From Gammaproteobacteria bacterium (GTDB lineage: Bacteria; Pseudomonadota; Gammaproteobacteria; Steroidobacterales; Steroidobacteraceae): a stretch of 64,000 bases of DNA. This document shows, piece after piece, positions 1 to 64,000 of the stretch. The translations under genes were made by a program, and so were the position numbers. The notes under the pieces are model-generated. The model was not told where the DNA came from, did not search any database, and was given only the letters and a program-made list of their open reading frames with translations. Location of the stretch: positions 106,186 to 170,185 of the forward strand of contig VGVG01000002.1 in NCBI GenBank assembly GCA_016874055.1, in the 5' to 3' direction. Within the stretch, counting starts at the first letter, position 1. The number at the start of each line of letters is the position of its first letter.

Positions 1-416
1 TGCAGGAGTACATCGACCGGTGCCTGCAAAAAAATCACGAGGTCAGGTTTCGGCGGATCGATGACAACCCGCGAGTAGATTTGATGGTACAAACCGAACT
101 CCGCCTCATCCAGAGTGACACGGGCGAAGAGTCGATCTTTTTCGAGTAGATAATCGGCAATACGGATCGTAGAAAAGAAATCGTCCTGATGAAATGCGGC
201 GAGCTGCTGAGTGCGCTGAAAAAGAAAATGCAACTGAGCAGGTAATGCAGCGCCAACCGGGTCCCGATAGAACCGCTCCAGAAAGGGATTCGACTCAGCT
301 TGCTCGAGAATAAGATCGGCATTCAAGGTTTTGGCAAGACGCCGCGCAAGCGTTGTTTTACCAACGCCAATAGGGCCTTCAATTACGATATAACGTTGAG
401 GAATCGAATCGTTCAT
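1..416 (-). CDS. Deoxynucleoside kinase (dNK/deoxyadenosine kinase type), 3' end outside window
   Basis: Reading the minus strand from the ATG at 416 gives MNDSIPQRYIVIEGPIGVGKTT, whose GPIGVGKTT is a Walker A loop. The downstream sequence (Phe- and Gln-rich, followed by an LEKDRLFA stretch) fits deoxynucleoside kinases that phosphorylate deoxynucleosides for salvage. The frame stays open to base 1, so about 139 residues are visible and the C-terminus is missing. The start overlaps the folK stop as ATGA, so it is translationally coupled. A folK-dNK pair is common in gammaproteobacteria. The ORF track shows only a shadow frame here because this gene runs off the edge. The substrate (dA, dG or dC) cannot be told from the sequence. 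Confidence 0.85.
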   Translation of the reverse strand, partial: MNDSIPQRYIVIEGPIGVGKTTLARRLAKTLNADLILEQAESNPFLERFYRDPVGAALPAQLHFLFQRTQQLAAFHQDDFFSTIRIADYLLEKDRLFARVTLDEAEFGLYHQIYSRVVIDPPKPDLVIFLQAPVDVLL

Positions 417-919
417 ATTAGGTCGAGTCGCTCGATGCCTCGATCGATCACCCAGTTCGCAAGGTCGGCCGTCCTACCCATCCCTGGTATGAGCAATTGG
501 GGCGCTATATCCCGGAGAGGATACAGAACGAAGTCACGCTCCGGAATCCCGGGGTGAGGCAGCGTCAGCTCGGTGGTCATGAGTCTCACGTCGCCGTACA
601 CCAGTAGATCGAGGTCAATTTCTCTGGGCCCCCAACGGACCCTAGCTTCAGTACGTCCGAGTTCTCGTTCGAGAGTCCAAAGTAACCTTAAAAAGTCAGC
701 GGGCCCTTGGCGGGTCAGCACCGCTGCGACCGCATTAATAAACGGCCCCTGCGGCACTGGTCCGAACGGCTTAGTCCGATAAAAGGGCGATGAGACTATG
801 AGTCGAGTGTTTGCAAAGATCGCGATTCGTTCCATCGCCAGACGAAGATAATCGAGAGAGTCGCCGACGTTACTGCCGAGGCCGACATACACGGGTTGCC
901 ACACAACCGACTGTGTCAT
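413..919 (-). CDS. folK: 2-amino-4-hydroxy-6-hydroxymethyldihydropteridine pyrophosphokinase
   Basis: This cytoplasmic folate-pathway enzyme transfers pyrophosphate from ATP to 6-hydroxymethyl-7,8-dihydropterin. The 168-residue product has the family landmarks: VGLGSNVGDS near the N-terminus, the FINAVAAV strand, the LGRTEARVRWGPREIDLDLL signature holding the Mg2+ aspartates, and the LPHPGIPERDFVLYPL closing motif. Length is normal. It lies 14 bp downstream of pcnB and overlaps the following kinase by four bases, forming pcnB-folK-dnk, an order well known in gammaproteobacteria. Confidence 0.97.
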   Translation of the reverse strand: MTQSVVWQPVYVGLGSNVGDSLDYLRLAMERIAIFANTRLIVSSPFYRTKPFGPVPQGPFINAVAAVLTRQGPADFLRLLWTLERELGRTEARVRWGPREIDLDLLVYGDVRLMTTELTLPHPGIPERDFVLYPLRDIAPQLLIPGMGRTADLANWVIDRGIERLDLI

Positions 920-933
920 CTCGGCCCCGAGAC

Positions 934-2430
934 TCAGCCGCTCGGTCCGCCGCCGCCGCGCTCCTGCCGTCTTTCGCCTCGCCGACGACGGCGGTCACAC
1001 CCTCCCGATGACCCATGTCCTTCGTCTGCCGAACCGGTGCGGGCGATTGCCTCACTCATGAAGGCGCGCTGCTCGGGAGACGCAGACTGCAGGCGACCCC
1101 ACCACTCGGCGATCGCCTTGTCGGCCATACCGGATGCGGCGCGCAGTTGGAGCAGATCGAAGGCTGCACGAAATCTCGGGTGCCCAAGTGTTCGCAACGC
1201 ACGACGGCCACGCGGCGCCTCGAGTCGAGGCTGCAACGCAAACACATCGCGCATGCTGAGTATAAAGCGACGATGAACAGCCATCCGAGCATAGACCTCA
1301 TGCATGGCTGTGTCGACCGCATCAAGGATGGTCGAAACCTTATGCCACTCCGCTTGTGGGCGTTTTTCGATGGCTAGGCCGATCGGCCCGTAAAGTAATA
1401 ATGTGAACAGGAAGGACGGTGTGACCGGACGATCAGTGCGAACGCGTTCGTCAGTGTTGAGCAGCCCCTGAATGAGCATGCGCTCCGGCGCGCTACCTCG
1501 ATGCTTGCGGGCGAAAGCTGCCACGTTGGGCAGTAATTCGTCGAGTAGTCCGCGTTCGAGCAGCACCCGATAACTCGCAGCTCCATGACCCGTCAGAAAC
1601 AGTTTGAGCGTCTCATCAAATAGTCGAGCTGGCGGAACTCCGCGGAGTAAACTATTCAAATTTGCAATAGGCTCAGCGGTTGCTGGCTCGATCTCGAAAC
1701 CGAGCTTGGCCTGAAAGCGAGCGGCACGCAGCATACGAACGGGATCTTCTCGATAGCGCGTCTCAGGGTCGCCAATTAGCCGAAGACGACGCGCTTTAAT
1801 GTCCTCGAAACCCTGACAGAAATCCCAGACCGAGAAGTCAGCGATGCTGTAGTAAAGGGCGTTACAGGTAAAGTCGCGACGCCAAATATCCTCGTCGATA
1901 GTACCGTAAGCGTTGTCCCGAAGAATGCGGCCACTCTGATCGACAACGCGCTCGAGCGATTCGCCGAAGTCGTGAAGGTCACGCGAGTCCTCGACGTCGA
2001 CTACCTCATCACCTCCGGGCGGTACACTATCCGCATCGGTCTCATCCCCCGGTATTTCCTCGGTCGCCGACTCATCGGCTAGCAGCGATGCGCCAGACGC
2101 GCGGAAGGTCGCCACCTCAATGATTTCTCGTCCAAAGAAAACATGCGCTAGACGGAAACGACGACCGACCAAACGACAATTTCTGAATAGACGCTTAACC
2201 TGCTCCGGCAATGCGTTAGTTGCGACGTCGAAATCCTTAGGATCGAGCCCGAGAATGAGGTCACGCACACAACCGCCGACGAGATAAGCGTCAAAGCCCG
2301 TTTCCCGCAGACGATAAAGAACACGCAGAGCGTCGCGGGAGATCTTCGAACGCGAAATCGGATGCGAGTCGCGTGGAATAATGCGCGCAAGACGAGGAAC
2401 GGCCTCAGAGGAGGCGTGTGAGGGATTCAA
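934..2430 (-). CDS. pcnB: Poly(A) polymerase I
   Basis: Adds 3' poly(A) tails to RNA and so promotes decay. The 498-residue product has the class II nucleotidyltransferase head (residues about 45-75, YLVGGCVRDLILGLDPKDFDVATNA) with the metal-binding DFD. The RDFTCNALYY and GDPETRYREDPVRMLRAARF motifs that separate poly(A) polymerase and CCA-adding enzymes from other transferases are also present. An acidic insert (ESATEEIPGDETDADS) at about residues 115-145 is longer than I expect. The basic C-terminal tail (CDRRRRRGERRQERGGGG) matches the RNA-binding tail of PcnB rather than a CCA enzyme. It is the first gene of the pcnB-folK-dnk set. A tRNA-fixing role is less likely because of the tail and the gene order. 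Confidence 0.95.
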   Translation of the reverse strand: MNPSHASSEAVPRLARIIPRDSHPISRSKISRDALRVLYRLRETGFDAYLVGGCVRDLILGLDPKDFDVATNALPEQVKRLFRNCRLVGRRFRLAHVFFGREIIEVATFRASGASLLADESATEEIPGDETDADSVPPGGDEVVDVEDSRDLHDFGESLERVVDQSGRILRDNAYGTIDEDIWRRDFTCNALYYSIADFSVWDFCQGFEDIKARRLRLIGDPETRYREDPVRMLRAARFQAKLGFEIEPATAEPIANLNSLLRGVPPARLFDETLKLFLTGHGAASYRVLLERGLLDELLPNVAAFARKHRGSAPERMLIQGLLNTDERVRTDRPVTPSFLFTLLLYGPIGLAIEKRPQAEWHKVSTILDAVDTAMHEVYARMAVHRRFILSMRDVFALQPRLEAPRGRRALRTLGHPRFRAAFDLLQLRAASGMADKAIAEWWGRLQSASPEQRAFMSEAIARTGSADEGHGSSGGCDRRRRRGERRQERGGGGPSG

Positions 2431-2523
2431 TGCTGATGTTCCGCTATGAAAAAACGAGCCGCTTGAGCAATCGAGGTGGACGCTTATAATAACGTGCGGT
2501 GCGGGCCTTTACTTTGGTCCGCC

Positions 2524-2599
2524 GCTCCTTTCGTCTAGAGGCCCAGGACATAGCCCTCTCAAGGCTGTAACACGGGTTCGAATCCCGTAAGGAGCGCCA
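2524..2599 (+). tRNA. tRNA-Glu (anticodon CTC)
   Basis: A full cloverleaf can be drawn. The acceptor GCTCCTT pairs with AAGGAGC, the anticodon stem AGCC/GGCT encloses the loop CTCTCAA, and the T arm is ACGGG-TTCGAAT-CCCGT. The 3' end is an encoded GCCA. The body closely resembles E. coli tRNA-Glu except that the anticodon reads CTC, so it should decode GAG. It sits alone between pcnB and the acyl-CoA dehydrogenase gene, on the opposite strand to both. Confidence 0.95.
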
Positions 2600-2606
2600 T
2601 GCCACC

Positions 2607-2741
2607 ATGGATCAGAGTCGCCACACGGGCATTCTTTCCAGTCCGAGTTATCGTATCGTTGAACACGAGGGCGATTTTCTTGAGAATGATCTCAAGACGG
2701 TCATCCCCTCCTTGCCTGATCGCTCAATAGGACCGTGGTAG
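2607..2741 (+). CDS. Possible 44-residue ORF downstream of tRNA-Glu
   Basis: An ATG eight bases after the tRNA end opens a frame MDQSRHTGILSSPSYRIVEH that ends SLPDRSIGPW and stops at 2741, overlapping the 3' end of the acyl-CoA dehydrogenase gene on the other strand. The composition looks protein-like, with no low-complexity stretch. The only Shine-Dalgarno-like sequence is the AAGGAG of the tRNA acceptor stem, so translation would need read-through or processing of the tRNA transcript. I do not recognise it. It may be chance. Confidence 0.2.
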   Translation: MDQSRHTGILSSPSYRIVEHEGDFLENDLKTVIPSLPDRSIGPW

Positions 2742-3887
2742 TCCAAGCTCGTGCTCAGCAATGTACGATAAAATGAGGTTTGTCGAGATCGGCGCGACTT
2801 GATAAAGCCGCGTCTCGCGAAACTTCCTTTCTACGTCGTACTCGGCTGCAAACCCGAATCCGCCATGCGTCTGCAGGCAGACATTGCCCGCCTCCCACGC
2901 CGCCTTCGCTGCGAGGTACTTCGCCATATTAGCCTCCGCACCGCAGGGCAGCTTGGCATCGTAAAGCTCGCAGGCCTTGAAACGCACTAGGCTCGCGGCC
3001 TCGGTCTCGATGTAACTCTCCGCGATCGGAAACTGCACACCCTGATTCTTACCAATCGGTCGATCGAACACGACGCGTTCGTTGGCATACTTCGTCGCGC
3101 GTTCAACGAACCAGTAGGCATCGCCGATACACTCGGCGGCGATGAGTATGCGCTCGGCATTGAGTCCATCGAGAATATATTCAAAGCCCTTCCCCTCCTC
3201 ACCGATGAGACGGCTCGCCGGGATCTCTAGATTAACAAAGAAGATTTCATTGGTCGCATGGTTGACCATATTCGGAATGGGCTTAAGAGACATCCCCTTG
3301 CTAAGCGCCTCGCGAACATCGACAAGAAATACCGAAAGTCCCTCTGACTTACGCTGAACTTCAGCAAGCGGCGTCGTACGCGCAAGTAGCACGATGAGAT
3401 CAGAGTGCTGCACACGGGAGATCCACACCTTCTGCCCATTGATGACATAGCGATCGCTCTTTCGGACCGCGGTCGTCATTAGTCGCGTCGTATCCGAACC
3501 CGTCGTCGGCTCCGTCACCGCCATCGACTGCATTCGCAGCCGTCCTGCGGCAATACTCGGCAAGAACTCGCGTCGCTGCGCCTCACTACCATGGCGGACG
3601 AGCACGTTCATGACGTACATCTGCCCGTGGCACGCGCCTGAGCTGCCCCCCGATCGATTGATCTCCTCCATGATGACCGAGGCCTCGGCGAGCGAGAGCC
3701 CCGATCCACCGTATTCCTGCGGAATAAGAGCGGCGAGCCAACCCGCTTCGGTCAATGCGTCGACGAACTCGACCGGGTAACCACGCTCGGCATCGACCTT
3801 GCGAAAGTACTGATCTGGAAATTGTACGCAGAGTTTACGGACCGCGGACCGAATTTCGGCGTGAGGATCGTTGGCTGGCTTCGACAT
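2724..3887 (-). CDS. Acyl-CoA dehydrogenase (isovaleryl/long-chain-like active-site layout)
   Basis: FAD enzyme that introduces the alpha-beta double bond in an acyl-CoA. The 387 residues show the N-terminal helical domain, the VTEPTTGSDTTRL flavin-binding motif, NGQKVWISRV, and the C-terminal RDQTHGG-equivalent LQTHGGFGFAAEYDVER. The usual catalytic YEGT near the C-terminus is replaced by YQVAPISTNLI. A glutamate in GLNAERILIA sits where isovaleryl-CoA and long-chain dehydrogenases carry their base, so activity is expected. The gene diverges from the cysQ-like gene with about 110 bp between them. The substrate is unknown; a branched-chain acyl-CoA would fit the bkd operon elsewhere in the window, but that is only inference. 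Confidence 0.9.
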   Translation of the reverse strand: MSKPANDPHAEIRSAVRKLCVQFPDQYFRKVDAERGYPVEFVDALTEAGWLAALIPQEYGGSGLSLAEASVIMEEINRSGGSSGACHGQMYVMNVLVRHGSEAQRREFLPSIAAGRLRMQSMAVTEPTTGSDTTRLMTTAVRKSDRYVINGQKVWISRVQHSDLIVLLARTTPLAEVQRKSEGLSVFLVDVREALSKGMSLKPIPNMVNHATNEIFFVNLEIPASRLIGEEGKGFEYILDGLNAERILIAAECIGDAYWFVERATKYANERVVFDRPIGKNQGVQFPIAESYIETEAASLVRFKACELYDAKLPCGAEANMAKYLAAKAAWEAGNVCLQTHGGFGFAAEYDVERKFRETRLYQVAPISTNLILSYIAEHELGLPRSY

Positions 3888-3998
3888 GGATCACCTCCCC
3901 ACGACAAGGATACCGCGCAGCTTACTTGGAGCGCGTATGCAACCCGTTGCCGTATCCGCCGTGTGCGTACAACAAAATGCACCATAATCGGTTACCCT

Positions 3999-4799
3999 AT
4001 GGCGCCTTCTGTCGACATCCCCACCGACCGCTCGACGTCCGAATTTCTCGGCGAGGTCGTGCGTATCGCGGAGAGCGCAGGTCAGGTCATTTCCGAGATC
4101 TACGCCACTGACTTTGCCATCTCAACGAAGTCCGACGCCTCCCCGGTCACCCTTGCCGATCAGCGGGCCGAGACCCTGATCCTCGCGGGTCTAGAGCGCC
4201 TGACTCCCGAGGTCTCGATCGTCGCCGAGGAATCCGTGGCGGCGGGTAACGTTCCTCCGGTCGAATCCGCGAACGGCTGGTTCTGGCTGGTCGATCCCCT
4301 CGATGGAACGCGCGAGTTCGTAAGCCGTAACGGCGAGTTCACGGTCAACATCGCCCTCGTGTGTGCCGGAGAGCCTGTGCTCGGCGTGGTGTTTGCGCCG
4401 GTCATTGGCGTCCTCTACACCGGCGTTCGTGGGCTGGGGGCGTACAAGACGCAGCAGAGAGATCGATACGCCATCCACTGTCGGGCGGCGCCTGCGGAGG
4501 GCCTCACCGTCGTAGAGAGTCGATCGCATGGCAACGGCGTAATACTCGATGCGTGGCTGCAGGGAAAACCCGTTGCCTCGCGAATTAAAGCAGGCTCATC
4601 GCTCAAACTCTGTTTTCTCGCCGAAGGTCGAGCCGATCTCTACCCCCGCCTCGGACGGACCATGGAGTGGGATATCGCCGCCGGCCACGCGGTGTTGGCT
4701 GCAGCGGGCGGTCGAGTGACTCGAGTGGATAACGGACACGCGCTCAGTTACGGCAAACCGGGATTCGAGAATCCGGGGTTCATCGCACAAGGAAATTAA
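3999..4799 (+). CDS. cysQ: 3'(2'),5'-bisphosphate nucleotidase, inositol-monophosphatase family
   Basis: Li+-sensitive-type phosphatase expected to dephosphorylate PAP from sulfate assimilation. The ORF opens at 3822, but the family N-terminus begins at the ATG at 3999 (MAPSVDIPTDRS), giving 266 residues. Motifs seen are the metal-binding EES, DPLDGTREF and the C-terminal WDIAAGHAVL. The wording DPLDGTREF is typical of CysQ rather than SuhB, which favours PAP phosphatase over inositol monophosphatase. It is followed at once by tRNA-Lys on the other strand. Confidence 0.88.
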   Translation: MAPSVDIPTDRSTSEFLGEVVRIAESAGQVISEIYATDFAISTKSDASPVTLADQRAETLILAGLERLTPEVSIVAEESVAAGNVPPVESANGWFWLVDPLDGTREFVSRNGEFTVNIALVCAGEPVLGVVFAPVIGVLYTGVRGLGAYKTQQRDRYAIHCRAAPAEGLTVVESRSHGNGVILDAWLQGKPVASRIKAGSSLKLCFLAEGRADLYPRLGRTMEWDIAAGHAVLAAAGGRVTRVDNGHALSYGKPGFENPGFIAQGN

Positions 4800-4804
4800 G
4801 AGAC

Positions 4805-4880
4805 TGGTGGGTCCTGCGCGATTCGAACGCGCGACCAACTGGTTAAAAGCCAGCTGCTCTACCGGCTGAGCTAAGGACCC
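4805..4880 (-). tRNA. tRNA-Lys (anticodon TTT)
   Basis: On the minus strand the molecule begins GGGTCCTTAGCTCAG and ends GGACCC-A-CCA. The anticodon loop CTTTTAA gives anticodon TTT. D, T and acceptor stems all pair and CCA is encoded. It follows queC, as it does in many gammaproteobacteria with the tol-pal-queE-queC order. Confidence 0.96.
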
Positions 4881-4904
4881 ATACCTGTCAAGAGGGCGCG
4901 AATT

Positions 4905-5588
4905 CTACACATATCGCGTCGGATCGGGCACGCCCACTGCCAGGAATCCATCTCTTCGTAGGCAGCAGCTGTTGCAGCGGCCACAGGCCCGCCCCGCCTC
5001 GTCGGCCTGGTAGCAAGACACAGTCAAGGAAAAATTAACCCCGAGCCGATGCCCCTCACGTATGATTTCGGCCTTCGATAGGCGAACAAGCGGCGCTTCG
5101 ATACGGATGGGCGAGCCCCCGACCCCGACGCGGGTGCCGAGCCGAGCCACCTCCGCGAAGGCCGCAATGTATTCCGGTCGGCAGTCGGGATAACCCGAGA
5201 AGTCGACGGCGTTCACGCCGATGAAGACCCCCTGTGCACCGAGCACCTCCGCCCATCCGAGCGCAAGCGAGAGCATCAAGGTATTACGCGCCGACACATA
5301 CGTAACCGGGATGTCAGCCACCGGCGCCGTCGGTATGTCGATCGAGTGATCGGTGAGCGCCGAACCGCCGATTCCGGCGAGATCCACCCCCATCACCCGA
5401 TGCTCTCGCGCCCCGAGCTCGGAGGCCACACGCGCCGCCGCCGCAAGCTCGGCCGAATGCCGCTGACCGTAATACACGGAAAGCGCGAACGCGTCGTAGC
5501 CCCGCTCGATCGCCATCGCGAGAACGGTGGCCGAGTCAAGGCCGCCGGACAACAAAACCACGGCTTTCGGTTTGGTTGCGATGTTCAT
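4905..5588 (-). CDS. queC: 7-cyano-7-deazaguanine (preQ0) synthase
   Basis: ATP-dependent enzyme that turns 7-carboxy-7-deazaguanine into preQ0 for queuosine. The PP-loop [12 protein letters not shown] lies near the N-terminus and the C-terminus holds the zinc ligands [18 protein letters not shown]. The ORF track starts at 5609, but the ATG at 5588 overlaps the queE stop as ATGA, leaves [16 protein letters not shown] and matches the usual length (227 residues), so I prefer it. Coupled to queE. Confidence 0.96.
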
Positions 5589-6232
5589 CGTCCAGGCACA
5601 TCGCCCCACAGATATTTATGTAACTGGACCTGGAACCGAACGGGCAAGCGGTCCTCTAGGATCCACTCGGCGAGATCGCGCGCAGGTAACTCGCTGTGAC
5701 TCGGCGAGAAGAGCACGGTACAGCGCCCAACTAGGCCGCGCTCGCGCAGCTGCGAACGACTCCATTCGTAATCGTCGCGGTTAGCGATCACGAACTTCAC
5801 CAAATCGGTCGCCGTCAGATGCGTGAGTTCGTCGTAACGGTTACGCGCCTCCTCGCCTGAGGCGGGTGTCTTGATATCCACCACCTTCACGACCCGCGGA
5901 TCAACCTGCTCGAGGGGCATAGCGCCACTCGTCTCGACCGATACTCGATATCCCGCATCGCAGAGCGCCGTCATAAGCTCAAATACGGCGGGCTGTGCCA
6001 GCGGCTCGCCGCCCGTCACGCAGACGTACGTCGCCTCGAGTTCTTTGACCCGAGATAGGATATCTGGCAAAGCCCACCAGTTTCCGCCATGAAAGGCGTA
6101 CGCGGTGTCGCAATAGCTGCAACGCAGCGGACAACCCGTGAGGCGGACGAAGATGGTTGGAACACCGACGGAGTCCGCCTCGCCCTGCAGCGAACAAAAA
6201 ATCTCGGTGAGCTTAAGCCGACTCGAGTTCAA
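5585..6232 (-). CDS. queE: 7-carboxy-7-deazaguanine synthase (radical SAM)
   Basis: Radical-SAM enzyme that contracts the ring of 6-carboxytetrahydropterin on the way to queuosine. The cluster motif is in [15 protein letters not shown], with the substrate-binding [20 protein letters not shown] before it and VTGGEPLAQ after it. At 215 residues it is normal. It starts six bases downstream of cpoB and overlaps queC by four bases, so the two preQ0 genes ride on the tol-pal transcript. Confidence 0.96.
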
Positions 6233-6238
6233 AACCGT

Positions 6239-7021
6239 TTAGCGCATCCGCACGAGTTGCTCTCGTGCGAGGCGCGCAGCGTCGTTTTGCGGATAGCGCC
6301 GAATCACCTCGCTGAGCGAGATCCGGGCAGCATCGTTACGACCGAGACTTACCTCCGCGAGGCCTTTTTTGAGCAGCGCATCCGGGGCCTTGGACGAGTC
6401 CGGCGAGCTCGTGCCGACCGCCGCAAAGGAATCGATGGCTCGCTCATAGTCGCGAGTCACGAAATAGGTCTGTCCGAGCCAGTAATGCGCATTGTTGGCA
6501 AGCGGGTGCGATGGAAACTGCGCGATGAACCCACTCATACCCGTAATGGCATCGGGGTAGTTGGCCGCCTTCAGCGCATCGAAGGCACGTCCGTACACCA
6601 CTTCTGGAGTTTCCGTCGTAGTTGAAGTCCCTTGAGCCGATGGCGATGGTAGCGTCGGCCCGTCAGCGATAGACGTCGCCGCGGGGGTCGGCCCGCCCGT
6701 GACGGCGGTGGCAGTCGTCATACGACTCTCGATGGGCGCCATGCGCCGATCGAACTCGACGGCGAAATCGGTTTGCTGCTGTCTTCGCGCTTCGTTTTCG
6801 CGCTGAAGGACATCGAGGTCACCACGCAGGGCGCGCACTTCAGCCGCGAGCGCATCGAGACGCTGCGACAACTCGACGAGCGCCTGTCCGCGCAACACCT
6901 CCTGTAACTGTGCTACCTGCAACTCCAGACTCTCGAGCCGCTCACGCGTCGATTGCGCCTGCGCGGGGAGAGAGGCTAGCAAAAGCAGCGCAGCAAGAAG
7001 CTGGCGACGCATTGGCGTCAA
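6239..7021 (-). CDS. cpoB: Cell division coordinator CpoB (YbgF), periplasmic TPR protein
   Basis: Periplasmic partner of TolA that coordinates peptidoglycan synthesis with outer-membrane constriction. Residues 1-22 are a signal peptide (LLASLPAQA). Residues about 25-95 form a heptad-rich coiled coil (ERLESLELQVAQLQEVL). A Pro/Thr/Ser-rich linker follows, then three TPR-like repeats from about residue 140 (VVYGRAFDALKAANYPDAI). The 260 residues match the family. The start overlaps the pal stop as ATGA. Confidence 0.95.
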   Translation of the reverse strand: MTPMRRQLLAALLLLASLPAQAQSTRERLESLELQVAQLQEVLRGQALVELSQRLDALAAEVRALRGDLDVLQRENEARRQQQTDFAVEFDRRMAPIESRMTTATAVTGGPTPAATSIADGPTLPSPSAQGTSTTTETPEVVYGRAFDALKAANYPDAITGMSGFIAQFPSHPLANNAHYWLGQTYFVTRDYERAIDSFAAVGTSSPDSSKAPDALLKKGLAEVSLGRNDAARISLSEVIRRYPQNDAARLAREQLVRMR

Positions 7022-7560
7022 CCGACGAAATAGACGATTTCGACGCGACGGTTGCGCGAGTACGCGGACTCGTCCTCGCCGGCGGTAGCGGGACGCTCCT
7101 CGCCATAGCTCACCGTGCTGAGTCGCGAATCGGTCACGCCTTGAAGACCCAGAGCACGGCGAACGGCTTGAGCGCGACGCTCGCCGAGTCCGATGTTGTA
7201 TTCACGGGTGCCTCGCTCGTCCGTATGTCCTTCGAGTCGAATACTTAATCCCGGACGGCTGCCGAGGAAGCGCGCATGAGCGGCGAGCAAGGTCTGATCA
7301 TCGGCGCTGATCGAATCGCTGTCGAAATCGAAGTAAATAGTGGTGCGATTGGCGAGCTCCACCGGAAGCCCGATGGCTGATTCGCTCGAGGTCCCCACTT
7401 CACCTGCCGAGACAGGGCCAGCCGAATCGTCCGGCTGGGCGATCGCCGACGCCCCCGATTTGTCGGCGAGGTCGGCACCGGCGTCACTTTTGACCGAAGG
7501 TGCGGATTTGCAAGCCGCCAGAAAACCGAGGAGAGCAGCCACAGCGATCAGCTTTTTCAT
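7018..7560 (-). CDS. pal: Peptidoglycan-associated lipoprotein Pal
   Basis: Outer-membrane lipoprotein that binds peptidoglycan and TolB. The lipobox LAAC gives Cys17 as the acylated residue. A low-complexity Ala/Ser/Asp linker leads to the OmpA-like domain (TIYFDFDSDSIS, LEGHTDERGTREYNIGLGERRA, YGEERP). It has a strong Shine-Dalgarno AAGGAG that lies inside a short self-complementary CTCCTAAGGAG in the 33-bp gap after tolB. That arrangement could let local RNA folding tune Pal output relative to TolB. Confidence 0.97.
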   Translation of the reverse strand: MKKLIAVAALLGFLAACKSAPSVKSDAGADLADKSGASAIAQPDDSAGPVSAGEVGTSSESAIGLPVELANRTTIYFDFDSDSISADDQTLLAAHARFLGSRPGLSIRLEGHTDERGTREYNIGLGERRAQAVRRALGLQGVTDSRLSTVSYGEERPATAGEDESAYSRNRRVEIVYFVG

Positions 7561-7593
7561 CTTTTTTAACTCCTTAGGAGGGATTTGTTTGAA

Positions 7594-8862
7594 TTATCGC
7601 ACGGTCGCTGCGTCGGGTAGGAATGGCCGCCACGCCGGCTCGCGCACCTCGCCGCGATCGGCTGCGAAGCGTTGAGCGATGAGTCCGTCCGCACTCACCG
7701 TGGCGAGCATACCCTGCCCGCGTTCCCGCGAGGCATACACGATCGTGCCGCCATCCGGCGAGAAATACGGCGACTCATCTTGTCGACCCTTCGACAGGAC
7801 ACGAACATTTCCGTTCCCCAAATTCTGGATGGCAATTCGGTACGCCCCGTCCTCGCGCGTCACCATCGCAAGCGAGCGTCCATCGGGACTTAGCCGAGCT
7901 CGAGCGTTGTATGGGCCGACAAACGTGACTCGCTGAGCGCGTGAGCCAGCTTCGGTCCCGAGGCGATAGATCTGCGGTCCCCCAGCGCGGTCGGAGGTGA
8001 AGTAAATCTGGCTGCCATCGGCAGACCACACAGGTTCGGTGTCGATCGCCGGATGATCCGTGAGGCGCGTGAGTGCGCCGGAAGCGATCTCCAAAACGTA
8101 GACATCGAGATTGCCGCCCGAGGACGACAAGGTGAGCGCGAGTCGAGTCCCGTCGGGCGACCAGGTCGGTGCGTTGTTGACGCCCGGCCGCGACGAAACG
8201 CGACGTCGCTCAGCCGTGCGCACACGCTGTATGTAGATCGTCGCAGTACGGGTCTCGAAGGACACGTAGGCCAAAGATTCTCCATCGGGCGACCACGACG
8301 GCGACATCAACGGCAGACGCGACTGCAGGATGACCTTGGCATTTTCGCCATCGGCATCGGCGACGATGAGTTGGTAACGCAGCGACGGCGGCTGACCATC
8401 TACCGAGACATAAGCGATACGCGTCGCGAAGGCGCTGCGGATACCGATGATTCTTTGATAGAGCCGATCACTGATACGATGTGCAGCGTTACGCCACGCG
8501 GAAGGTCCGGCAATGATCTCCTCGATTAGCAAGCGCTGACCCGTTAACAAATTAAGCAGCTCGTACTCGATAGTTGAGCGTCCGTCTGCTCCTACCGTCA
8601 CGCGCCCGGTAACCAAATAGTCCGACGCCGTGCGCTCGCCGACTAAAAAGCGTCCACTGCGGGTCAGATTGCGACGGATCACCTCCGCCGATGGCTGCGG
8701 ATCCGCCGAGAAATTCTCGATGGCGATCGGGATCGGCGCGATGACGCCGGACGTGATATCGACTTTTAATTGAGCTTCGGCGACGGGTGACGCCGATACC
8801 CCGACGAACGCTGCGCAGAGCATTAACAAGGCGCCGCGGGAAAATCTCTTCATGTCAATCAT
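7594..8862 (-). CDS. tolB: Tol-Pal system beta-propeller protein TolB
   Basis: Periplasmic protein that shuttles between Pal and TolA. A signal peptide (LMLCAAFVGVSASPVAEA) is followed by the N-terminal domain and then six WD40-like Tol repeats recognisable by SPDG/SADG turns such as MSPSWSPDGESLAYVS and YFSPDGGTIVYAS. Length 422 is typical. The ATG at 8862 overlaps the tolA end by 8 bp and has GAGG ten bases upstream. The ATG three codons later is a less likely start. Confidence 0.97.
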   Translation of the reverse strand: MIDMKRFSRGALLMLCAAFVGVSASPVAEAQLKVDITSGVIAPIPIAIENFSADPQPSAEVIRRNLTRSGRFLVGERTASDYLVTGRVTVGADGRSTIEYELLNLLTGQRLLIEEIIAGPSAWRNAAHRISDRLYQRIIGIRSAFATRIAYVSVDGQPPSLRYQLIVADADGENAKVILQSRLPLMSPSWSPDGESLAYVSFETRTATIYIQRVRTAERRRVSSRPGVNNAPTWSPDGTRLALTLSSSGGNLDVYVLEIASGALTRLTDHPAIDTEPVWSADGSQIYFTSDRAGGPQIYRLGTEAGSRAQRVTFVGPYNARARLSPDGRSLAMVTREDGAYRIAIQNLGNGNVRVLSKGRQDESPYFSPDGGTIVYASRERGQGMLATVSADGLIAQRFAADRGEVREPAWRPFLPDAATVR

Positions 8863-9664
8863 TCGGTCTGAACCTCAACTCGATGTTGCGCTCGAACAGC
8901 GACGGCTCGGACGGTGCGGGCAGCGGCGAAGCTCGAAAAACTGCCGCTTCGAGTGACTGCCGCACGGCCTCGTCTCCATTGCATTCTTTGACCTCGACCC
9001 GAATCACCGTACCGCCCATCGCCTGAGTCACCGCGACCCGACAATCAAGCCCTGCCTGCGCCGATGCCGGACGAATCCACGCGCGCTGCACCCGCGCCTG
9101 GATGGCCGCAGCCCACTGCGCCGAAAGCGAGGCTGCACGGGCGGCGGCCGCACGTCGCGCCTCCGCCGCTTCGGTGGCGGCGATCTCTTCGGATAACGCG
9201 CGTTGCAATGACGCTTCGCGCTCGGCACGAACTCTTGCCTCCTCAATACGACGCCGCTCCTCGGCGTTGAGTTCCGCTTTCAGGCGATGCGTCTGCTCCT
9301 CAAGTTGAGCCTTCTCCGCTTTCACCTTCTCTGCTTGAACCTGCGCCTCCTTCAGCGCCTGCACCTCTCTGTCGCGCTTCGCCGGCTCGGCCGGCCGGGA
9401 CTTCTTGGGAGGCTCGGGTTCAGGCTGCGGCTTGACGATCGGTTCAGGAGTGGGTGGTGGTTCTGATTTCCTTGGAGACTTGTCTTGAGTGAGTCGAGAG
9501 AGCTCTGCCGCGTCGACAGCGACCGCCTCGATCGCCATCACCTGCGGCATCTCGGGCTCGAACCGCCAGTTTTTGACGCCGAGCACGGCGATCACGACGA
9601 CCAGCGCGACATGCAACGCGATGGACAAAAAATACGGTCGAAAGCGCGACATCACGCCCGACAT
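8855..9664 (-). CDS. tolA: Tol-Pal system protein TolA
   Basis: Inner-membrane anchor that spans the periplasm and contacts Pal, TolB and CpoB. One membrane segment lies near the N-terminus (FLSIALHVALVVVIAVLGV). A Pro/Lys-rich linker leads to a long Ala/Glu/Lys/Arg coiled coil (about residues 90-185). The C-terminal domain III begins at WAAAIQARVQRAWIRP and includes CRVAVTQAMGGTVIRVEV. At 269 residues it is shorter than E. coli TolA, mainly in the coiled coil. It lies seven bases after tolR. Confidence 0.95.
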   Translation of the reverse strand: MSGVMSRFRPYFLSIALHVALVVVIAVLGVKNWRFEPEMPQVMAIEAVAVDAAELSRLTQDKSPRKSEPPPTPEPIVKPQPEPEPPKKSRPAEPAKRDREVQALKEAQVQAEKVKAEKAQLEEQTHRLKAELNAEERRRIEEARVRAEREASLQRALSEEIAATEAAEARRAAAARAASLSAQWAAAIQARVQRAWIRPASAQAGLDCRVAVTQAMGGTVIRVEVKECNGDEAVRQSLEAAVFRASPLPAPSEPSLFERNIELRFRPND

Positions 9665-9671
9665 GAACCCC

Positions 9672-10118
9672 TCAAGGCGCGCCTCGAACGGTTACCGGAT
9701 CGGTGAGAAATCCGACTTTCCGGGCGCCTGCGCTCTGCAGTAACACCATCGCCTCAACCACGCGACCGTACGCAACTTGGCGATCGCCTTTGACGAACAC
9801 CGGCACGCCCGGTGCGCTGCGGATCACTGCTGCGACGCGGGCCTGTAACAGCGAATCCTCTAGTGGTTCCGAAGGACTGTCGCCCTCGTTAAGATACAGT
9901 CGCCCCTGTCGATCGACCGACACGACGAGCGGCGGTCGGTCCCGAAGATCCGCAGGATCGATCGCCTGCGCCGCCGCATCGGGCAAGTCGACCTTAACGC
10001 CCTGCGTCAGTAACGGCGCCGTCACCATGAAAATAATAAGTAGCACCAACATCACGTCGATGTAGGGAACGACGTTGATCTCGCTCATGGGTTTTCGGCT
10101 TCGACCCGACTGCAGCAT
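9672..10118 (-). CDS. tolR: Tol-Pal system protein TolR (ExbD family)
   Basis: Proton-channel partner of TolQ. The ORF opens at 10217, but family alignment starts at the ATG at 10118 (MLQSGRSRKPMSEINVVPYIDV), giving 148 residues. It has one membrane segment (VMLVLLIIFMVTAPLL) with the conserved Asp of YIDVMLV that carries the proton path, then a periplasmic domain ending KVGFLTDPV. The codons upstream of 10118 run back into tolQ and look non-coding in this frame. Confidence 0.95.
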   Translation of the reverse strand: MLQSGRSRKPMSEINVVPYIDVMLVLLIIFMVTAPLLTQGVKVDLPDAAAQAIDPADLRDRPPLVVSVDRQGRLYLNEGDSPSEPLEDSLLQARVAAVIRSAPGVPVFVKGDRQVAYGRVVEAMVLLQSAGARKVGFLTDPVTVRGAP

Positions 10119-10132
10119 AAACTGACCTCGTC

Positions 10133-10810
10133 TCAGCTCGCGTCGCGCGTCGCGTGACGCTGCAGAATGGTCGAGAACTCTTCCATGAACGCATCGTAGC
10201 GCGCCTCGATACGCCACACCTGATCGGCGAAACGGTTATAGGCCACTACGGCAGGAATAGCCGCGAGAAGACCGATGGCCGTCGCTACGAGCGCCTCGGC
10301 GATACCGGGCGCCACCGTCGCTAGCGTCGCTTGCTGCACGGAGCCAAGACCCACGAAGGCATGCATGATGCCCCACACCGTACCGAAGAGACCGACGTAA
10401 GGACTCGTCGAGCCAACCGTTGCCAGCGTCGATAAACTCTTTTCGAGGTACTCGATTTCTTTGATTTGTTGTGCCTTCATCGCTCGACGCACACCCTCGA
10501 GCAACAAGTCGACAGCACTCTCACCCTGCTGACGCAACCGTGCAAACTCGCGAAATCCCATGCGGAAGATGCTATCGATACCGACGGGATTTCCGCGCGC
10601 GTCGATGCTCTTGTAGAGGTTGGAAAGATCGCCGCCCGACCAAAAATCGCGTTCGAAGCGAGCAAGATCGTCCTTAGCGCGGGCGAGCACCGCTCGCTTG
10701 TTGAAGATGATGCTCCAGGAGTACACCGACGCCAGGGCTAAAGAAAGCATGACCGCCTGTACGATGATCGTAGCGTCGAGGATAAGCTTCAGGATGGACA
10801 AATCGTTCAA
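10133..10810 (-). CDS. tolQ: Tol-Pal system protein TolQ (MotA/TolQ/ExbB family)
   Basis: Inner-membrane proton-channel subunit. Three membrane spans are visible: LILDATIIVQAVMLSLALAS, then STSPYVGLFGTVWGIMHAF, then IAEALVATAIGLLAAIPAVVAYN with the family wording. The track starts at 10861 inside ybgC. The better start is the TTG at 10810, which overlaps the ybgC stop as TTGA, has GAGGG upstream and aligns with the E. coli N-terminus, giving 225 residues. The rare start and overlap suggest translational coupling to ybgC. Confidence 0.94.
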   Translation of the reverse strand: MNDLSILKLILDATIIVQAVMLSLALASVYSWSIIFNKRAVLARAKDDLARFERDFWSGGDLSNLYKSIDARGNPVGIDSIFRMGFREFARLRQQGESAVDLLLEGVRRAMKAQQIKEIEYLEKSLSTLATVGSTSPYVGLFGTVWGIMHAFVGLGSVQQATLATVAPGIAEALVATAIGLLAAIPAVVAYNRFADQVWRIEARYDAFMEEFSTILQRHATRDAS

Positions 10811-11208
10811 GTCAAATACCCTCTGACACGACGCGGTCGCAAGGTCTTCGCGTCCACGCATACGACGCGGACTCGCGCCTCGATGAGCAGTTCCCGCTCA
10901 ACCTGCGGGGCGGAATCACGCCAAATTTGTTGATCGAAGATCGCCGTGGTACGTCCCTCAGGCTGTATCTGGCAGGTCACGATGAGCGTATCGTCAAGCC
11001 GCGCCGCCGCTTTGTATTCAATGGAAAGACCGAGAACCATGAACTGTACTCCCTCGTTCGCGGCCAGTTCGCGCTGCGCGACCCCCTTGCTGCGGAGCCA
11101 TTCCGTCCGACCGCGCTCGAGAAACCGCAGATAATTCGCGTAGTAAACGACTCCACCGGCATCGGTGTCCTCCCAATACACCCGAACCGGCCACTCGAAT
11201 ACGCTCAA
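10807..11208 (-). CDS. ybgC: Acyl-CoA thioesterase YbgC (4-hydroxybenzoyl-CoA thioesterase family)
   Basis: Hot-dog-fold thioesterase that precedes tolQ in most gammaproteobacteria. The catalytic region is [26 protein letters not shown], with the Asp and Tyr typical of the family, followed by [13 protein letters not shown]. Length of 133 residues is normal. It overlaps ruvB by four bases and tolQ by four bases, linking the recombination genes to the envelope operon. Confidence 0.95.
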
Positions 11209-12242
11209 GTGCCCTCCTCAAAAAGCGGCATCGCCCCGGTCGGCCGTTGCGGCGGCGTGAGACCAAAGTGCAAATAGGCGGTACGGGTCGCGACACGGCC
11301 TCGAGTAGTGCGCATCAAAAATCCCTGCTGAATGAGGAACGGCTCGATCACATCTTCGAGCGTACCGCGCTCTTCACCGATGGCGGCCGCCAGGCTATCG
11401 ATGCCGACGGGTCCACCCTCAAACTTCTCGATGATGGTGGTTAATAATTTTCGATCGAGCATATCAAAGCCGACCGGATCGACTTCGAGAAGATCGAGCG
11501 CCGCGACCGCGAGAGCCGAGGTAATGGTTCCGTCACCTTTGACCTGCGCGTAGTCACGCGCCCGACGCAGCAAGCGATTGGCGATTCGAGGCGTGCCGCG
11601 CGAACGCTCGGCGATACGCAGCGCCCCATCGGATTCGAGCGGAGCACCCATAATGCTGGCCGAGCGCTGCACGACGCTCTGGAGATCTTGAACATCGTAG
11701 AACTCTAGTCGCTGCACGATACCGAAACGGTCGCGCAGCGGTGAGGTCAAAAGACCAGCGCGCGTCGTTGCACCTACCAACGTAAACGGTGGCAGGGATA
11801 ATTTGATGGAGCGCGCTGCCGGACCCTCGCCAATCATGATATCGAGCTGAAAATCTTCCATCGCCGGATAAAGGATCTCTTCGACGATCGGTGACAGTCG
11901 ATGAATTTCGTCAACGAAAAGAACGTCGCGCGGCTGCAGATTCGTGAGGATAGCCGCGAGATCGCCCGGCCGCTCGAGCACGGGACCGGAAGTGTGTCGT
12001 AAACTGACGCCAAGTTCAGCGGCGAGGATGTTGGCGAGCGAAGTCTTGCCAAGTCCAGGAGGCCCGAAGATCAGCACATGGTCTAGCGCTTCCGATCGTG
12101 CTCGAGCCGCACCAACGAAAACCTCGAGCTGTTTTTTTACCGGTTGTTGTCCGACGAAATCTGCGAGGCGCTTCGGACGTATCGCCCGATCAATTACCTC
12201 TTCTTCGCGACTGCCCTCGGCGCTCTCAGCACCTTTAGTCAT
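11205..12242 (-). CDS. ruvB: Holliday junction branch migration helicase RuvB
   Basis: Hexameric AAA+ motor that drives branch migration with RuvA. Walker A is [12 protein letters not shown], Walker B is [11 protein letters not shown], sensor 1 is [11 protein letters not shown], and the C-terminal winged helix contains [29 protein letters not shown]. The 345 residues match the family. It overlaps ruvA and ybgC by four bases each. Confidence 0.98.
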
Positions 12243-12829
12243 CGGAGTGCGCCTTGTAATGCACGACGAATCAGATCCTCAGTGCCTTCACTTCCTGAGT
12301 TCGTCACAGCCTTGATGAGCCGAGAGGCCTCGGCCGATTTATATCCGAGCGCAACCAGTGCCGCGAAGGCCTCGCCTTCCGCACCACCTGCGGCGGTGTC
12401 GGCAGAAACCAAACTGCTGAATTCAGCTGCGGAAAGGCGATCGCGCATCTCAATGATGAGTCGCTCGGCGGTCTTTCGTCCGACACCCGGAATTTTGGTA
12501 AGTGCGTTCACATCATTTGACGTGACGCAGGAGGCAAAACCCTCAGCCGTCGTCCCGGAGAGAATTGCGAGTGCAATCTTGGGACCCACGCCAGATACTT
12601 TGAGCAAGTTTCGAAACAGAAGCCGCTCGGCCGCCGACGAGAATCCGTAGAGAATATGCGCGTCTTCACGCACCACAAGGTGCGTCAGCAAACGCACTTC
12701 TTCGCCTACTCCGGGCAACCCATAGAAGGTCGACATCGGCGCCTCAATCTCGTAGCCGATACCGCCCACCTCGATAAGCAGCTGGGGCGGCGCTTTAACC
12801 ACGATGCGACCGCATATTGAACCGATCAT
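12239..12829 (-). CDS. ruvA: Holliday junction DNA-binding protein RuvA
   Basis: Tetrameric junction binder. The N-terminal OB domain starts [28 protein letters not shown]. The paired helix-hairpin-helix motifs [15 protein letters not shown] and [20 protein letters not shown] are clear. The C-terminal domain III that contacts RuvB ([19 protein letters not shown]) is present. Length 196 is typical. Overlaps ruvC and ruvB by four bases. Confidence 0.98.
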
Positions 12830-13413
12830 CCTGCAACTCCACGATGACCGGCGATGAGACTACCGAGCGTGCGCTGCTGCGCGTGGCACAGCGCGACGGC
12901 GAGCGCATCGGCCGCATCCGAAGTCAGACGTCCTTCGATCTTGAGCAAGATTCGCATCATGTGTGCCACCTGAGGTTTGTCAGCGCCGCCGAAACCCACC
13001 GTCGCGAGTTTGATGGCTCGTGGCGCGTACTCGGCGATCTCGAATTCGCCGAGCGCCGACAACGCAGCGCCCCGCGCCTGTCCAAGCTTTAGTGCACTGT
13101 CGATGTTTCGATTGACAAAAACTTTTTCGACGGCGACTTCCCTCGGTGAGTGTTCGAGCACGAGCGTTCTGACGCCCTCATGAATTCGAGCGAGCCGCAC
13201 AGCCATCGGCAGCCTATCGACTTCGATACACCCGTGTGCGACGCAGCGACAATCAGGTCCCGTCATTTCGATAATGCCGTAGCCGAGCCGACGCGAACCA
13301 GGATCAAGCCCAAGGATTCGGCAGTTCTGCGAAGCGAATATCGTCGGGGTGGCGACCGAGCCCGAGGACTTCGAATCGTAGCTACGCCAGGACTTGGACC
13401 GATATCGCGCCAT
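12826..13413 (-). CDS. ruvC: Holliday junction resolvase RuvC
   Basis: Endonuclease that resolves Holliday junctions. The RNase-H-like acidic residues lie in RILGLDPGSRRLGYG, VAVEKVFVNRN and the C-terminal TSDAADALAVALCHA. The conserved fold starts at about residue 32, so the ATG at 13413 gives an N-terminal extension (MARYRSKSWRSYDSKSSGS) not usual in RuvC. I see no ATG, GTG or TTG nearer the core, so the extension is either real or the start is non-standard. Confidence 0.94.
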   Translation of the reverse strand: MARYRSKSWRSYDSKSSGSVATPTIFASQNCRILGLDPGSRRLGYGIIEMTGPDCRCVAHGCIEVDRLPMAVRLARIHEGVRTLVLEHSPREVAVEKVFVNRNIDSALKLGQARGAALSALGEFEIAEYAPRAIKLATVGFGGADKPQVAHMMRILLKIEGRLTSDAADALAVALCHAQQRTLGSLIAGHRGVAG

Positions 13414-13437
13414 GCGCTCGCGACCCCGAGGATGCGC

Positions 13438-13465
13438 TGAAAAGCAACCGGCTTATGATAGCCGG
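13438..13465 (-). terminator. Probable intrinsic terminator after lpdA
   Basis: Read on the minus strand just after the lpdA stop, CCGGCT pairs with AGCCGG around a six-base loop and is followed by TTGCTTTTC. The stem is only six base pairs and the T tract is interrupted, so it would be a modest terminator. It separates the sucAB-lpdA operon from ruvC. Confidence 0.5.
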
Positions 13466-13471
13466 AAACCC

Positions 13472-14899
13472 TCAGCGATTCGGCATATCGATGGCGCGCT
13501 TATCAGCCGCGAGAGCCGCCTCGTGTAACGCCTCGGATAAGGTGGGGTGTGCATGTATGGTGCGCTGCAGGTCCTCGGCGCTGGCTGAGTACTCCATGGC
13601 GAGCACCGCCTCGGCAATAAGCTCTCCGGCCATCGACCCGATGATGTGGACGCCGAGGATCTGGTCGTCATCCCTAGCGGCGAGTAGTTTTGCAAAACCT
13701 TGGCTCGACTCCATCGCCCGCGCGCGACCGCTCGCGATAAACGGGAAACAACCAACCTTATACGGTCGACCGCTCGCCTTCACTTGCTCTTCGGTCTGGC
13801 CCACCCAGGCAATTTCCGGAGCCGTGTAGATCACTGAAGGGATCGTCTCGTAGTTCACGTGCGCATAGAGACCGGCGATACGATCAGCGACGGCAATGCC
13901 CTCTTCCTTTCCCTTGTGCGCGAGCATGGGGCCCCGCACGCAATCGCCGACCGCCCATACGTTCTCGACTCCGGTGTGGCAATGGTCATTCACTTTGATG
14001 AGGCCGCGATCGTCGATGACGACACCCGTGCCCTCACCGAGTAAATCGGCGGTGTGCGGACGGCGGCCGATGCAGACGACGAGCTTATCGACCGTGAGCG
14101 ACTGCGAGGCAACAGTGCCATCGGAGTAGTTAACCCAAACTTCCCCCTGCGTCACCGTCGCTCCCAAAACCTTGGTGCCGAGACGAATGTCGAGCCCTTG
14201 CCTTCTAAAGTGTTTCATCGCTTCTTTGGCGAGCTGCTGGTCGGCTATCGGGAGAAAAGTCGGCATCGCTTCGAGCACCACGACATCCGCACCGAGACGG
14301 CGCCATACGCTACCGAGCTCGAGTCCGATGACGCCAGCACCTATCACGCCGAGCCGTTTGGGTACGGCGTCGAATTCCAGTGCACCCCAACTGTCGACTA
14401 TGTGCGTACCATCCAAAGCAGCCGTTTTAAGCGGCATGGGCTGTGACCCACTCGCGAGCACCACATGCTTCGACGAAAACGTCATGACGCTACCGTCGTG
14501 CGCTGTGAACTCCACTTTGCGCCCGGCGAGTAACTTGCCGTGACCCTGCACCGCGGTGACGCCTGCAGCTTTGAGCAGCTGCACGATGCTGCCCGTCATA
14601 TTCCTCACGATCCCGGCCTTGCGTCGCTGCATCGCGGCGACATCCATTGCCACGGGACCGGTCTTGATGCCGTGCACCGAAAATTCGGCCTGCGCACGGT
14701 GAAAAAGCTCAGACGATTCAAGCAAAGCCTTGGAGGGAATGCAGCCAGCATTAAGACAAGTGCCGCCGAAGGTTGCACTCCCGTCGTAGTTCCTCCATTC
14801 GTCGATGCAGACGACCTTCAAGCGATTCTGCCCTGCACGAATGGCGGCCGGGTAACCTGCGGGACCGCCGCCGATGACGATGACGTCATAATCACTCAT
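13472..14899 (-). CDS. lpdA: Dihydrolipoyl dehydrogenase (E3)
   Basis: Flavoprotein that reoxidises the lipoyl groups of 2-oxo-acid dehydrogenases. It has the N-terminal FAD motif VIGGGPAGYPAAIRAGQ, the redox disulfide GGTCLNAGCIPSKALL, the NAD motif IGAGVIGLELGSVWRRLGADV, and the C-terminal catalytic HAHPTLSEALHEA. The 475-residue length is normal. As the third gene of sucA-sucB-lpdA it is the E3 of 2-oxoglutarate dehydrogenase, and it is the only E3 in this window. Confidence 0.97.
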   Translation of the reverse strand: MSDYDVIVIGGGPAGYPAAIRAGQNRLKVVCIDEWRNYDGSATFGGTCLNAGCIPSKALLESSELFHRAQAEFSVHGIKTGPVAMDVAAMQRRKAGIVRNMTGSIVQLLKAAGVTAVQGHGKLLAGRKVEFTAHDGSVMTFSSKHVVLASGSQPMPLKTAALDGTHIVDSWGALEFDAVPKRLGVIGAGVIGLELGSVWRRLGADVVVLEAMPTFLPIADQQLAKEAMKHFRRQGLDIRLGTKVLGATVTQGEVWVNYSDGTVASQSLTVDKLVVCIGRRPHTADLLGEGTGVVIDDRGLIKVNDHCHTGVENVWAVGDCVRGPMLAHKGKEEGIAVADRIAGLYAHVNYETIPSVIYTAPEIAWVGQTEEQVKASGRPYKVGCFPFIASGRARAMESSQGFAKLLAARDDDQILGVHIIGSMAGELIAEAVLAMEYSASAEDLQRTIHAHPTLSEALHEAALAADKRAIDMPNR

Positions 14900-14918
14900 G
14901 ATTTTGTCCCCGCTGATG

Positions 14919-16142
14919 TCAGAGACCGAGCAGGATACGACTCGGATCCTCCAGACAATCTTTGATTGTCACCAGGAACTGAACGGCCTCGCGACCGTCG
15001 ATGATGCGATGGTCGTAGCTAACCGCGAGATACATCATCGGCCGGACAACCACTTGGCCGTCGACGGCAATGGGTCGCTCCTGAATTTTATGCATACCTA
15101 GAATCGCACTTTGCGGCGCACTCACAATCGGCGTGGACAGCAAAGATCCGAAAATGCCGCCGTTCGTCACCGTGAACGTTCCGCCCTGTAATTCTTCGAT
15201 CGAGAGCGATCCCGCGCGCGCACGTGCACCGAGATCGGTGATCTGCCTCTCGATCTCGGCAAAACCGAAATTTTCTATGTTTCGCAACACAGGAACGACC
15301 AGTCCGCGATCAGTCGAGACTGCGACTCCAATGTCATAGAACTCGTGATAGATGATGTCGCTACCATCAACAGAGGCGTTCATCAAAGGAAACTTACGCA
15401 GTGCCTCGATGCTCGCTTTTACAAAAAACGACATGAAACCGAGCTTCACGCCATGCTGCTTCTCAAAACGATCCTTATGGCGAGCGCGAAGCTCGTTGAT
15501 AACCGTCAGATCGATCTCATTGAAAGTTGTGAGGAGCGCAGCCGTGTGCTGAGCCTGAACCAGACGCTCTGCGATACGCTGACGCAGCCGCGTCATCGGT
15601 ACTCGCTGTTCGGCGCGGGGAACGGCTGGTACTACATCCTTCACAGCGTCACTAACGGCGGGAGCCGGTGGCGTCACCGAAGAGGCAGCAGATGGCTGTT
15701 TCGCCGCGTGAGCGACAACGTCCGCCTTGGTCACACGGCCGTCACGACCCGTCCCGCTTACCACACTGGTCTCGACACCGGTCTCTTCAGCCACGCGCCG
15801 TGCCGCTGGACCGAGTTTGCCACTCGATGTCGATCTGGAAGCACCCTCTGACTTGACCACAGCGGTCTCACTCCTCGCCGCAGCCTTAGGCGCAGCGGCT
15901 ACCGCATCAGGCTCAAAGATGGCGAGCAAATCGCCACTTTTGACCGTGGCACCCTGCTGAACCGTGAACTCTTTAATTACGCCCGCCGCTGGGGCTGGAA
16001 CCTCGAGCACGACCTTGTCGGTCTCGAGATCGGCGAGGTTTTCGTCACGATTAGCAGACTCACCAGGCTGCTTACGCCAAGCGACAAGCGTCGCATCGGC
16101 GACAGATTCGGGAAGCTGGGGAACGCGAATTTCGATAGTCAT
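14919..16142 (-). CDS. sucB: Dihydrolipoyllysine succinyltransferase (2-oxoglutarate dehydrogenase E2)
   Basis: Core of the 2-oxoglutarate dehydrogenase complex. There is one lipoyl domain with the lipoylated lysine in [14 protein letters not shown], an Ala/Ser-rich linker, then a peripheral-subunit-binding domain ([32 protein letters not shown]). The catalytic domain ends with the HxxxDG-type site [16 protein letters not shown]. Length 407 is standard for SucB. It lies 18 bases after sucA and 19 bases before lpdA. Confidence 0.97.
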
Positions 16143-16160
16143 GGTTTCGATATTTCCTAA

Positions 16161-19076
16161 TCAACGCTTACCAGAGCCCTCCGCCAAGCGGTCGGGCTGG
16201 AGGTTTTCCTCGGTGAGTCGCCGCGTCACACGCGTGTCGTCCCCTCGTGCAATGGATTGCAGCGCAGCCTTCACCAAGCCCGACTGCTCCGCATCGTGGA
16301 TCTTGCCAATGCCGGTCGCAGGCGCCGCAGCAGGAGCACGGCCTGCATAGAGCAAAACGCGCTTGCCTTCGAGCAGACGCTCGAGTCGATGACGGATCTG
16401 ATACCACGCACCTTGGTTTTGCGGCTCCTCTTGACACCAGACGATTTCATACGCGTTCTGGTAGCGGGCGATGGTGGCGACATACTCTTCGGTGGGGAAA
16501 GGATAAATCTGCTCAAGACGAACGAGCGCAACATCGTCTTGACCCGACGCCCGACGCGCCCTGAGTAAATCGAAATACACCTTGCCGCTCGAGAGCACAA
16601 CTCGCTTCACCCTCGCTAGATCGAGCTTATCGATCTCGTCGATGATATTTTTGAACGAACTGCTTTCAAAATCTTCGAGTCCCGATACCGACAGGTCGTG
16701 ACGCAGCAAGCTTTTTGGCGTCATCACGATTAATGGCTTTCGGAACTCGCGCAGCATCTGCCTTCGCAGCATGTGGAACATCTGCGCAGGCGTCGAGGGC
16801 ACGCAGACCGACATGTTGAGTTCAGCGCACAGCTGCAAGAACCGCTCGAGTCGTGCCGACGAGTGCTCAGGACCCTGGCCCTCGTAACCATGCGGTAGGA
16901 ACAAGGTGAGACCGCAATATCGACCCCACTTCGCTTCACCGGAACTGATGAACTGATCGATGATGACCTGCGCCCCGTTAGCGAAATCACCGAACTGCGC
17001 TTCCCAAACGACCAGCACGGACGGGTCGGTCTGCGAATATCCGTATTCGAAAGCAAGAACGGCTTCCTCGGAAAGCACGGAGTCGATGACCTCGAAACGC
17101 GGCTGATGCTCAACTATATGTTTGAGCGGTATATGGGCCGCACCGGTCCTTTGATCGAACAGAACCGCGTGACGATGGAAGAACGTTCCGCGTCCCGAGT
17201 CCTGACCCGAAATCCGCACGGCGTAGCCGTCTTCCAGCAAACTCGCATACGCCAACGATTCCGCACATCCCCAATCGAGCGGCAACTCGCCGGCAATCAT
17301 CCGGGCCCGATTGGCGATCACCTGCTGTACGCGTGGATGCAGCGTTTGCCCTTTCGGCATTGATACCAGGCGAGCACCGAGCGCCTTGAGACGCTTCTTG
17401 TCAATGCCCGAACAAATCGTTGCAGTCCAGTCGATGTTGCCCGTGTAGGCGCCCCAATCGACCGTGTACTTGTTGCCGATCATGCCAAGAGAGGCCTTCG
17501 CCTGCGGTCGTCCCTCATCAAGGCCCGCGCGACACTGCTCGATTAAATCATCAGCCTCGAGTTGCGTGATCACGCCTTCGGCCACGAGCCGATCGCCATA
17601 GAGTTTGCGCGTAGTAGGATGCTTACGGATGATGTTGTACATCACCGGCTGCGTCGCTGCCGGCTCATCCGCCTCGTTGTGACCCAGACGGCGATAGCAC
17701 ACAAGATCAATCACGACGTCTTTATGGAAGCGCTGGCGATACCTCATCGCGAGGCGCGTCACAAACACAACCGCTTCAGGGTCATCCCCGTTCACGTGAA
17801 AAATCGGTGCCTCAAGCATTTTCGCGACATCCGAGCAATACATCGTCGAACGCGTGTCTGCAGGGTTCGAGGTGGTGAAGCCCACCTGGTTATTTACGAC
17901 GATATGCATGGTGCCGCCGGTGTAGTAACTGCGTGCCTGCGACAACTGCATCGTCTCCATAACCACGCCCTGGCCGCCAAAGGCCGAGTCACCGTGAATG
18001 AGACAGGGTACGACCCGTTCACCGAGCGTGTCGCCGCGGCGCTCTTGTCGCGCTCTCACTGAGCCCTCGACGACAGGATTGACCACCTCGAGGTGCGAGG
18101 GATTGAAGGCAAGACCCACGTGAACGTTGCCACCTGACGTAAGCAGGTCGGCCGAGAAGCCTTTGTGGTACTTCACGTCACCCGAACCCTTGATCTGCGA
18201 AATGTCGTACTTGCCCTCAAATTCCCCAAACAACACGGACGGCGCTTTGCCGAGAACATTGACGAGTACGTTTAAGCGGCCACGATGAGCCATGCCGATG
18301 ACAAATTCCTCGACGCCGAGGTTACCGCCCGTCTGAATCAGATCGTCGAGCAGCGGGATCAGTGAGTCACCGCCCTCGAGCGAGAAGCGCTTCTGACCCA
18401 CGTACTTGGTGTGCAAGTAGCGCTCGAGGCCCTCGGCCACCGTCAGTTCCCAAAGAATGTTCCGACGCTCCTCCGACGAAAAACGATGATGAACGCGACC
18501 CGACTGGAATTCATCTTGCAGCCAGAGCCGCTCCTCTGTATCCGAAATGTGAGCAAACTCGGCACCGACCGAGCCGCAATAGACATGCTCGAGCGTGGCA
18601 ATGATTTCGCGCAGCGACGCCCGGCCTGGGACGTTATTAACTCGGCTACCCGTGAAGAACAGCTTATCCAGGTCACCCTCCGTCAATCCGAAGTAGGACA
18701 GACTTAGAACCTTCGGTCGCTCACGCTGCATCAGATTGAGCGGATCGAGTCTCGCAATGAGGTGACCACGGTTTGCGTATATTTGTATTAGACGCGATAC
18801 CGCGCCCTGCTTCGCGCTCGAGCTGCCATCAAAGGCTGCAGCAACCGCGCCACCAACCTGCCTTGCGGCCCGCGCGCGCTCGGCGATCGCACCCTGAATT
18901 GCCCGATGTGAACGCTCAAGGCCTGCGGGCTCCGGAATGTGGGCAAAGTATTCACGCCAAGTAGCCAAGACCGACGCCGGGTCGTTTAAATATTGTTCGT
19001 GAATGGACTCGACGTAGTCGGCATTACCATCATAAAGCGAAGAGGAAGCGAGTTGATCGCTGCGCGAAGCGCCCAT
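16161..19076 (-). CDS. sucA: 2-oxoglutarate dehydrogenase E1 component
   Basis: Thiamin-diphosphate E1 of the TCA-cycle complex. The track opens at 19160, but the E1 N-terminus is MGASRSDQLASSSLYDGNADYV from the ATG at 19076, giving 971 residues. Motifs include IGMAHRGRLNVLVNVLGK, LIHGDSAFGGQGVVMETM, the TPP-binding ending with VNNQVGFTT, and the C-terminal TPKSLLRH. Directly upstream lie tRNA-Arg and tRNA-Ala, with the promoter presumably between 19076 and 19170. Confidence 0.97.
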   Translation of the reverse strand: MGASRSDQLASSSLYDGNADYVESIHEQYLNDPASVLATWREYFAHIPEPAGLERSHRAIQGAIAERARAARQVGGAVAAAFDGSSSAKQGAVSRLIQIYANRGHLIARLDPLNLMQRERPKVLSLSYFGLTEGDLDKLFFTGSRVNNVPGRASLREIIATLEHVYCGSVGAEFAHISDTEERLWLQDEFQSGRVHHRFSSEERRNILWELTVAEGLERYLHTKYVGQKRFSLEGGDSLIPLLDDLIQTGGNLGVEEFVIGMAHRGRLNVLVNVLGKAPSVLFGEFEGKYDISQIKGSGDVKYHKGFSADLLTSGGNVHVGLAFNPSHLEVVNPVVEGSVRARQERRGDTLGERVVPCLIHGDSAFGGQGVVMETMQLSQARSYYTGGTMHIVVNNQVGFTTSNPADTRSTMYCSDVAKMLEAPIFHVNGDDPEAVVFVTRLAMRYRQRFHKDVVIDLVCYRRLGHNEADEPAATQPVMYNIIRKHPTTRKLYGDRLVAEGVITQLEADDLIEQCRAGLDEGRPQAKASLGMIGNKYTVDWGAYTGNIDWTATICSGIDKKRLKALGARLVSMPKGQTLHPRVQQVIANRARMIAGELPLDWGCAESLAYASLLEDGYAVRISGQDSGRGTFFHRHAVLFDQRTGAAHIPLKHIVEHQPRFEVIDSVLSEEAVLAFEYGYSQTDPSVLVVWEAQFGDFANGAQVIIDQFISSGEAKWGRYCGLTLFLPHGYEGQGPEHSSARLERFLQLCAELNMSVCVPSTPAQMFHMLRRQMLREFRKPLIVMTPKSLLRHDLSVSGLEDFESSSFKNIIDEIDKLDLARVKRVVLSSGKVYFDLLRARRASGQDDVALVRLEQIYPFPTEEYVATIARYQNAYEIVWCQEEPQNQGAWYQIRHRLERLLEGKRVLLYAGRAPAAAPATGIGKIHDAEQSGLVKAALQSIARGDDTRVTRRLTEENLQPDRLAEGSGKR

Positions 19077-19169
19077 GTTGAAAGTAAGCCCCCAGAAACT
19101 GACTAAAGCCCAACATTCTACCCGAAGCCTTGGAAAGCCCCCTCCTGAGCGAGGGTGCAAAAGGTAAAG

Positions 19170-19245
19170 TGGCGCCCCCGGCCGGAGTTGAACCGACGAC
19201 CTACCGCTTAGGAGGCGGTCGCTCTATCCACTGAGCTACGGGGGC
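19170..19245 (-). tRNA. tRNA-Arg (anticodon CCT)
   Basis: The minus strand begins GCCCCCGTAGCTCAGTGGAT. The anticodon stem ACCGC/GCGGT holds the loop CTCCTAA, giving CCT, which decodes AGG. The acceptor GCCCCCG pairs with CGGGGGC and an encoded CCA follows. It lies 19 bases downstream of tRNA-Ala and the two are probably co-transcribed. Confidence 0.96.
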
Positions 19246-19264
19246 ACGGCCCGGAGACCACGCA

Positions 19265-19340
<76 letters not shown>

Positions 19341-19710
19341 TCCCGCGTGACAACAGTCTAGCACCACCGCACCCTAATTCTTATATTAATCCGATACAAT
19401 TTTCAGAAATAGATGCCAAAACGGCATGCCTCAGTTTGCTTTCTTTTTGGATAGGCTAGCGGGTACGACCTTAGAAAGCACGTCGAATCATCAGGCGACT
19501 ATTTTTTCCCTGCAGGGTTCGGTTCGATTTACCCCGCTCTCGCCTCATTGACGGCGCGACTCTGTATCGCCGCTGGAGCACCCTAATCCCGCGAGTGCGC
19601 GATTCGTATCGGGGCTTAGAGCAGCGTTGCTTGAGACGACGGTTCGTTATTTTCAGGGCAATAGGAAACAACTTGAGTCCGCACGCGATGCGTCGTGAGA
19701 CGCAACGCGT
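19341..19710 (-). other. 370-bp intergenic region with no recognised gene
   Basis: Lies upstream of the tRNA-Ala/tRNA-Arg pair and downstream of the histidine phosphatase gene. The tRNA promoter should be in the part nearest 19341-19420, which is AT-richer than its surroundings. The only ORF in the track (19471-19671) has the Arg-rich composition of a shadow frame. A small hairpin ATGCC-AAAAC-GGCAT is visible near 19412. I see nothing else. Confidence 0.5.
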
Positions 19711-20247
19711 TCAATAACGCAGGCGTAGCAAAGTTGTCGATGCACCGCTTCCAACGGTCACGATAAACATTGCATCGTATTCGTCATCGCGTAGCGTGAC
19801 GGTCTCCCGCCCGACTGTCAGCATCGAAATCATTGTGGGTACGGTATTCGAATGACCAATAACGAGAACTGTTCTCCCCGCATCGGCTTTCAGGATACGC
19901 TCAAGAAGCGCGGCGACCTCGCGACCTCGATATTCCTCCGCGACGATGCCTAGACTCGATACCAACGGCATCGCGGTTTCTCGTGCCCGGCGCGTATCGC
20001 TTACGAATACGGCGGCGACGCCGACGTCGCGCAACACGGTCGACAGCCTTAGTGATCTCTCGACGCCTTCAGAACTCAGCGACGGATCGCGAGTTTCATC
20101 GCTCGCCTTTTCTGCATGGCGCACGATGATCAGCACGGTCGGCTCCGCAGCCTGCCGCGCGGCAAACGAGTTGGGAGATTGTGCGGTCAACGCGACCCCG
20201 ATCGCCGCAACAAGTCTGCACATCAAACTTTTCCTAGTCAACGCCAT
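19711..20247 (-). CDS. Exported histidine phosphatase superfamily protein (SixA/PGAM-like)
   Basis: The phosphohistidine loop IIVRHAEK holds the catalytic RH, and the second histidine is in VLVIGHSNT. The region between them (RRARETAMPLVSSLG) matches branch-1 histidine phosphatases. Residues about 1-30 form a signal peptide (VAAIGVALTAQSPNSFA), so it should act in the periplasm, unlike cytoplasmic SixA. The 178-residue length fits small SixA-like members. It diverges from the sterol-desaturase gene with only 38 bp between them. Substrate unknown. Confidence 0.82.
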   Translation of the reverse strand: MALTRKSLMCRLVAAIGVALTAQSPNSFAARQAAEPTVLIIVRHAEKASDETRDPSLSSEGVERSLRLSTVLRDVGVAAVFVSDTRRARETAMPLVSSLGIVAEEYRGREVAALLERILKADAGRTVLVIGHSNTVPTMISMLTVGRETVTLRDDEYDAMFIVTVGSGASTTLLRLRY

Positions 20248-20285
20248 GCCTGCTCAGTGTAGCGAGTTCCCGTTATAATCGACTG

Positions 20286-21401
20286 GTGAATCCGATCGTC
20301 TATGCCATCCCAGTATTCATGGCCTCGATTCTTATTGAGGCATGGATCGCACATCGCCGCGGCATCGCCACCTATAACATTCCCGATGCCATCACGAGCC
20401 TCAACTTCGGCGTCCTGAGTCAGGTGTCGGCAGTATTCGTTCGGGTGTTGACGTTCGGCGTCTATGTCTGGACTTTTGAGAATCTCCGTATCGGTGTGCT
20501 GCCCGCCGACTCGATCTGGGTTTGGATAGCGTCGCTGATTACCTACGACTTCATATACTACTGGGTCCACCGTTGCGGCCATGAGATCAACCTCATGTGG
20601 TCAGCTCACCAAGTCCATCACTCCTCGGAATACTTCAATCTCTCGACGGCTTTGCGCCAAACGTCGACGGGTGCATTCGCAGCCTTCCCGTTTTACCTAC
20701 CAATGGCCGTACTCGGGGTTCCGCCTATCGTATTTGGCACCGTCGCGCTCGCCGATCTGCTCTATCAGTATTGGGTCCATACCGAACTCGTCCGCAAACT
20801 CGGCTGGGTTGATCGGATCCTCGTCACGCCCTCCAATCATCGAGTGCACCACGGCCAGAACGGCTACTGCATCGACCGCAATTACGGCGGCATTTTCATT
20901 ATTTGGGATCGCATCTTCGGTACGTTTGCGGAAGAGCGAGACGATGAGCCGGTGGTATACGGCATTCGTAAGCAGCTCGCCAGTTATAACGCGGTGTGGG
21001 GAAATCTCAACGTTTACGTCGACGTGTTTCGTAAATCTTTGCGCGCGGGCTCCATATCCTCTTCCATTCGAACGTGGTTCGATCCACCGGGCGGACGCGG
21101 CGTCGTGCCAGCCCACCTCGATCCTTACAGCGTTAAAAAATTTGGAACCGAAACATCTCGAACTATGAAACGGTATGCCATAGTGCAGTACACCCTGCTT
21201 GCCGTCATGGCGACTTATTTTTTGGCTATCACCCCAACTCTTACGCTGCAAGGTCGAATCATTTGGGCGCTTTTGATCATGCTGTCAACAACGAGTCTTG
21301 GATGGTTGCTTGAGGGATGTCGTTTTGCCCGCCTATTCGAGAGTGCACGACTACTCACGCAAAGCGTAGCCCTCATCGTTTACGTGCTGATCAGCCCCTG
21401 A
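20286..21401 (+). CDS. Sterol desaturase / fatty acid hydroxylase family protein
   Basis: Integral-membrane di-iron oxygenase. The histidine clusters HRCGHE, SAHQVHHSSEYFN and NHRVHHGQN sit between membrane segments, as in the fatty acid hydroxylase superfamily. There are about four hydrophobic spans before or around the His boxes and three more at the C-terminus (YTLLAVMATYFLAI, LIMLSTTSLGWLLEG). The start codon is GTG. At 371 residues it resembles the longer bacterial members related to alkylglycerol mono-oxygenase rather than short carotene hydroxylases. Substrate unknown. The sulfatase trio begins 157 bp downstream on the same strand. Confidence 0.88.
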   Translation: MNPIVYAIPVFMASILIEAWIAHRRGIATYNIPDAITSLNFGVLSQVSAVFVRVLTFGVYVWTFENLRIGVLPADSIWVWIASLITYDFIYYWVHRCGHEINLMWSAHQVHHSSEYFNLSTALRQTSTGAFAAFPFYLPMAVLGVPPIVFGTVALADLLYQYWVHTELVRKLGWVDRILVTPSNHRVHHGQNGYCIDRNYGGIFIIWDRIFGTFAEERDDEPVVYGIRKQLASYNAVWGNLNVYVDVFRKSLRAGSISSSIRTWFDPPGGRGVVPAHLDPYSVKKFGTETSRTMKRYAIVQYTLLAVMATYFLAITPTLTLQGRIIWALLIMLSTTSLGWLLEGCRFARLFESARLLTQSVALIVYVLISP

Positions 21402-21558
21402 TCGTGTTGAGGGAGGATTCCCAGGTTGGCGCGTGCGTCCAGCGCAAGTCAAGTAGGCGAACAACGCGGATCAAAAACTTAGCCGATCGAATCTTTTCGA
21501 AATACCCCGGCCTCGATTGATTCCTCTACTTCCGAATCGGATGAGTTAGTCTCTTCAC

Positions 21559-22641
21559 ATGCTCCGTCGATCTCGCTCGGCATCCGTTGCCTTGGCAGCC
21601 CTCGTGGCGGTACTCGTTCTCAGCTGGATTTTCCGAGGTGAAATCACGGAAAAGTTGATCGTCCGAGTAATTGAACGGTCTGCCGCCCTTCCCGACCCAG
21701 CCGTCGGTCTACCTGATGGTCTTCATGTCGGACTTTGCGGCACCGGCTCTCCTATGACCGATTCTCGCCATAGCGGCCCCTGTACGGCCGTTCTCGCCGG
21801 AAACCGTCTCTTTATCGTCGATGCCGGTCCCGGCAGCGCGTCTGTCTTGAACAGAATGCTGCTCAACCCCGGGCGGATCGACGCCGTGCTGTTGACGCAC
21901 TTTCACGGCGACCACATCGGCGGACTCGGCGACCTCGCTCTGCAGCGATGGATCTCGGCTTCAGCGAAAACGCCTTTGGAGGTCTACGGACCCGCGGGCG
22001 CCGTGGCGGTGGTCGAAGGCATCAAACGCGCGTACTCGAGCGATAACGATTACAGAACCGCTCACCATGGTTCGCTCATTGCTCCGCCCGAGGGGCGCGG
22101 CCTGTCCGCCCGGGAGTTTTCGACTGGAACCGACGGCAGAGCGGTTCTCATCGATACACCGCCACTCAAAATCACTGCCTTCTTAGTTGATCATGGACCG
22201 GTGCAACCGGCCGTGGGTTATCGTTTCGACTACAAAGGTCGCCGCATCGTGATCAGCGGCGACACGCGAGCGAGTACGGCAGTCGAACGCGAAGCTCAAA
22301 ATGTTGATCTATTGATCCACGAGGGGCTTTCGCCGCGACTCGTCGCGCTGATGGAACGCGGTTTCGCCCGCCATGCACGGACCGCGTACGCGCAAGTCAT
22401 GGCGGATATCCGCAATTACCACACGAGTCCCGAGCAGGCGGCCGAGATCGCGCAGCGTGCGGGCGTCAAAATGCTCGTGTTCAATCACATCGTGCCGCCT
22501 TTACCGAGCCGATTCTTGGATGCGCGTTTCCTCGGCGACGCCACATCGCGTTTCGATGGCCCCATCCGCGTCGGCGTCGATGGAGATTGGTTTTTTTTAG
22601 GCGTCGGATCGACCGACGTTGAGATGAGCTCCCGTCCATGA
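21559..22641 (+). CDS. Membrane-anchored or exported metallo-beta-lactamase-fold hydrolase (RNase Z / AtsA-like group)
   Basis: Residues about 8-25 form one hydrophobic segment (VALAALVAVLVLSWIF). The zinc motif THFHGDHIGG places ligands at His114, His116, Asp118 and His119, and later ligands are expected in VISGDTRAS and FNHIVPP. This pattern belongs to the RNase Z-like group, which includes MBL-type arylsulfatases. The export signal argues against a tRNA-processing role. The last four bases overlap the next gene as ATGA, so it is coupled to the DsbA-like and sulfatase genes. An ester hydrolase is the best guess. Confidence 0.85.
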   Translation: MLRRSRSASVALAALVAVLVLSWIFRGEITEKLIVRVIERSAALPDPAVGLPDGLHVGLCGTGSPMTDSRHSGPCTAVLAGNRLFIVDAGPGSASVLNRMLLNPGRIDAVLLTHFHGDHIGGLGDLALQRWISASAKTPLEVYGPAGAVAVVEGIKRAYSSDNDYRTAHHGSLIAPPEGRGLSAREFSTGTDGRAVLIDTPPLKITAFLVDHGPVQPAVGYRFDYKGRRIVISGDTRASTAVEREAQNVDLLIHEGLSPRLVALMERGFARHARTAYAQVMADIRNYHTSPEQAAEIAQRAGVKMLVFNHIVPPLPSRFLDARFLGDATSRFDGPIRVGVDGDWFFLGVGSTDVEMSSRP

Positions 22642-23813
22642 GCAGTCTGCGCGCACAGGTCGGACGTCGGATCGCACGATTCCTGACCAGCGAACGACAG
22701 CGGGATTTGATTCGCTCCCTGCGCTTGCTCGAACGACGAGTGGCTGGTCGTTCGCCAACGGTCCATTACTTCCATCAGTTTGATGATCCCTACAGCAAAC
22801 TTGCTATTTCGCAACTCGAGCGACTGGAGAGTCGTTATGCCATTCGGCTTGAGTGCCACGCCGTGCCTCCGCCCGATCTCGCGGCAGCACCCGAGTCTGC
22901 TGCGCTGCGCGAGTGGTCAAAGCGCGATGCCGCCGCCCTCGCCTCGCGTTTCGGTCTAGAAACCTCGGAAAACAAAGCAGTACTATCCGGGCTCACCGAG
23001 ACGCCGGAGTCGATCGAGCGAGGTGGCGCGCTGCGGAAACGCCTCGGACATTACCTCGGCGCGATGTTTTTTTTTGAGGGTGAGTGGTACTGGGGCATTG
23101 ATCGACTTCATCACCTCGAGTCGCGATTGCGCCAATCGGGCCTCGCAGCAAACGGTGAAGACCCCGGCACCCTAATGCCACCCGATCTGCGGTTTCTGTC
23201 GTTACCGCAGTCGAAAGATCCCACTCGAACGCCGCCAACGATCGAGTTCTTCTGTTCACTGCGTAGCCCGTACACCTGGCTCGCGGTGCCCCGGATACGA
23301 AAACTCGCGGAGCATTATGGCGCGAAGCTCGAACTCAAGTTCGTGCTCCCGATGGTGATGCGCGGTCTGCCGATACCGACTGATAAAAGATTTTACATCC
23401 TCATGGATGCCAAGCGCGAAGCCTCGCGCTTGGGGCTTCCCTTCGGTGATATAGCCGATCCGGTTGGACGCCCGGCAGAGCGAGGTCTCGCCGTCCTGCA
23501 CCACGCCATCCGACGCGGTTGCAAAGAAGAGTATCTGGAGTCGTTTCTGCGCGGCGTGTTCGCAGAAGGTATCGATGCCGGCACTTCGCGAGGACTCGAA
23601 CGAATTGCAGAGAGAGCGGGTCTTGATCGACGAACCGTCGATCTCGCAATTACCGATGAAACGTGGCGCATCGCTGCCGAGCAGCATCGCATCCAACTCC
23701 TATCGACAGGCTTGTGGGGGGTTCCGAGCTTTAGGGTGACGGGTTTGCCCGCCTATTGGGGGCAAGATAGGCTTTGGTGTCTTGAGGATGATCTGATTCG
23801 TCTGGCCACATGA
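22638..23813 (+). CDS. Tandem DsbA/HCCA-isomerase-like thioredoxin-fold protein
   Basis: The 391 residues appear to hold two thioredoxin-fold domains of the DsbA / 2-hydroxychromene-2-carboxylate isomerase (GST-kappa) family. The first starts at about residue 40 (TVHYFHQFDDPYSKLA), the second at about residue 200 (TIEFFCSLRSPYTWLA). Neither has a CxxC. The SPY motif and the closing STGLWGVPSFRV of the second domain are those of the isomerase/GST-kappa branch, so a glutathione-dependent isomerase or transferase is more likely than disulfide exchange. No signal peptide is seen. ATGA overlaps both neighbours. Confidence 0.8.
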   Translation: MSSLRAQVGRRIARFLTSERQRDLIRSLRLLERRVAGRSPTVHYFHQFDDPYSKLAISQLERLESRYAIRLECHAVPPPDLAAAPESAALREWSKRDAAALASRFGLETSENKAVLSGLTETPESIERGGALRKRLGHYLGAMFFFEGEWYWGIDRLHHLESRLRQSGLAANGEDPGTLMPPDLRFLSLPQSKDPTRTPPTIEFFCSLRSPYTWLAVPRIRKLAEHYGAKLELKFVLPMVMRGLPIPTDKRFYILMDAKREASRLGLPFGDIADPVGRPAERGLAVLHHAIRRGCKEEYLESFLRGVFAEGIDAGTSRGLERIAERAGLDRRTVDLAITDETWRIAAEQHRIQLLSTGLWGVPSFRVTGLPAYWGQDRLWCLEDDLIRLAT

Positions 23814-25474
23814 CCCGCATACTCCGCCTCGCCCTACTTGTCGTTGCGATCCTTGCCGCGCTGGTCGCCGTGTTTTTCTTGGCTGGCGGTCGAACCGGGC
23901 TTGCGCTCTGGGTGGCGCGCTACGTGCTGCATGAGGAAAGCGCGCCGTTTCGCGAGGTCATTTGGCAGAAAGGCCCGACTGAACCCGTGGCTCAAAGAAA
24001 GCCTAACGTCATCCTCATCGTCGTCGATGATCTCGGCTACGACGATCTGACCGCGCTCGGCTCGGGCGTCGCGGGTGGACGAGTTCCAACGCCCAACATC
24101 GACAGTCTGGCTCGAGACGGCATCCGATTCGATGTAGCGTATTCCGGAAACGCGACCTGTGCGCCCTCGCGCGCCGCCATCATGACCGGTCGCTACGCGA
24201 CTCGCTTCGGGTTCGAGTTCACGCCGGCGCCTACGGCATTCATGAGGCTGATTTCTTCGGGCATCAATCGCAATCCCGGTGAACCTCCGCCACTTTATTT
24301 TTCTGACCGTGCGTCGGATCAACCACCCGTCGCGGATATGGGTCTGCCAACGAGCGAGATCACCATCGCGAAACTGCTGCAAAAAACGGGCTATCATACC
24401 GTTCAGATCGGCAAGTGGCATCTCGGCGATAGCCCGAGATATCGCGCCTACGCGCACGGCTTCAATGAATCTTTGAGTCTGCAATACGGCGCAGCGATGT
24501 ACCTCCCCGAGGACGATCCGCGTGTCGTCACGGCCGTTGCCGAGCGCGATCTGATCTCAGAATTCATTATTGCCAATGAACCTTGGGGTGTTCGGTTCAA
24601 TGATGGGGAGATCTTCGAGCCCAATCGCTATCTCACCGACTACCTGACCGACGAGGCGGTGCGTGTGGTCGACGCTAATCGCAATCGACCGTTTTTTCTT
24701 TATCTCGCGTACAACGCACCGCATACGCCGCTTCAGGCGACTCGTGCGGACTATGACGCCCTACCTTTCATCGAAGATCGCACGCTGCGGGTTTATGCGG
24801 CGATGCTACGATCACTCGATCGCAATATCGGAAGATTGCTCGACGGGCTTCGCGAACGCGGTCTTGAGCAGGACACGCTCATCCTGTTCACGAGCGACAA
24901 CGGCGCACCTCACTACGCGGGGGTCGGATATCGTAATCAACCCTATCGGGGCTGGAAAGCCACATATTTTGAGGGAGGCATACGAGTGCCCTTCCTGATG
25001 CGCTGGCCCTCTACCCTGCCGGCCGGAAAAATGGTCTCAGGTCCTGCAGCGCACTTCGATATTTTTTCGACCATCGCCGCAGCGGCAGACGCCTCCGTGC
25101 CGCAGGATCGCATCATCGATGGCGTCAACCTGCTCCCCTTTGCTCGCGGCGAAGCGAGGGGGCGACCTCACGGAGCGCTCTTCTGGCGGACGGACGATTA
25201 CCTCACCCTGCGACTTGGCGATTGGAAACTCCAAACGAGTGAGCGCTCCGCGAAAACCTGGCTCTTTGACCTCTCGACGGATCCGCTCGAGCGGATCAAC
25301 CTCGCCACGCGAGACCCCGCAAGAGTGGCCGACATGAAAGCGCGACTCGAAGAATTCAACAAACAGCAATCCGCACCGCTTTGGCAATCACTCGCCGCCA
25401 ATCCAGTGCCGATCGATCGGTCTTCGCTGGAGCCCCCGAAGCGGAACGAGGAGTTTGTCTACTTTTCCAACTGA
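23810..25474 (+). CDS. Sulfatase (formylglycine type, arylsulfatase-like)
   Basis: Hydrolyses a sulfate ester of unknown substrate. Residues about 5-26 are a membrane segment (LALLVVAILAALVAVFFLAG), so it is exported or anchored. The metal-binding NVILIVVDDLGYDD is followed by the signature TCAPSRAAIMTGRY with Cys117 as the residue converted to formylglycine, then IGKWHLGD and FTSDNGAPH. Length 554 suits family S1 sulfatases. It overlaps the DsbA-like gene by four bases. It is convergent with aroD, sharing 16 bp at the 3' ends. No formylglycine-generating enzyme gene is in this window. Confidence 0.93.
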   Translation: MTRILRLALLVVAILAALVAVFFLAGGRTGLALWVARYVLHEESAPFREVIWQKGPTEPVAQRKPNVILIVVDDLGYDDLTALGSGVAGGRVPTPNIDSLARDGIRFDVAYSGNATCAPSRAAIMTGRYATRFGFEFTPAPTAFMRLISSGINRNPGEPPPLYFSDRASDQPPVADMGLPTSEITIAKLLQKTGYHTVQIGKWHLGDSPRYRAYAHGFNESLSLQYGAAMYLPEDDPRVVTAVAERDLISEFIIANEPWGVRFNDGEIFEPNRYLTDYLTDEAVRVVDANRNRPFFLYLAYNAPHTPLQATRADYDALPFIEDRTLRVYAAMLRSLDRNIGRLLDGLRERGLEQDTLILFTSDNGAPHYAGVGYRNQPYRGWKATYFEGGIRVPFLMRWPSTLPAGKMVSGPAAHFDIFSTIAAAADASVPQDRIIDGVNLLPFARGEARGRPHGALFWRTDDYLTLRLGDWKLQTSERSAKTWLFDLSTDPLERINLATRDPARVADMKARLEEFNKQQSAPLWQSLAANPVPIDRSSLEPPKRNEEFVYFSN

Positions 25475-26235
25475 CGGAGTGAGTCGAAGATTTCTCGCAA
25501 TGCCTTTAAGGGTAACTGACCGGACGCCGAACCCCGCGAGCCCACTGCGAACGTCATTGCAGACCCGAACGTACCGCCGAATACGCGCGTAACCACACCG
25601 AGCGGTCCCATGGCCATCGTGACGAGCGGCAGCGATAACTCACGGTGTGCGCGCTCCGTTACAGCAAGAAGAGCGACCACATCGGATACCGACTTCGGTA
25701 TCACGGCGAGCTTGGCGACATCTGCGCCCATCGCAGCTGCGCGGCACAACACAGACATCATCTCGGTATCCGACGGCGTACCACCGAAATGGTGTGAGGA
25801 AAGGATGACCTGAACGCCGCTCTCGCGGGCAGCGTCGATCACCGTCTTGACGCATAGCGATGGCAGCGACAACTCCACATCAACGAATTCTAAAATTCTG
25901 GATCGCGCAACCTGCTCGAGTAGCCCCGTCGCTTCGGACGGCTCATAACCACCCGTTGCACCCCCCTCACCCTTGGAGCGCAGAGTGAAAATCAGCGGCA
26001 TCTCGCCTGCTGCCGCCCTCAGTCGCGCTGCTGCAGAAAGAATGCTGTCCGTCGAGCCTCTCCCATCAAAGTAATCGGCACGCCACTCGATGATGTCGGG
26101 TTGGAGGGCGACTAAACCGCGGATTTCAGTCTCGAGCGCTCCCGAATCGGAGGCGAGCAAAGGCAGGCATACGGCAGGGTCGACACCGTTGCCGAGCGGA
26201 GTCCCGCGAACCAAAAGAGGACGAAAGCCCGTCAT
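25459..26235 (-). CDS. aroD: Type I 3-dehydroquinate dehydratase
   Basis: Shikimate-pathway enzyme (3-dehydroquinate to 3-dehydroshikimate) using a Schiff-base lysine. The class I landmarks are present: IEWRADYF, VILSSHHFGGTP with the catalytic histidine, and ADVAKLAVIPKS with the lysine. Length 258 is normal. Its ATG overlaps the gltS stop by four bases, so the two form an operon. Type I enzymes can also serve quinate catabolism, but nothing nearby suggests it. Confidence 0.93.
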   Translation of the reverse strand: MTGFRPLLVRGTPLGNGVDPAVCLPLLASDSGALETEIRGLVALQPDIIEWRADYFDGRGSTDSILSAAARLRAAAGEMPLIFTLRSKGEGGATGGYEPSEATGLLEQVARSRILEFVDVELSLPSLCVKTVIDAARESGVQVILSSHHFGGTPSDTEMMSVLCRAAAMGADVAKLAVIPKSVSDVVALLAVTERAHRELSLPLVTMAMGPLGVVTRVFGGTFGSAMTFAVGSRGSASGQLPLKALREIFDSLRQLEK

Positions 26236-27458
26236 GAGAAAAAGTTTAGGAAGGTGGTTATGATGATAGCGTTCGTGAAGTCGATGAAAAACGCACCGAC
26301 GAGCGGAGCCACCAGAAACGCCCGAGGAGCGGGGCCGAAGCGCTCCACGATCGTGCGCATTACCGCCATGGCATTGGCCGTCGTACCGAGCATGAATCCG
26401 GTGAATCCACCGGTCATCACTGCTGCGTCATAATCGCGACCCATCAACCGGAATACAACCCAGCCGCAGAAGAGCGCCACAGCGATTAGTTGTAAAACGA
26501 GATTCACGATCAGCGGTAAGGCTAGCGATGCCAACTCCCAGAGCTTGAGATTCATGAGGGCGACGACTAAAAACAGCGTGAGACACACGGCGCCGATTCT
26601 CGCGGCGAGATCGTGCGGAATGCGGATCCAGCCAGTTCTATCGTCAAGATTTCTGATCATGGTGCCGACAAGCATGGCACCGACATAACCCGGAAGCGTC
26701 AGTCCAACTTTGATGAAAACTTCACTCAAAATGGCGCCGATCGCCATTGCAACGAGCAACACAGTTAAGGCCTTTATGGCATCTCGGAGGCCATCCTCGT
26801 CGTGATTATCCTGCGTGTCATCGCGGTGCTTCTCGAGATTCGTCACCTCAAATTGGTTCGAGGACTTACGCGCTGAACGGCCAAGCGGACCTTTCAGACC
26901 GTGACGCTCTAATAATTGTGTGGCGATAGGTCCGCCGAATAATCCACCGAGGACGATACCCGCCATAGCTGCCGCGATGGCAAGACTCTCCGCCGCGGGC
27001 ACGCCGGCTGCCGCGAACTGCGGTGCAAAAGCGAGTGAAGTGGCAGGGCCTCCGGCGAGTGCGGTCGAACTCATCAGCACGCCCAGCAAGGGAGTTTCGC
27101 CAAACGCAATGGCGACACCGATTCCGATGAGGTTTTGAGCGATGGCGAGAATACTCGCGAGCACGAGGAACAAAAGTGCCTGGCTACTCCCTACACGCAG
27201 CAAGGACAAACTCGCGCCGAGCCCGATAGACGTGAAGAACGCCGTCATCAACGGAGCCTGGAGAGAGGTGTCAAAATCGACGACCACGGTATTGTTGATG
27301 CGTAACGCGGTGATGAGCAACGCGGCGAGCAAGCCACCCACTACCGCTGCGGGAATGTTGTACCGCCCTAGCACGGGAGTAGCCCTGACGAGCGCCCTAC
27401 CCACGAGCATCGCAAACCCGCCTAGCGCGAGGGTCTGAATTAGATCGAACCGGGTCAT
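26232..27458 (-). CDS. gltS: Sodium/glutamate symporter
   Basis: Inner-membrane Na+-glutamate carrier of the ESS family. It has roughly ten membrane spans and the two inverted re-entrant motifs LAGGPATSLAFAPQF and MTGGFTGFMLGTTANAMAVM. A charged loop of about 45 residues (KSSNQFEVTNLEKHRDD) separates the halves. Length 408 is typical. It is the promoter-proximal gene of gltS-aroD. Glutamate uptake would fit the large glutamate dehydrogenase at 51.7 kb. Confidence 0.93.
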   Translation of the reverse strand: MTRFDLIQTLALGGFAMLVGRALVRATPVLGRYNIPAAVVGGLLAALLITALRINNTVVVDFDTSLQAPLMTAFFTSIGLGASLSLLRVGSSQALLFLVLASILAIAQNLIGIGVAIAFGETPLLGVLMSSTALAGGPATSLAFAPQFAAAGVPAAESLAIAAAMAGIVLGGLFGGPIATQLLERHGLKGPLGRSARKSSNQFEVTNLEKHRDDTQDNHDEDGLRDAIKALTVLLVAMAIGAILSEVFIKVGLTLPGYVGAMLVGTMIRNLDDRTGWIRIPHDLAARIGAVCLTLFLVVALMNLKLWELASLALPLIVNLVLQLIAVALFCGWVVFRLMGRDYDAAVMTGGFTGFMLGTTANAMAVMRTIVERFGPAPRAFLVAPLVGAFFIDFTNAIIITTFLNFFS

Positions 27459-27797
27459 TGGCGCCTACCCTAGCACGAGCGCGAGGTCCGTTCGCGGAAG
27501 CCCACGATCGATACACCTGTTACAGCGAACGCGATGGTGGCACCAAGTGGGGAGGCTCCCATGTCTTATAAGGCATCGCACGCGTCACCTTGAGCACCGA
27601 TACAAGCAGCATCAGAAATCTCTTTGTAAGCCGAACTGGTTGCAGGGCTGCGCAACTGCAAGAGAACCCAGACGGGTTACGACGTGCGCGATTCGTCTCT
27701 CCCACCGTATATTAATTTGAAAATGTATTCGGCCCAATACCACTTATCGACTGAGCGTGAGCGGCTGATCGTGATCACCAGCTATGGCCTGATCCGT
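27459..27797. other. 339-bp intergenic region with no recognised gene
   Basis: Lies between the gltS start and the bkdB end, both minus-strand. It should hold the gltS promoter near 27459-27520. Short ORFs in the track at 27520-27705 and 27684-27893 match nothing and look like shadows. A weak palindrome GTGATCAC occurs near 27771, without a T tract. No remnant gene is seen on either strand. Confidence 0.5.
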
Positions 27798-29021
27798 TCA
27801 GTTGAAAATTTTGGTGGGGGACTCGAGCTTGCTCTTGAGCGCTTGGATCATTGCAGCAGCGTCGAATCCGTCGACGAAGCGATGATCGAATGAGGACGAA
27901 ATATTCATCATGCAGCGGATCACCATCTGCCCGTCGACCACGACGACGCGCTCTACCGCCTTATTGATGCCGATGATGGCGACCTCGGGCAAGTTGAGTA
28001 TCGGCGTCGAGACGATGCCGCCGAGCTTGCCGAGACTGGTAACAGTGATTGTGGAGCCGGAGAGCTCATCTCGGCGCACATTTGAGGATTTAGCCGCGTC
28101 GCTGACACGGCGGATTTCAGCGGCGAGCCCTTCGAAATCTTGCGACATGACATCGCGCACAACCGGGACCTTGAGCCCATCTGGCGTTTGCGTGGCGATC
28201 CCGGCATGTACGGCGGCGTGGCGCAGAATCACGTTACGCTTTTCATCGTACAGGGCGTTGCACTGAGGGAAATCCTTCAGCACCTGCGCCAACGCCTTGA
28301 CAATAAAAGGCAGATAAGTCACCGACGGACTACCCTTCGGACGTTGCGTATTGAGCGCTATGCGCAAAGCCTCGAGCTCAGTGACATCCACTTCCTCGAC
28401 ATACGCGAAATGGGGCGCTACTCGCTTTACCTCGGCCATACGCTGAGCGATGAGGCGACGCACGCCGATAACCGGAATTTCGGTCACGCCTGCACCTTCG
28501 CTGCGCGTACGCTCAAGATCAGGAGTCAAAATGCGGCCCTGTGGTCCCGATCCAGAGACAGTCGATAAATCAATGCCTGTCTCAAAGGCTCGCCGACGCG
28601 TTGCCGGAGAGGTCATCACCCGGCCCGCTGAAGCGATCGATCCGAGAGACGACGTTGCCGATGCGATCTGAGCTGACGCGGCCTGAGCAGGCGCAGCCTT
28701 TGCGAGTGAGACCTGCGAAGTCCAGGGCGAGTTCGCTGCATTCGCCGCGACAGGCGCTGCGCTACTGGCTCCCGCCTTAGCTTCGATTTCAAACACGATG
28801 AACTCTGAACCGACGGCGATGACATCACCGGGTTTACCCGTGATCGATACCACTCGCCCACTCACTGGCGAGGGCACCTCCACGACGGCCTTATCGGTCG
28901 ACATTTCGACGAGCGGAGAGTCCTCCCGGACGACATCGCCCAGCTCCACCTTCCACGAGATGACTTCGGCGGATACCGTACCTTCGCCGAGATCGGGCAG
29001 CCGCATCACATATCGGGTCAT
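27798..29021 (-). CDS. bkdB: Branched-chain 2-oxo-acid dehydrogenase E2 (lipoamide acyltransferase)
   Basis: One lipoyl domain (lysine in EMSTDKAVVEVPSP), an Ala-rich linker, a peripheral-subunit-binding domain (SPATRRRAFETGIDLSTVSGSG) and the acyltransferase domain ending SSSFDHRFVDGFDAAAMI. The track starts at 29231, but the lipoyl domain begins at MTRYVMRLPDLGEGTV from the ATG at 29021, which overlaps the bkdA2 stop as ATGA. That gives 407 residues. The preceding E1 genes identify it as the branched-chain complex rather than pyruvate dehydrogenase. Confidence 0.92.
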   Translation of the reverse strand: MTRYVMRLPDLGEGTVSAEVISWKVELGDVVREDSPLVEMSTDKAVVEVPSPVSGRVVSITGKPGDVIAVGSEFIVFEIEAKAGASSAAPVAANAANSPWTSQVSLAKAAPAQAASAQIASATSSLGSIASAGRVMTSPATRRRAFETGIDLSTVSGSGPQGRILTPDLERTRSEGAGVTEIPVIGVRRLIAQRMAEVKRVAPHFAYVEEVDVTELEALRIALNTQRPKGSPSVTYLPFIVKALAQVLKDFPQCNALYDEKRNVILRHAAVHAGIATQTPDGLKVPVVRDVMSQDFEGLAAEIRRVSDAAKSSNVRRDELSGSTITVTSLGKLGGIVSTPILNLPEVAIIGINKAVERVVVVDGQMVIRCMMNISSSFDHRFVDGFDAAAMIQALKSKLESPTKIFN

Positions 29022-30037
29022 GACTGCTCTCCCATAAGCCGGCGCAGCGCATTCATTACCCGACGCTTGCCGGGGAAATACTCCCACTCGAACGCGTGCG
29101 GATACGGCGTATCCCAACCGGTTACACGAGTGATTGGTGCCTCGAGATTCCAGAAGCAATGCTCTTGGATCGATGCGGAAAGCTCCGCACCGAACCCTGC
29201 AAAACGAGTCGCCTCGTGCACGATGAGGCAACGACCGGTTTTACTGACGGACCCCGCAATAGTATCGACATCGAGCGGTACCATGCTGCGAATGTCGATG
29301 ACCTCGGCGTCAAGATCCAGTGCAGCCGCCGCTGCGAGACTGACATGGACCATCGTCCCGTAGGTCACGATGGTGACCGCACTACCCTCGCGCGTCACGG
29401 CCGCCTGACCAAGGGGCACCGTGTAATATCCCTCAGGCACTTCAGCGAGCAGATGTCCCGCCCATGACTGCGCAGGCTTGTCGGGCTCACCATCGAAAGG
29501 GCCGTTATAGATGCGCTTGGGTTCAAAGAATAAGACCGGATCATCATCTTCGATCGCAGCGATCAGCATGCCTTTTGCGTCGTACGGGTTCGACGGCATC
29601 ACCGTCTTGATACCGCTCACGTGTGCGAACACTGCTTCCGGACTCTGCGAGTGCGTCTGACCGCCACGGATTCCACCGCCGCAGGGCGTGCGGATGGTGA
29701 GCGGCGCGGTGAAGGCAGCAGCACTGCGATACCGCAGGCGCGCAACCTCACTCACGATTTGGTCGTAGGCTGGATAGATGTAGTCGGCGAACTGGATCTC
29801 CACTACGGGACGCAAGCCATTGGCACACATACCGACGGCTGCACCCACAATACCCCCCTCGGCGATGGGCGTGTCGAGCACTCGGTGAGTGCCGTGCTTT
29901 TTCTGCAGGCTCTCGGTGACTCGGAACACACCACCGAAATAACCGACGTCCTCACCGAGAACCACCACATCCGAATTGCGGGTAAGCATAATGTCCATCG
30001 CAGAATTGAGAGCCTGTACCATATTCATTGTCGGCAC
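29018..30037 (-). CDS. bkdA2: Branched-chain 2-oxo-acid dehydrogenase E1 beta subunit
   Basis: Second half of the thiamin-diphosphate E1. Motifs include VVVLGEDVGYFGGVFRVTE, DTPIAEGGIVGAAVGMC, the TPCGGGIRGGQTHSQSPEA stretch with conserved histidines, and the C-terminal VTGWDTPYPHAFE. The track opens at 30247 inside bkdA1. I choose GTG at 30037 (then PTMNMVQALNSAMD), four bases after the bkdA1 stop with GAGGG upstream. The ATG at 30028 is the alternative. Product 339 residues. Confidence 0.92.
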   Translation of the reverse strand: MPTMNMVQALNSAMDIMLTRNSDVVVLGEDVGYFGGVFRVTESLQKKHGTHRVLDTPIAEGGIVGAAVGMCANGLRPVVEIQFADYIYPAYDQIVSEVARLRYRSAAAFTAPLTIRTPCGGGIRGGQTHSQSPEAVFAHVSGIKTVMPSNPYDAKGMLIAAIEDDDPVLFFEPKRIYNGPFDGEPDKPAQSWAGHLLAEVPEGYYTVPLGQAAVTREGSAVTIVTYGTMVHVSLAAAAALDLDAEVIDIRSMVPLDVDTIAGSVSKTGRCLIVHEATRFAGFGAELSASIQEHCFWNLEAPITRVTGWDTPYPHAFEWEYFPGKRRVMNALRRLMGEQS

Positions 30038-30041
30038 GGCT

Positions 30042-31283
30042 TTACTGCCCTCGCTCTGCAAGCTCAGCCAACAATTCATCTCGTTGGGCACGCAGAGACG
30101 GCGGTAATTCTTTAAAGACGTCCTCGAACAACAGCGACGGATCGAGCCGAAAGCCCTCATTGAGCGTGCCGAAGGAAACGGCCTCTTGCCACGCCGCAGT
30201 GACCTCCTCTTCGACTTCTCGTGCGAGCGCCGTATGACAAGCCTCATCCCACTCGCCCAGAGTAATGAGGTGGGCTTTCAAACGCACTACGGGATCGCCG
30301 AGCGGCCATACATCGAACTCGTCACGCGGTCGATAACGCGTAGGATCGTCACTCGTCGAGTGAGCGCCAGCGCGATACGTGACATGCTCGATCAACGTCG
30401 CGCCATGACCTTCCCGTGCACGCTCTGCAGCCCAGGCCGTCGCGGCATACACCGCTAGAAAATCGTTGCCATCGACGCGCAGACCTGCGATGCCAATGCC
30501 AGGACCGCGGGCGGCAAACGAGCGTTGCTCCCCGCCTGCATATCCCTGAAAGGTCGAGATCGCCCACTGATTGTTGACGATATTTAGGACGGCGGGCGCC
30601 TTGTAGACCTTGGCGAACGTCAGCGCGTGATGGAAATCCGCCTCGGCTGTGCTGCCCTCACCAAGCCATGCCGCAGAGATATCGGTTTCGCCTTTAATTG
30701 CCGCCGCCATCGCCCAACCCACGGCCTGAGGAAACTGCGTCGCGAGGTTTCCGGAGATCGAAAAGATGTGTCGCTCAGCAGAGTGGTACATGACCGGTAA
30801 TTGTCGACCCTTACACATATCTCGAGAATTCGACAGCAACTGCGACATGAGATCGACGAGCGAGAGCCCACGCGCGAAAAAAAGTCCCTGATTTCGATAA
30901 GACGGGAAGAGCATGTCACGGTCGCGAAGTGCGATCGCTGCGGCAGCGGATACCGCCTCTTCGCCCAAGGAACGCATATAGAACGTGATACGTCCCTGAC
31001 GCTGAGCACGCTGCATGCGGTCGTCGAAGGTTCTCGTGAGTATCATAACGCGCAAGCCCCGACGCAGTGTGTCGGCATCGAGTTTGGGTTCCCAAGGGCC
31101 TACGGCACGATGCTCGTCATCGAGCACGCGAATCAAACCCTCAGCCAGTGGAACCGTTCCAAGAACGGGAACATCAATGGGCGGCCGCGGACATGCACCC
31201 GCCGCCACGATTTTCACGTAACTGAAATCCGGTTGTTCTCCGGGCCGTGCGGGGACCACTGGAATGTGCAGGCGAGACATCAT
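30042..31283 (-). CDS. bkdA1: Branched-chain 2-oxo-acid dehydrogenase E1 alpha subunit
   Basis: Decarboxylates the 2-oxo acids of Leu, Ile and Val. The TPP motif runs from WLGEGSTAEADFHHALTF to NIVNNQWAIST. The phosphorylation-loop region YRAGAHSTSDDPTRYR is that of branched-chain E1 alpha rather than PdhA. The N-terminal extension (residues about 1-60) resembles BkdA1 of pseudomonads. Length is 413. It is the first gene of bkdA1-bkdA2-bkdB. The upstream 100 bp holds two copies of GAATAAATCAG and faces the remnant of a divergent Lrp-type gene. Confidence 0.93.
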   Translation of the reverse strand: MMSRLHIPVVPARPGEQPDFSYVKIVAAGACPRPPIDVPVLGTVPLAEGLIRVLDDEHRAVGPWEPKLDADTLRRGLRVMILTRTFDDRMQRAQRQGRITFYMRSLGEEAVSAAAAIALRDRDMLFPSYRNQGLFFARGLSLVDLMSQLLSNSRDMCKGRQLPVMYHSAERHIFSISGNLATQFPQAVGWAMAAAIKGETDISAAWLGEGSTAEADFHHALTFAKVYKAPAVLNIVNNQWAISTFQGYAGGEQRSFAARGPGIGIAGLRVDGNDFLAVYAATAWAAERAREGHGATLIEHVTYRAGAHSTSDDPTRYRPRDEFDVWPLGDPVVRLKAHLITLGEWDEACHTALAREVEEEVTAAWQEAVSFGTLNEGFRLDPSLLFEDVFKELPPSLRAQRDELLAELAERGQ

Positions 31284-31391
31284 GGATCAGGAGAATAAAT
31301 CAGATTCCCTAGATAGAAATGCCCATTTCCCATTACTCATAGCGGTTTCAAGAGTGAATTATCGAATAAATCAGGTTATTTGAGTATCGGC

Positions 31392-31627
31392 ATGCTCGAA
31401 GTGCTTAAGCACGATATCGCCGTCCTGAATTACGATCGGCGCGATGCTCCGCGGTGAACGCTGGGATTGCCAAAGACGTGGGATTGCCGCAAACGCCCTG
31501 CTGGCGACGCATCAGCGTGCTTGAAAAAGCCGGGGCAATCACACCACAAGTTGTCCTGCGCCTGCGCGGAAAAGTCGATCTCGAAGTACTCATATTCGTA
31601 GACGAGAAGCTCTCGAGCTATGGCTGA
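31392..31627 (+). pseudogene. Decayed Lrp/AsnC-family regulator (likely bkdR remnant)
   Basis: A plus-strand frame from GTG 31454 reads VNAGIAKDVGLPQTPCWRRI then SVLEKAGAI and VDLEVLIFVDEKL before stopping at 31627. SQTPCWRRI-like wording plus the following LEKAG is the diagnostic Lrp/AsnC helix-turn-helix. Upstream, in another frame from ATG 31392, LKHDIAVLNYDRRDAPR matches the start of the same domain, so one frameshift near 31450 splits it. The C-terminal RAM ligand-binding domain is absent. In Pseudomonas the bkd operon is activated by a divergent Lrp-family BkdR, and this relic has exactly that position and direction. Confidence 0.8.
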
Positions 31628-31813
31628 CAGTCGACACCGAACTTCGACAATATCGACTAGTCTGATGCATCCAATGTCCGATTTTCTCCGGGAGGAAAGA
31701 GATAACCTTGAACTTCGTCATATGTGTGATGCACTTTTGACCTAAAGGTCCACAAAATTCACCTGAATGGATCGCCGTTCGCGGTGGAAGCTCTGCAGCA
31801 TCATCTGTTCGAC
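31628..31813. other. Non-coding tail between the Lrp remnant and ychF
   Basis: In an intact gene the RAM domain of the Lrp-type regulator would lie here. None of the three plus frames shows its usual motifs, so it has been deleted or eroded beyond recognition. A GGGAGGAAAG purine run at about 31690 looks like a Shine-Dalgarno but is not followed by a credible frame. Confidence 0.4.
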
Positions 31814-32905
31814 TCAGACGTTAAACCGGAAGTGCATCACATCGCCCTCCTGAACGATGTAGTCCCTGCCCTCTAAACGCAGTTTACCGATTTCCTTGGC
31901 GCCCTGTTCTCCCTTCAGCATGACAAAATCTCCGAACGTAATGACCTCGGCGCGAATAAACCCGCGCTCGAAATCAGTGTGGATTACGCCCGCAGCCTGC
32001 GGAGCAGTTGAGCCCTTCCTAACCGTCCACGCCCGAACTTCCTTCGGGCCAGCAGTGAAATAGGTCCGCAGACCGAGCAGTGCGTAGCCTGCCCGGATCA
32101 CGCGATTGAGTCCCGGCTCATCAAGTCCAAGATCCTTAAGGAAGTCTGTGCGGTCCGCATCGTCCAACTGCGAAATCTCTGCTTCGATAGCTGCGCACAC
32201 GGCAACGACCTGCGAGTTCCCCGCTGCGGCATACTCGCGCACGGCATCGAGCATAGGGTTATTCTCGAAACCCCCTTCCTGTACGTTCGCCACATAAAGA
32301 ATAGGCCTAAAGGTAAGGAGCTGCATTTCTTTGACGATCGGCCGCTCAGTTTCGTCGAGTATAATATCGCGCGCAGGCTGCCCCGCGTTGAGCGCGTCAC
32401 GGACGCGGCGAATAATCTCTCGTACCTTAATCGGCTCCTTTTCCATCCCCTTCGCAGCCCTCTCGGCGCGCTGCAATGCCTTTTCCGCCGTCTCAAGATC
32501 AGCGAGCGCAAGTTCGGTATTGATAGTCTCTATGTCGGCCAGCGGATCGATGCGACCCGGCACGTGCACGATATCGTCGTTGACGAAACACCGAACGACG
32601 TGCGCGATGGCGTCGACCTCACGAATATTCGCTAAGAACTTGTTGCCCAGCCCTTCCCCAGTCGAAGCACCCTTGACGATGCCCGCGATGTCGACGAACT
32701 CCACGGTTGTCGGCAGGATAAGCTCAGGATTGACGATGGCTGCAAGCTGATCGAGTCGCGGATCTGGTACCGGGACGATGCCGACGTTCGGGTTGATAGT
32801 GCAGAACGGGTAGTTCTCAGCTGCGATTGCCGAGCGCGTCAGCGCATTAAAGAGAGTCGATTTACCCACATTAGGGAGGCCGACGATACCGCATTTGATT
32901 CCCAT
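31814..32905 (-). CDS. ychF: Redox-regulated ATPase YchF (Obg-like)
   Basis: Universal P-loop ATPase of the Obg family associated with ribosomes. G1 is [16 protein letters not shown]3 is [10 protein letters not shown], and the altered G4 (NVQE rather than NKxD) explains its ATP preference. The coiled-coil insert is followed by the C-terminal TGS domain ([41 protein letters not shown]). Length 363 is normal. It follows pth by four bases, as in most gammaproteobacteria. Confidence 0.97.
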
Positions 32906-32909
32906 GACT

Positions 32910-33494
32910 TCAGTCCTTTGAGTGAAGTCGGTTCATGGCTTTCTCGGCGCCCTGCGAGAGCAACAACGGCAACACGTCCACTGCGTCGATGACTGCGGTA
33001 TAAATGGCTCTTTCTTGATCAGCTGGCGAACGCTGCAAGACGTAGTCATGTACCAAGTGTTTGTGGCACGGATGTCCGATACCGAGTCGCATACGCCAAA
33101 AGTCCGCACCTACGGATTTCATGGTATCGCGCAGTCCGTTGTGTCCACCATGGCCACCGCTGAGCTTGAGGCGCGCGACACCGACCGGAAGATCAAGTTC
33201 ATCATGGGCGACGAGTACTTCTGCCGGTGTGATATCGTAAAAGTTGACAAGCGTAGCGATGGCTCCACCGCTTTTATTCACGTAGGTCGTCGGCTTGAGT
33301 ACAAAGATTTCTGCTTGGGCGCTGCCTTCATGCGTCACGCGTACGCGGGCCACTTCGCCCTGATGATACGACTGGGTCCGAAACACGCCGCCATATCGAC
33401 GTACAAGCTCGTCCGCGAACCAGAAGCCCACGTTATGGCGGGTCCGTGCATATTTCTCGCCCGGATTGCCGAGACCCACGATAAGTTTGAGCAC
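32910..33494 (-). CDS. pth: Peptidyl-tRNA hydrolase
   Basis: Releases tRNA from drop-off peptidyl-tRNA. The core starts [23 protein letters not shown] with the catalytic His in [18 protein letters not shown], the Asp of [11 protein letters not shown] and [11 protein letters not shown] follow. The ORF opens at 33551, but that would place the first 19 codons over the rplY terminator stem, so I choose GTG at 33494 (194 residues), which matches the family N-terminus. Confidence 0.95.
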
Positions 33495-33513
33495 TGTTCC
33501 CGCCACTCGACCT

Positions 33514-33549
33514 CCGAAAAAGACGGAGGCCGCCCAATTGGCGGCCTCC
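33514..33549 (-). terminator. Intrinsic terminator after rplY
   Basis: Read on the minus strand, GGAGGCCGCC pairs perfectly with GGCGGCCTCC around a five-base loop and is followed by GTCTTTTTC. The stem has ten GC-rich pairs. It lies just downstream of the rplY stop and just upstream of pth, so it probably partly uncouples prs-rplY from pth-ychF. Confidence 0.8.
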
Positions 33550-33595
33550 ATTCGCGTCTTCCTACAGACAGAAGACCTTGGAAAGTACCGCTAAA

Positions 33596-34282
33596 CTACT
33601 TTTTCGCAGCTTCCTTCTTCGGATCTTCCTTTTTTGCGTCGCCCGAAGTCGCCGCCACAGCCGGAACCGCTGCAGACGCCTCGACCGGGGCCGCTTCGGG
33701 TTCCTCAGCACGCGGGCTGTGTATCGAGACCACGACCTGGTCCTTGCCCTGTAGCACCGCCGTCGACACGACACCCGTCGGCAGTACGATATCCGAGATG
33801 TACTTCGATTCGTTAAGCTTCATCTGCGACAGATCGAGCATGATCTCCTCGGGAAGGTCTCTCGGCAGACAGGTGACTTCGATATCGGCGATACGATGTG
33901 ACACGATGCCGCCCTGCGTCTTCACGCCCGGCGAGGCCCCCTCACCCTTGAAGTGAATCGGCAAACGGATGCGGATCTTTTCCTCCTCCAGCACGCGCTG
34001 CAAATCGAGGTGCAGCGCACGCCGCTCAGCCGGATGCATCTGCAGATCTTTGACGATGGCAGCTTGCGTTTCTTTGCCGACCTTGAGACCGATGATGGTG
34101 GAATAAAACTTTTCGTCCTCGACGAGTGTCATCAGTTTGTCGTGGTTGAGCGAAAGCATGCGAGGATCGCGCTTGCCGCCGTAGAGAATGGCCGGGATTT
34201 TTCCGTCACGACGCAGGCGGCGGCTCGCGCCCTTGCCTTCGTCGTTACGAACTTCCGCAGCGAGTTCAAACGAGATTTTCAT
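33596..34282 (-). CDS. rplY: 50S ribosomal protein L25/general stress protein Ctc
   Basis: Binds 5S rRNA. The L25 domain covers residues about 1-95 (RNDEGKGASRRLRRDGKIPAILYG, then RALHLDLQRV). The C-terminal beta domain of the long CTC form covers about 100-190 (IPIHFKGEGASPGVKTQGGIVSH-type wording). A Lys/Glu/Ala-rich tail ends DAKKEDPKKEAAKK. It is the 228-residue long form, not the 94-residue E. coli form. It lies between prs and pth in the standard order. Confidence 0.96.
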   Translation of the reverse strand: MKISFELAAEVRNDEGKGASRRLRRDGKIPAILYGGKRDPRMLSLNHDKLMTLVEDEKFYSTIIGLKVGKETQAAIVKDLQMHPAERRALHLDLQRVLEEEKIRIRLPIHFKGEGASPGVKTQGGIVSHRIADIEVTCLPRDLPEEIMLDLSQMKLNESKYISDIVLPTGVVSTAVLQGKDQVVVSIHSPRAEEPEAAPVEASAAVPAVAATSGDAKKEDPKKEAAKK

Positions 34283-34329
34283 TGACTAACTCCCAGTTGG
34301 TATTTTTCCGTTCCGCGACCAGAGCGGAC

Positions 34330-35289
34330 TCAATCGACATACAGCGAACTCACGGACTCTTCGTCCCGAATTCGACGTATCGTCTCGCCGAGCAGACTCG
34401 CCACCGAAAGCTGACGGATTCGCCCGCACGATCTCGCCGACTCAGAGAGCGGGATGGTATCGGTAACCACGAGCTCATCGAGCATTGATTTACTGATCTT
34501 TTCGACGGCGCTGCCGGAAAGGATGGGATGGGTGATGTAGGCGACGACACGTACGGCGCCCTCATCCTTGAGCGCCTGCGCGGCGAAGCAAAGCGTGCCA
34601 GCGGTATCAACGATATCGTCAATTAGTATGCTGGTTTTTCCCTGTACTTCACCAATGATGTTCATCACCTTTGATTCATTAGGACGCGGCCGACGCTTAT
34701 CGATAATCGCGAGCTCGATGTCGTCGAGACGCTTGGCGAGCGCACGGGCACGCACCACGCCGCCAACGTCAGGGGACACCACGATCATTTTGGCATAACC
34801 CTGTTTCCACGCATCGCCAAGCAAGACAGGCGAGGCATAAACGTTATCGACGGGAATATCAAAGAAACCCTGGATCTGCTCAGCATGCAGGTCGACCGTG
34901 AGCACGCGGTCGATGCCCGCTCCGACCATCATGTTGGCGACGAGCTTGGCTGAGATTGCAGAGCGCGTGGCTCGTGGCCGACGATCTTGGCGAGAGTAAC
35001 CCATGTAGGGCACGACGGCGGTCACGCTTCTGGCCGATGCGCGACGACAGGCGTCGGACATTACGAGCAGTTCCATAAGGTGATCGTTGACGGGCGGACA
35101 TGTCGGTTGCACAAGAAAGACGTCGCGACCGCGCACGTTTTCCATCAGCTCAATATTGACCTCGCCATCGCTAAAGCGACCGACGACGGATCGCCCGAGC
35201 GGCACCATGAGGTGTCGCGCGATATCCTTAGCCAACGCGGGGTTCGCGCTGCCGGTGAAGAGAGCGAAGGTCGGGCTCTGGCTAACCAA
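34330..35289 (-). CDS. prs: Ribose-phosphate pyrophosphokinase
   Basis: Makes PRPP from ribose 5-phosphate and ATP. Motifs seen are [56 protein letters not shown], the flexible-loop KRRPRPNE and the PRPP-binding [16 protein letters not shown]. Length 319 is typical of class I. It follows tRNA-Gln by 47 bp and precedes rplY. Confidence 0.97.
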
Positions 35290-35336
35290 TCGTACCTCTG
35301 AATTATGGACGCATAAGGCGCCGGTATATCACCAAG

Positions 35337-35411
35337 TGGCTGGGGTGGAAGGATTCGAACCTCCGAATGGCGGGATCAAAACCCGCTGCCTTACCACTTG
35401 GCGACACCCCA
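35337..35411 (-). tRNA. tRNA-Gln (anticodon TTG)
   Basis: The minus strand begins TGGGGTGTCGCCAAGTGG, as in E. coli tRNA-Gln. The anticodon stem GCGGG/CCCGC encloses TTTTGAT, giving TTG. The acceptor TGGGGTG pairs with CACCCCA and CCA is encoded. It lies between ispE and prs, its usual place in gammaproteobacteria. Confidence 0.96.
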
Positions 35412-35432
35412 GCAAACGCACAGTCAAAAAAA

Positions 35433-36353
35433 TCAATTCGGCTGGACCCGATTCGGTAGTCGAGAGAACAGGGGTGAACTCGATAGACCGCGCACGACCC
35501 AAGCTCGCCACACCTCCGGAACGCGAGCCGCGACACGCTCGGCGGAAGCCGCGCGGTCGAAACTCGCAAAAATGCAGGAACCTGTTCCCGTCAACTGCGC
35601 CGGGGCGTACCTCGCCAACCAGTCAATCGCCTCTGCAACCTCGGGGTAGCGTTGCCGAACCACCGGCTCGCAGTCGTTCCGGCCCCCCGACGCTAAGAGG
35701 GTCGATATTGTGAGGATGGGGGAATTTCGTGTCAATTCAGGCGCCTGGAACACCGCAGCGGTTGAAACGAGCACCCCAGGGTGGAGTACGAGAAACCATC
35801 GCTCCGGAAGCTCCAAGGGCTGCAGTCGCTCACCTACCCCCTCCCCGAGCGCACAACGGCCCCGAACGAAGACCGGGACATCTGAACCGAGCCAAAGGCC
35901 GATCCCGGCTAGCTCATTCTCGCTCAACCCCAGGCCCCACAGCTCGTTGAGGGCGAGCAGGGTCGTAGCGGCATCGGAGCTGCCGCCACCGAGGCCACCG
36001 CCTATCGGGATTCGCTTGCGAACCCGGATGCAAACGCCGGACTGCGTCTCTGGCAATCCCTTTTGCCTCGCAGCAGCCAACAGTGCCAACGCGGCACGGA
36101 CGCAGAGATCCTTGTCGGGGGGGATGGCGGCGAGCCCACCGGGCTGGGCAGGGCCGTCGTTCCGCCGCTCGATCACCCCCAACGGGGCGACCTCAAAAGC
36201 CAACTCGTCGCAGAGATCGATGAGCTGAAAGATCGTCTGCAGTTCGTGATAACCGTCGGCACGACGGCCGGTGATGTGAAGACAACAATTTAGCTTCGCC
36301 GGCGCGGGCCACCATACCGTATGACCCGTTGTTGACCACCCCGCCCCGCTCAC
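35433..36353 (-). CDS. ispE: 4-(cytidine 5'-diphospho)-2-C-methyl-D-erythritol kinase
   Basis: GHMP kinase of the MEP isoprenoid pathway. Motifs are WPAPAKLNCCLHITGRRADGYHELQT, the ATP loop RIPIGGGLGGGSSDAATTL, and the C-terminal LTGTGSCIFASF. The ORF opens at a TTG (36371). I prefer GTG at 36353, which overlaps the lolB stop as GTGA and gives 306 residues. A coupled start fits the lolB-ispE pairing. Confidence 0.95.
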   Translation of the reverse strand: MSGAGWSTTGHTVWWPAPAKLNCCLHITGRRADGYHELQTIFQLIDLCDELAFEVAPLGVIERRNDGPAQPGGLAAIPPDKDLCVRAALALLAAARQKGLPETQSGVCIRVRKRIPIGGGLGGGSSDAATTLLALNELWGLGLSENELAGIGLWLGSDVPVFVRGRCALGEGVGERLQPLELPERWFLVLHPGVLVSTAAVFQAPELTRNSPILTISTLLASGGRNDCEPVVRQRYPEVAEAIDWLARYAPAQLTGTGSCIFASFDRAASAERVAARVPEVWRAWVVRGLSSSPLFSRLPNRVQPN

Positions 36354-36949
36354 TTCCCGTCCCCGCCCCAACCTACAATGACCAGTCGGACACGGAGCGC
36401 CTCTCGGTGTGCCTCAATCCGCTGCGGCAGTTCGTAGTCCACTCCGACTACCAACGCATAATTTTCGAAGGTCACAGTCCAACCGCGCTGCGCAAGACTA
36501 TCGAGTCGCGGTGCATCCCTTGCTAAACGCTCGTCGACCGTAAAATTCGGATCAGGCACACCGAGTATCCAATATCGGAGAGACTCTACCGGCAAAGCAA
36601 AACCAAGTTGCTGCTCTAAAGCAGCATAAGACTCCTCGTTGACTCCACTCTCAGATTCAAAATCGAGTCGAACACCACCGACACCCAGCGGACCCTCAAG
36701 CTCTAACCTCGCGCGCTTTGCGCTCTGCACCCACCGCCAAGAGCCGGAAAAACCCTCGCCATTACTCGCCACCGCTACTCGTCCATGCGACTCAAACCTC
36801 GTCCAAGACTGCAAGCTGTGGCGACGAGCTTCCCAACTCGCAGGCAGAGTCGATGGAAAAATTGTGACGTCACGAAGACTCTTACAGCCCACAAGCACGG
36901 CTGCACTCAGCAGACACACGACGATGGGAAGGTAGCGGTTGCAGATCAT
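36350..36949 (-). CDS. lolB: Outer-membrane lipoprotein receptor LolB
   Basis: Accepts lipoproteins from LolA and inserts them into the outer membrane. Lipobox VLVGC puts the acylated Cys at residue 22. The rest shows the LolB pattern: SWTRFESHGRVAVASNGEGFSGSWRWVQ, then LEGPLGVGGVRLDFE, and LRYWILGVPDPN. Length 199 is typical. It directly abuts the TPR gene upstream and couples to ispE. Confidence 0.93.
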   Translation of the reverse strand: MICNRYLPIVVCLLSAAVLVGCKSLRDVTIFPSTLPASWEARRHSLQSWTRFESHGRVAVASNGEGFSGSWRWVQSAKRARLELEGPLGVGGVRLDFESESGVNEESYAALEQQLGFALPVESLRYWILGVPDPNFTVDERLARDAPRLDSLAQRGWTVTFENYALVVGVDYELPQRIEAHREALRVRLVIVGWGGDGK

Positions 36950-38626
36950 TTAGCGAGATTCGGATTTGGGAGCCTCGCCGGTCAAGCGCTCGACGGTCGC
37001 ACGCAAGTGTTTGGAGTCAGGCGCGATCACAAGCGCCCTCGTCCATACCTCGCGCGCTTTGGCCTTGTCTCCCGCAGCCCACAACACCTCGCCGAAATGA
37101 GCACCGATTTCGGCCTCACGCGAGAGACGCCACGCCCGCTGGAGCTCCGATAACGCGCCGACCTTATCTCCGCGCCGAAAACGAACCCAGCCGAGGCTGT
37201 CGACGACAGCCGCACTATCCGGGCGCTGCACGATCGCCTCACGGATCAACGTTTCGGCACGCGCAAGCTGACGCTTACGATTGGCGAGCGTGTAGCCTAA
37301 CGCATTGTGGATATTGCCGTCCCCCGGTCGCGTCTTCAGAAGCGACTCGAATACTTTGATGGCCTCATTCGTACGATCGGCAGCATCGAGTAATGCGGCA
37401 CGTTGAAAGATTAGCTTAGGATGATCCGGGAAACGTTCGAGTGCGTCGTCGAGCGCTTCGAAAGCTGGCTCGACAAGACCGGCATCGAATAGCACGCGAG
37501 AACGCACGATCTCGACCTCGATGGCATCAACGCGTCCGCCACGAGTCGCCTGATCGAGCAGGGCCATCGCCTCGGCGCGATCGCCCCGCGCAAGCAGCAA
37601 ATGTGCGGCGCGTATACGCGGCGGCAAACCCGCGCCGGCCGAAATAAGCTGCCGATAGCCTTGAAGGGCTAGATCTGGCAGAGCACGACGCTCGGCGATG
37701 AGTGCTAAATAATAAAGCGACTCGCCGGAGTTGCGGTCGGCGGCGAGTCGCCTAGCGAACCGACGCTCTGCCTCGGTGTCATCGCCTGTCGCCAGAGCAA
37801 GTAAAGCCAGTCGACGATCGACCTCTGCCGCTACACGCTCGTTACCGACTGCGGACTCGTGCTCGATCTTGAGCAAGGCATCGCGTGTTTCGTCGAGTCG
37901 ATCGAGTGCGGTTAGCGTCTCGACTCTCGCGAAACGATAGTTCTCAGGATCGCCCTGCACGAGTAGATCGGCCTCTGCGAGTGCCGTCTCCCCCTGACCT
38001 AACGCGGCAAGAGCGGCCGAAACCATACGCAAGCTTCGCGCGTCACTACCCGCCCCTTTCTTTCGTGCGGATTCGATGAGAGACAAGCAGGCCTTGAGGT
38101 CGTCGGCATTGCAGGCTATGCGAGCAAAAGCGGCCAGCGTTTCGCCGGAAACCGTCTCCGGATTGATGGTGCCACGCAGCACGAGCCAAGCCGCGTGCGT
38201 GGTATGCCGCTCGGCGAGCTCGGGCAGCAGATCGGCAAGCGCACGGTCGGGTTCGACGTCGGGCTTGGTAAGCAACGCGCCGTAGACTTTTCGTGCGCGG
38301 TCAATTTGCCAGGTCTCTAGCGCGACGAGACCCACAAGACGCAGCGCAAAGACGTTCTCGCCATCGAGTTCAAGCAGTCGATCGGCTGCTTTCGACGCCG
38401 CCGGCAGATTCTGACAAGTCCGAGCGGCTTGCAAGGCGCGTTCTGCTACCCGGGGATCGCGCTCCGACAGGCCTGCCGTGAGATAACCCTTTACGGCACT
38501 GCGGCAATCCCCGTTCATGAAGGCCTGGTCGGCGCTGGTAATTACGGCAGACTGCTGCGCCATGGCCGATGGGAGAGACATCAGGCGGAGGGCGATCAAA
38601 GTCAAAAAGAAGGATGGTCGGAACAT
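36950..38626 (-). CDS. Exported tetratricopeptide repeat protein preceding lolB
   Basis: Signal peptide at residues about 1-23 ([14 protein letters not shown]). The rest is helical repeats with TPR wording such as [25 protein letters not shown], then [35 protein letters not shown] and [27 protein letters not shown]. The 558 residues should form about a dozen repeats. Its position before lolB is common in gammaproteobacteria, where similar proteins are annotated only as TPR. A scaffold role in the periplasm is likely. No enzymatic motif is seen. Confidence 0.88.
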
Positions 38627-38721
38627 CGGTACCCACTATATCGGAAGAGAGCCGCTTGTCAGCTCGCGTCTGCACCCCGAGAATCGCGCCTCTCCGCTTC
38701 CGTCAGCGGGACCGAAATTCA

Positions 38722-39804
38722 ATGAAAGACTCCATTCGCTTAAGACTCGATCGCCAGGCAGACCGCTTCGAAGAAGTAGGACGCCTTCTTGCCGATCCGC
38801 AAATGGACGGTGGGTCCAACCAGTTTCGGGAGCTATCGGTGGAGTACGCGAGGCTTACGCCCCTCGCCGAGCGCTATGCCACCTTTAAAAGCCTGGAGCG
38901 CGAACTCGATAGCGCCCACGTGCTTGCCAAGGATATCGACCCGGCGATGCGTATTCTCGGCGAGGAAGAAGCGAAGCGATTGGAGTCTTCGATCGCCGAC
39001 GAGGAGCAAGTTCTTCAACATCTGCTCGTGCCCGTCGATCCTCACGACGGTCGTAATATTTATTTAGAAATTAGAGCAGGTAGTGGTGGTAATGAAGCGG
39101 CGATCTTCGCCGGTGATCTGCTGCGTATGTACAGTCGTTATGCCGAACGTCAGGGTTGGCAGATCGAAACTTTAAGCGAGAGTCCTAGTGAACACGGCGG
39201 CTATCGCGAGGTGATCTGCCGCGTGATCGGCGCGGGCGTCTTCTCAAAACTCAAGTTCGAGTCGGGCACTCATCGCGTGCAGCGCGTACCCGCAACCGAG
39301 GCACAGGGACGCATCCACACTTCGGCCGTCACGGTCGCCATCCTGCCGGAGCTCGATGACGTTGAGTACGTCGAGATCAATCCAGCCGATCTACGCGTCG
39401 ATACTTTTCGCGCCTCGGGCGCAGGCGGTCAACACGTCAACAAGACCGACTCTGCAATCCGAGTCACCCATTTGCCGACCGGTATGATAGTCGAGTGTCA
39501 GGACGAACGTTCGCAGCACAAGAACCGCAGCCGCGCCATGGCACTGCTCAGGGTGCGACTGAAAGCGCAGGAACAGGAGAAGCGGGACGCTGCTCAGGCT
39601 CGAAAGCGCAAACTACAAGTGGGCAGTGGCGATCGATCAGAGCGGATTCGAACCTACAATTTTCCGCAGGGTCGCGTTACCGACCACCGTATTAATCTCA
39701 CGCTCTACCAGCTCGATTCAATCATAGATGGTCGACTGGAGGATCTCGTCGAGCCGTTATCTCAAGAACATCAGGCTGAGTTACTGGCTGAAGAGGGCGT
39801 TTGA
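38722..39804 (+). CDS. prfA: Peptide chain release factor 1
   Basis: Terminates translation at UAA and UAG. The track opens at 38569, but the family start is [19 protein letters not shown] at the ATG at 38722, giving 360 residues. The catalytic GGQ lies in [23 protein letters not shown] and RSGSGGNEA-type wording appears as [13 protein letters not shown]. The codon-recognition PxT is not quoted, but the region ([12 protein letters not shown]) is intact. Usually hemA precedes prfA. Here a 95-bp gap separates it from the divergent TPR gene. Confidence 0.97.
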
Positions 39805-40553
39805 GCGCGTCGGTTATGCAGATCAGCGTAGGCGGCCAAGCCGAAGGCAATGAAAAGCGGCTGAAATAGCGCGCTCATCAAACCAGTGACGAGGCTTCGT
39901 ACCCAGGTTTCAACGCCCGACGTTGACGAGTGTAAAAACTCGGCGACCACCAAACCGACGAACGCACCCATTACGAAAAGACCCAGCAACGTCATGACGA
40001 CGACGAGCAGATTGACGGCGAGCGGACGCCACGCGCCGCGAACGAGCCGCAGCGCTCCATCAAGCGCCTCGCGTGGACCCGCCGATTCGAAGACGACGAG
40101 CGCGAGCACCGGCCAGAGTGCGACCAACAAATAAATGCCGGGTATGATCAGAAATAAGAACCCAGTGGCAACGGCAATCAAGCCGAGTGCGAGCGTACCG
40201 AGCGCCGAGGGCAGTCGTACGAGAGCGATGCACAGATCCGAGGAAAGCACTGCGGGGGTTAATACCGAACGCTGCCGGAGCATTATAGCGATCCAGCACC
40301 ATAGCGTGCCGAGCGCCGACCCTACTATCAGGCACCACCAAGTCAAATCTTTTGGGTCACCGAGAGACGACGACTGATTTTTGGAGAGCAGATAGACCGA
40401 CGGTAATTGTCCGAGCAGCACCGCGAAAAGCGATAGCGGAAGACAGCCAATGAGCGAACGTCTGAACAACGTGAACCCTGCATCCAAAGACTCGCTAAGA
40501 GCGGCAGCCCGCGGCGGCAGGAGACGATCTGTCGGAAAGCGGCTGTTGTTCAC
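39771..40553 (-). CDS. Polytopic membrane protein, YciC/UPF0259-like
   Basis: 260 residues with about six hydrophobic segments, including [73 protein letters not shown] and [26 protein letters not shown]. The [19 protein letters not shown] wording with the following [15 protein letters not shown] is typical of the YciC-like group. It lies inside the prfA-prmC pair on the opposite strand and overlaps the prfA end by 34 bp. Function is not known to me. Confidence 0.75.
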
Positions 40554-40600
40554 GCACGCAATTTATCAGAGTGGGCGGCCGGTCGTGCCAAACTACGCCT

Positions 40601-41539
40601 ATGACGCTCGGGCACCCAGCAACGCCTCCGCTCTCGGAACACCTCCCCTTGCGGCTCCGCGAGACCGTCGCGCTAGCCGCCTCGTCGCTGACCGTCGCAC
40701 TTACACCTCCGCCCCACACTTCAACGGCTGACGTCACCCCCCTCGACGCCTTACGTGAGGCGGAGGCCCTAGTCCTTGGTTGCCTCGGTCTGCCACGAAG
40801 CACGCTGTACGCGGATCCGGATCGACTGCTATCGGCAACTGAGAAAAACAAACTTTGCCAGTGGCTTACAAGGCGCTGCGACGGGGAACCACTTGCCTAC
40901 CTGACTGGCGAACGGGAGTTCTGGTCGCTTCCGCTCGAAGTTAGCTCTGCTGTATTCGTGCCGAGACCTGAAACGGAATTACTGGTCGAGCGCGCGCTCA
41001 GCGTGGGTGATCGTCTTGAGCGCACTGGTAACTCGCTGCCGACGGTGCTTGATCTGGGCACAGGCTCCGGCGCTATCGCCATCGCCATTGCTCACGAGCG
41101 CCCTAGCTGGCGGGTTTCAGCCATTGAGCAATCGACTGGCGCCCTCGCCGTTGCCCGACGTAATGCGTCGCGGTACGCTTCGACAAGCCTCGAATTGATG
41201 CAGGGTGATTGGTTCGAACCCGTATCCGATCGATATTTCGATATCGTGTTGTCTAATCCGCCCTACGTCTGCTCGAATGATCCTCTACTACGTGGGGACT
41301 CTCTGCGGTACGAGCCGCAGGAGGCACTTACGCCGGGGACTGACGCGCTACGCGATCTCGTTCATCTCATCGAGACCGCACCAACTCATCTTGAGCAGGG
41401 CGGCACGCTGCTGCTTGAGCACGGCGCATGGCAGGGCGAGGCCTTGCGCGTGAAACTTGTCGCGCGGGGTTTCACTTACGTAGTCTCCCACTTCGATCTG
41501 TCAGGACGAGAACGCGTAACCGAGGGTGTCTGGACGTAA
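40601..41539 (+). CDS. prmC: Release-factor glutamine N5-methyltransferase
   Basis: Methylates the GGQ glutamine of RF1 and RF2. The N-terminal helical bundle is followed by the substrate-proximal FVPRPETELLVE, the SAM motif VLDLGTGSGAIAIAIA, and the catalytic LSNPPYV. The ORF opens at GTG 40571; the ATG at 40601 gives 312 residues. It carries an unusual Pro/Thr-rich N-terminus (TLGHPATPPLSEHLPL) before the normal start. Separated from prfA by the opposite-strand membrane protein gene. Confidence 0.94.
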   Translation: MTLGHPATPPLSEHLPLRLRETVALAASSLTVALTPPPHTSTADVTPLDALREAEALVLGCLGLPRSTLYADPDRLLSATEKNKLCQWLTRRCDGEPLAYLTGEREFWSLPLEVSSAVFVPRPETELLVERALSVGDRLERTGNSLPTVLDLGTGSGAIAIAIAHERPSWRVSAIEQSTGALAVARRNASRYASTSLELMQGDWFEPVSDRYFDIVLSNPPYVCSNDPLLRGDSLRYEPQEALTPGTDALRDLVHLIETAPTHLEQGGTLLLEHGAWQGEALRVKLVARGFTYVVSHFDLSGRERVTEGVWT

Positions 41540-41583
41540 CGCACTCTGCGATCAAATTTTTAACCTAAAAAGGGAATCTATTC

Positions 41584-42075
41584 TTGCTTAAGTTCACGAC
41601 CAACGCCAGCGATTTCACCGTCGAGCTACACGATAATGAGGCGCCAGAGTCGAGCGCTAACTTTCTGCGCTACGTCGATGACGGACATTACGACGGTACG
41701 ATTTTCCATCGTGTGATCCCGGGTTTCATGATCCAGGGTGGCGGCTTTAACTCGGACATGGAACAGCGAGACACTCGACCGCCTATCCGTAACGAAGCGA
41801 CTAATGGTCTCGGAAATCTCCGCGGCGCACTCGCCATTGCGCGCACCCACGACGTACACAGTGCCACCGCGCAGTTTTTCATTAATCTTGTCGATAACGA
41901 TTTCCTGAATCACAAACCCGGCGATTACGGCTATGCCGTTTTTGGACGTGTAACCTCAGGAATGGACGTCATCGACGCTATCGCAGCAGTTCCGACAACC
42001 CGCCGCCGCGGACACAGTGGCGTACCGATCGATGAAGTCGTAATCATCTCCATCACTCGCGAGAGCGCTGCCTGA
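41584..42075 (+). CDS. Peptidyl-prolyl cis-trans isomerase, cyclophilin B type
   Basis: Single-domain cyclophilin with [15 protein letters not shown] and [17 protein letters not shown] (catalytic Arg in FHRVIPGF). There is no signal peptide, so it is cytoplasmic (PpiB-like) and 163 residues long. The start is TTG with AAGGGA nine bases upstream. It lies 44 bp after prmC and ends about 26 bp before mtgA on the same strand, so the three may be co-transcribed. Confidence 0.93.
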
Positions 42076-42101
42076 GTCTCGCCCGGGTCGGTCGTTGGTT
42101 A

Positions 42102-42803
42102 TTGCGCGCCGCGATGATTGCGATCGGTGCCTCAGTCGTGCTCGTCGTTCTGCTGCGTTGGGTATCGCCGCCGACCTCGGCCTTCATGATCGCAACGCGT
42201 GCTGCTGCGCTCGCCGACGGTAACTTTCGTTACTCCAACACCTACAATTGGGAGCCACTTGAGCGTATCTCACCTCACGCCGCCATGGCGGTGATCGCCG
42301 CTGAGGATCAGCAGTTTCCTTTCCATACCGGCTTCGATTTCGAGTCGATCCGCAAAGCCGTCCAACACAATGCCAAGAGCAAACGCAAGCGCGGTGCCAG
42401 CACTATCTCTCAGCAAGTCGCAAAGAATCTTTTTCTTTGGTCGGGGCGTAGCTGGATGCGTAAGGGTCTCGAGGTTTACTTCACTGTACTCATCGAGGCG
42501 GTCTGGCCTAAGGAGCGCATCCTTGAGGTGCATCTTAACGTCGCCGAGTTCGGTCCCGGTACCTACGGCGTGCAAGCGGCCGCTCAAAGATTTTTCGGAA
42601 AGAATGCTGCGCGCCTCACGCGCCGCGAAGCGGCAACGCTTGCTGCGGTACTCCCAAATCCGAAGCGGTTCCGCGCAGATCGGCCGTCGAACTACATTCA
42701 GAAGCGGCGCGATAGCATCATGGGACAGATGCGGGCACTCGGTGGTCCGTCGTTTCTCAGGCAGTTGGACGACGACGATCCCACCGCGACGCGCAGCCGC
42801 TGA
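42102..42803 (+). CDS. mtgA: Monofunctional biosynthetic peptidoglycan transglycosylase
   Basis: Family GT51 glycosyltransferase that polymerises lipid II. One N-terminal membrane anchor (MIAIGASVVLVVLLRWV) is followed by the catalytic AVIAAEDQQFPFHTGFDF with the essential Glu, then RKRGASTISQQVAKNLFLW, then KERILEVHLNVAEFGPGTYGVQAAAQRFF. Length about 230 is typical. The start may be TTG 42102 or ATG 42114. Convergent with metH, 24 bp between stops. Confidence 0.95.
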   Translation: MRAAMIAIGASVVLVVLLRWVSPPTSAFMIATRAAALADGNFRYSNTYNWEPLERISPHAAMAVIAAEDQQFPFHTGFDFESIRKAVQHNAKSKRKRGASTISQQVAKNLFLWSGRSWMRKGLEVYFTVLIEAVWPKERILEVHLNVAEFGPGTYGVQAAAQRFFGKNAARLTRREAATLAAVLPNPKRFRADRPSNYIQKRRDSIMGQMRALGGPSFLRQLDDDDPTATRSR

Positions 42804-42827
42804 GGGCCTTTCGTCCTATCCGCCCTC

Positions 42828-47518
<4,691 letters not shown>

Positions 47519-47532
47519 TCAATCCAGTGGGT

Positions 47533-48480
47533 TTAGCCGTGAACAGACGCCGGCTGCAACGACGCCGCAGGCTCGCTCGACCGAGCCCCGAGCACACAAC
47601 CGCGGGCGACGAGCACGTGATGACCCTCGGCTTCAACGGGCGCGATGGATAAACAGTCGATACCGCACTCGGCGAGCAGCGAGCGTAAATGCAGCGGTGG
47701 CGAAACCTGTCCTTCGAGCAGGTCGTACGAAATTACGCACCAGAGTACGCCTGAATCACTGAGGTGAGCGCGCGCGCGCTGCAAAAGGACTGGAAGTTGA
47801 TCAAGTTCGCGGACTTCGCCTTGCGTCGGTGCTTCGAGACAAACATCAAACATCCCGCCGGCACGCAGTTCGCCGCTCGTCAAAACCTCGGCTTGAAACC
47901 CCTCGGCCCCGAGCCAGGACTGCAAAACATTTTTTTCGGGTTTAGACGTCGCGCGAAGGGTAACGCGATGTGCGCCGCGCTGATCATCCTTCAGTAACGC
48001 CTCAAGAACCTCGCGATGCTGACTGCGCACGAGCACGCTCGCTCCAGCTATATCGCGACAAAACTCGCCTCCAAGAGCGCCTCGTAGACTGCGTCCAAGG
48101 CGACTAGTGACTACCCAATCGGCCGCTGAGCCACGCAGGCTCCCGCGAGCACCGGCCTCGATGGCATGAAGACGAGCCCTCGCCTCACGCAGTGGTGCGT
48201 CGTCTACGGCAAGTCGAGACAACAGCAAGCCAAGAAGGTCCGCCGAGAAATCGAACCCCGAAACCGGCTGGTATTCGACGCGCTGCCCTCGTCGAACGCG
48301 ACGCAGCAGCCCCGCCTCGGCGAGCTGCTTCAAATGACGAGAGACGTTCGGCTCGCTGTCGGAGGTGGCCGCTGCGAGTTCCGAAACGCTGGTCAGTCGA
48401 TCTGCGCAGAGCCGAAGCAGCCGCAGTCGCGCCACGTCTGCGACGGCACGCAAAATCCGCGACATTATTTCGGCGTTCAC
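47533..48480 (-). CDS. ArsR-family regulator with C-terminal methyltransferase-like domain (SahR-like candidate)
   Basis: Residues about 1-90 are an ArsR winged helix (ILRAVADVARLRLLRLCADRLTSVSELA then SEPNVSRHLKQLAEAGLLRRVRRGQRVEYQ). The rest (about 110-300) resembles a class I methyltransferase fold but lacks a GxGxG SAM motif, showing only VLVRSQHREV in that place, so it may sense a methyl-cycle metabolite rather than catalyse. ArsR-type SahR is known to regulate SAM-cycle genes including metF and metH in proteobacteria, which makes that role plausible. The track start is TTG 48501; GTG 48480 or ATG 48465 fit the promoter better. Confidence 0.8.
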   Translation of the reverse strand: MNAEIMSRILRAVADVARLRLLRLCADRLTSVSELAAATSDSEPNVSRHLKQLAEAGLLRRVRRGQRVEYQPVSGFDFSADLLGLLLSRLAVDDAPLREARARLHAIEAGARGSLRGSAADWVVTSRLGRSLRGALGGEFCRDIAGASVLVRSQHREVLEALLKDDQRGAHRVTLRATSKPEKNVLQSWLGAEGFQAEVLTSGELRAGGMFDVCLEAPTQGEVRELDQLPVLLQRARAHLSDSGVLWCVISYDLLEGQVSPPLHLRSLLAECGIDCLSIAPVEAEGHHVLVARGCVLGARSSEPAASLQPASVHG

Positions 48481-48485
48481 TGGAA

Positions 48486-48539
48486 TTTCAGGATTTCGCA
48501 ATCCGGAAACATTATACCCCGTAGACTGCCAGAAGTAAA
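48486..48539 (-). promoter_or_regulatory. Promoter and inverted-repeat operator of the regulator-metF-metH operon
   Basis: On the minus strand, TTTACT (48534-48539) and a perfect TATAAT (48511-48516) are 17 bp apart. Just downstream, at 48486-48509, TTTCaGGATT and AATCCgGAAA form an inverted repeat with 9 of 10 matching positions and a TCGC spacer. A repressor bound there would sit over the transcription start. The natural candidate is the ArsR-type protein encoded next. Confidence 0.6.
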
Positions 48540-48542
48540 AAC

Positions 48543-48571
48543 GTTACATTTGAAACTGTTTCAAATGTAAT
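48543..48571 (+). promoter_or_regulatory. Palindromic operator embedding the hpd operon promoter
   Basis: TTACATTTGAAAC and its exact complement GTTTCAAATGTAA flank a single T at 48544-48570. The same bases supply a -35 GTTACA (48543-48548) and a -10 TGTAAT (48566-48571) with 17 bp between them. A protein filling the palindrome would block polymerase. The likely binder is the MarR-family protein encoded at the end of the operon, although the divergent ArsR-type protein cannot be excluded. Confidence 0.65.
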
Positions 48572-48585
48572 TAAAGGATTCATCA

Positions 48586-49668
48586 ATGGCTGAGGACGTG
48601 AGGGAGCCCCGCGCCAATCCTATGGGGCTCGACGGCTTCGAATTCGTCGAGTTCGCCTCCCCAAACTCCGCCTTGCTGGAACCGGTGTTCAAGCAGCTTG
48701 GGTTCGAGGCGGTGGCGCATCACCGCTCGAAAGATGTGACGCTTTACCGACAAGGCGGCATCAACTTTATCGTCAACCGCGAGAAGCGCAGCCAAGCCGG
48801 CTATTTCGCCAATGAGCACGGTCCCGGCGCCTGCGGTATCGCGTTCCGCGTCCGTAATGCGCAGAAGGCCTACGCCCGAGCGCTAGAGCTCGGTGCCCAA
48901 CCTGTCGATCTGCCGACCGGACCTATGGAGCTCCGTCTCCCCGCCATTCGGGCCATCGGCGGCGCGGCGCTCTACCTCATCGATCGCTACGTCGACGGTG
49001 CGAGCATTTACGATACCGACTTCGAATGGTTGCCGAACGTCGGGCGCCGTCCCGCCGGCGTCGGCCTGCAACTCATCGATCACCTGACGCATAACGTTTA
49101 TCACGGTCGTATGGCGCACTGGGCTACGTTCTACGAGCGAACGTTCAATTTCCGCGAAATCCGTCACTTCGACATCCACGGGCAGCACACGGGACTGCGG
49201 TCGCGCGCCTTGACGGCGCCCGACGATAAGATTCGCATTCCGCTCAATGAAGAGGGCGGTCAGGGTGGTGGACAGATCGAGGAGTACCTGCTCCGCTTTA
49301 ATGGCGAGGGCGTTCAGCACATCGCTCTGTCGACGACGGACTTATGCGCCACGGTCGATGACTTGCGGAAGCGCGGTGTCCCGCTCATGCCCGCACCGTC
49401 CGAGACCTACTACGAAATGCTGGACGGTCGGCTGCCCGGCCACGACGAGCCCACGGCAGCGCTACAGCAACGCGGTATCCTGCTCGATGGTACGACGAGC
49501 GGCGAACGTAAGCTCCTACTGCAGATTTTTTCGGAGTGCCTCATCGGGCCCATGTTCTTCGAGTTCATTCAACGCAAGGGCGACGAGGGCTTCGGCGAAG
49601 GTAATTTCAAAGCGCTGTTCGAATCGCTCGAGCGTGATCAGATGCGACGTGGGGCACTCAAGAGATGA
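48586..49668 (+). CDS. hpd: 4-hydroxyphenylpyruvate dioxygenase
   Basis: Converts 4-hydroxyphenylpyruvate to homogentisate with Fe(II). The two VOC-type halves are visible. The C-terminal half carries the metal ligands in [21 protein letters not shown] and [10 protein letters not shown], with [15 protein letters not shown] at the end. Length 360 is typical of bacterial HPPD. It is the first gene of a coupled set (overlaps the VOC gene by four bases) controlled by the palindrome upstream. Confidence 0.96.
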
Positions 49669-50216
49669 GTCTCGTAAAAAAAATTCATCATGTGGCTTAT
49701 CGCTGTCGCGACGCCAAAGAAACCGTGGAGTTTTATCGCGACGTGCTCGGTATGGCTCTCACAACGGCCTTTTCGGAAGACCGCGTGCCCTCTACCCATG
49801 AGCTCGATCCGTACATGCACGTGTTCCTCGATGCCGGGATGGGTAATGTACTGGCGTTTTTCGAGCTACCGACCCGCGATCCGATGGGACGCGATCCGAA
49901 TACGCCGACGTGGGTGCAGCACATCGCCTTCGAGGTAGCCGATCTCGGCGCACTCGCGAGCACCCGCCAAAAACTTATCGAGCGTGGTATCGAGGTCGTC
50001 GGACCCACCGACCACGGTCTCTTCAAATCGATTTATTTCTTTGATCCGAACGGTCACCGACTCGAACTCACGGTGAATACGGGCACGCCCGAGCAGGAGC
50101 GCTTGGCCCGCGAGGTTGCTTCGGCGATGCTCGAAGAATGGAGTCGGACCAAGCGTGCTCCACGTCATGCTGCATGGCTGCACGCCGCTGAATTCGCAGA
50201 CGGAACATCGGTATGA
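49665..50216 (+). CDS. VOC-superfamily (glyoxalase/extradiol-dioxygenase fold) protein
   Basis: Two beta-alpha-beta modules of the vicinal-oxygen-chelate fold. Candidate metal ligands are His9 (IHHVAY), Glu67 (AFFELP), His86 (VQHIAFE) and Glu134 (RLELTV), the complete HEHE set of glyoxalase I-like proteins. A C-terminal tail of about 45 residues is extra. It is tightly coupled between hpd and fah by four-base overlaps, where tyrosine operons often have hmgA or maiA. It could be a ring-cleavage or isomerase step, but the sequence alone does not decide. Confidence 0.8.
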
Positions 50217-51220
50217 AGCTCGCTACGTTGCGCACCGAGGATTCGCGTCGCCGAGACGGTCGTCTCATCGTCGTCTCCAAGGATCTCTCGCGAATGTTGT
50301 CGGCAGACAGCATTACACCGTCCTTGCAGACCGCCCTCGATGACTGGTCGAGTCTCGAGGCGCCGCTGCGGGAGCTTTCGGCCAAAGTCGAATCGGGCGA
50401 AGGCCAACCGTTTGATCCTCAGGCTTGCCTATCGCCACTGCCAAGGGCCTTCCAGTGGGCAGACGGTTCGGCGTACGTAAATCACGTCGAACTCGTTCGC
50501 AAGGCGCGTAATGCGCCGATGCCGGCCTCTTTCTGGACTGATCCGCTCATATATCAAGGCGGCTCTGACACCTTCCTCGCACCCACCGGCACGATTCCCC
50601 TTGTCGACGCTTCGTGGGGCCTTGATTTTGAGGCTGAAGTGGCCGTAGTGACCGACGACGTCTCACTCGGTGCGACGGTCGCCGAGGCAGCCACTCGAAT
50701 CAGACTCTTGATGCTCGTGAACGATGTTTCACTTCGTAACCTCATTCCCAATGAACTTGCCAAAGGATTCGGATTCTTCCAGTCGAAGCCTTCGAGCGCC
50801 CTTTCGCCGGTAGCGGTTACTCCCGATGAACTCGGCACGTATTGGGACGGCGGTCGTCTGCATCGCCCACTCGTAGTGGTCTACAACGGCAAACCCTTCG
50901 GGCGCGTGAACGCCGGTATCGATATGACCTTCGATTTCCCGACGCTCATTGCGCACGCAGCTAAAACCCGTGCGCTTATCGCTGGAACGATCATCGGCTC
51001 GGGTACGGTATCCAATCGAGGAGCGGACGGCGGACCGGGTCGACCGGTAACGGATGGTGGCGTGGGTTTCTCGTGCATCGCCGAGCAGCGTACCGTTGAA
51101 ACACTCACGCAAGGCAAACCCCGCACACCGTTCATGAATTCTGGCGATCGTGTTCACATCGAGATGTACGGCGATGATGGTCGTTCGATTTTCGGTGCGC
51201 TCGATCAGAAAGTCGCCTAG
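50213..51220 (+). CDS. Fumarylacetoacetate hydrolase family protein
   Basis: 335-residue FAH-fold protein. The conserved metal site is in GLDFEAEVAVVTDDV, with NDVSLRNLIPNELAKGFGFFQSKPS, GKPFGRVNAG and AGTIIGSGTVSN following. This length and N-terminus ([21 protein letters not shown]) are those of the bacterial FAH group found in tyrosine operons. Position after hpd makes fumarylacetoacetate the likely substrate. Coupled to the VOC gene by four bases. Confidence 0.9.
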   Translation: MKLATLRTEDSRRRDGRLIVVSKDLSRMLSADSITPSLQTALDDWSSLEAPLRELSAKVESGEGQPFDPQACLSPLPRAFQWADGSAYVNHVELVRKARNAPMPASFWTDPLIYQGGSDTFLAPTGTIPLVDASWGLDFEAEVAVVTDDVSLGATVAEAATRIRLLMLVNDVSLRNLIPNELAKGFGFFQSKPSSALSPVAVTPDELGTYWDGGRLHRPLVVVYNGKPFGRVNAGIDMTFDFPTLIAHAAKTRALIAGTIIGSGTVSNRGADGGPGRPVTDGGVGFSCIAEQRTVETLTQGKPRTPFMNSGDRVHIEMYGDDGRSIFGALDQKVA

Positions 51221-51248
51221 TCGCAAACTTGACAGCGATTCGCCTCTC

Positions 51249-51707
51249 ATGAGGGATACGCCGCATCTGCAACTCGATCGCTTCCTGCCCTACCGTTTGT
51301 CGGTGCTAAGCAATCTCGTAAGCTCCGCCATCGCTGGAAGCTACTCCTCTCGTTTCGGCATCAGCATCCCGGAGTGGCGCGTCATGGCCGTGCTCGCTAT
51401 GCAGCCGGAGCTCTCCGCTGCCCAAGTTGCCAAGCGCACAGCAATGGACAAGGTCGCCGTCAGCCGCGCCGTCTCGAGTCTGCTCGACAAAGGTCGTATC
51501 GAGCGTAACGTGTCCCCGGGCGACCGACGACGATCGATTCTCAAACTTTCCGCAGAGGGAATAAGTATTTATCGCGAGGTTGTGCCCCTTGCCTTGCATC
51601 ACGAACAATCCTTAATCAAAGTACTCAATGCTGCCGACCGCGAGGCACTCGAACGCATTCTCGATATCCTGCTTGGGCGTGCACGAACGCTTGGCGATCA
51701 CTCTTAA
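51249..51707 (+). CDS. MarR-family transcriptional regulator
   Basis: The track opens at 51150, but the MarR protein starts at MRDTPHLQLDRFLPYRLSV from the ATG at 51249 (152 residues). The winged helix is SAAQVAKRTAMDKVAVSRAVSSLLDKGRIERN with the wing SPGDRRRSILKLSAEG. C-terminal helices provide dimerisation. It lies 28 bp after fah. An autoregulatory repressor of the hpd operon acting at the 27-bp palindrome is the simplest reading; the ligand might be homogentisate or 4-hydroxyphenylpyruvate. Confidence 0.88.
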   Translation: MRDTPHLQLDRFLPYRLSVLSNLVSSAIAGSYSSRFGISIPEWRVMAVLAMQPELSAAQVAKRTAMDKVAVSRAVSSLLDKGRIERNVSPGDRRRSILKLSAEGISIYREVVPLALHHEQSLIKVLNAADREALERILDILLGRARTLGDHS

Positions 51708-51732
51708 ACGATTCATCGAGGCCCGAAATATT

Positions 51733-54700
51733 ATGCTTAGTCGACTTCCGCGACGAAGAATCACCCTCATCAATCAGATCGCGCGTGCGGCGCGTAGTTT
51801 GAGAGGAGCACCACCTGCAGCTTTGCTGCGCGATTATTTTAGGGGCGTGGGCGAGGAGGAGCTCGCGAGCCGTCATCCGCGCACGCTCGCCTTTCTCGCC
51901 CAGCGCCACTACGAACTCGCTCGTCGCCGCCGACCAGGCGAAACGCTTGTACGCGTCTTTTCACCCGCCTCGGATGACCCAATAGGTGATCGATTTAATT
52001 ATACGCTTGTCGTTACCGATGACCGCCCTTTTCTCGTCGATTCCATCAGCCTCGCCTTTGCGACAGCCAGTGTCGGCGTCCACATGCTGATCCATCCAGT
52101 GCTGCAAGCGACGCGTCGACGCGATGGCGTGCTGCAGACTGCATCCCTAGCGATGGACACAAATGCGACTGGCCGTGAATCATGGCAGCTCTATGAAATC
52201 GACCACCAGTTTGGTGATGCTCGACGCGAACGAATCGCCGCCTCGCTGCGCGCTACGCTCGACGATGTACGTATCGCCGTAGAGGACTGGCGCGCCATGC
52301 GCGCTAAGGTGCTCGGTGTGTTGGTCGCGATGCAGTCATCGGTAACCAAAGCGAGGTATGAAAAACGTATCAGTCGAGTGGCTCGAACGGAAGCGGTTGA
52401 ATTGTTGCGATGGGTTGAGGGAGCGCACTTCGTGTTCCTCGGGTACCGCTATCACGCATTTCGTCGTGGACGCACTACTGACCGGCTGCTGTCGGTAGCC
52501 CGGAGCGGGCTCGGATTGTTGCGTTCGGAGCGTATCCGTGCAGGGCAAACGGAGGCACTTCATGGCGCGGCACGCAAAGCGTTCCGTAATTCGGAACTAC
52601 TCCTTATCACCAAGTCGCCGATGAGCTCGACCGTGCACCGTGCCGGTCATCTTGATCAGATCATCGTTAAAGATATTGATCCATGGGGTCAGGTACGCGG
52701 CAAACATTGTTTTGTGGGCCTTTGGACTTCAACGGCCTACTTCGCCTCGCCGAGGGAGATTCCCGTGGTGCGCCACAAAGTGGAACGGGTTATAGATACA
52801 CTCGGCCTAGATCCACAGAGCCACGACGGTAAAGCCGTGCTCGCTGTGCTCGAAACTTGGCCTCGCGATGAACTTTTCCAGTCGCCGGTGTCAGTATTAG
52901 TCAGCTTCGTCCGAAGCGTCGTCAATCTGTATGAGCGTCGCACTACGCGTCTCATGATGCGCCATGATGCACCGGGTCGATTCTGGTCGTGCATGGTGTT
53001 CGTACCACGCGATCAATACACCACCGAAGTGCGTCGGCGTATCGAACGCCTTCTGCTGGAACGCTGCAGTGGCAGTAGTCTTGAGTCACAGTTGCAAATC
53101 GTTCTTTCAAACCACGCACGCCTTCACATCACGGTACGTGGCGACGAACTCCCGAACCGCCTAAACGCAGCGGAGATTGAAAAAGTCATTGCCGCTGTTG
53201 TCGCTACCTGGTCGGACAACCTCCGCACAGCGTTGCTCGATTCGATGCCTTCAGCCCGTGCCTTGGAGCTGCTTGAACGTCATGGCGCTCGCTTTCCGCT
53301 CGCTTACCAAAGTGAAGTCACGCCAACAGATGCAATGGTAGATCTCGAGGCGCTCGAGGCGCTCATCGCAACGCCCGATCTGCCACACTTACGACTGCAT
53401 CGGCCTGTGCATTCGCCAAAGAATATTATTCACCTACGGGTCGCAAAGTATGCCGAGGCGTTGCCGATCGCCGAGCTCGTGCCATTGCTCGAAAACTTTG
53501 GTCTGCGCATGTTGGTGGAACGACCGTGGACACTCGCCGGTATCGGCGGCGGACCTATCGTTTCGTTGCAAGACTTTTCCCTCGAACTGCGTAACGGGGC
53601 AACACTGGACGTCGCGTGTGACGGGGACCGGCTGCTTATGGCGCTGCGAGTCGTTCGCCAAGGCGAACTCGAAAACGACGGTTTCAATAGACTGATCCTG
53701 CTCGCACGCCTCGGGGCATACGAGGTCAACGTTTTACGAGCCTGCTGTCGCTACCTGCTTCAGACGGGTATTCCGTTCAGTCAGAGCTACATGGAGCGTA
53801 CGCTCGTAGCCCATGCCGATCTCGCAACGGATCTGCATACTCTCTTCGAGCAGCGATTGTCGCTCGATTGCACGCGTAACCATGGCGACAAGCGTCTACT
53901 TGCGCAAATCGATCAACGTCTCGCGGCAATTGCGAGCGCCGATGAGGATCGCATCCTGCGCGCCTTCCTCGCGGTTATCGAAGCGATCGACCGTACTAAT
54001 CACTACAAGCGCAACCTCGATGGCTCGCGTCGCTCGACGCTCGCCTTCAAAATCAATCCGCACGCGATCCCAAATCTTCCCCTTCCGCGGCCCCTTCACG
54101 AAATCTATGTGTTTGGACCGCAAGTCGAAGGCGTGCATCTGCGAATGGGCAATGTCGCTCGTGGCGGTATCCGTTGGTCAGACCGACGCGAAGATTTCCG
54201 CATCGAGGTGCTCGGCCTCATGAAAGCGCAGAACGTCAAGAATACGCTGATCGTTCCTGTGGGTGCGAAAGGCGGATTCGTAGCGCGCCGCTTACCCATC
54301 GGTGGCACCCGCGAAGCTGTTCAAGCAGAGGGCGTCGCGGCGTATCGTGCTTTTATCCACGCTCTGCTGGATGTCACCGATAACCTCGCAGGCTCAAAAG
54401 TCGTTGCGCCGAGCGGCGTACGGCGGCGCGATGAGGACGATCCCTACCTTGTCGTCGCTGCCGACAAAGGCACAGCCACCTTCTCGGACACGGCGAACGC
54501 CATCGCGGTTGAGCGCGGCTTCTGGCTCGGTGATGGCTTCGCTTCTGGCGGCTCGGCGGGTTACGACCATAAAAAAATGGGGATAACGGCACGAGGCGCG
54601 TGGGAATGTGTGAAGCGGCACTTCCGTGAAAACGGCATAGATGTTCAGTCGCAACCTTTCACGGTGGCAGGTATCGGCGACATGTCGGGTGACGTATTTG

Positions 54701-56529
54701 GCAACGGCATGCTGCTGTCACCCAAGATAAAGCTCGTTGCCGCTTTCAACCACGCACACATTTTCATTGATCCGGATCCGGATCCTTCGAAATCCTACGT
54801 CGAACGCACACGGCTCTTTGCTATGGCCCGCTCGAACTGGAGTGACTACAACAACAAACTCATATCTAGGGGTGGCGCCGTCTATGAGCGCACCGCGAAA
54901 TCTCTTCGAGTGTCCGCCGAGACTCACGCTCTACTCGACCTAAGCTCCGACACCCTGACGCCGGTCGAGCTCATTAAAGCCATCCTGCGCATGCGAGTCG
55001 ATCTATTGTGGAACGGTGGTATTGGTACCTACGTTAAATCCTCGCTCGAGCCACAATCGGCGGCGGGTGATCGCGGTAATGACGCTGTGCGCGTCGACGG
55101 TCGCGAGCTTCGCGCACGAGTCGTGGGTGAAGGTGGCAACCTCGGATTCACGCAGCGTGGACGGGTTGAGTACGCCTTGTCGGGCGGACGAATCAATACG
55201 GACTTTATCGATAACTCAGCTGGCGTGAATACCTCTGATGTCGAGGTTAACCTCAAGATTCTAACGAGCGGTATCGAGGCGCGTGGAAGCCTGCGGCGTA
55301 AGGACCGTGATCGTCTGCTCGTGGGCCTCACGGACGAGGTGGCTGCGCTCGTATTGCGTAACAACTACCTGCAGAGCCAGGCACTCTCGACGCTCGAGCT
55401 TCAGTCGGCCGAACGATTACCCGAGATGCGCGGCGTCATCCGCGAGCTTGAACGTAGCGGCGACCTCGATCGAGTGATAGAAAATCTACCCGACGAGGAA
55501 ACACTCACAGCACGTCGCAAGCAAGGTATCGGACTCACCCGACCCGAGCTCGCCGTGGTGCTCGCCTACTCAAAGATTTCACTTAATCGGCAGCTAATTA
55601 CTTCCGAGCTACCCGATGATCGTTATTTTGCTGCAGAACTCGCGCGCTATTTCCCTACAGCAGTACGGCGCAGATTCGAAAAGGACATCGATTTTCATAA
55701 GTTACGCCGTGAAATAATCACGACTGCGGTGACGAATAGCCTAGTCAACCGCATGGGGCCGAGTTTCGTTCTTCGAGCTTGCGCCGAGAGCAGTGCGGTG
55801 CCAGCCGATGTTGCACGCGCCTACAGCATCGCCAGAGAGATCCTCGGCATGCGCGAGGTCTGGGGTAAGCTCGAGGCGCTTGATAATCACGTACCGAGCC
55901 GAGTCCAATACGTGGCGTACTCGGACACAGCGAGACTTATACGGCACATCACACTTTGGTTACTGCGCCATCGTCGCAACTCGCTCAATGTCGACCAAGC
56001 TGTTCGCGAGCTTTGGTCGCCCATGCAAGCGCTACGCGCGGCAATCCCCGCGGCGCTTGCAGGCAGCCCAGCAGAACGGCATCGCGCAGCCGTGGTAGAG
56101 CTCGCCCAGGCGGGCCTGCCTACGCCGCTATGTGCCATCCTTGCGGAGCTACGAGTTCTCGACAACGCGCTCGACATCCTCGCGTGTGCAACAACCGTGC
56201 GTCGCGGCGTCGCCGAGACGGCGAAGGTATGGTTCGCCACTACCGCGGCACTCAAGCTCGACTGGCTGGAGGATAAAATTTCTGCGCTGACCGTGGAGTC
56301 CACTCTTCAGGCGACCGCCAGAATTGGCTTGCGCGAGGCCGGCCGAACGCTTGAGCGCAAGATAGTTGAACGGGTCATATTGGGAAGTGGTCTCGAACGC
56401 TGGAGTGCGAGCCGCAAACCAGCGCTCGCAGAGTGGGAGCGTGCGGTGACGGAGATTTCGGGCCTCGGTTCAGCCGATTTCGCGTCGCTCTCTGTCTGTC
56501 TCGATGCCCTGAGATCTCTCACCGACTGA
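51733..56529 (+). CDS. gdhB: NAD-specific glutamate dehydrogenase, large (GDH-180) class
   Basis: Catabolic deamination of glutamate to 2-oxoglutarate. The ORF opens at 51628, but ATG 51733 (MLSRLPRRRITLINQIAR) avoids overlapping marR and gives 1598 residues, the normal size. The N-terminal ACT-like regulatory part is followed by the catalytic core at about residues 780-1250: GPQVEGVHLRMGNVARGGIRWSDR, VPVGAKGGFV, KMGITARGAWECVKRHF and VAGIGDMSGDVFGNGMLLS. The C-terminal helical region ends near DALRSLTD. It starts 25 bp after marR on the same strand, suggesting linkage to tyrosine catabolism. The symbol follows the Pseudomonas usage. Confidence 0.95.
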   Translation: MLSRLPRRRITLINQIARAARSLRGAPPAALLRDYFRGVGEEELASRHPRTLAFLAQRHYELARRRRPGETLVRVFSPASDDPIGDRFNYTLVVTDDRPFLVDSISLAFATASVGVHMLIHPVLQATRRRDGVLQTASLAMDTNATGRESWQLYEIDHQFGDARRERIAASLRATLDDVRIAVEDWRAMRAKVLGVLVAMQSSVTKARYEKRISRVARTEAVELLRWVEGAHFVFLGYRYHAFRRGRTTDRLLSVARSGLGLLRSERIRAGQTEALHGAARKAFRNSELLLITKSPMSSTVHRAGHLDQIIVKDIDPWGQVRGKHCFVGLWTSTAYFASPREIPVVRHKVERVIDTLGLDPQSHDGKAVLAVLETWPRDELFQSPVSVLVSFVRSVVNLYERRTTRLMMRHDAPGRFWSCMVFVPRDQYTTEVRRRIERLLLERCSGSSLESQLQIVLSNHARLHITVRGDELPNRLNAAEIEKVIAAVVATWSDNLRTALLDSMPSARALELLERHGARFPLAYQSEVTPTDAMVDLEALEALIATPDLPHLRLHRPVHSPKNIIHLRVAKYAEALPIAELVPLLENFGLRMLVERPWTLAGIGGGPIVSLQDFSLELRNGATLDVACDGDRLLMALRVVRQGELENDGFNRLILLARLGAYEVNVLRACCRYLLQTGIPFSQSYMERTLVAHADLATDLHTLFEQRLSLDCTRNHGDKRLLAQIDQRLAAIASADEDRILRAFLAVIEAIDRTNHYKRNLDGSRRSTLAFKINPHAIPNLPLPRPLHEIYVFGPQVEGVHLRMGNVARGGIRWSDRREDFRIEVLGLMKAQNVKNTLIVPVGAKGGFVARRLPIGGTREAVQAEGVAAYRAFIHALLDVTDNLAGSKVVAPSGVRRRDEDDPYLVVAADKGTATFSDTANAIAVERGFWLGDGFASGGSAGYDHKKMGITARGAWECVKRHFRENGIDVQSQPFTVAGIGDMSGDVFGNGMLLSPKIKLVAAFNHAHIFIDPDPDPSKSYVERTRLFAMARSNWSDYNNKLISRGGAVYERTAKSLRVSAETHALLDLSSDTLTPVELIKAILRMRVDLLWNGGIGTYVKSSLEPQSAAGDRGNDAVRVDGRELRARVVGEGGNLGFTQRGRVEYALSGGRINTDFIDNSAGVNTSDVEVNLKILTSGIEARGSLRRKDRDRLLVGLTDEVAALVLRNNYLQSQALSTLELQSAERLPEMRGVIRELERSGDLDRVIENLPDEETLTARRKQGIGLTRPELAVVLAYSKISLNRQLITSELPDDRYFAAELARYFPTAVRRRFEKDIDFHKLRREIITTAVTNSLVNRMGPSFVLRACAESSAVPADVARAYSIAREILGMREVWGKLEALDNHVPSRVQYVAYSDTARLIRHITLWLLRHRRNSLNVDQAVRELWSPMQALRAAIPAALAGSPAERHRAAVVELAQAGLPTPLCAILAELRVLDNALDILACATTVRRGVAETAKVWFATTAALKLDWLEDKISALTVESTLQATARIGLREAGRTLERKIVERVILGSGLERWSASRKPALAEWERAVTEISGLGSADFASLSVCLDALRSLTD

Positions 56530-56564
56530 CCGTCGGCGGCGGCTACAGATCGATGTTAGTTCGA

Positions 56565-57521
56565 CTAGGAGTCACTCGCCTGAGCGAGCTTCTGCTTAGA
56601 CAGCTCCGCCTTCTGGTGCATGGGCGTTCGGACTGCAAGCCACGCGGCAAGCGCCACCCCAATGGAAATAGCGATTAACTCGATGGCGTATTTCTCGGGG
56701 TATTCCCAGAACTCCGTAAAGAGTCTCCAGCGTCCACCGAGTTCCACAGCATTCCAAGCGACGATTGCCGTTGGAATGCCGTAACGGATTGCCGAGGTCA
56801 CCTTCCAAAACAACATCAGCCTCCGAAACAGATACACCGCCCAGATGATATTTAATCCAAAAACGATGTAGGCTGCCGGATGACGATCACCAAAAAAAGA
56901 TTCATCGTAGAGAAAAAGCAAAAACAGATAAAAGAACCATATGACGTAGATGGTCTCAAGCGCCGTAATACCGGCAAAACTACGCTCGTGCGCAGGGTTT
57001 GGCTTCCCTGTCTTCATTCCGAGGTGACGCTGGAACCACACGAAGAAGTTGCACTTTGTTTCTTTGTTAAATAGAAAGTAGACGAGCGTCGCACCCATGA
57101 CGCCGATCGATGACATCATGACGAGATATTCGCCCTTGGTCGCGATTGAGTCTGGGTTGTACTTGTCCATAAGATCAGGAACGTCGAGCACCTGCGCCGA
57201 CCATACGAAAGCGAACTCGATCCAGCCGGTCCAAAGAAAAGTACCCGCCCAAAAGCCGTACCAGGTCGCCGCGACTTCGTTCGGATTTCGCATACCGAGC
57301 CACAGTAACACCGCTCCAAAAAAGCCGAGTGCTATAGCCGAATCGTAGACGTGTCCCGGACCCGGCCAAATATCCTCCATCATGATCATCACCGTATGGC
57401 CGAGAGCCTGAACGACGAAGACGATGATAAAAGCCATCAGCCCCGGCCATGGGGGCCGCGCCAGAAAACTCTTCATCCCGCCGGCTGCCGGTGGCAGCCC
57501 CTTTTCGAGACTTGCATTCAT
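56565..57521 (-). CDS. Unrecognised polytopic membrane protein
   Basis: About eight hydrophobic segments, including LMAFIIVFVVQALGHTVMIMM, SAIALGFFGAVLLWLGM, FWAGTFLWTGWIEFAFVW, VIWFFYLFLLFLYDESFFG and AIELIAISIGVALAAWLAV. Charged loops hold acidic and aromatic residues (EDIWPGPGHVYD, KYNPDSIATKGEY). The track starts at 57548; ATG 57521 (MNASLEKGLPPAAGG) is preferred. It is convergent with gdhB and diverges from the dead two-component genes. I do not recognise the family and see no catalytic motif. Confidence 0.7.
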   Translation of the reverse strand: MNASLEKGLPPAAGGMKSFLARPPWPGLMAFIIVFVVQALGHTVMIMMEDIWPGPGHVYDSAIALGFFGAVLLWLGMRNPNEVAATWYGFWAGTFLWTGWIEFAFVWSAQVLDVPDLMDKYNPDSIATKGEYLVMMSSIGVMGATLVYFLFNKETKCNFFVWFQRHLGMKTGKPNPAHERSFAGITALETIYVIWFFYLFLLFLYDESFFGDRHPAAYIVFGLNIIWAVYLFRRLMLFWKVTSAIRYGIPTAIVAWNAVELGGRWRLFTEFWEYPEKYAIELIAISIGVALAAWLAVRTPMHQKAELSKQKLAQASDS

Positions 57522-57611
57522 GATTTGACCACTCCACCGATTTGCCAAGGGTTGATCGAGTCTAGACCTCGTGCTTGCACTCGTGGGTCAACAGAACGTA
57601 AACGTGGGGTC

Positions 57612-58045
57612 ATGTCCTCCTTGCTGCTCGGCGAAGACGATTGCGCCCTTGCCTCGATGCTGCGCGATAACCTCACCCCGCAGGGCTTCGAGGTCGCCTC
57701 CGTCCCAAACGCCGACGATGCGCTCGCGCGCGTTTAAATGCAATGCCCCGATCGCATCGCGCTCGACGTTGGCCTGCCTGATATCGACGGCACCGAGAAA
57801 CTCAGTCGTCTGGGCGTGCCATACGCCGAACCGGTGATCATGCTAACGGCTCGAGGTGAGGACAGCGATCGAATCGCCGGTCTCCTAGCGGGCGCCGATG
57901 ACTACCTGCCGAGCCCTTCAATCCTCTCGAATTGGCCGCTCGTATCCGGGCTATCGTTAAGCGTACCGCCGTGGCGACTTCTGCCACAGGGCCCCTGCCG
58001 CGAATACCACGATCAGTTTTGGCAATCTCGAGCTTCACATTCTCG
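57612..58045 (+). pseudogene. Broken response-regulator gene (OmpR/CpxR-like)
   Basis: From ATG 57612 the receiver domain begins LLLGEDDCALASMLRDNL and continues in the same frame through a TAA at 57735 to ALDVGLPDIDGTEKLSRLG, PVIMLTARGED and AGADDYLP. This includes the phospho-acceptor Asp and the acidic pair EDD. A one-base deletion near 57918 shifts the frame to LAARIRAIVKRT. A third frame then reads ISFGNLEL, the usual start of the winged helix, where the gene is cut off by a deletion joining it to the kinase. The product cannot be functional. Confidence 0.85.
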
Positions 58046-58780
58046 GCGCTCTTGCCCAAGATTTCGACGCAATGGCCTCCCGAATCGAAGGCCTACTCGG
58101 CTCTCGTCAACAGCTCATGCGCGATATGTCTCACGAGCTACGCTCACCGTTTGTACGGCTGCGGGCTACGATCGCTCTCGCTCAGCGGAAGCATCCGCTA
58201 ACACTGGCTGAGCACACGCACATTGTTAGGGAACTTGAGCGCATGAACCAAGCGATTGGCGATGTGCTTCGTTTAACGCGCCTCGAGTAGGAGCCTGTCA
58301 GCACCAAACATTTGCTGCAGCTTAATGAGCATCGCTACACCCTGGTCGCAGACGAGCACGACGAGGCTACTACTCGCGAGGTTCAACTCCTCTTGAAAGA
58401 CGCTGAAAAACTCTACGTTGTCGCCGATCCAAAATTACTTAGTACGCAGCGGGCTCCACAAGTTATTATGGAACGGGATCCGCTGCGCGCCACCGTACTC
58501 CTCCATCCAAATCGATGCGCGTCTCGACAAATTGGGCGAAACGAAAATCGTCGTTACCATCGAAGATCGCAGTCCCTAGGTTCCCGTAGAGATGCGCGCG
58601 CAAATACAAATATATTTATCCTATACCCGACTACCAGCCGGTGCCGACGACGATCAGGGTTCGGGTCTCGGACTCACCATCGCACGGCGTGTCTTCGAGG
58701 CGCACTGGGGACGGGTTTCGGCAGAGCCGGCAGAGCCTCGCGGCCTCCGAATCCGCATCATTCTGCCCCCTGCATGCTAG
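58046..58780 (+). pseudogene. Broken sensor histidine kinase gene (CpxA-like)
   Basis: Begins inside the HAMP domain (LGALAQDFDAMASRIEGLL) without any sensor or membrane segments, then RQQLMRDMSHELRSPFVRL with the phospho-acceptor His. An in-frame stop follows LRLTRLE (58288-58290), and the ATPase part continues in frame as LYVVADPKLL. It shifts near 58490 to IQIDARLDKLGETKIVVTIEDRSP, has another stop, and ends GSGLGLTIARRVFEAHWGR to IILPPAC. HELRSP plus the HAMP wording resembles CpxA. A single internal deletion appears to have removed the regulator's DNA-binding domain and the kinase's sensor half. Confidence 0.85.
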
Positions 58781-58823
58781 CATTCGCGCCGCGTGAATAG
58801 CCCTCCCGCACAAGGAGTCCGTC

Positions 58824-59573
58824 GTGCCCGGTAAACTCATACTCATCCGACACGGTCAAAGTATTTGGAACGTCGAGAATCTGTTCTCAGGCTGGCACGA
58901 TGTCGATCTGTCGCCGCAAGGGAGACTTGAAGCGGCTACCGCCGGCAAGGAACTGCTGCGCGAGGGAATCGCTGTCGATATTGCCTTCACCTCTCTGCTC
59001 AAACGAGCCATTCGCACGTTATGCATCATGCTCGACGAGATGGATCGCATGTGGATTCCGGTCGAGCGCAGCTGGCGACTCAACGAACGTCACTACGGCG
59101 CGCTGCAGGGATACAATAAAGCCGAAATGGTCGCCCGTCACGGTGAGGCGCAGGTCAAGATCTGGCGCCGCAGCTACGACACCCCGCCGCCGGCACTCGA
59201 GACCAGCGATCCGCGTCACCCGCGCTTCGACTTACGCTACGCAGGCATCGATCCTGCACTGCTGCCGGCCACCGAATCTTTAAAAGACACGCACGTGCGG
59301 GTTCAGCCTTTCTGGGAGTCGCGCATGGCGCCGGCACTGCGCGAAGGACGCAACGTGCTCGTCGCAGCGCACGGCAACAGCCTGCGCGCGATGGTCAAAA
59401 TGTTAGACGGTATAAACGAGAGTGAAATCGTCGAGCTCAACATTCCGACAGGTGTACCGCTGCTCTACGATCTGGACGACGACCTAAAACCCAGGGACCG
59501 TCACTATCTAGGAAACGCCGAGGCCACCACGGCGGCTGTCGGGACCGTTCGTCGTCAAACCGAAAAACGCTGA
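58824..59573 (+). CDS. gpmA: 2,3-bisphosphoglycerate-dependent phosphoglycerate mutase
   Basis: Glycolytic interconversion of 3- and 2-phosphoglycerate. Starts with GTG, preceded by CAAGGAG. The phosphohistidine motif is [10 protein letters not shown], followed by [16 protein letters not shown], the RRSYDTPPP stretch and the second catalytic His in [14 protein letters not shown]. Length 249 is the usual dPGM size. Complete, in contrast with the wrecked gene pair just upstream. Confidence 0.97.
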
Positions 59574-59617
59574 GTCCCTGCGCTCAGCGGCGCGCGCTCG
59601 GCCAGTCACGTCCAAGC

Positions 59618-60046
59618 TTAATTGGGTCCTGCGGCCGGTTTTCCTGGACCTGGTGCCCAACCATCGTAACGACCCCCTACCTCATCGGCCAGCTGTCGAA
59701 GCCGCGCGGTAGCCTCGCGCACACCTTGTACATTGAGCGACATACTTTTTAGGGCATGCACGCTCCATGACTGATCGAGACTGTCGGGTAACTCCCGGAT
59801 GTCAGTTTCGAAGCCTTCTGCGCGCAACCGTGCTGCGATGGTCTCGGCTTTATCCCGTGAGGGCACAGCGAGGAAGAAATCGATATCGACGGGCTTAAAC
59901 GGATCAACACCGCTACGTCGCAGGCGCTCTATCATACGAGAATCCCAATCATCCGTGCGGGGTCGAGCGGCGTTCCGGGCATTGTAAACGATACGCCATA
60001 CTGCAATCGCAGCACCAGCGACCAGAAAAACCACGAACCAGTCCAT
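59618..60046 (-). CDS. Membrane-anchored RraB-domain protein
   Basis: Residues about 3-20 form one membrane span (WFVVFLVAGAAIAVWRIVY). A RraB-like (regulator of ribonuclease E activity B) domain follows at about 37-130: RMIERLRRSGVDPFKPVDIDFFLAVPSRDKAETIAARLRAEGFETDI, then DQSWSVHALKSMSLNVQGVREATARLRQLADEVGGRYDGW. The RraB fold is clear from the latter segment. The N-terminal anchor differs from soluble E. coli RraB. It could tether an RNase E inhibitor to the membrane, where RNase E also resides. Lies 54 bp after the ferredoxin gene. Confidence 0.75.
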   Translation of the reverse strand: MDWFVVFLVAGAAIAVWRIVYNARNAARPRTDDWDSRMIERLRRSGVDPFKPVDIDFFLAVPSRDKAETIAARLRAEGFETDIRELPDSLDQSWSVHALKSMSLNVQGVREATARLRQLADEVGGRYDGWAPGPGKPAAGPN

Positions 60047-60100
60047 ACGCCCCTCCGAGTCGGGCGACGCTCACGCAATGACGCGTGGCGCCGCATTTAA

Positions 60101-60415
60101 TTACTCGTCTGGTGCAATAGTAACGCGCAGTCCGTCAAGCGCGTCCGTCATGTCGATCTGGCAAGACAAACGAGAACCGTCTTTGACGTACGCGAGTTCT
60201 TGCAGCAACTCGCGCTCATCGGCCATTGGAGCCGGAATTTTGCTCGCTAAGGTCGAGTTGACATAGACGTGGCAGGTTGCGCATGAGCACATGCCGCCGC
60301 AAATGGCTGCAACGCCGAAATCGAGCTCCCGAAGGGTTTCCATAATCCTGACACCGCTACGAGCAGGCACGTGGTGTTCGCGACCGTCGCGGTCGATGAC
60401 TTTTAGAGTGGGCAC
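60101..60415 (-). CDS. Adrenodoxin-type [2Fe-2S] ferredoxin
   Basis: 104 residues starting with GTG (then PTLKVIDRDGREHHVPARSG). Cluster ligands are the Cx5Cx2C of CGGMCSCATCHVYV plus Cys in RLSCQIDM. This is the adrenodoxin/putidaredoxin pattern, and LDGLRVTIAPDE closes the domain. Its GTG directly abuts the TGA of the kinase gene, so it belongs to the thiamin operon transcript. Which oxygenase or radical enzyme it serves is unknown; no P450 gene is in view. Confidence 0.92.
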   Translation of the reverse strand: MPTLKVIDRDGREHHVPARSGVRIMETLRELDFGVAAICGGMCSCATCHVYVNSTLASKIPAPMADERELLQELAYVKDGSRLSCQIDMTDALDGLRVTIAPDE

Positions 60416-61132
60416 TCATATAGTTTGCCCCGGTCCATCGCCCGACGCCACCCATGTCGCGGCGAGCGCATGCCAAAGCTCGTTTAGGAGTCTCCTCGCT
60501 CGCACCCGTAAATCAAAATCCTCAGGGGCAAGGCTCCACGCTCTAAGCTCAGTATGATCGAGCGCAAGACCGGCGAGGTCCTCATCGCCATGTCCGCAGT
60601 GCGCGTACTCCCAATCGAGAAGGCACAGCGATCCATCGGCGCGGACGAGAACGTTTTCGGGGATAAGGTCTCCATGGACAAGAACTTCCGCTCCATCAAC
60701 CACTTTGGATAGTCCGTAAAGACAGACGTAGAGCTCCTCTCGATAGACTTCCGCGCAGTCGGGTGAGCGTCGTACGAGTCTTTCATGCAAATCGCAAAGT
60801 CGTGCTGAAAGATCAAGCGTTGGTAACGATGCGGTAACGATGGACCGCAAGCGCGTGATCAGGACCTGCATGGCTGCACGACGCTCAGGCCGCTTGATCC
60901 AGTCCCTCTCGAGCTGCAGGCCTTCGACGAAAGACATAAGCAAAAATCTCGATGCCCGGTTGTATTCGAGTACCGCAGGAGCGAGCCCGTGATAAGCCGC
61001 CAGACGTTGTGCAGCAACTTCCGACTGCGGATCGATTCCGAGCTCGCCGGCGATCTCGGGAGACGCCCACTCACGACGCACAAGCCCTCCTTGCGCATCT
61101 GGGAGCTTTAGGACTCGGTTGACGGCACTCAC
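60416..61132 (-). CDS. ThiK-like kinase (aminoglycoside phosphotransferase superfamily)
   Basis: Kinase fold with the catalytic loop VLVHGDLIPENVLVRADG and the metal-binding LLDWEYAHCGHGDEDLAGL, as in choline and thiamine kinases. The track starts at 61276, but GTG 61132 overlaps the PnuT stop as GTGA and yields MSAVNRVLKLPDAQGG, 238 residues. Its position after a TPP riboswitch, thiamin receptor and PnuT-type permease makes thiamine kinase (ThiK-like) or thiamin salvage the best assignment, based mainly on context. Confidence 0.82.
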   Translation of the reverse strand: MSAVNRVLKLPDAQGGLVRREWASPEIAGELGIDPQSEVAAQRLAAYHGLAPAVLEYNRASRFLLMSFVEGLQLERDWIKRPERRAAMQVLITRLRSIVTASLPTLDLSARLCDLHERLVRRSPDCAEVYREELYVCLYGLSKVVDGAEVLVHGDLIPENVLVRADGSLCLLDWEYAHCGHGDEDLAGLALDHTELRAWSLAPEDFDLRVRARRLLNELWHALAATWVASGDGPGQTI

Positions 61133-61689
61133 TGGCGGAGGTACTGGGCGAGCCATTTGCGCCAGCCAAAAATAGCGATGATGAAATAGACCGCATAAAG
61201 ACCTGCCACCAAAGAAAGCCCCTGTATGCCGTAAAGAAAGATCGACGCCATATCGACGGCAAACCAGTAGAGCCAATTCTCGAGTACGCTACGCGCTGTC
61301 ATCCAAGTAGCGAGCAGACTCACTCCCGTAACGGCCGCGTCAAGGCGCGGCCAACTGGCGCCTGTAGCCGCGGCAAACATTGGAGAGAAAACAAGCGAGG
61401 CCAGCGCAACGCTTGATACCGAGACCAGATGTGCTTGCCATGGCCAGCGGACGATCCGTGGACTAACCGACGTTTCTCCCAAACTCCATTGCTGGAACCC
61501 GTATACAGCCATGCCGACGTATACCGTCTGCAGAATAGACTGCAGCGGCAGCGCAGATTGTGCAGCGAGCCACGCTAATAAGGCCGACGAGATTCCTCCA
61601 AACACCCAGGCCCAGCGAATGCGTTGTACGGCGAGCAACGCATAGGCAACCCCCGCAGCTACCGCAATGTATTCGATCCAGCCGCTCAC
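61129..61689 (-). CDS. pnuT: PnuC-family permease, likely thiamin transporter PnuT
   Basis: 186 residues with about seven hydrophobic segments. The PnuC signatures are GMAVYGFQQWSLG early and ENWLYWFAVDMASIFLYGIQGLSLVAGLYAVYFIIAIFGWRKWL near the end (WFAVD and GWRKW motifs). It sits between the thiamin receptor and the kinase behind a TPP riboswitch, so it should import thiamin rather than nicotinamide riboside. The stop abuts the receptor gene on one side and overlaps the kinase start on the other. Confidence 0.87.
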   Translation of the reverse strand: MSGWIEYIAVAAGVAYALLAVQRIRWAWVFGGISSALLAWLAAQSALPLQSILQTVYVGMAVYGFQQWSLGETSVSPRIVRWPWQAHLVSVSSVALASLVFSPMFAAATGASWPRLDAAVTGVSLLATWMTARSVLENWLYWFAVDMASIFLYGIQGLSLVAGLYAVYFIIAIFGWRKWLAQYLRQ

Positions 61690-63741
61690 TCAGCGTACCT
61701 GCCAGACCGCCGAGACGCCGACGGCGCGCGGATCGGCTAGCTGAACGTAGAGTTTATCGGGGTAATCCGGCGGTTCATTACCAAAGAAAAATCCCCTCAT
61801 GGCGTAGCGCGCATTTAAAGCATTACGCATCCAGGTATCGACTCGCCAGTGTCCCGCATCAAAACCCGCACGCACATTGACGATTGAATACGGTGCAGAA
61901 CGCTGGTCGTGACTATCACTGAAGTAGAACGCTGCCACCCGTTGTGCGTCCAGTCGCGCGAACCAACCCGAGGGCTTACGGTAGTCGAGTGACATCGACA
62001 CTTGAAAGCTTGGCGCATGCGCTTGGTCACGACCCGCAAGATCGTCACCCACGGCGATGTAATCCCGAAATACAGCGCGCAACCCGCCAACGGTCGCACC
62101 TATTGACCAAGCTTCCGACAGTCTTGCAAAGATCGAACCTTCCAGCCCGTAGTTGACACCGCGTGCTGCATTATCGGTGAGATAGATGAATGAAAGTGGA
62201 TCACCTGGATCGAGCTGCGCAGACGTATTCACCTGCTGTGCGGTACGCCTCATGTAAAAGATCGCAAGGTCGTACCGAAGCCCGCGTATTGCATCGTCGA
62301 ACTTGTAGCCAAGCTCGAGGCTGTGCAGGAACTCGGCGTCAAATTCCCGGCGATCGGTCGGTACAACTGAGCCGAGGTTGAAGCCCCCTGCCTTGTAGCC
62401 CCGCGCGAACGCCAGATAAGCCATGCGCTGTCGATCCGGACGGTATTCGATCGAGGCGTTACCACCCAGCATGCTTTCAGCCGGCGATAGATCGCTGCCA
62501 TCGGTATCACGATAGCTTGCATCGCGTCGCTCAATACGCAAGCCGAAGTTCGTACGCCACGCGTCACTTAATGAATATCCCATACTGGCGTAACCCGCGA
62601 ACGATCTCGCCTCGTAATGACTGACGAGCACTCGATACACCTCGCCTCCGTAGAGATCGAGTTGATCGTTATCCTCCGTCAAGCGCTGCGCATAAATCCC
62701 CGCCACAAGATCAACCGCCCTCGTCTTCCTAGACCAACGCAGATCCTGCGATAAGCTTTGCCGGTCCCGAAGAAACCGAGATGTAAAGTCGTAAGAAGGA
62801 TCAGCCGCCCAATCACCGTCGAAAGAGTAGACAATGTCGGCGTCAACCACGGCGGTGAGATTTTTGAACTCGAAATCGCCGCCGTCATAATGCAGCACCA
62901 TAGAGGCACCGCGCGAATGTTGGCTGTCGCGACCCGGATCATCCGAGCGCGTCCTTCGCGAATTGTCCGTTGAGAAAGCGTCGAAGCCGTTATCGAGATC
63001 TACCGCGAGCAGCGATAGATCCGCTTTCCATCGGGTGTTTAGTTCATGCCAACTACGAAAGCGTAGCGTTCGCTCATCGAGACCATTGGTATCGTCACGG
63101 TCCAGCGTCACGTTACGACGCGACCCATTACTGCGAAAACCTTGGGCGACCAATCGGAAAGCCGAATCTCCTCCCTCGGCGAACGGACCACCCACCACGA
63201 GTCCCACCGACGTTACACCAAGATTACCCGTACCAATCTCGACGCGAAGCGTCTCATCAGGGGTGGGTATACGCGTGCGTAGGTTGATGAGTCCTGCCAG
63301 CGCATTGGCGCCGAGTGAAGTGCTCTGAGGTCCGCGAAGCACTTCGGCCTGTTCGAGATCGACGAGCGTCGCCGGCATGCCTATCCCCGAGAAATCCATG
63401 CCATCAATCAAAAATCCCACCGACGGATTAGGCGCACCTTGCCACTGATCGTTCTCGCCGATCCCTCGCAGCTGGAAGTATCGCGGTCGGGATGTACCTG
63501 CAGCCCAGTTGAGGTTAGGGATGAGCGGGAGCACGTCTTGCAGGTGTTGTACGCCCGCCTCTCGGAGCGTGCTCGAGTCGATGACTGTCGCACTCGCTGC
63601 CACGTTCAGCGCCGTCTGCGGACGTAGCGTGGCCGTAATGACAACCTCTTCCAATTCGGTTTTCGCTTCGGTTTTCGCTGTGGCGCCAACCGTTGACACG
63701 GCCACGATTACAGAAAAAAACACTCGTAAATCAAACATCAC
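61690..63741 (-). CDS. TonB-dependent outer-membrane receptor, thiamin-regulated
   Basis: 683 residues. A signal peptide (VFFSVIVAVSTVGATAKTEA) is followed by a TonB box (LEEVVITATLR), the plug domain (LNVAASATVIDSS then LRGPQSTSLGANALAGLINL) and a 22-strand-type barrel ending with DPRAVGVSAVWQVR, a terminal aromatic/hydrophobic strand. It is directly preceded by a TPP riboswitch, so its substrate is probably thiamin or a derivative. Start ATG 63741 has the GGAGGGAG Shine-Dalgarno that forms the 3' edge of the riboswitch. Confidence 0.9.
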   Translation of the reverse strand: MMFDLRVFFSVIVAVSTVGATAKTEAKTELEEVVITATLRPQTALNVAASATVIDSSTLREAGVQHLQDVLPLIPNLNWAAGTSRPRYFQLRGIGENDQWQGAPNPSVGFLIDGMDFSGIGMPATLVDLEQAEVLRGPQSTSLGANALAGLINLRTRIPTPDETLRVEIGTGNLGVTSVGLVVGGPFAEGGDSAFRLVAQGFRSNGSRRNVTLDRDDTNGLDERTLRFRSWHELNTRWKADLSLLAVDLDNGFDAFSTDNSRRTRSDDPGRDSQHSRGASMVLHYDGGDFEFKNLTAVVDADIVYSFDGDWAADPSYDFTSRFLRDRQSLSQDLRWSRKTRAVDLVAGIYAQRLTEDNDQLDLYGGEVYRVLVSHYEARSFAGYASMGYSLSDAWRTNFGLRIERRDASYRDTDGSDLSPAESMLGGNASIEYRPDRQRMAYLAFARGYKAGGFNLGSVVPTDRREFDAEFLHSLELGYKFDDAIRGLRYDLAIFYMRRTAQQVNTSAQLDPGDPLSFIYLTDNAARGVNYGLEGSIFARLSEAWSIGATVGGLRAVFRDYIAVGDDLAGRDQAHAPSFQVSMSLDYRKPSGWFARLDAQRVAAFYFSDSHDQRSAPYSIVNVRAGFDAGHWRVDTWMRNALNARYAMRGFFFGNEPPDYPDKLYVQLADPRAVGVSAVWQVR

Positions 63742-63743
63742 CT

Positions 63744-63838
63744 GCTCCCTCCGCCGGTACTAACCGGATCAGGTTCAACGGGTTCACCGCAGACTGCGGC
63801 ATCTCAGGCCCTTCCGGACCACCCCACGGTCTCCCACA
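63744..63838 (-). promoter_or_regulatory. TPP (THI-box) riboswitch
   Basis: On the minus strand just upstream of the receptor gene the conserved TPP aptamer blocks appear in order: GUGGGGUG, then GGCCUGAGAUGCC (thi-box CUGAGA core), then CCGUUGAACCUGAUCCGG followed by GUUAGUACCGGCG and GGAGGGAGCAGG. The Shine-Dalgarno GGAGGGAG lies at the 3' edge of the aptamer. Ligand binding would hide it and lower translation of the receptor, permease and kinase when thiamin diphosphate is plentiful. Exact ends are approximate. Confidence 0.9.
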
Positions 63839-63940
63839 TTCTCTCTGGAAATCATGGGTTTGCAAGGGCAAGCTCGACGTCCCCCCGGAAACTAGTCTCA
63901 GGACGGTCTAGAGTCTGACCCTGAAGCAGGAGGTCGGACG

Positions 63941-64000
63941 TGAAGAAGCGGTTCAGCGAAGAGCAGATCGTCGGGATACTGCGTGAGGCGGAAGCTGGGG
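63941..64000 (+). mobile_element. IS3-family transposase OrfA, 5' end only
   Basis: From GTG 63941, preceded by GGAGG, the frame reads MKKRFSEEQIVGILREAEAG and runs off the window. This is the start of the helix-turn-helix OrfA of IS3-family elements. The left end of the element should lie between 63900 and 63930 (GTCTGACCCTGAAGCAGG). Inverted repeats, OrfB and target duplications are outside the window, so the group is not assignable. The element lies about 70 bp upstream of the riboswitch. Confidence 0.8.

Follow-up and report, generated by a model that had tools for sequence, protein, structure and literature searches.

What pathway could be served by four closely spaced genes encoding a membrane oxygenase, two unrelated hydrolases and a tandem thioredoxin-fold protein is the question raised by one locus of the window (the whole 64,000-nucleotide stretch of DNA that was analysed), which comes from a Nevskiaceae-type bacterium, probably of lake origin. 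A preliminary description placed the four genes in a common pathway, and the open reading frames confirm the positions that it gave, all on the + strand:

20274..20279, + strand: TATAAT box, 6 nt 5' of the GTG codon that opens the sterol-desaturase-like gene, whose transcript may be leaderless
20286..21401, + strand: membrane protein of the sterol desaturase / fatty acid hydroxylase family, 371 aa, GTG start (open reading frame, Pfam)
21559..22641, + strand: membrane-anchored MBL-fold hydrolase, 360 aa, COG1234/RNase Z-GntH type (open reading frame, Pfam; nearest solved structure an MBL arylsulfatase)
21898..21915, + strand: HxHxDH metal motif (HFHGDH) of the MBL protein
22638..23813, + strand: thioredoxin-fold protein of two tandem halves, 391 aa, both HCCA-isomerase/kappa-GST-like and free of CxxC
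22770..22796, + strand: FHxxxDPYS motif in domain 1 of the tandem protein, with invariant F45, H46, D50, P51, Y52 and S53
23253..23276, + strand: CSLRSPYT motif (Cys206-Thr213) in domain 2 of the tandem protein, at the site of the HCCA-isomerase/kappa-GST catalytic loop
23810..25474, + strand: type I (formylglycine) sulfatase, 554 aa, N-terminal membrane anchor (nearest solved relatives S1_19 carrageenan sulfatases)
24158..24172, + strand: CAPSR sulfatase signature; Cys117 is the predicted formylglycine

Three of the four genes overlap, as had been claimed, with ATGA joining MBL to tandem gene at 22638/22641 and tandem to sulfatase gene at 23810/23813. The sterol-desaturase-like gene, which has a promoter-like box of its own, probably forms a transcription unit apart from the other three; the MBL gene starts 157 nt 3' of it, with no overlap. 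The box (TATAAT or TATAGT) and the GTG start are kept in G014 and G019, the closest relatives of the window; no −35 consensus was found 5' of the gene. Its product matches FA_hydroxylase in Pfam (2.5e-30, 106 bits against a cut-off of 31). The proposal that this di-iron oxygenase is a core member of the pathway is not supported, since the gene neighbours the operon in just five of the examined genus genomes; it is adjacent in G014 and G016, and a two-component system lies between in G019 and G003.

The window's sulfatase matches the Pfam family Sulfatase (1.1e-56) and carries CAPSR, DD, GKWH, HTP, SDNG and GWK (locus L066 was left out of the residue alignment); the C-x-P-x-R signature and the DD, K, H, DN and K active-site residues are thus intact, as predicted for a type I enzyme. 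The MBL protein matches Lactamase_B_2 (7.6e-22), and its best solved relative is 8gyg, 'Arysulfatase' (5.8e-28). Together with the HxHxDH motif, this closest similarity makes it a candidate arylsulfatase of the AtsA type. It also resembles RNase Z and GntH, scoring under every curated cut-off for either, and none of the 18 solved sequences that match it is an alkylsulfatase of the SdsA1/Pisa1 type. The idea of two hydrolases of different folds, both possibly acting on sulfate esters, is therefore retained as a prediction from sequence.

The tandem protein had been described as thiol-isomerase-like, a chemistry that its sequence does not support. DSBA (Pfam) is matched by the second half only (6.9e-19), a DsbA-like fold that includes the SPY loop and the cis-Pro motif GVPxF is likewise confined to the second domain, and neither half has CxxC at the active-site position in the 15 sequences compared. 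HCCA isomerase and kappa GST are the closest structures, and the protein is built as a CxxC-free double version of these, which makes chemistry that depends on glutathione more probable than disulfide chemistry. No signal peptide was seen. A role in formylglycine formation through DsbA-type disulfide chemistry was rejected on the same lack of CxxC, and because the tandem gene also adjoins a true formylglycine-generating enzyme (FGE) gene in other genomes.

The linkage of these genes extends well beyond the window. The sulfatase is found in 18 of the 23 other species of the genus and the tandem protein in the same 18; wherever a genus genome has both on one contig, the two genes are adjacent (16/16). 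Several genus members (G003, G004, G008, G021) have no MBL gene in the vicinity of the sulfatase gene. Across alpha-, beta- and gammaproteobacteria the cassette families recur as a mosaic cluster, which adds a second sulfatase, glutathione transferases (GSTs), FGE and subfamily-I haloalkane dehalogenases (HLD-I). A check of conserved linkage, suggested at the outset, thus upholds the sulfatase/tandem adjacency and the notion of a common pathway, conserved both within the genus and among three classes, without the oxygenase as a core member; the original set of four is present, but it missed these partners of other genomes. The 70 tandem-protein loci outside the genus include the window-type sulfatase (17), the second-sulfatase type (18), MBL (17), HLD-I (14) and FGE (7), plus GSTs. 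Many of them have no sulfatase in reach, suggesting that the tandem protein has wider uses. A compact alphaproteobacterial version (L228) encodes TetR, GST, FGE, MBL, the membrane protein c29, HLD, a second HLD-like protein, sulfatase 1 and sulfatase 2. The cluster GST is nearest to StyI; neighbours in beta loci include a wax-ester synthase/DGAT and a lipase-like gene. The tandem protein was not found in named plasmid records; the sole sulfatase neighbourhood inspected there, on Novosphingobium pLA3, is unrelated.

The two sulfatases also co-occur in the window's own genome (G000), where the second (G000:C6) lies outside the window, at 57% to the version that G007 has within the operon. It resembles the Pseudomonas aeruginosa arylsulfatase PAS (1hdh, E 4e-112). 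Its neighbours, annotated by sight from sequence, are acyl-CoA dehydrogenase-like genes, CaiB-type CoA-transferases, an SDR and a TonB-type receptor.

A type I sulfatase needs a maturation enzyme, and the FGE already reported as missing locally was not detected genome-wide either (no PF03781 in G000, a genome 84% complete). A search for anSME (TIGR03942) in G000-G022 gave no match, which removes it as maturase of the genus sulfatases, and a ∼820-aa SUMF1-domain protein of the genus was rejected as FGE for want of the CxxxxC pair. The absence of both enzymes from G000 lowers the likelihood of sulfatase activity but is no bar to it, since a third, unidentified sulfatase maturation system exists in E. 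coli (PMC6189696). Several near-complete genus genomes have CxPxR sulfatases, yet neither known maturation enzyme; they bear on the question of this third system, for which E. coli has so far provided the evidence.

The reading that best accommodates the locus, somewhat on the favourable side of even, is catabolism of a small, lipophilic organic sulfate, with the MBL/tandem/sulfatase operon as the window's version of a mosaic gene set for it. The formylglycine sulfatase, the anchored MBL hydrolase and the second, secreted sulfatase encoded elsewhere would remove sulfate in the periplasm, a location suggested by their N-terminal hydrophobic segments. The de-sulfated product would enter the cell and be processed there by enzymes that depend on glutathione (the tandem HCCA-isomerase/kappa-GST-like protein, in relatives also one or two GSTs), after which the SDR and acyl-CoA enzymes of the second-sulfatase locus would degrade the carbon chain. 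The order of steps, the use of glutathione and the lipid-like substrate are what we infer from this gene content. Three points weigh against this reading: the patchy MBL gene in the genus, the carrageenan substrates of the nearest solved sulfatases, and the many tandem-protein loci outside the genus that lack a nearby sulfatase. A literature search found no described pathway with this gene set, nor any work joining HLD, sulfatase, GST and gene cluster.

As to the substrate, a tentative and rather doubtful candidate is the chlorosulfolipids of algae (chrysophytes), both sulfated and halogenated, which two sulfatases would desulfate and HLD-I and GSTs dechlorinate before beta-oxidation enzymes take the chain. 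Their natural occurrence is in favour: first described from freshwater chrysophytes, they are now detected in the sea too (PMC13413282). The window's operon might, with the same reserve, be a reduced form of a Pseudomonadota set for these polychlorinated alkyl sulfates, in which the tandem HCCA-like protein, GST and HLD-I dehalogenate. The HLD-I genes in the 14 loci are intact in nucleophile Asp and adjacent Trp, second Trp, acid Asp and His (D129, W130, W171, D257 and H287, none of which varies among 16 sequences). Among 398 Pseudomonadota genomes sampled separately, HLD-I is present in 13/14 with sulfatase 1 versus 23/384 without (Fisher 3.7e-14, a test that takes no account of shared ancestry), and in five genomes the two genes lie ≤3 kb apart. 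Clusters L116 and L228 have two HLD-type genes each (the second of L228, at 233 bits, is under the cut-off of 265 bits), and L290 has an epoxide hydrolase instead. The HLD of G014 and G019 falls in the sulfatase-linked beta/gamma clade and adjoins c29, which in beta loci adjoins the sulfatase or tandem gene. However, no HLD-I was found in the 84% complete genome of the window (best 4e-11), 11 of the 18 cassette-bearing genus members lack one over the cut-off, and HLD-family enzymes can be promiscuous. Presence within the genus (7/18 carriers, 0/5 non-carriers) is weak alone and was set aside as proof of a halogenated substrate. Judged by title and abstract, no paper on bacterial chlorosulfolipid degradation was found.

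Scavenging of steroid or aryl sulfates, as first proposed, with sulfatases releasing a steroid or phenol for subsequent oxidation, is unlikely: HCCA isomerase belongs to naphthalene catabolism, and the MBL protein and the second sulfatase both resemble arylsulfatases, but the clusters show no ring-cleavage or steroid ring-degradation genes and the oxygenase is no core member. More improbable still is use of sulfated polysaccharides by a carrageenan/galactan sulfatase of S1_19 type. This family gives the best sequence and fold matches (6prm, 6bia), but identity to the solved enzymes is only ∼33%, partners such as GST, HLD and SDR are out of keeping with a polysaccharide, and no polysaccharide-degradation genes were recognised beside the sulfatase in the scanned loci, so a polysaccharide-utilisation locus was discarded. 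Sulfatases often serve sulfur supply, and the operon has a TauE/SafE-type exporter as neighbour in G001 and G007 and, judged by homology, in G023; that sulfate is all they provide, with the other genes chance neighbours, is nevertheless very improbable, because the tandem protein and the sulfatase occur in exactly the same genus members and the set recurs in three classes.

The conserved set brings sulfatases together with glutathione enzymes and haloalkane dehalogenases, and many of the bacteria that carry it apparently come from lakes. No biological function is known for many HLDs (PMC3938430), and the gene set is a testable candidate for the natural role of HLD-I and for degraders of sulfated, halogenated algal lipids. 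If the chlorosulfolipid reading were true, it would give HLD-I a natural role and provide the first bacterial route for chlorosulfolipids.

Known systems offer several close comparisons. Subfamily-I haloalkane dehalogenases (4mj3, 5esr, 6f9o) share all catalytic residues with the partner genes of related clusters, a partner not found in the window's genome, and PAS is a relative of the second sulfatase, whose gene lies outside the window. The S1_19 enzymes PsS1_19B (6prm) and iota-carrageenan sulfatase (6bia) have CxPxR and the full catalytic residue set in common with the window's sulfatase, which differs in its predicted membrane anchor and its GST/HCCA/HLD neighbours in place of carrageenan enzymes. 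The HxHxDH fold family unites the MBL protein with 8gyg and GntH/RNase Z-type proteins, the N-terminal anchor setting the window's protein apart. HCCA isomerase (2imd, 3fz5) and kappa-class GST share the second-domain fold and the SPY, WGVPSF and WGQDRL motifs with the tandem protein, whereas the latter has two thioredoxin-fold halves per chain, the first carrying FHxxxDPYS.

The four genes grouped as a cassette by the preliminary description, on contig C2 of the window's assembly (1.39 Mb, 29 contigs, 84% complete), are confirmed in both position and family:

20286-21401, + strand, sterol-desaturase-like gene (the oxygenase)
21559-22641, + strand, MBL protein
22638-23813, + strand, tandem protein of two thioredoxin-fold halves
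23810-25474, + strand, FGly (CxPxR) sulfatase (sulfatase 1)

The ATGA overlaps are likewise present at the MBL/tandem protein and tandem protein/sulfatase junctions. The oxygenase gene, which had been counted as a member, is treated here as a neighbour rather than core, because 157 nt separate its end from the MBL gene, it has its own start and TATAAT box, and it is split from the cassette by a histidine-kinase/AraC-type pair in the genus members G019 and G003. Its GTG start is kept in 5/5 genus members compared and follows the box (TATAAT/TATAGT in the two nearest relatives) at 6 nt, so a leaderless start is possible. A few bases 5' of the MBL ATG (window 21540-21560) lies GGATnnGnTAGTCT, kept in three species, possibly a second promoter that would set the operon apart from the desaturase-like gene. 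The intervening pair, a 7TMR-type histidine kinase and an AraC-type response regulator (loci L019 13089-16471 and L021 1309-5153), is a candidate regulator of the set.

Within the genus the linkage is conserved. The sulfatase is found in 18 of the 23 sampled congeners (E below 1e-140), the tandem protein is confined to exactly those 18, and the two genes are neighbours in 16/16 genomes having both on one contig. Several congeners have a longer operon comprising MBL, tandem protein, sulfatase 1, a second sulfatase family (sulfatase 2), an SDR and a GST-type protein. The window genome (G000) has its sulfatase-2 orthologue elsewhere, at G000:C6:45500-47500 (L038 7593-9425), with 57% identity to the in-operon copy of G007 versus 28% to sulfatase 1. 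Acyl-CoA dehydrogenase-, CoA-transferase-, SDR- and TonB-type receptor-like genes surround it, as judged by eye from sequence starts, and the locus resembles one for acyl-CoA catabolism. In gene set and in length (28,253), CAMAQZ010000021.1 (L053), a metagenome contig titled Klebsiella pneumoniae, is identical to G004:C21 from the window's genus, and the label is probably wrong.

To look beyond the genus, the tandem-protein alignment was run against 84,980 genomes, most of those compared being metagenome assemblies. It confirmed 583 relatives, and the best 80 loci among them were examined using simple ORF calls and family labels from BLAST thresholds. The 70 non-genus loci among these encode sulfatase 1 in 17, sulfatase 2 in 18, MBL in 17, subfamily-I haloalkane dehalogenase (HLD-I) in 14, the FGly maturation enzyme FGE in 7 and a beta-propeller-like protein (labelled by eye, with no Pfam match) in 16, counted within the available flank, which was often short. 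Many carriers appear to come from lakes, judging by isolate names only. Beta loci such as L052 add TetR regulators, a lipase-like protein, a PF10118 protein and a wax-ester synthase; the compact cluster of G716 (L228) comprises TetR, GST, FGE, MBL, the membrane protein c29, HLD, a second HLD-like protein and both sulfatases; and in G690 (L290) an epoxide hydrolase adjoins sulfatase 1. Sulfatase 1 lacks C-x-P-x-R at the beta loci L052, L056, L088 and L125, and reads CTVSR at L052 and L125 despite an adjoining FGE gene. FGE targets have Pro or Ala where CTVSR has Val.

The L052 dehalogenase reaches 442 bits where the cut-off is 265, and its closest solved relatives are haloalkane dehalogenases. 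Asp129, Trp130, Trp171, Asp257 and His287, which we take, by assignment from DhlA, to be the HLD-I catalytic set, are invariant in the 16 cluster HLDs. In an even sample of 399 Pseudomonadota (the window's genome included), 36 genomes carry HLD-I. Setting the window's genome aside, 14 carry sulfatase 1 at E below 1e-200, and 13/14 of these have HLD-I versus 23/384 others (Fisher 3.7e-14, ignoring shared ancestry). The two genes lie less than 3 kb apart in G629, G647, G665, G716 and G756. Linked genes spread over several groups of the HLD tree (5 changes versus ~15.6 with shuffled labels), and the congeners' HLDs fall within the sulfatase-linked beta/gamma group. Viewed from the HLD side, clear partners stand at only 6/40 loci, with a weak one at another, so most HLD-I genes are unrelated to the cluster.

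The thiol-isomerase-like role once proposed for the tandem protein is not upheld. Neither half has a CxxC in 15 sequences, whose invariant motifs are FHxxxDPYS in half 1 and CSxRSPYT, WGVPSF and WGQDRL in half 2, and the AlphaFold model (pLDDT 86.9, pTM 0.87) matches HCCA isomerase and kappa GST; together these make a glutathione-dependent enzyme more likely than a disulfide one. The MBL protein carries HFHGDH, has as top solved relative a chain named arylsulfatase (5.8e-28), and falls under the cut-offs of both the curated RNase Z and GntH models. N-terminal hydrophobic segments suggest that it and the sulfatase sit in or beyond the inner membrane; inspection of the tandem protein's sequence found none.

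The sulfatase has its full residue set, CAPSR included. Beyond the locus, where no FGE gene had been noticed, genome-wide searches gave no FGE-family match in the 84% complete G000 assembly or in G014, and no match to the other known maturation enzyme, anSME, in any of G000-G022. The sole PF03781 match in five congeners is a ~820-aa protein whose C-terminal part is a SUMF1 domain (L161-L165):

G021:C135
G004:C83
G015:C15
G008:C115
G022:C3

It was rejected as an FGE, its C-terminus (RVIKGSNWRT...) being without the CxxxxC pair present in FGE-like proteins of G001, G007 and L052; open frames of about this length with a PF03781 match turn up repeatedly elsewhere in the family and order. FGE works via a bis-thiolate copper site (PMC12123546). 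G004, G014, G015 and G021 (95-99% complete) have CxPxR sulfatases, with 18 matches to the sulfatase query in G015, and neither a cysteine-pair FGE nor anSME. This is not unprecedented, since E. coli forms FGly through an unidentified system (PMC6189696), and such near-complete congeners offer a natural case of interest for the maturation question.

From the cluster's observed gene content and linkage we infer every catalytic step of a possible route. One or two FGly sulfatases, perhaps with the MBL hydrolase, would desulfate the substrate in the periplasm; the product would be taken up, processed in a glutathione-dependent manner by the tandem protein, together with GSTs in genomes that have them, and its chain degraded. 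Where HLD-I is present, the simplest guess is a substrate with a carbon-halogen bond. Chlorosulfolipids, first described from freshwater chrysophytes and lately detected in the Eastern Pacific (PMC13413282), bear both sulfate and halogen and are possible candidates where HLD-I accompanies the sulfatases; many HLDs have no known biological function (PMC3938430). For the window's organism the halogen part is conjecture, because no HLD-I was found in its 84% complete genome. Among solved structures, the window sulfatase is closest to S1_19 carrageenan sulfatases (sequence 8e-82; fold E 9.5e-36, 33% identity), whereas steryl-sulfatase is more distant.

Follow-up and report, generated by a model that had tools for sequence, protein, structure and literature searches.

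A SahR-derived regulator ahead of metF-metH with a dismantled S-adenosyl pocket in one Steroidobacteraceae clade, probably re-purposed for another ligand

What does a regulator of the methionine cycle sense once its sensor domain has lost the motifs that hold S-adenosyl compounds? The question is raised by a gene in the window, the whole stretch of 64,000 nucleotides analyzed here, which comes from a small metagenome-assembled genome (1.39 Mb, 84% complete). Among named relatives, Steroidobacteraceae and unclassified Gammaproteobacteria bins are the closest to this genome. Regulators with a methyltransferase fold are known sensors of S-adenosylhomocysteine (SAH). Novichkov et al. are said to have found in 2014 that SahR responds to SAH and that its effector domain is akin to SAM-dependent methylases. 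In the published accounts, SahR is a repressor of SAM-cycle genes from the ArsR family that responds to SAH (PMC4239095, PMC8877191), and SAH is named as its effector (PMC8877191). We propose that the window protein is probably a SahR-derived autorepressor of metF-metH whose sensor was re-purposed for a ligand other than SAH.

The regulator, its unit and its sensor domain

The regulator is an ArsR/SmtB-type transcription factor with a winged-helix domain above the curated cut-off: it matches Pfam HTH_5 (E=2.9e-10; 40.3 bits, cut-off 22), HTH_20 (E=1.7e-10), and NCBIfam HTH_metalloreg (57.8 bits, cut-off 55). The good DNA-binding domain claimed for it from the sequence alone is thus borne out, as is its place at the head of a unit with metF and metH, which come next (Table 1). 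The regulator stop codon lies 29 bp from the metF start, metF and metH overlap by 4 bp, and more than 60 relatives share the order regulator-metF-metH. Two start codons are available for the regulator; its N-terminus LRNPEI resembles, in the alignment with relatives, the MLRNNEI of L006 and L075, and this likeness argues for translation from about 48501. In members of the window's genus (L064-L080), the regulator ATG stands only about 5-10 nt past the −10 box, which suggests that the transcript of this genus is leaderless. In the window (48499-48516), this ATG is replaced by GGA, and the TTG, the codon after GGA, may serve as the start.

Table 1 Features of the regulator-metF-metH unit in the window
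Feature	Coordinates	Strand	Basis
Regulator ORF	47533..48501 (TTG start, 322 aa) or 47533..48480 (GTG start, 315 aa)	minus	ORF call
ArsR-type winged-helix DNA-binding domain, recognition helix SEPNVSRHLKQL	48265..48453	minus	Pfam, NCBIfam, recognition-helix table
Sensor domain with a degenerate class-I methyltransferase fold (residues 126-296 in the 315-aa form)	47593..48105	minus	AlphaFold2, Foldseek, clade alignment
SVLVRSQHREVL, where the SAM glycine loop has been lost, with near-invariant H155-x-E157	48004..48045	minus	alignment against canonical LLDIGTGTGRML
Predicted operator TTTCCGGATTGCGAAATCCTGAAA, 9-of-10 repeat, in register of the clade's 24-bp palindrome	48486..48509	minus	motif search
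−10 box (TATAAT) for regulator-metF-metH, lying 1 bp before the operator	48511..48516	minus	sequence
metF (methylenetetrahydrofolate reductase)	46631..47503	minus	NF006950, 410 bits (cut-off 382)
metH (B12-dependent methionine synthase)	42828..46634	minus	NF007024, 2144 bits

The C-terminal domain had been read as methyltransferase-like but without a GxGxG loop, and both halves of that description hold. Aligned with canonical relatives, the window protein has SVLVRSQHREVL where they have the loop LLDIGTGTGRML, and LRAT where they have the acidic motif GVDI. The hallmarks of an active SAM-dependent methyltransferase, a GxGxG loop and an acidic residue after strand 2, are absent from the window protein and from its clade. 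No Pfam methyltransferase model matches the C-terminal domain of the window protein, and at E up to 0.5 none matches more than 3 of 13 members of the degenerate clade, while all 14 canonical relatives examined have a match at E up to 0.001. Searched by sequence against solved structures, the degenerate domain gave chance-level matches only. The fold itself is supported by structure prediction. An AlphaFold2 model built on an alignment of 64 relatives (mean pLDDT 91) comprises a winged helix and a class-I methyltransferase fold, its strands and helices following the order of that class. SAM-dependent methyltransferases give the top Foldseek matches, with E as low as 2.3e-10; the best solved ones are winged-helix O-methyltransferases and related proteins, many of which contain SAM or SAH. 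The global TM-scores, at 0.32-0.46, are low, probably an effect of differently oriented domains.

The sequence-only reading had regarded the protein as a longer version of SahR. Its kinship with SahR stands and its length is unremarkable: a long SahR is normal, since the sahR of Ensifer aridi measures 1023 bp (about 340 aa; PMC8877191). Canonical long relatives with a methyltransferase domain are the rule before metF-metH in the order and common in the class, so neither the long SahR nor its canonical relatives at this site are new.

Clade-wide loss and new conservation

Every member read of a single Steroidobacteraceae clade of dozens of species, which we call degenerate, lacks the acidic GVD motif as well as the GxGxG loop. 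Elsewhere in the order (L017-L033), and in several genera within the family (L181-L193, L032), the forms are canonical and have both motifs. In the sequences read, the motif loss is therefore a property of the clade, not a local decay. Genus g67 (L176-L180) is intermediate, with LLYFGRDPDELM and GMNP or VLYAGPAPAEML and GVSE at the loop and the acidic motif, respectively; its SAM motifs are half-decayed, yet its recognition helix and operator are still canonical. Trees, which took in the lost-motif columns as well as the HTH columns and were built without the experimentally studied SahR proteins, nest the degenerate clade within the g67 intermediates and these within the canonical forms. The degenerate clade is monophyletic (support 100/100), and its stem measures 1.2 changes per column. 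This nesting with intermediates, together with the conserved unit, points to common descent with the long HTH-methyltransferase proteins of the SahR type that precede metF-metH. With SahR, the regulator shares the architecture of an HTH and a methyltransferase fold, the length, the place before metF-metH and a palindromic operator at its own promoter, and the canonical members of the order form sister and ancestral groups to its clade. Unlike SahR, it lacks the glycine loop and the acidic motif and has acquired new near-invariant residues, the fold being kept.

The altered domain has not been released from selection. For pairs within the window's genus, dN/dS of the degenerate sensor domain is 0.06-0.16, against 0.08-0.12 for the HTH; the domain is under purifying selection, with a constraint close to that of the HTH. 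Across 72 degenerate sequences, the near-invariant positions are S-R-L-G-R 126-130 (R127 97%, R130 97%), H155 (96%), E157 (86%), W247, Y252 (99%), P261, R266 (100%), P281 (100%), E283 (89%), and H288 (97%). H155 and E157 occupy the former SAM loop. In the predicted secondary structure, positions 155-157, 252, and 283-288 come after strands 1, 5, and 6, respectively, and 126-130 opens the helix preceding strand 1. Class-I methyltransferases bind their ligand at the loops that follow the strands, the ligand edge of the fold. From this topology, the new near-invariant residues would sit mainly at the ligand edge.

This pattern bears on whether the domain still senses anything. It could be a structural or dimerization scaffold of a ligand-independent autorepressor that fixes the level of metF-metH, as the kept fold core, the vanished ancestral ligand motifs and a target range down to one self-controlled unit would allow; a scaffold would have no need of R127, R130, H155, E157, Y252, E283, and H288, however, and these lie mainly at the predicted ligand edge, which leaves this explanation unlikely.

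Operator, recognition helix and target range

A 9-of-10 inverted repeat just downstream of the TATAAT had drawn attention to this promoter. The repeat is present and lies on the clade's operator, but it does not exceed chance on its own: repeats with 10-nt arms, a 4-nt gap and 9/10 pairing number 6 in the window against 3.6 expected, and we rejected the idea that it is significant by itself. It becomes meaningful because a palindrome-constrained motif search over 73 upstream regions of degenerate relatives places a 24-bp site, TTAAAGAN-TTGTGCAA-NTCTTNAA, in the same register. The search picked the window's TTTCCGGATTGCGAAATCCTGAAA in the clade register and equally far from the gene; for 33 canonical upstream regions, it returned a 20-bp type, ATATAAAGATATCTTTATAT. 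Conservation of the repeat upstream of orthologs, which the sequence-only reading had made its test, thus holds for position and register across the 73 relatives and fails for the letters, which differ even at 80% protein identity. Within the window's genus, the operator resembles TTGCAATG-TTGAGCAA-CTCTACAA and in most cases extends over the first codons, and part of its conservation may be coding because of this overlap with N-terminal codons; in L077, L079, and L081, the ATG is gone at the operator and the site is still kept. The mean palindrome score in the genus is only 6.8/12, and no half-site covariation beyond the consensus was detected there (p=0.73).

In the recognition helix, canonical proteins and g67 have SQPR, most of the degenerate clade has SEPR, and the window's genus has SEPN. 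The operator types follow it: ATATAAAGAT with SQPR, TTAAAGA with SEPR, and TTGCAATG with SEPN. Helix and operator thus appear to have changed together, from SQPR to SEPR to SEPN. In place of the 20-bp site and SQPR helix of the canonical type, the degenerate regulator has a 24-bp operator of other sequence and a SEPN or SEPR helix.

A 24-bp palindrome and metH neighbors are also described for SamR of Xanthomonadales, a distant SahR homolog whose effector is unknown (PMC4239095). The degenerate regulator might on these grounds be taken for SamR or its ortholog. We recognized SamR-like proteins in the class set by context (L261-L269). They retain the motif VLDIASGDG, carry another recognition helix, LAQPRVSTHLARL, and mostly adjoin the N-terminal piece of a split metH; in L261-L263, an ATC-N10-GAT palindrome lies next to the start codon. 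The degenerate regulator thus resembles SamR as a distant SahR relative with a 24-bp palindrome and methionine synthase neighbors, and differs from the SamR-like set in helix, operator and neighbors. A tree joining the two groups was rejected (AU p=0.0125). The degenerate regulator forms a separate clade, and its identity with SamR is highly improbable.

The 20-bp SahR sites lie before SAM-cycle genes, ahcY and metK among them, whereas the degenerate regulator has, in the genomes scanned, a site only at its own unit. The SEPR-class pattern found a site in 20 of 25 genomes, one place in each and directly before the regulator; the reversed control pattern gave 2 chance matches. The window-type pattern has one match in its own genome, before the regulator. 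No operator was found before ahcY or metK, the upstream region of metK being covered by the genome-wide pattern scans only. This agrees with the view, already put forward from the sequence, that the regulator would act on its own metF-metH unit. The exact TTTCCGGATTGCGAAATCCTGAAA was also tried as a regulon-wide motif and rejected, as it has a single site in the genome. In canonical genomes of the order, too, a search allowing 3 mismatches gave no more than one site per genome. This led us to reject a scenario in which ahcY is controlled by the canonical relatives and escaped control in the degenerate ones; the restriction to metF-metH predates the change of the domain, which does not account for it.

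The SAH riboswitch and the probable ligand

A search for the operator before ahcY had been suggested from the sequence. In the regulator's own genome, ahcY carries a SAH riboswitch instead (RF01057; 51.5 bits, cut-off 37), and none was found in the metF-metH leader of the window. In a sample of the order, the riboswitch was present in 13/13 genomes with a degenerate regulator and in 3/3 canonical genomes of the same family; elsewhere in the order, it was found in 7 of about 83 canonical genomes, a genome being counted as canonical on a match to the canonical-domain profile below 1e-20. A family-wide scan found it in 155 of 217 genomes with all regulator types and missed it in about ten genomes with a degenerate regulator, most of them incomplete. 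Because the riboswitch is a family-wide trait, its association with degeneration is confounded by ancestry, and it is probably older than the domain change. It may have made SAH sensing by the regulator dispensable; shared ancestry fits the association as well. Like the regulator, it acts on the same cycle in the same genome, at the SAH end; unlike the regulator, it is RNA and sits on a separate transcript.

The sequence-only reading had suggested that the degenerate domain senses SAH. A SAH or SAM sensor working through an altered pocket would be in keeping with the response of known SahR and with the retained fold and unit. All members read have lost the glycine loop and the acidic motif, however, which relatives in the order keep, and ahcY is under a separate SAH riboswitch. 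As the residues defining S-adenosyl binding are gone clade-wide, SAH is an improbable ligand, and we regard this explanation as very doubtful. Because the parts that hold the S-adenosyl moiety are lost, new residues are invariant and the DNA site is different, the degenerate regulator probably senses something else.

The mechanism that we favor would run as follows. A dimeric ArsR-type repressor would bind one 24-bp palindrome overlapping its own transcript start and would control the regulator-metF-metH unit only. Its C-terminal domain descends from the SAH-binding methyltransferase domain of SahR. In one branch inside Steroidobacteraceae, the domain lost the S-adenosyl-binding loop and acidic motif, and charged and aromatic residues, new and near-invariant, would have rebuilt its pocket edge. 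The domain most likely still acts as an allosteric sensor that frees the operator, for another small molecule of methionine or one-carbon metabolism; our guess is an amino-acid-like effector, for example, homocysteine or methionine. SAH itself is handled by the riboswitch on ahcY. The broader reading, about as likely as not, is that a SAM-binding sensor was re-purposed stepwise, with living intermediates, for another methionine or one-carbon metabolite while its DNA specificity and single operator were rewritten together.

New here is the SahR-type pocket dismantled in one Steroidobacteraceae clade; its anatomy is firmly established, and its function we infer. Our search found no literature on such a SahR clade, subscription papers lying mostly outside it, nor on degenerate methyltransferase regulators or methionine regulators in Steroidobacteraceae. 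A clade whose SAH pocket is dismantled and whose domain is strongly selected makes ligand and operator switching traceable in a small single-target repressor, as canonical, intermediate and changed forms are all found in living relatives, with g67 as a natural intermediate. It yields a direct prediction for ligand screens and bears on what SahR-like proteins such as SamR sense.

The window holds further candidate regulatory elements. An operon for 4-hydroxyphenylpyruvate dioxygenase (HPPD) starts at 48586, divergent from the regulator. Between the two lies a 27-bp palindrome, TTACATTTGAAACTGTTTCAAATGTAA (48544-48570), perfect around its central base. Genus members that have the HPPD operon carry related elements, and in those that lack it none was seen. 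The palindrome is probably the operator of the HPPD operon, and a MarR-type gene at 51237-51707 perhaps acts at it. A TPP riboswitch (66.9 bits) lies at 63728-63836 on the minus strand.
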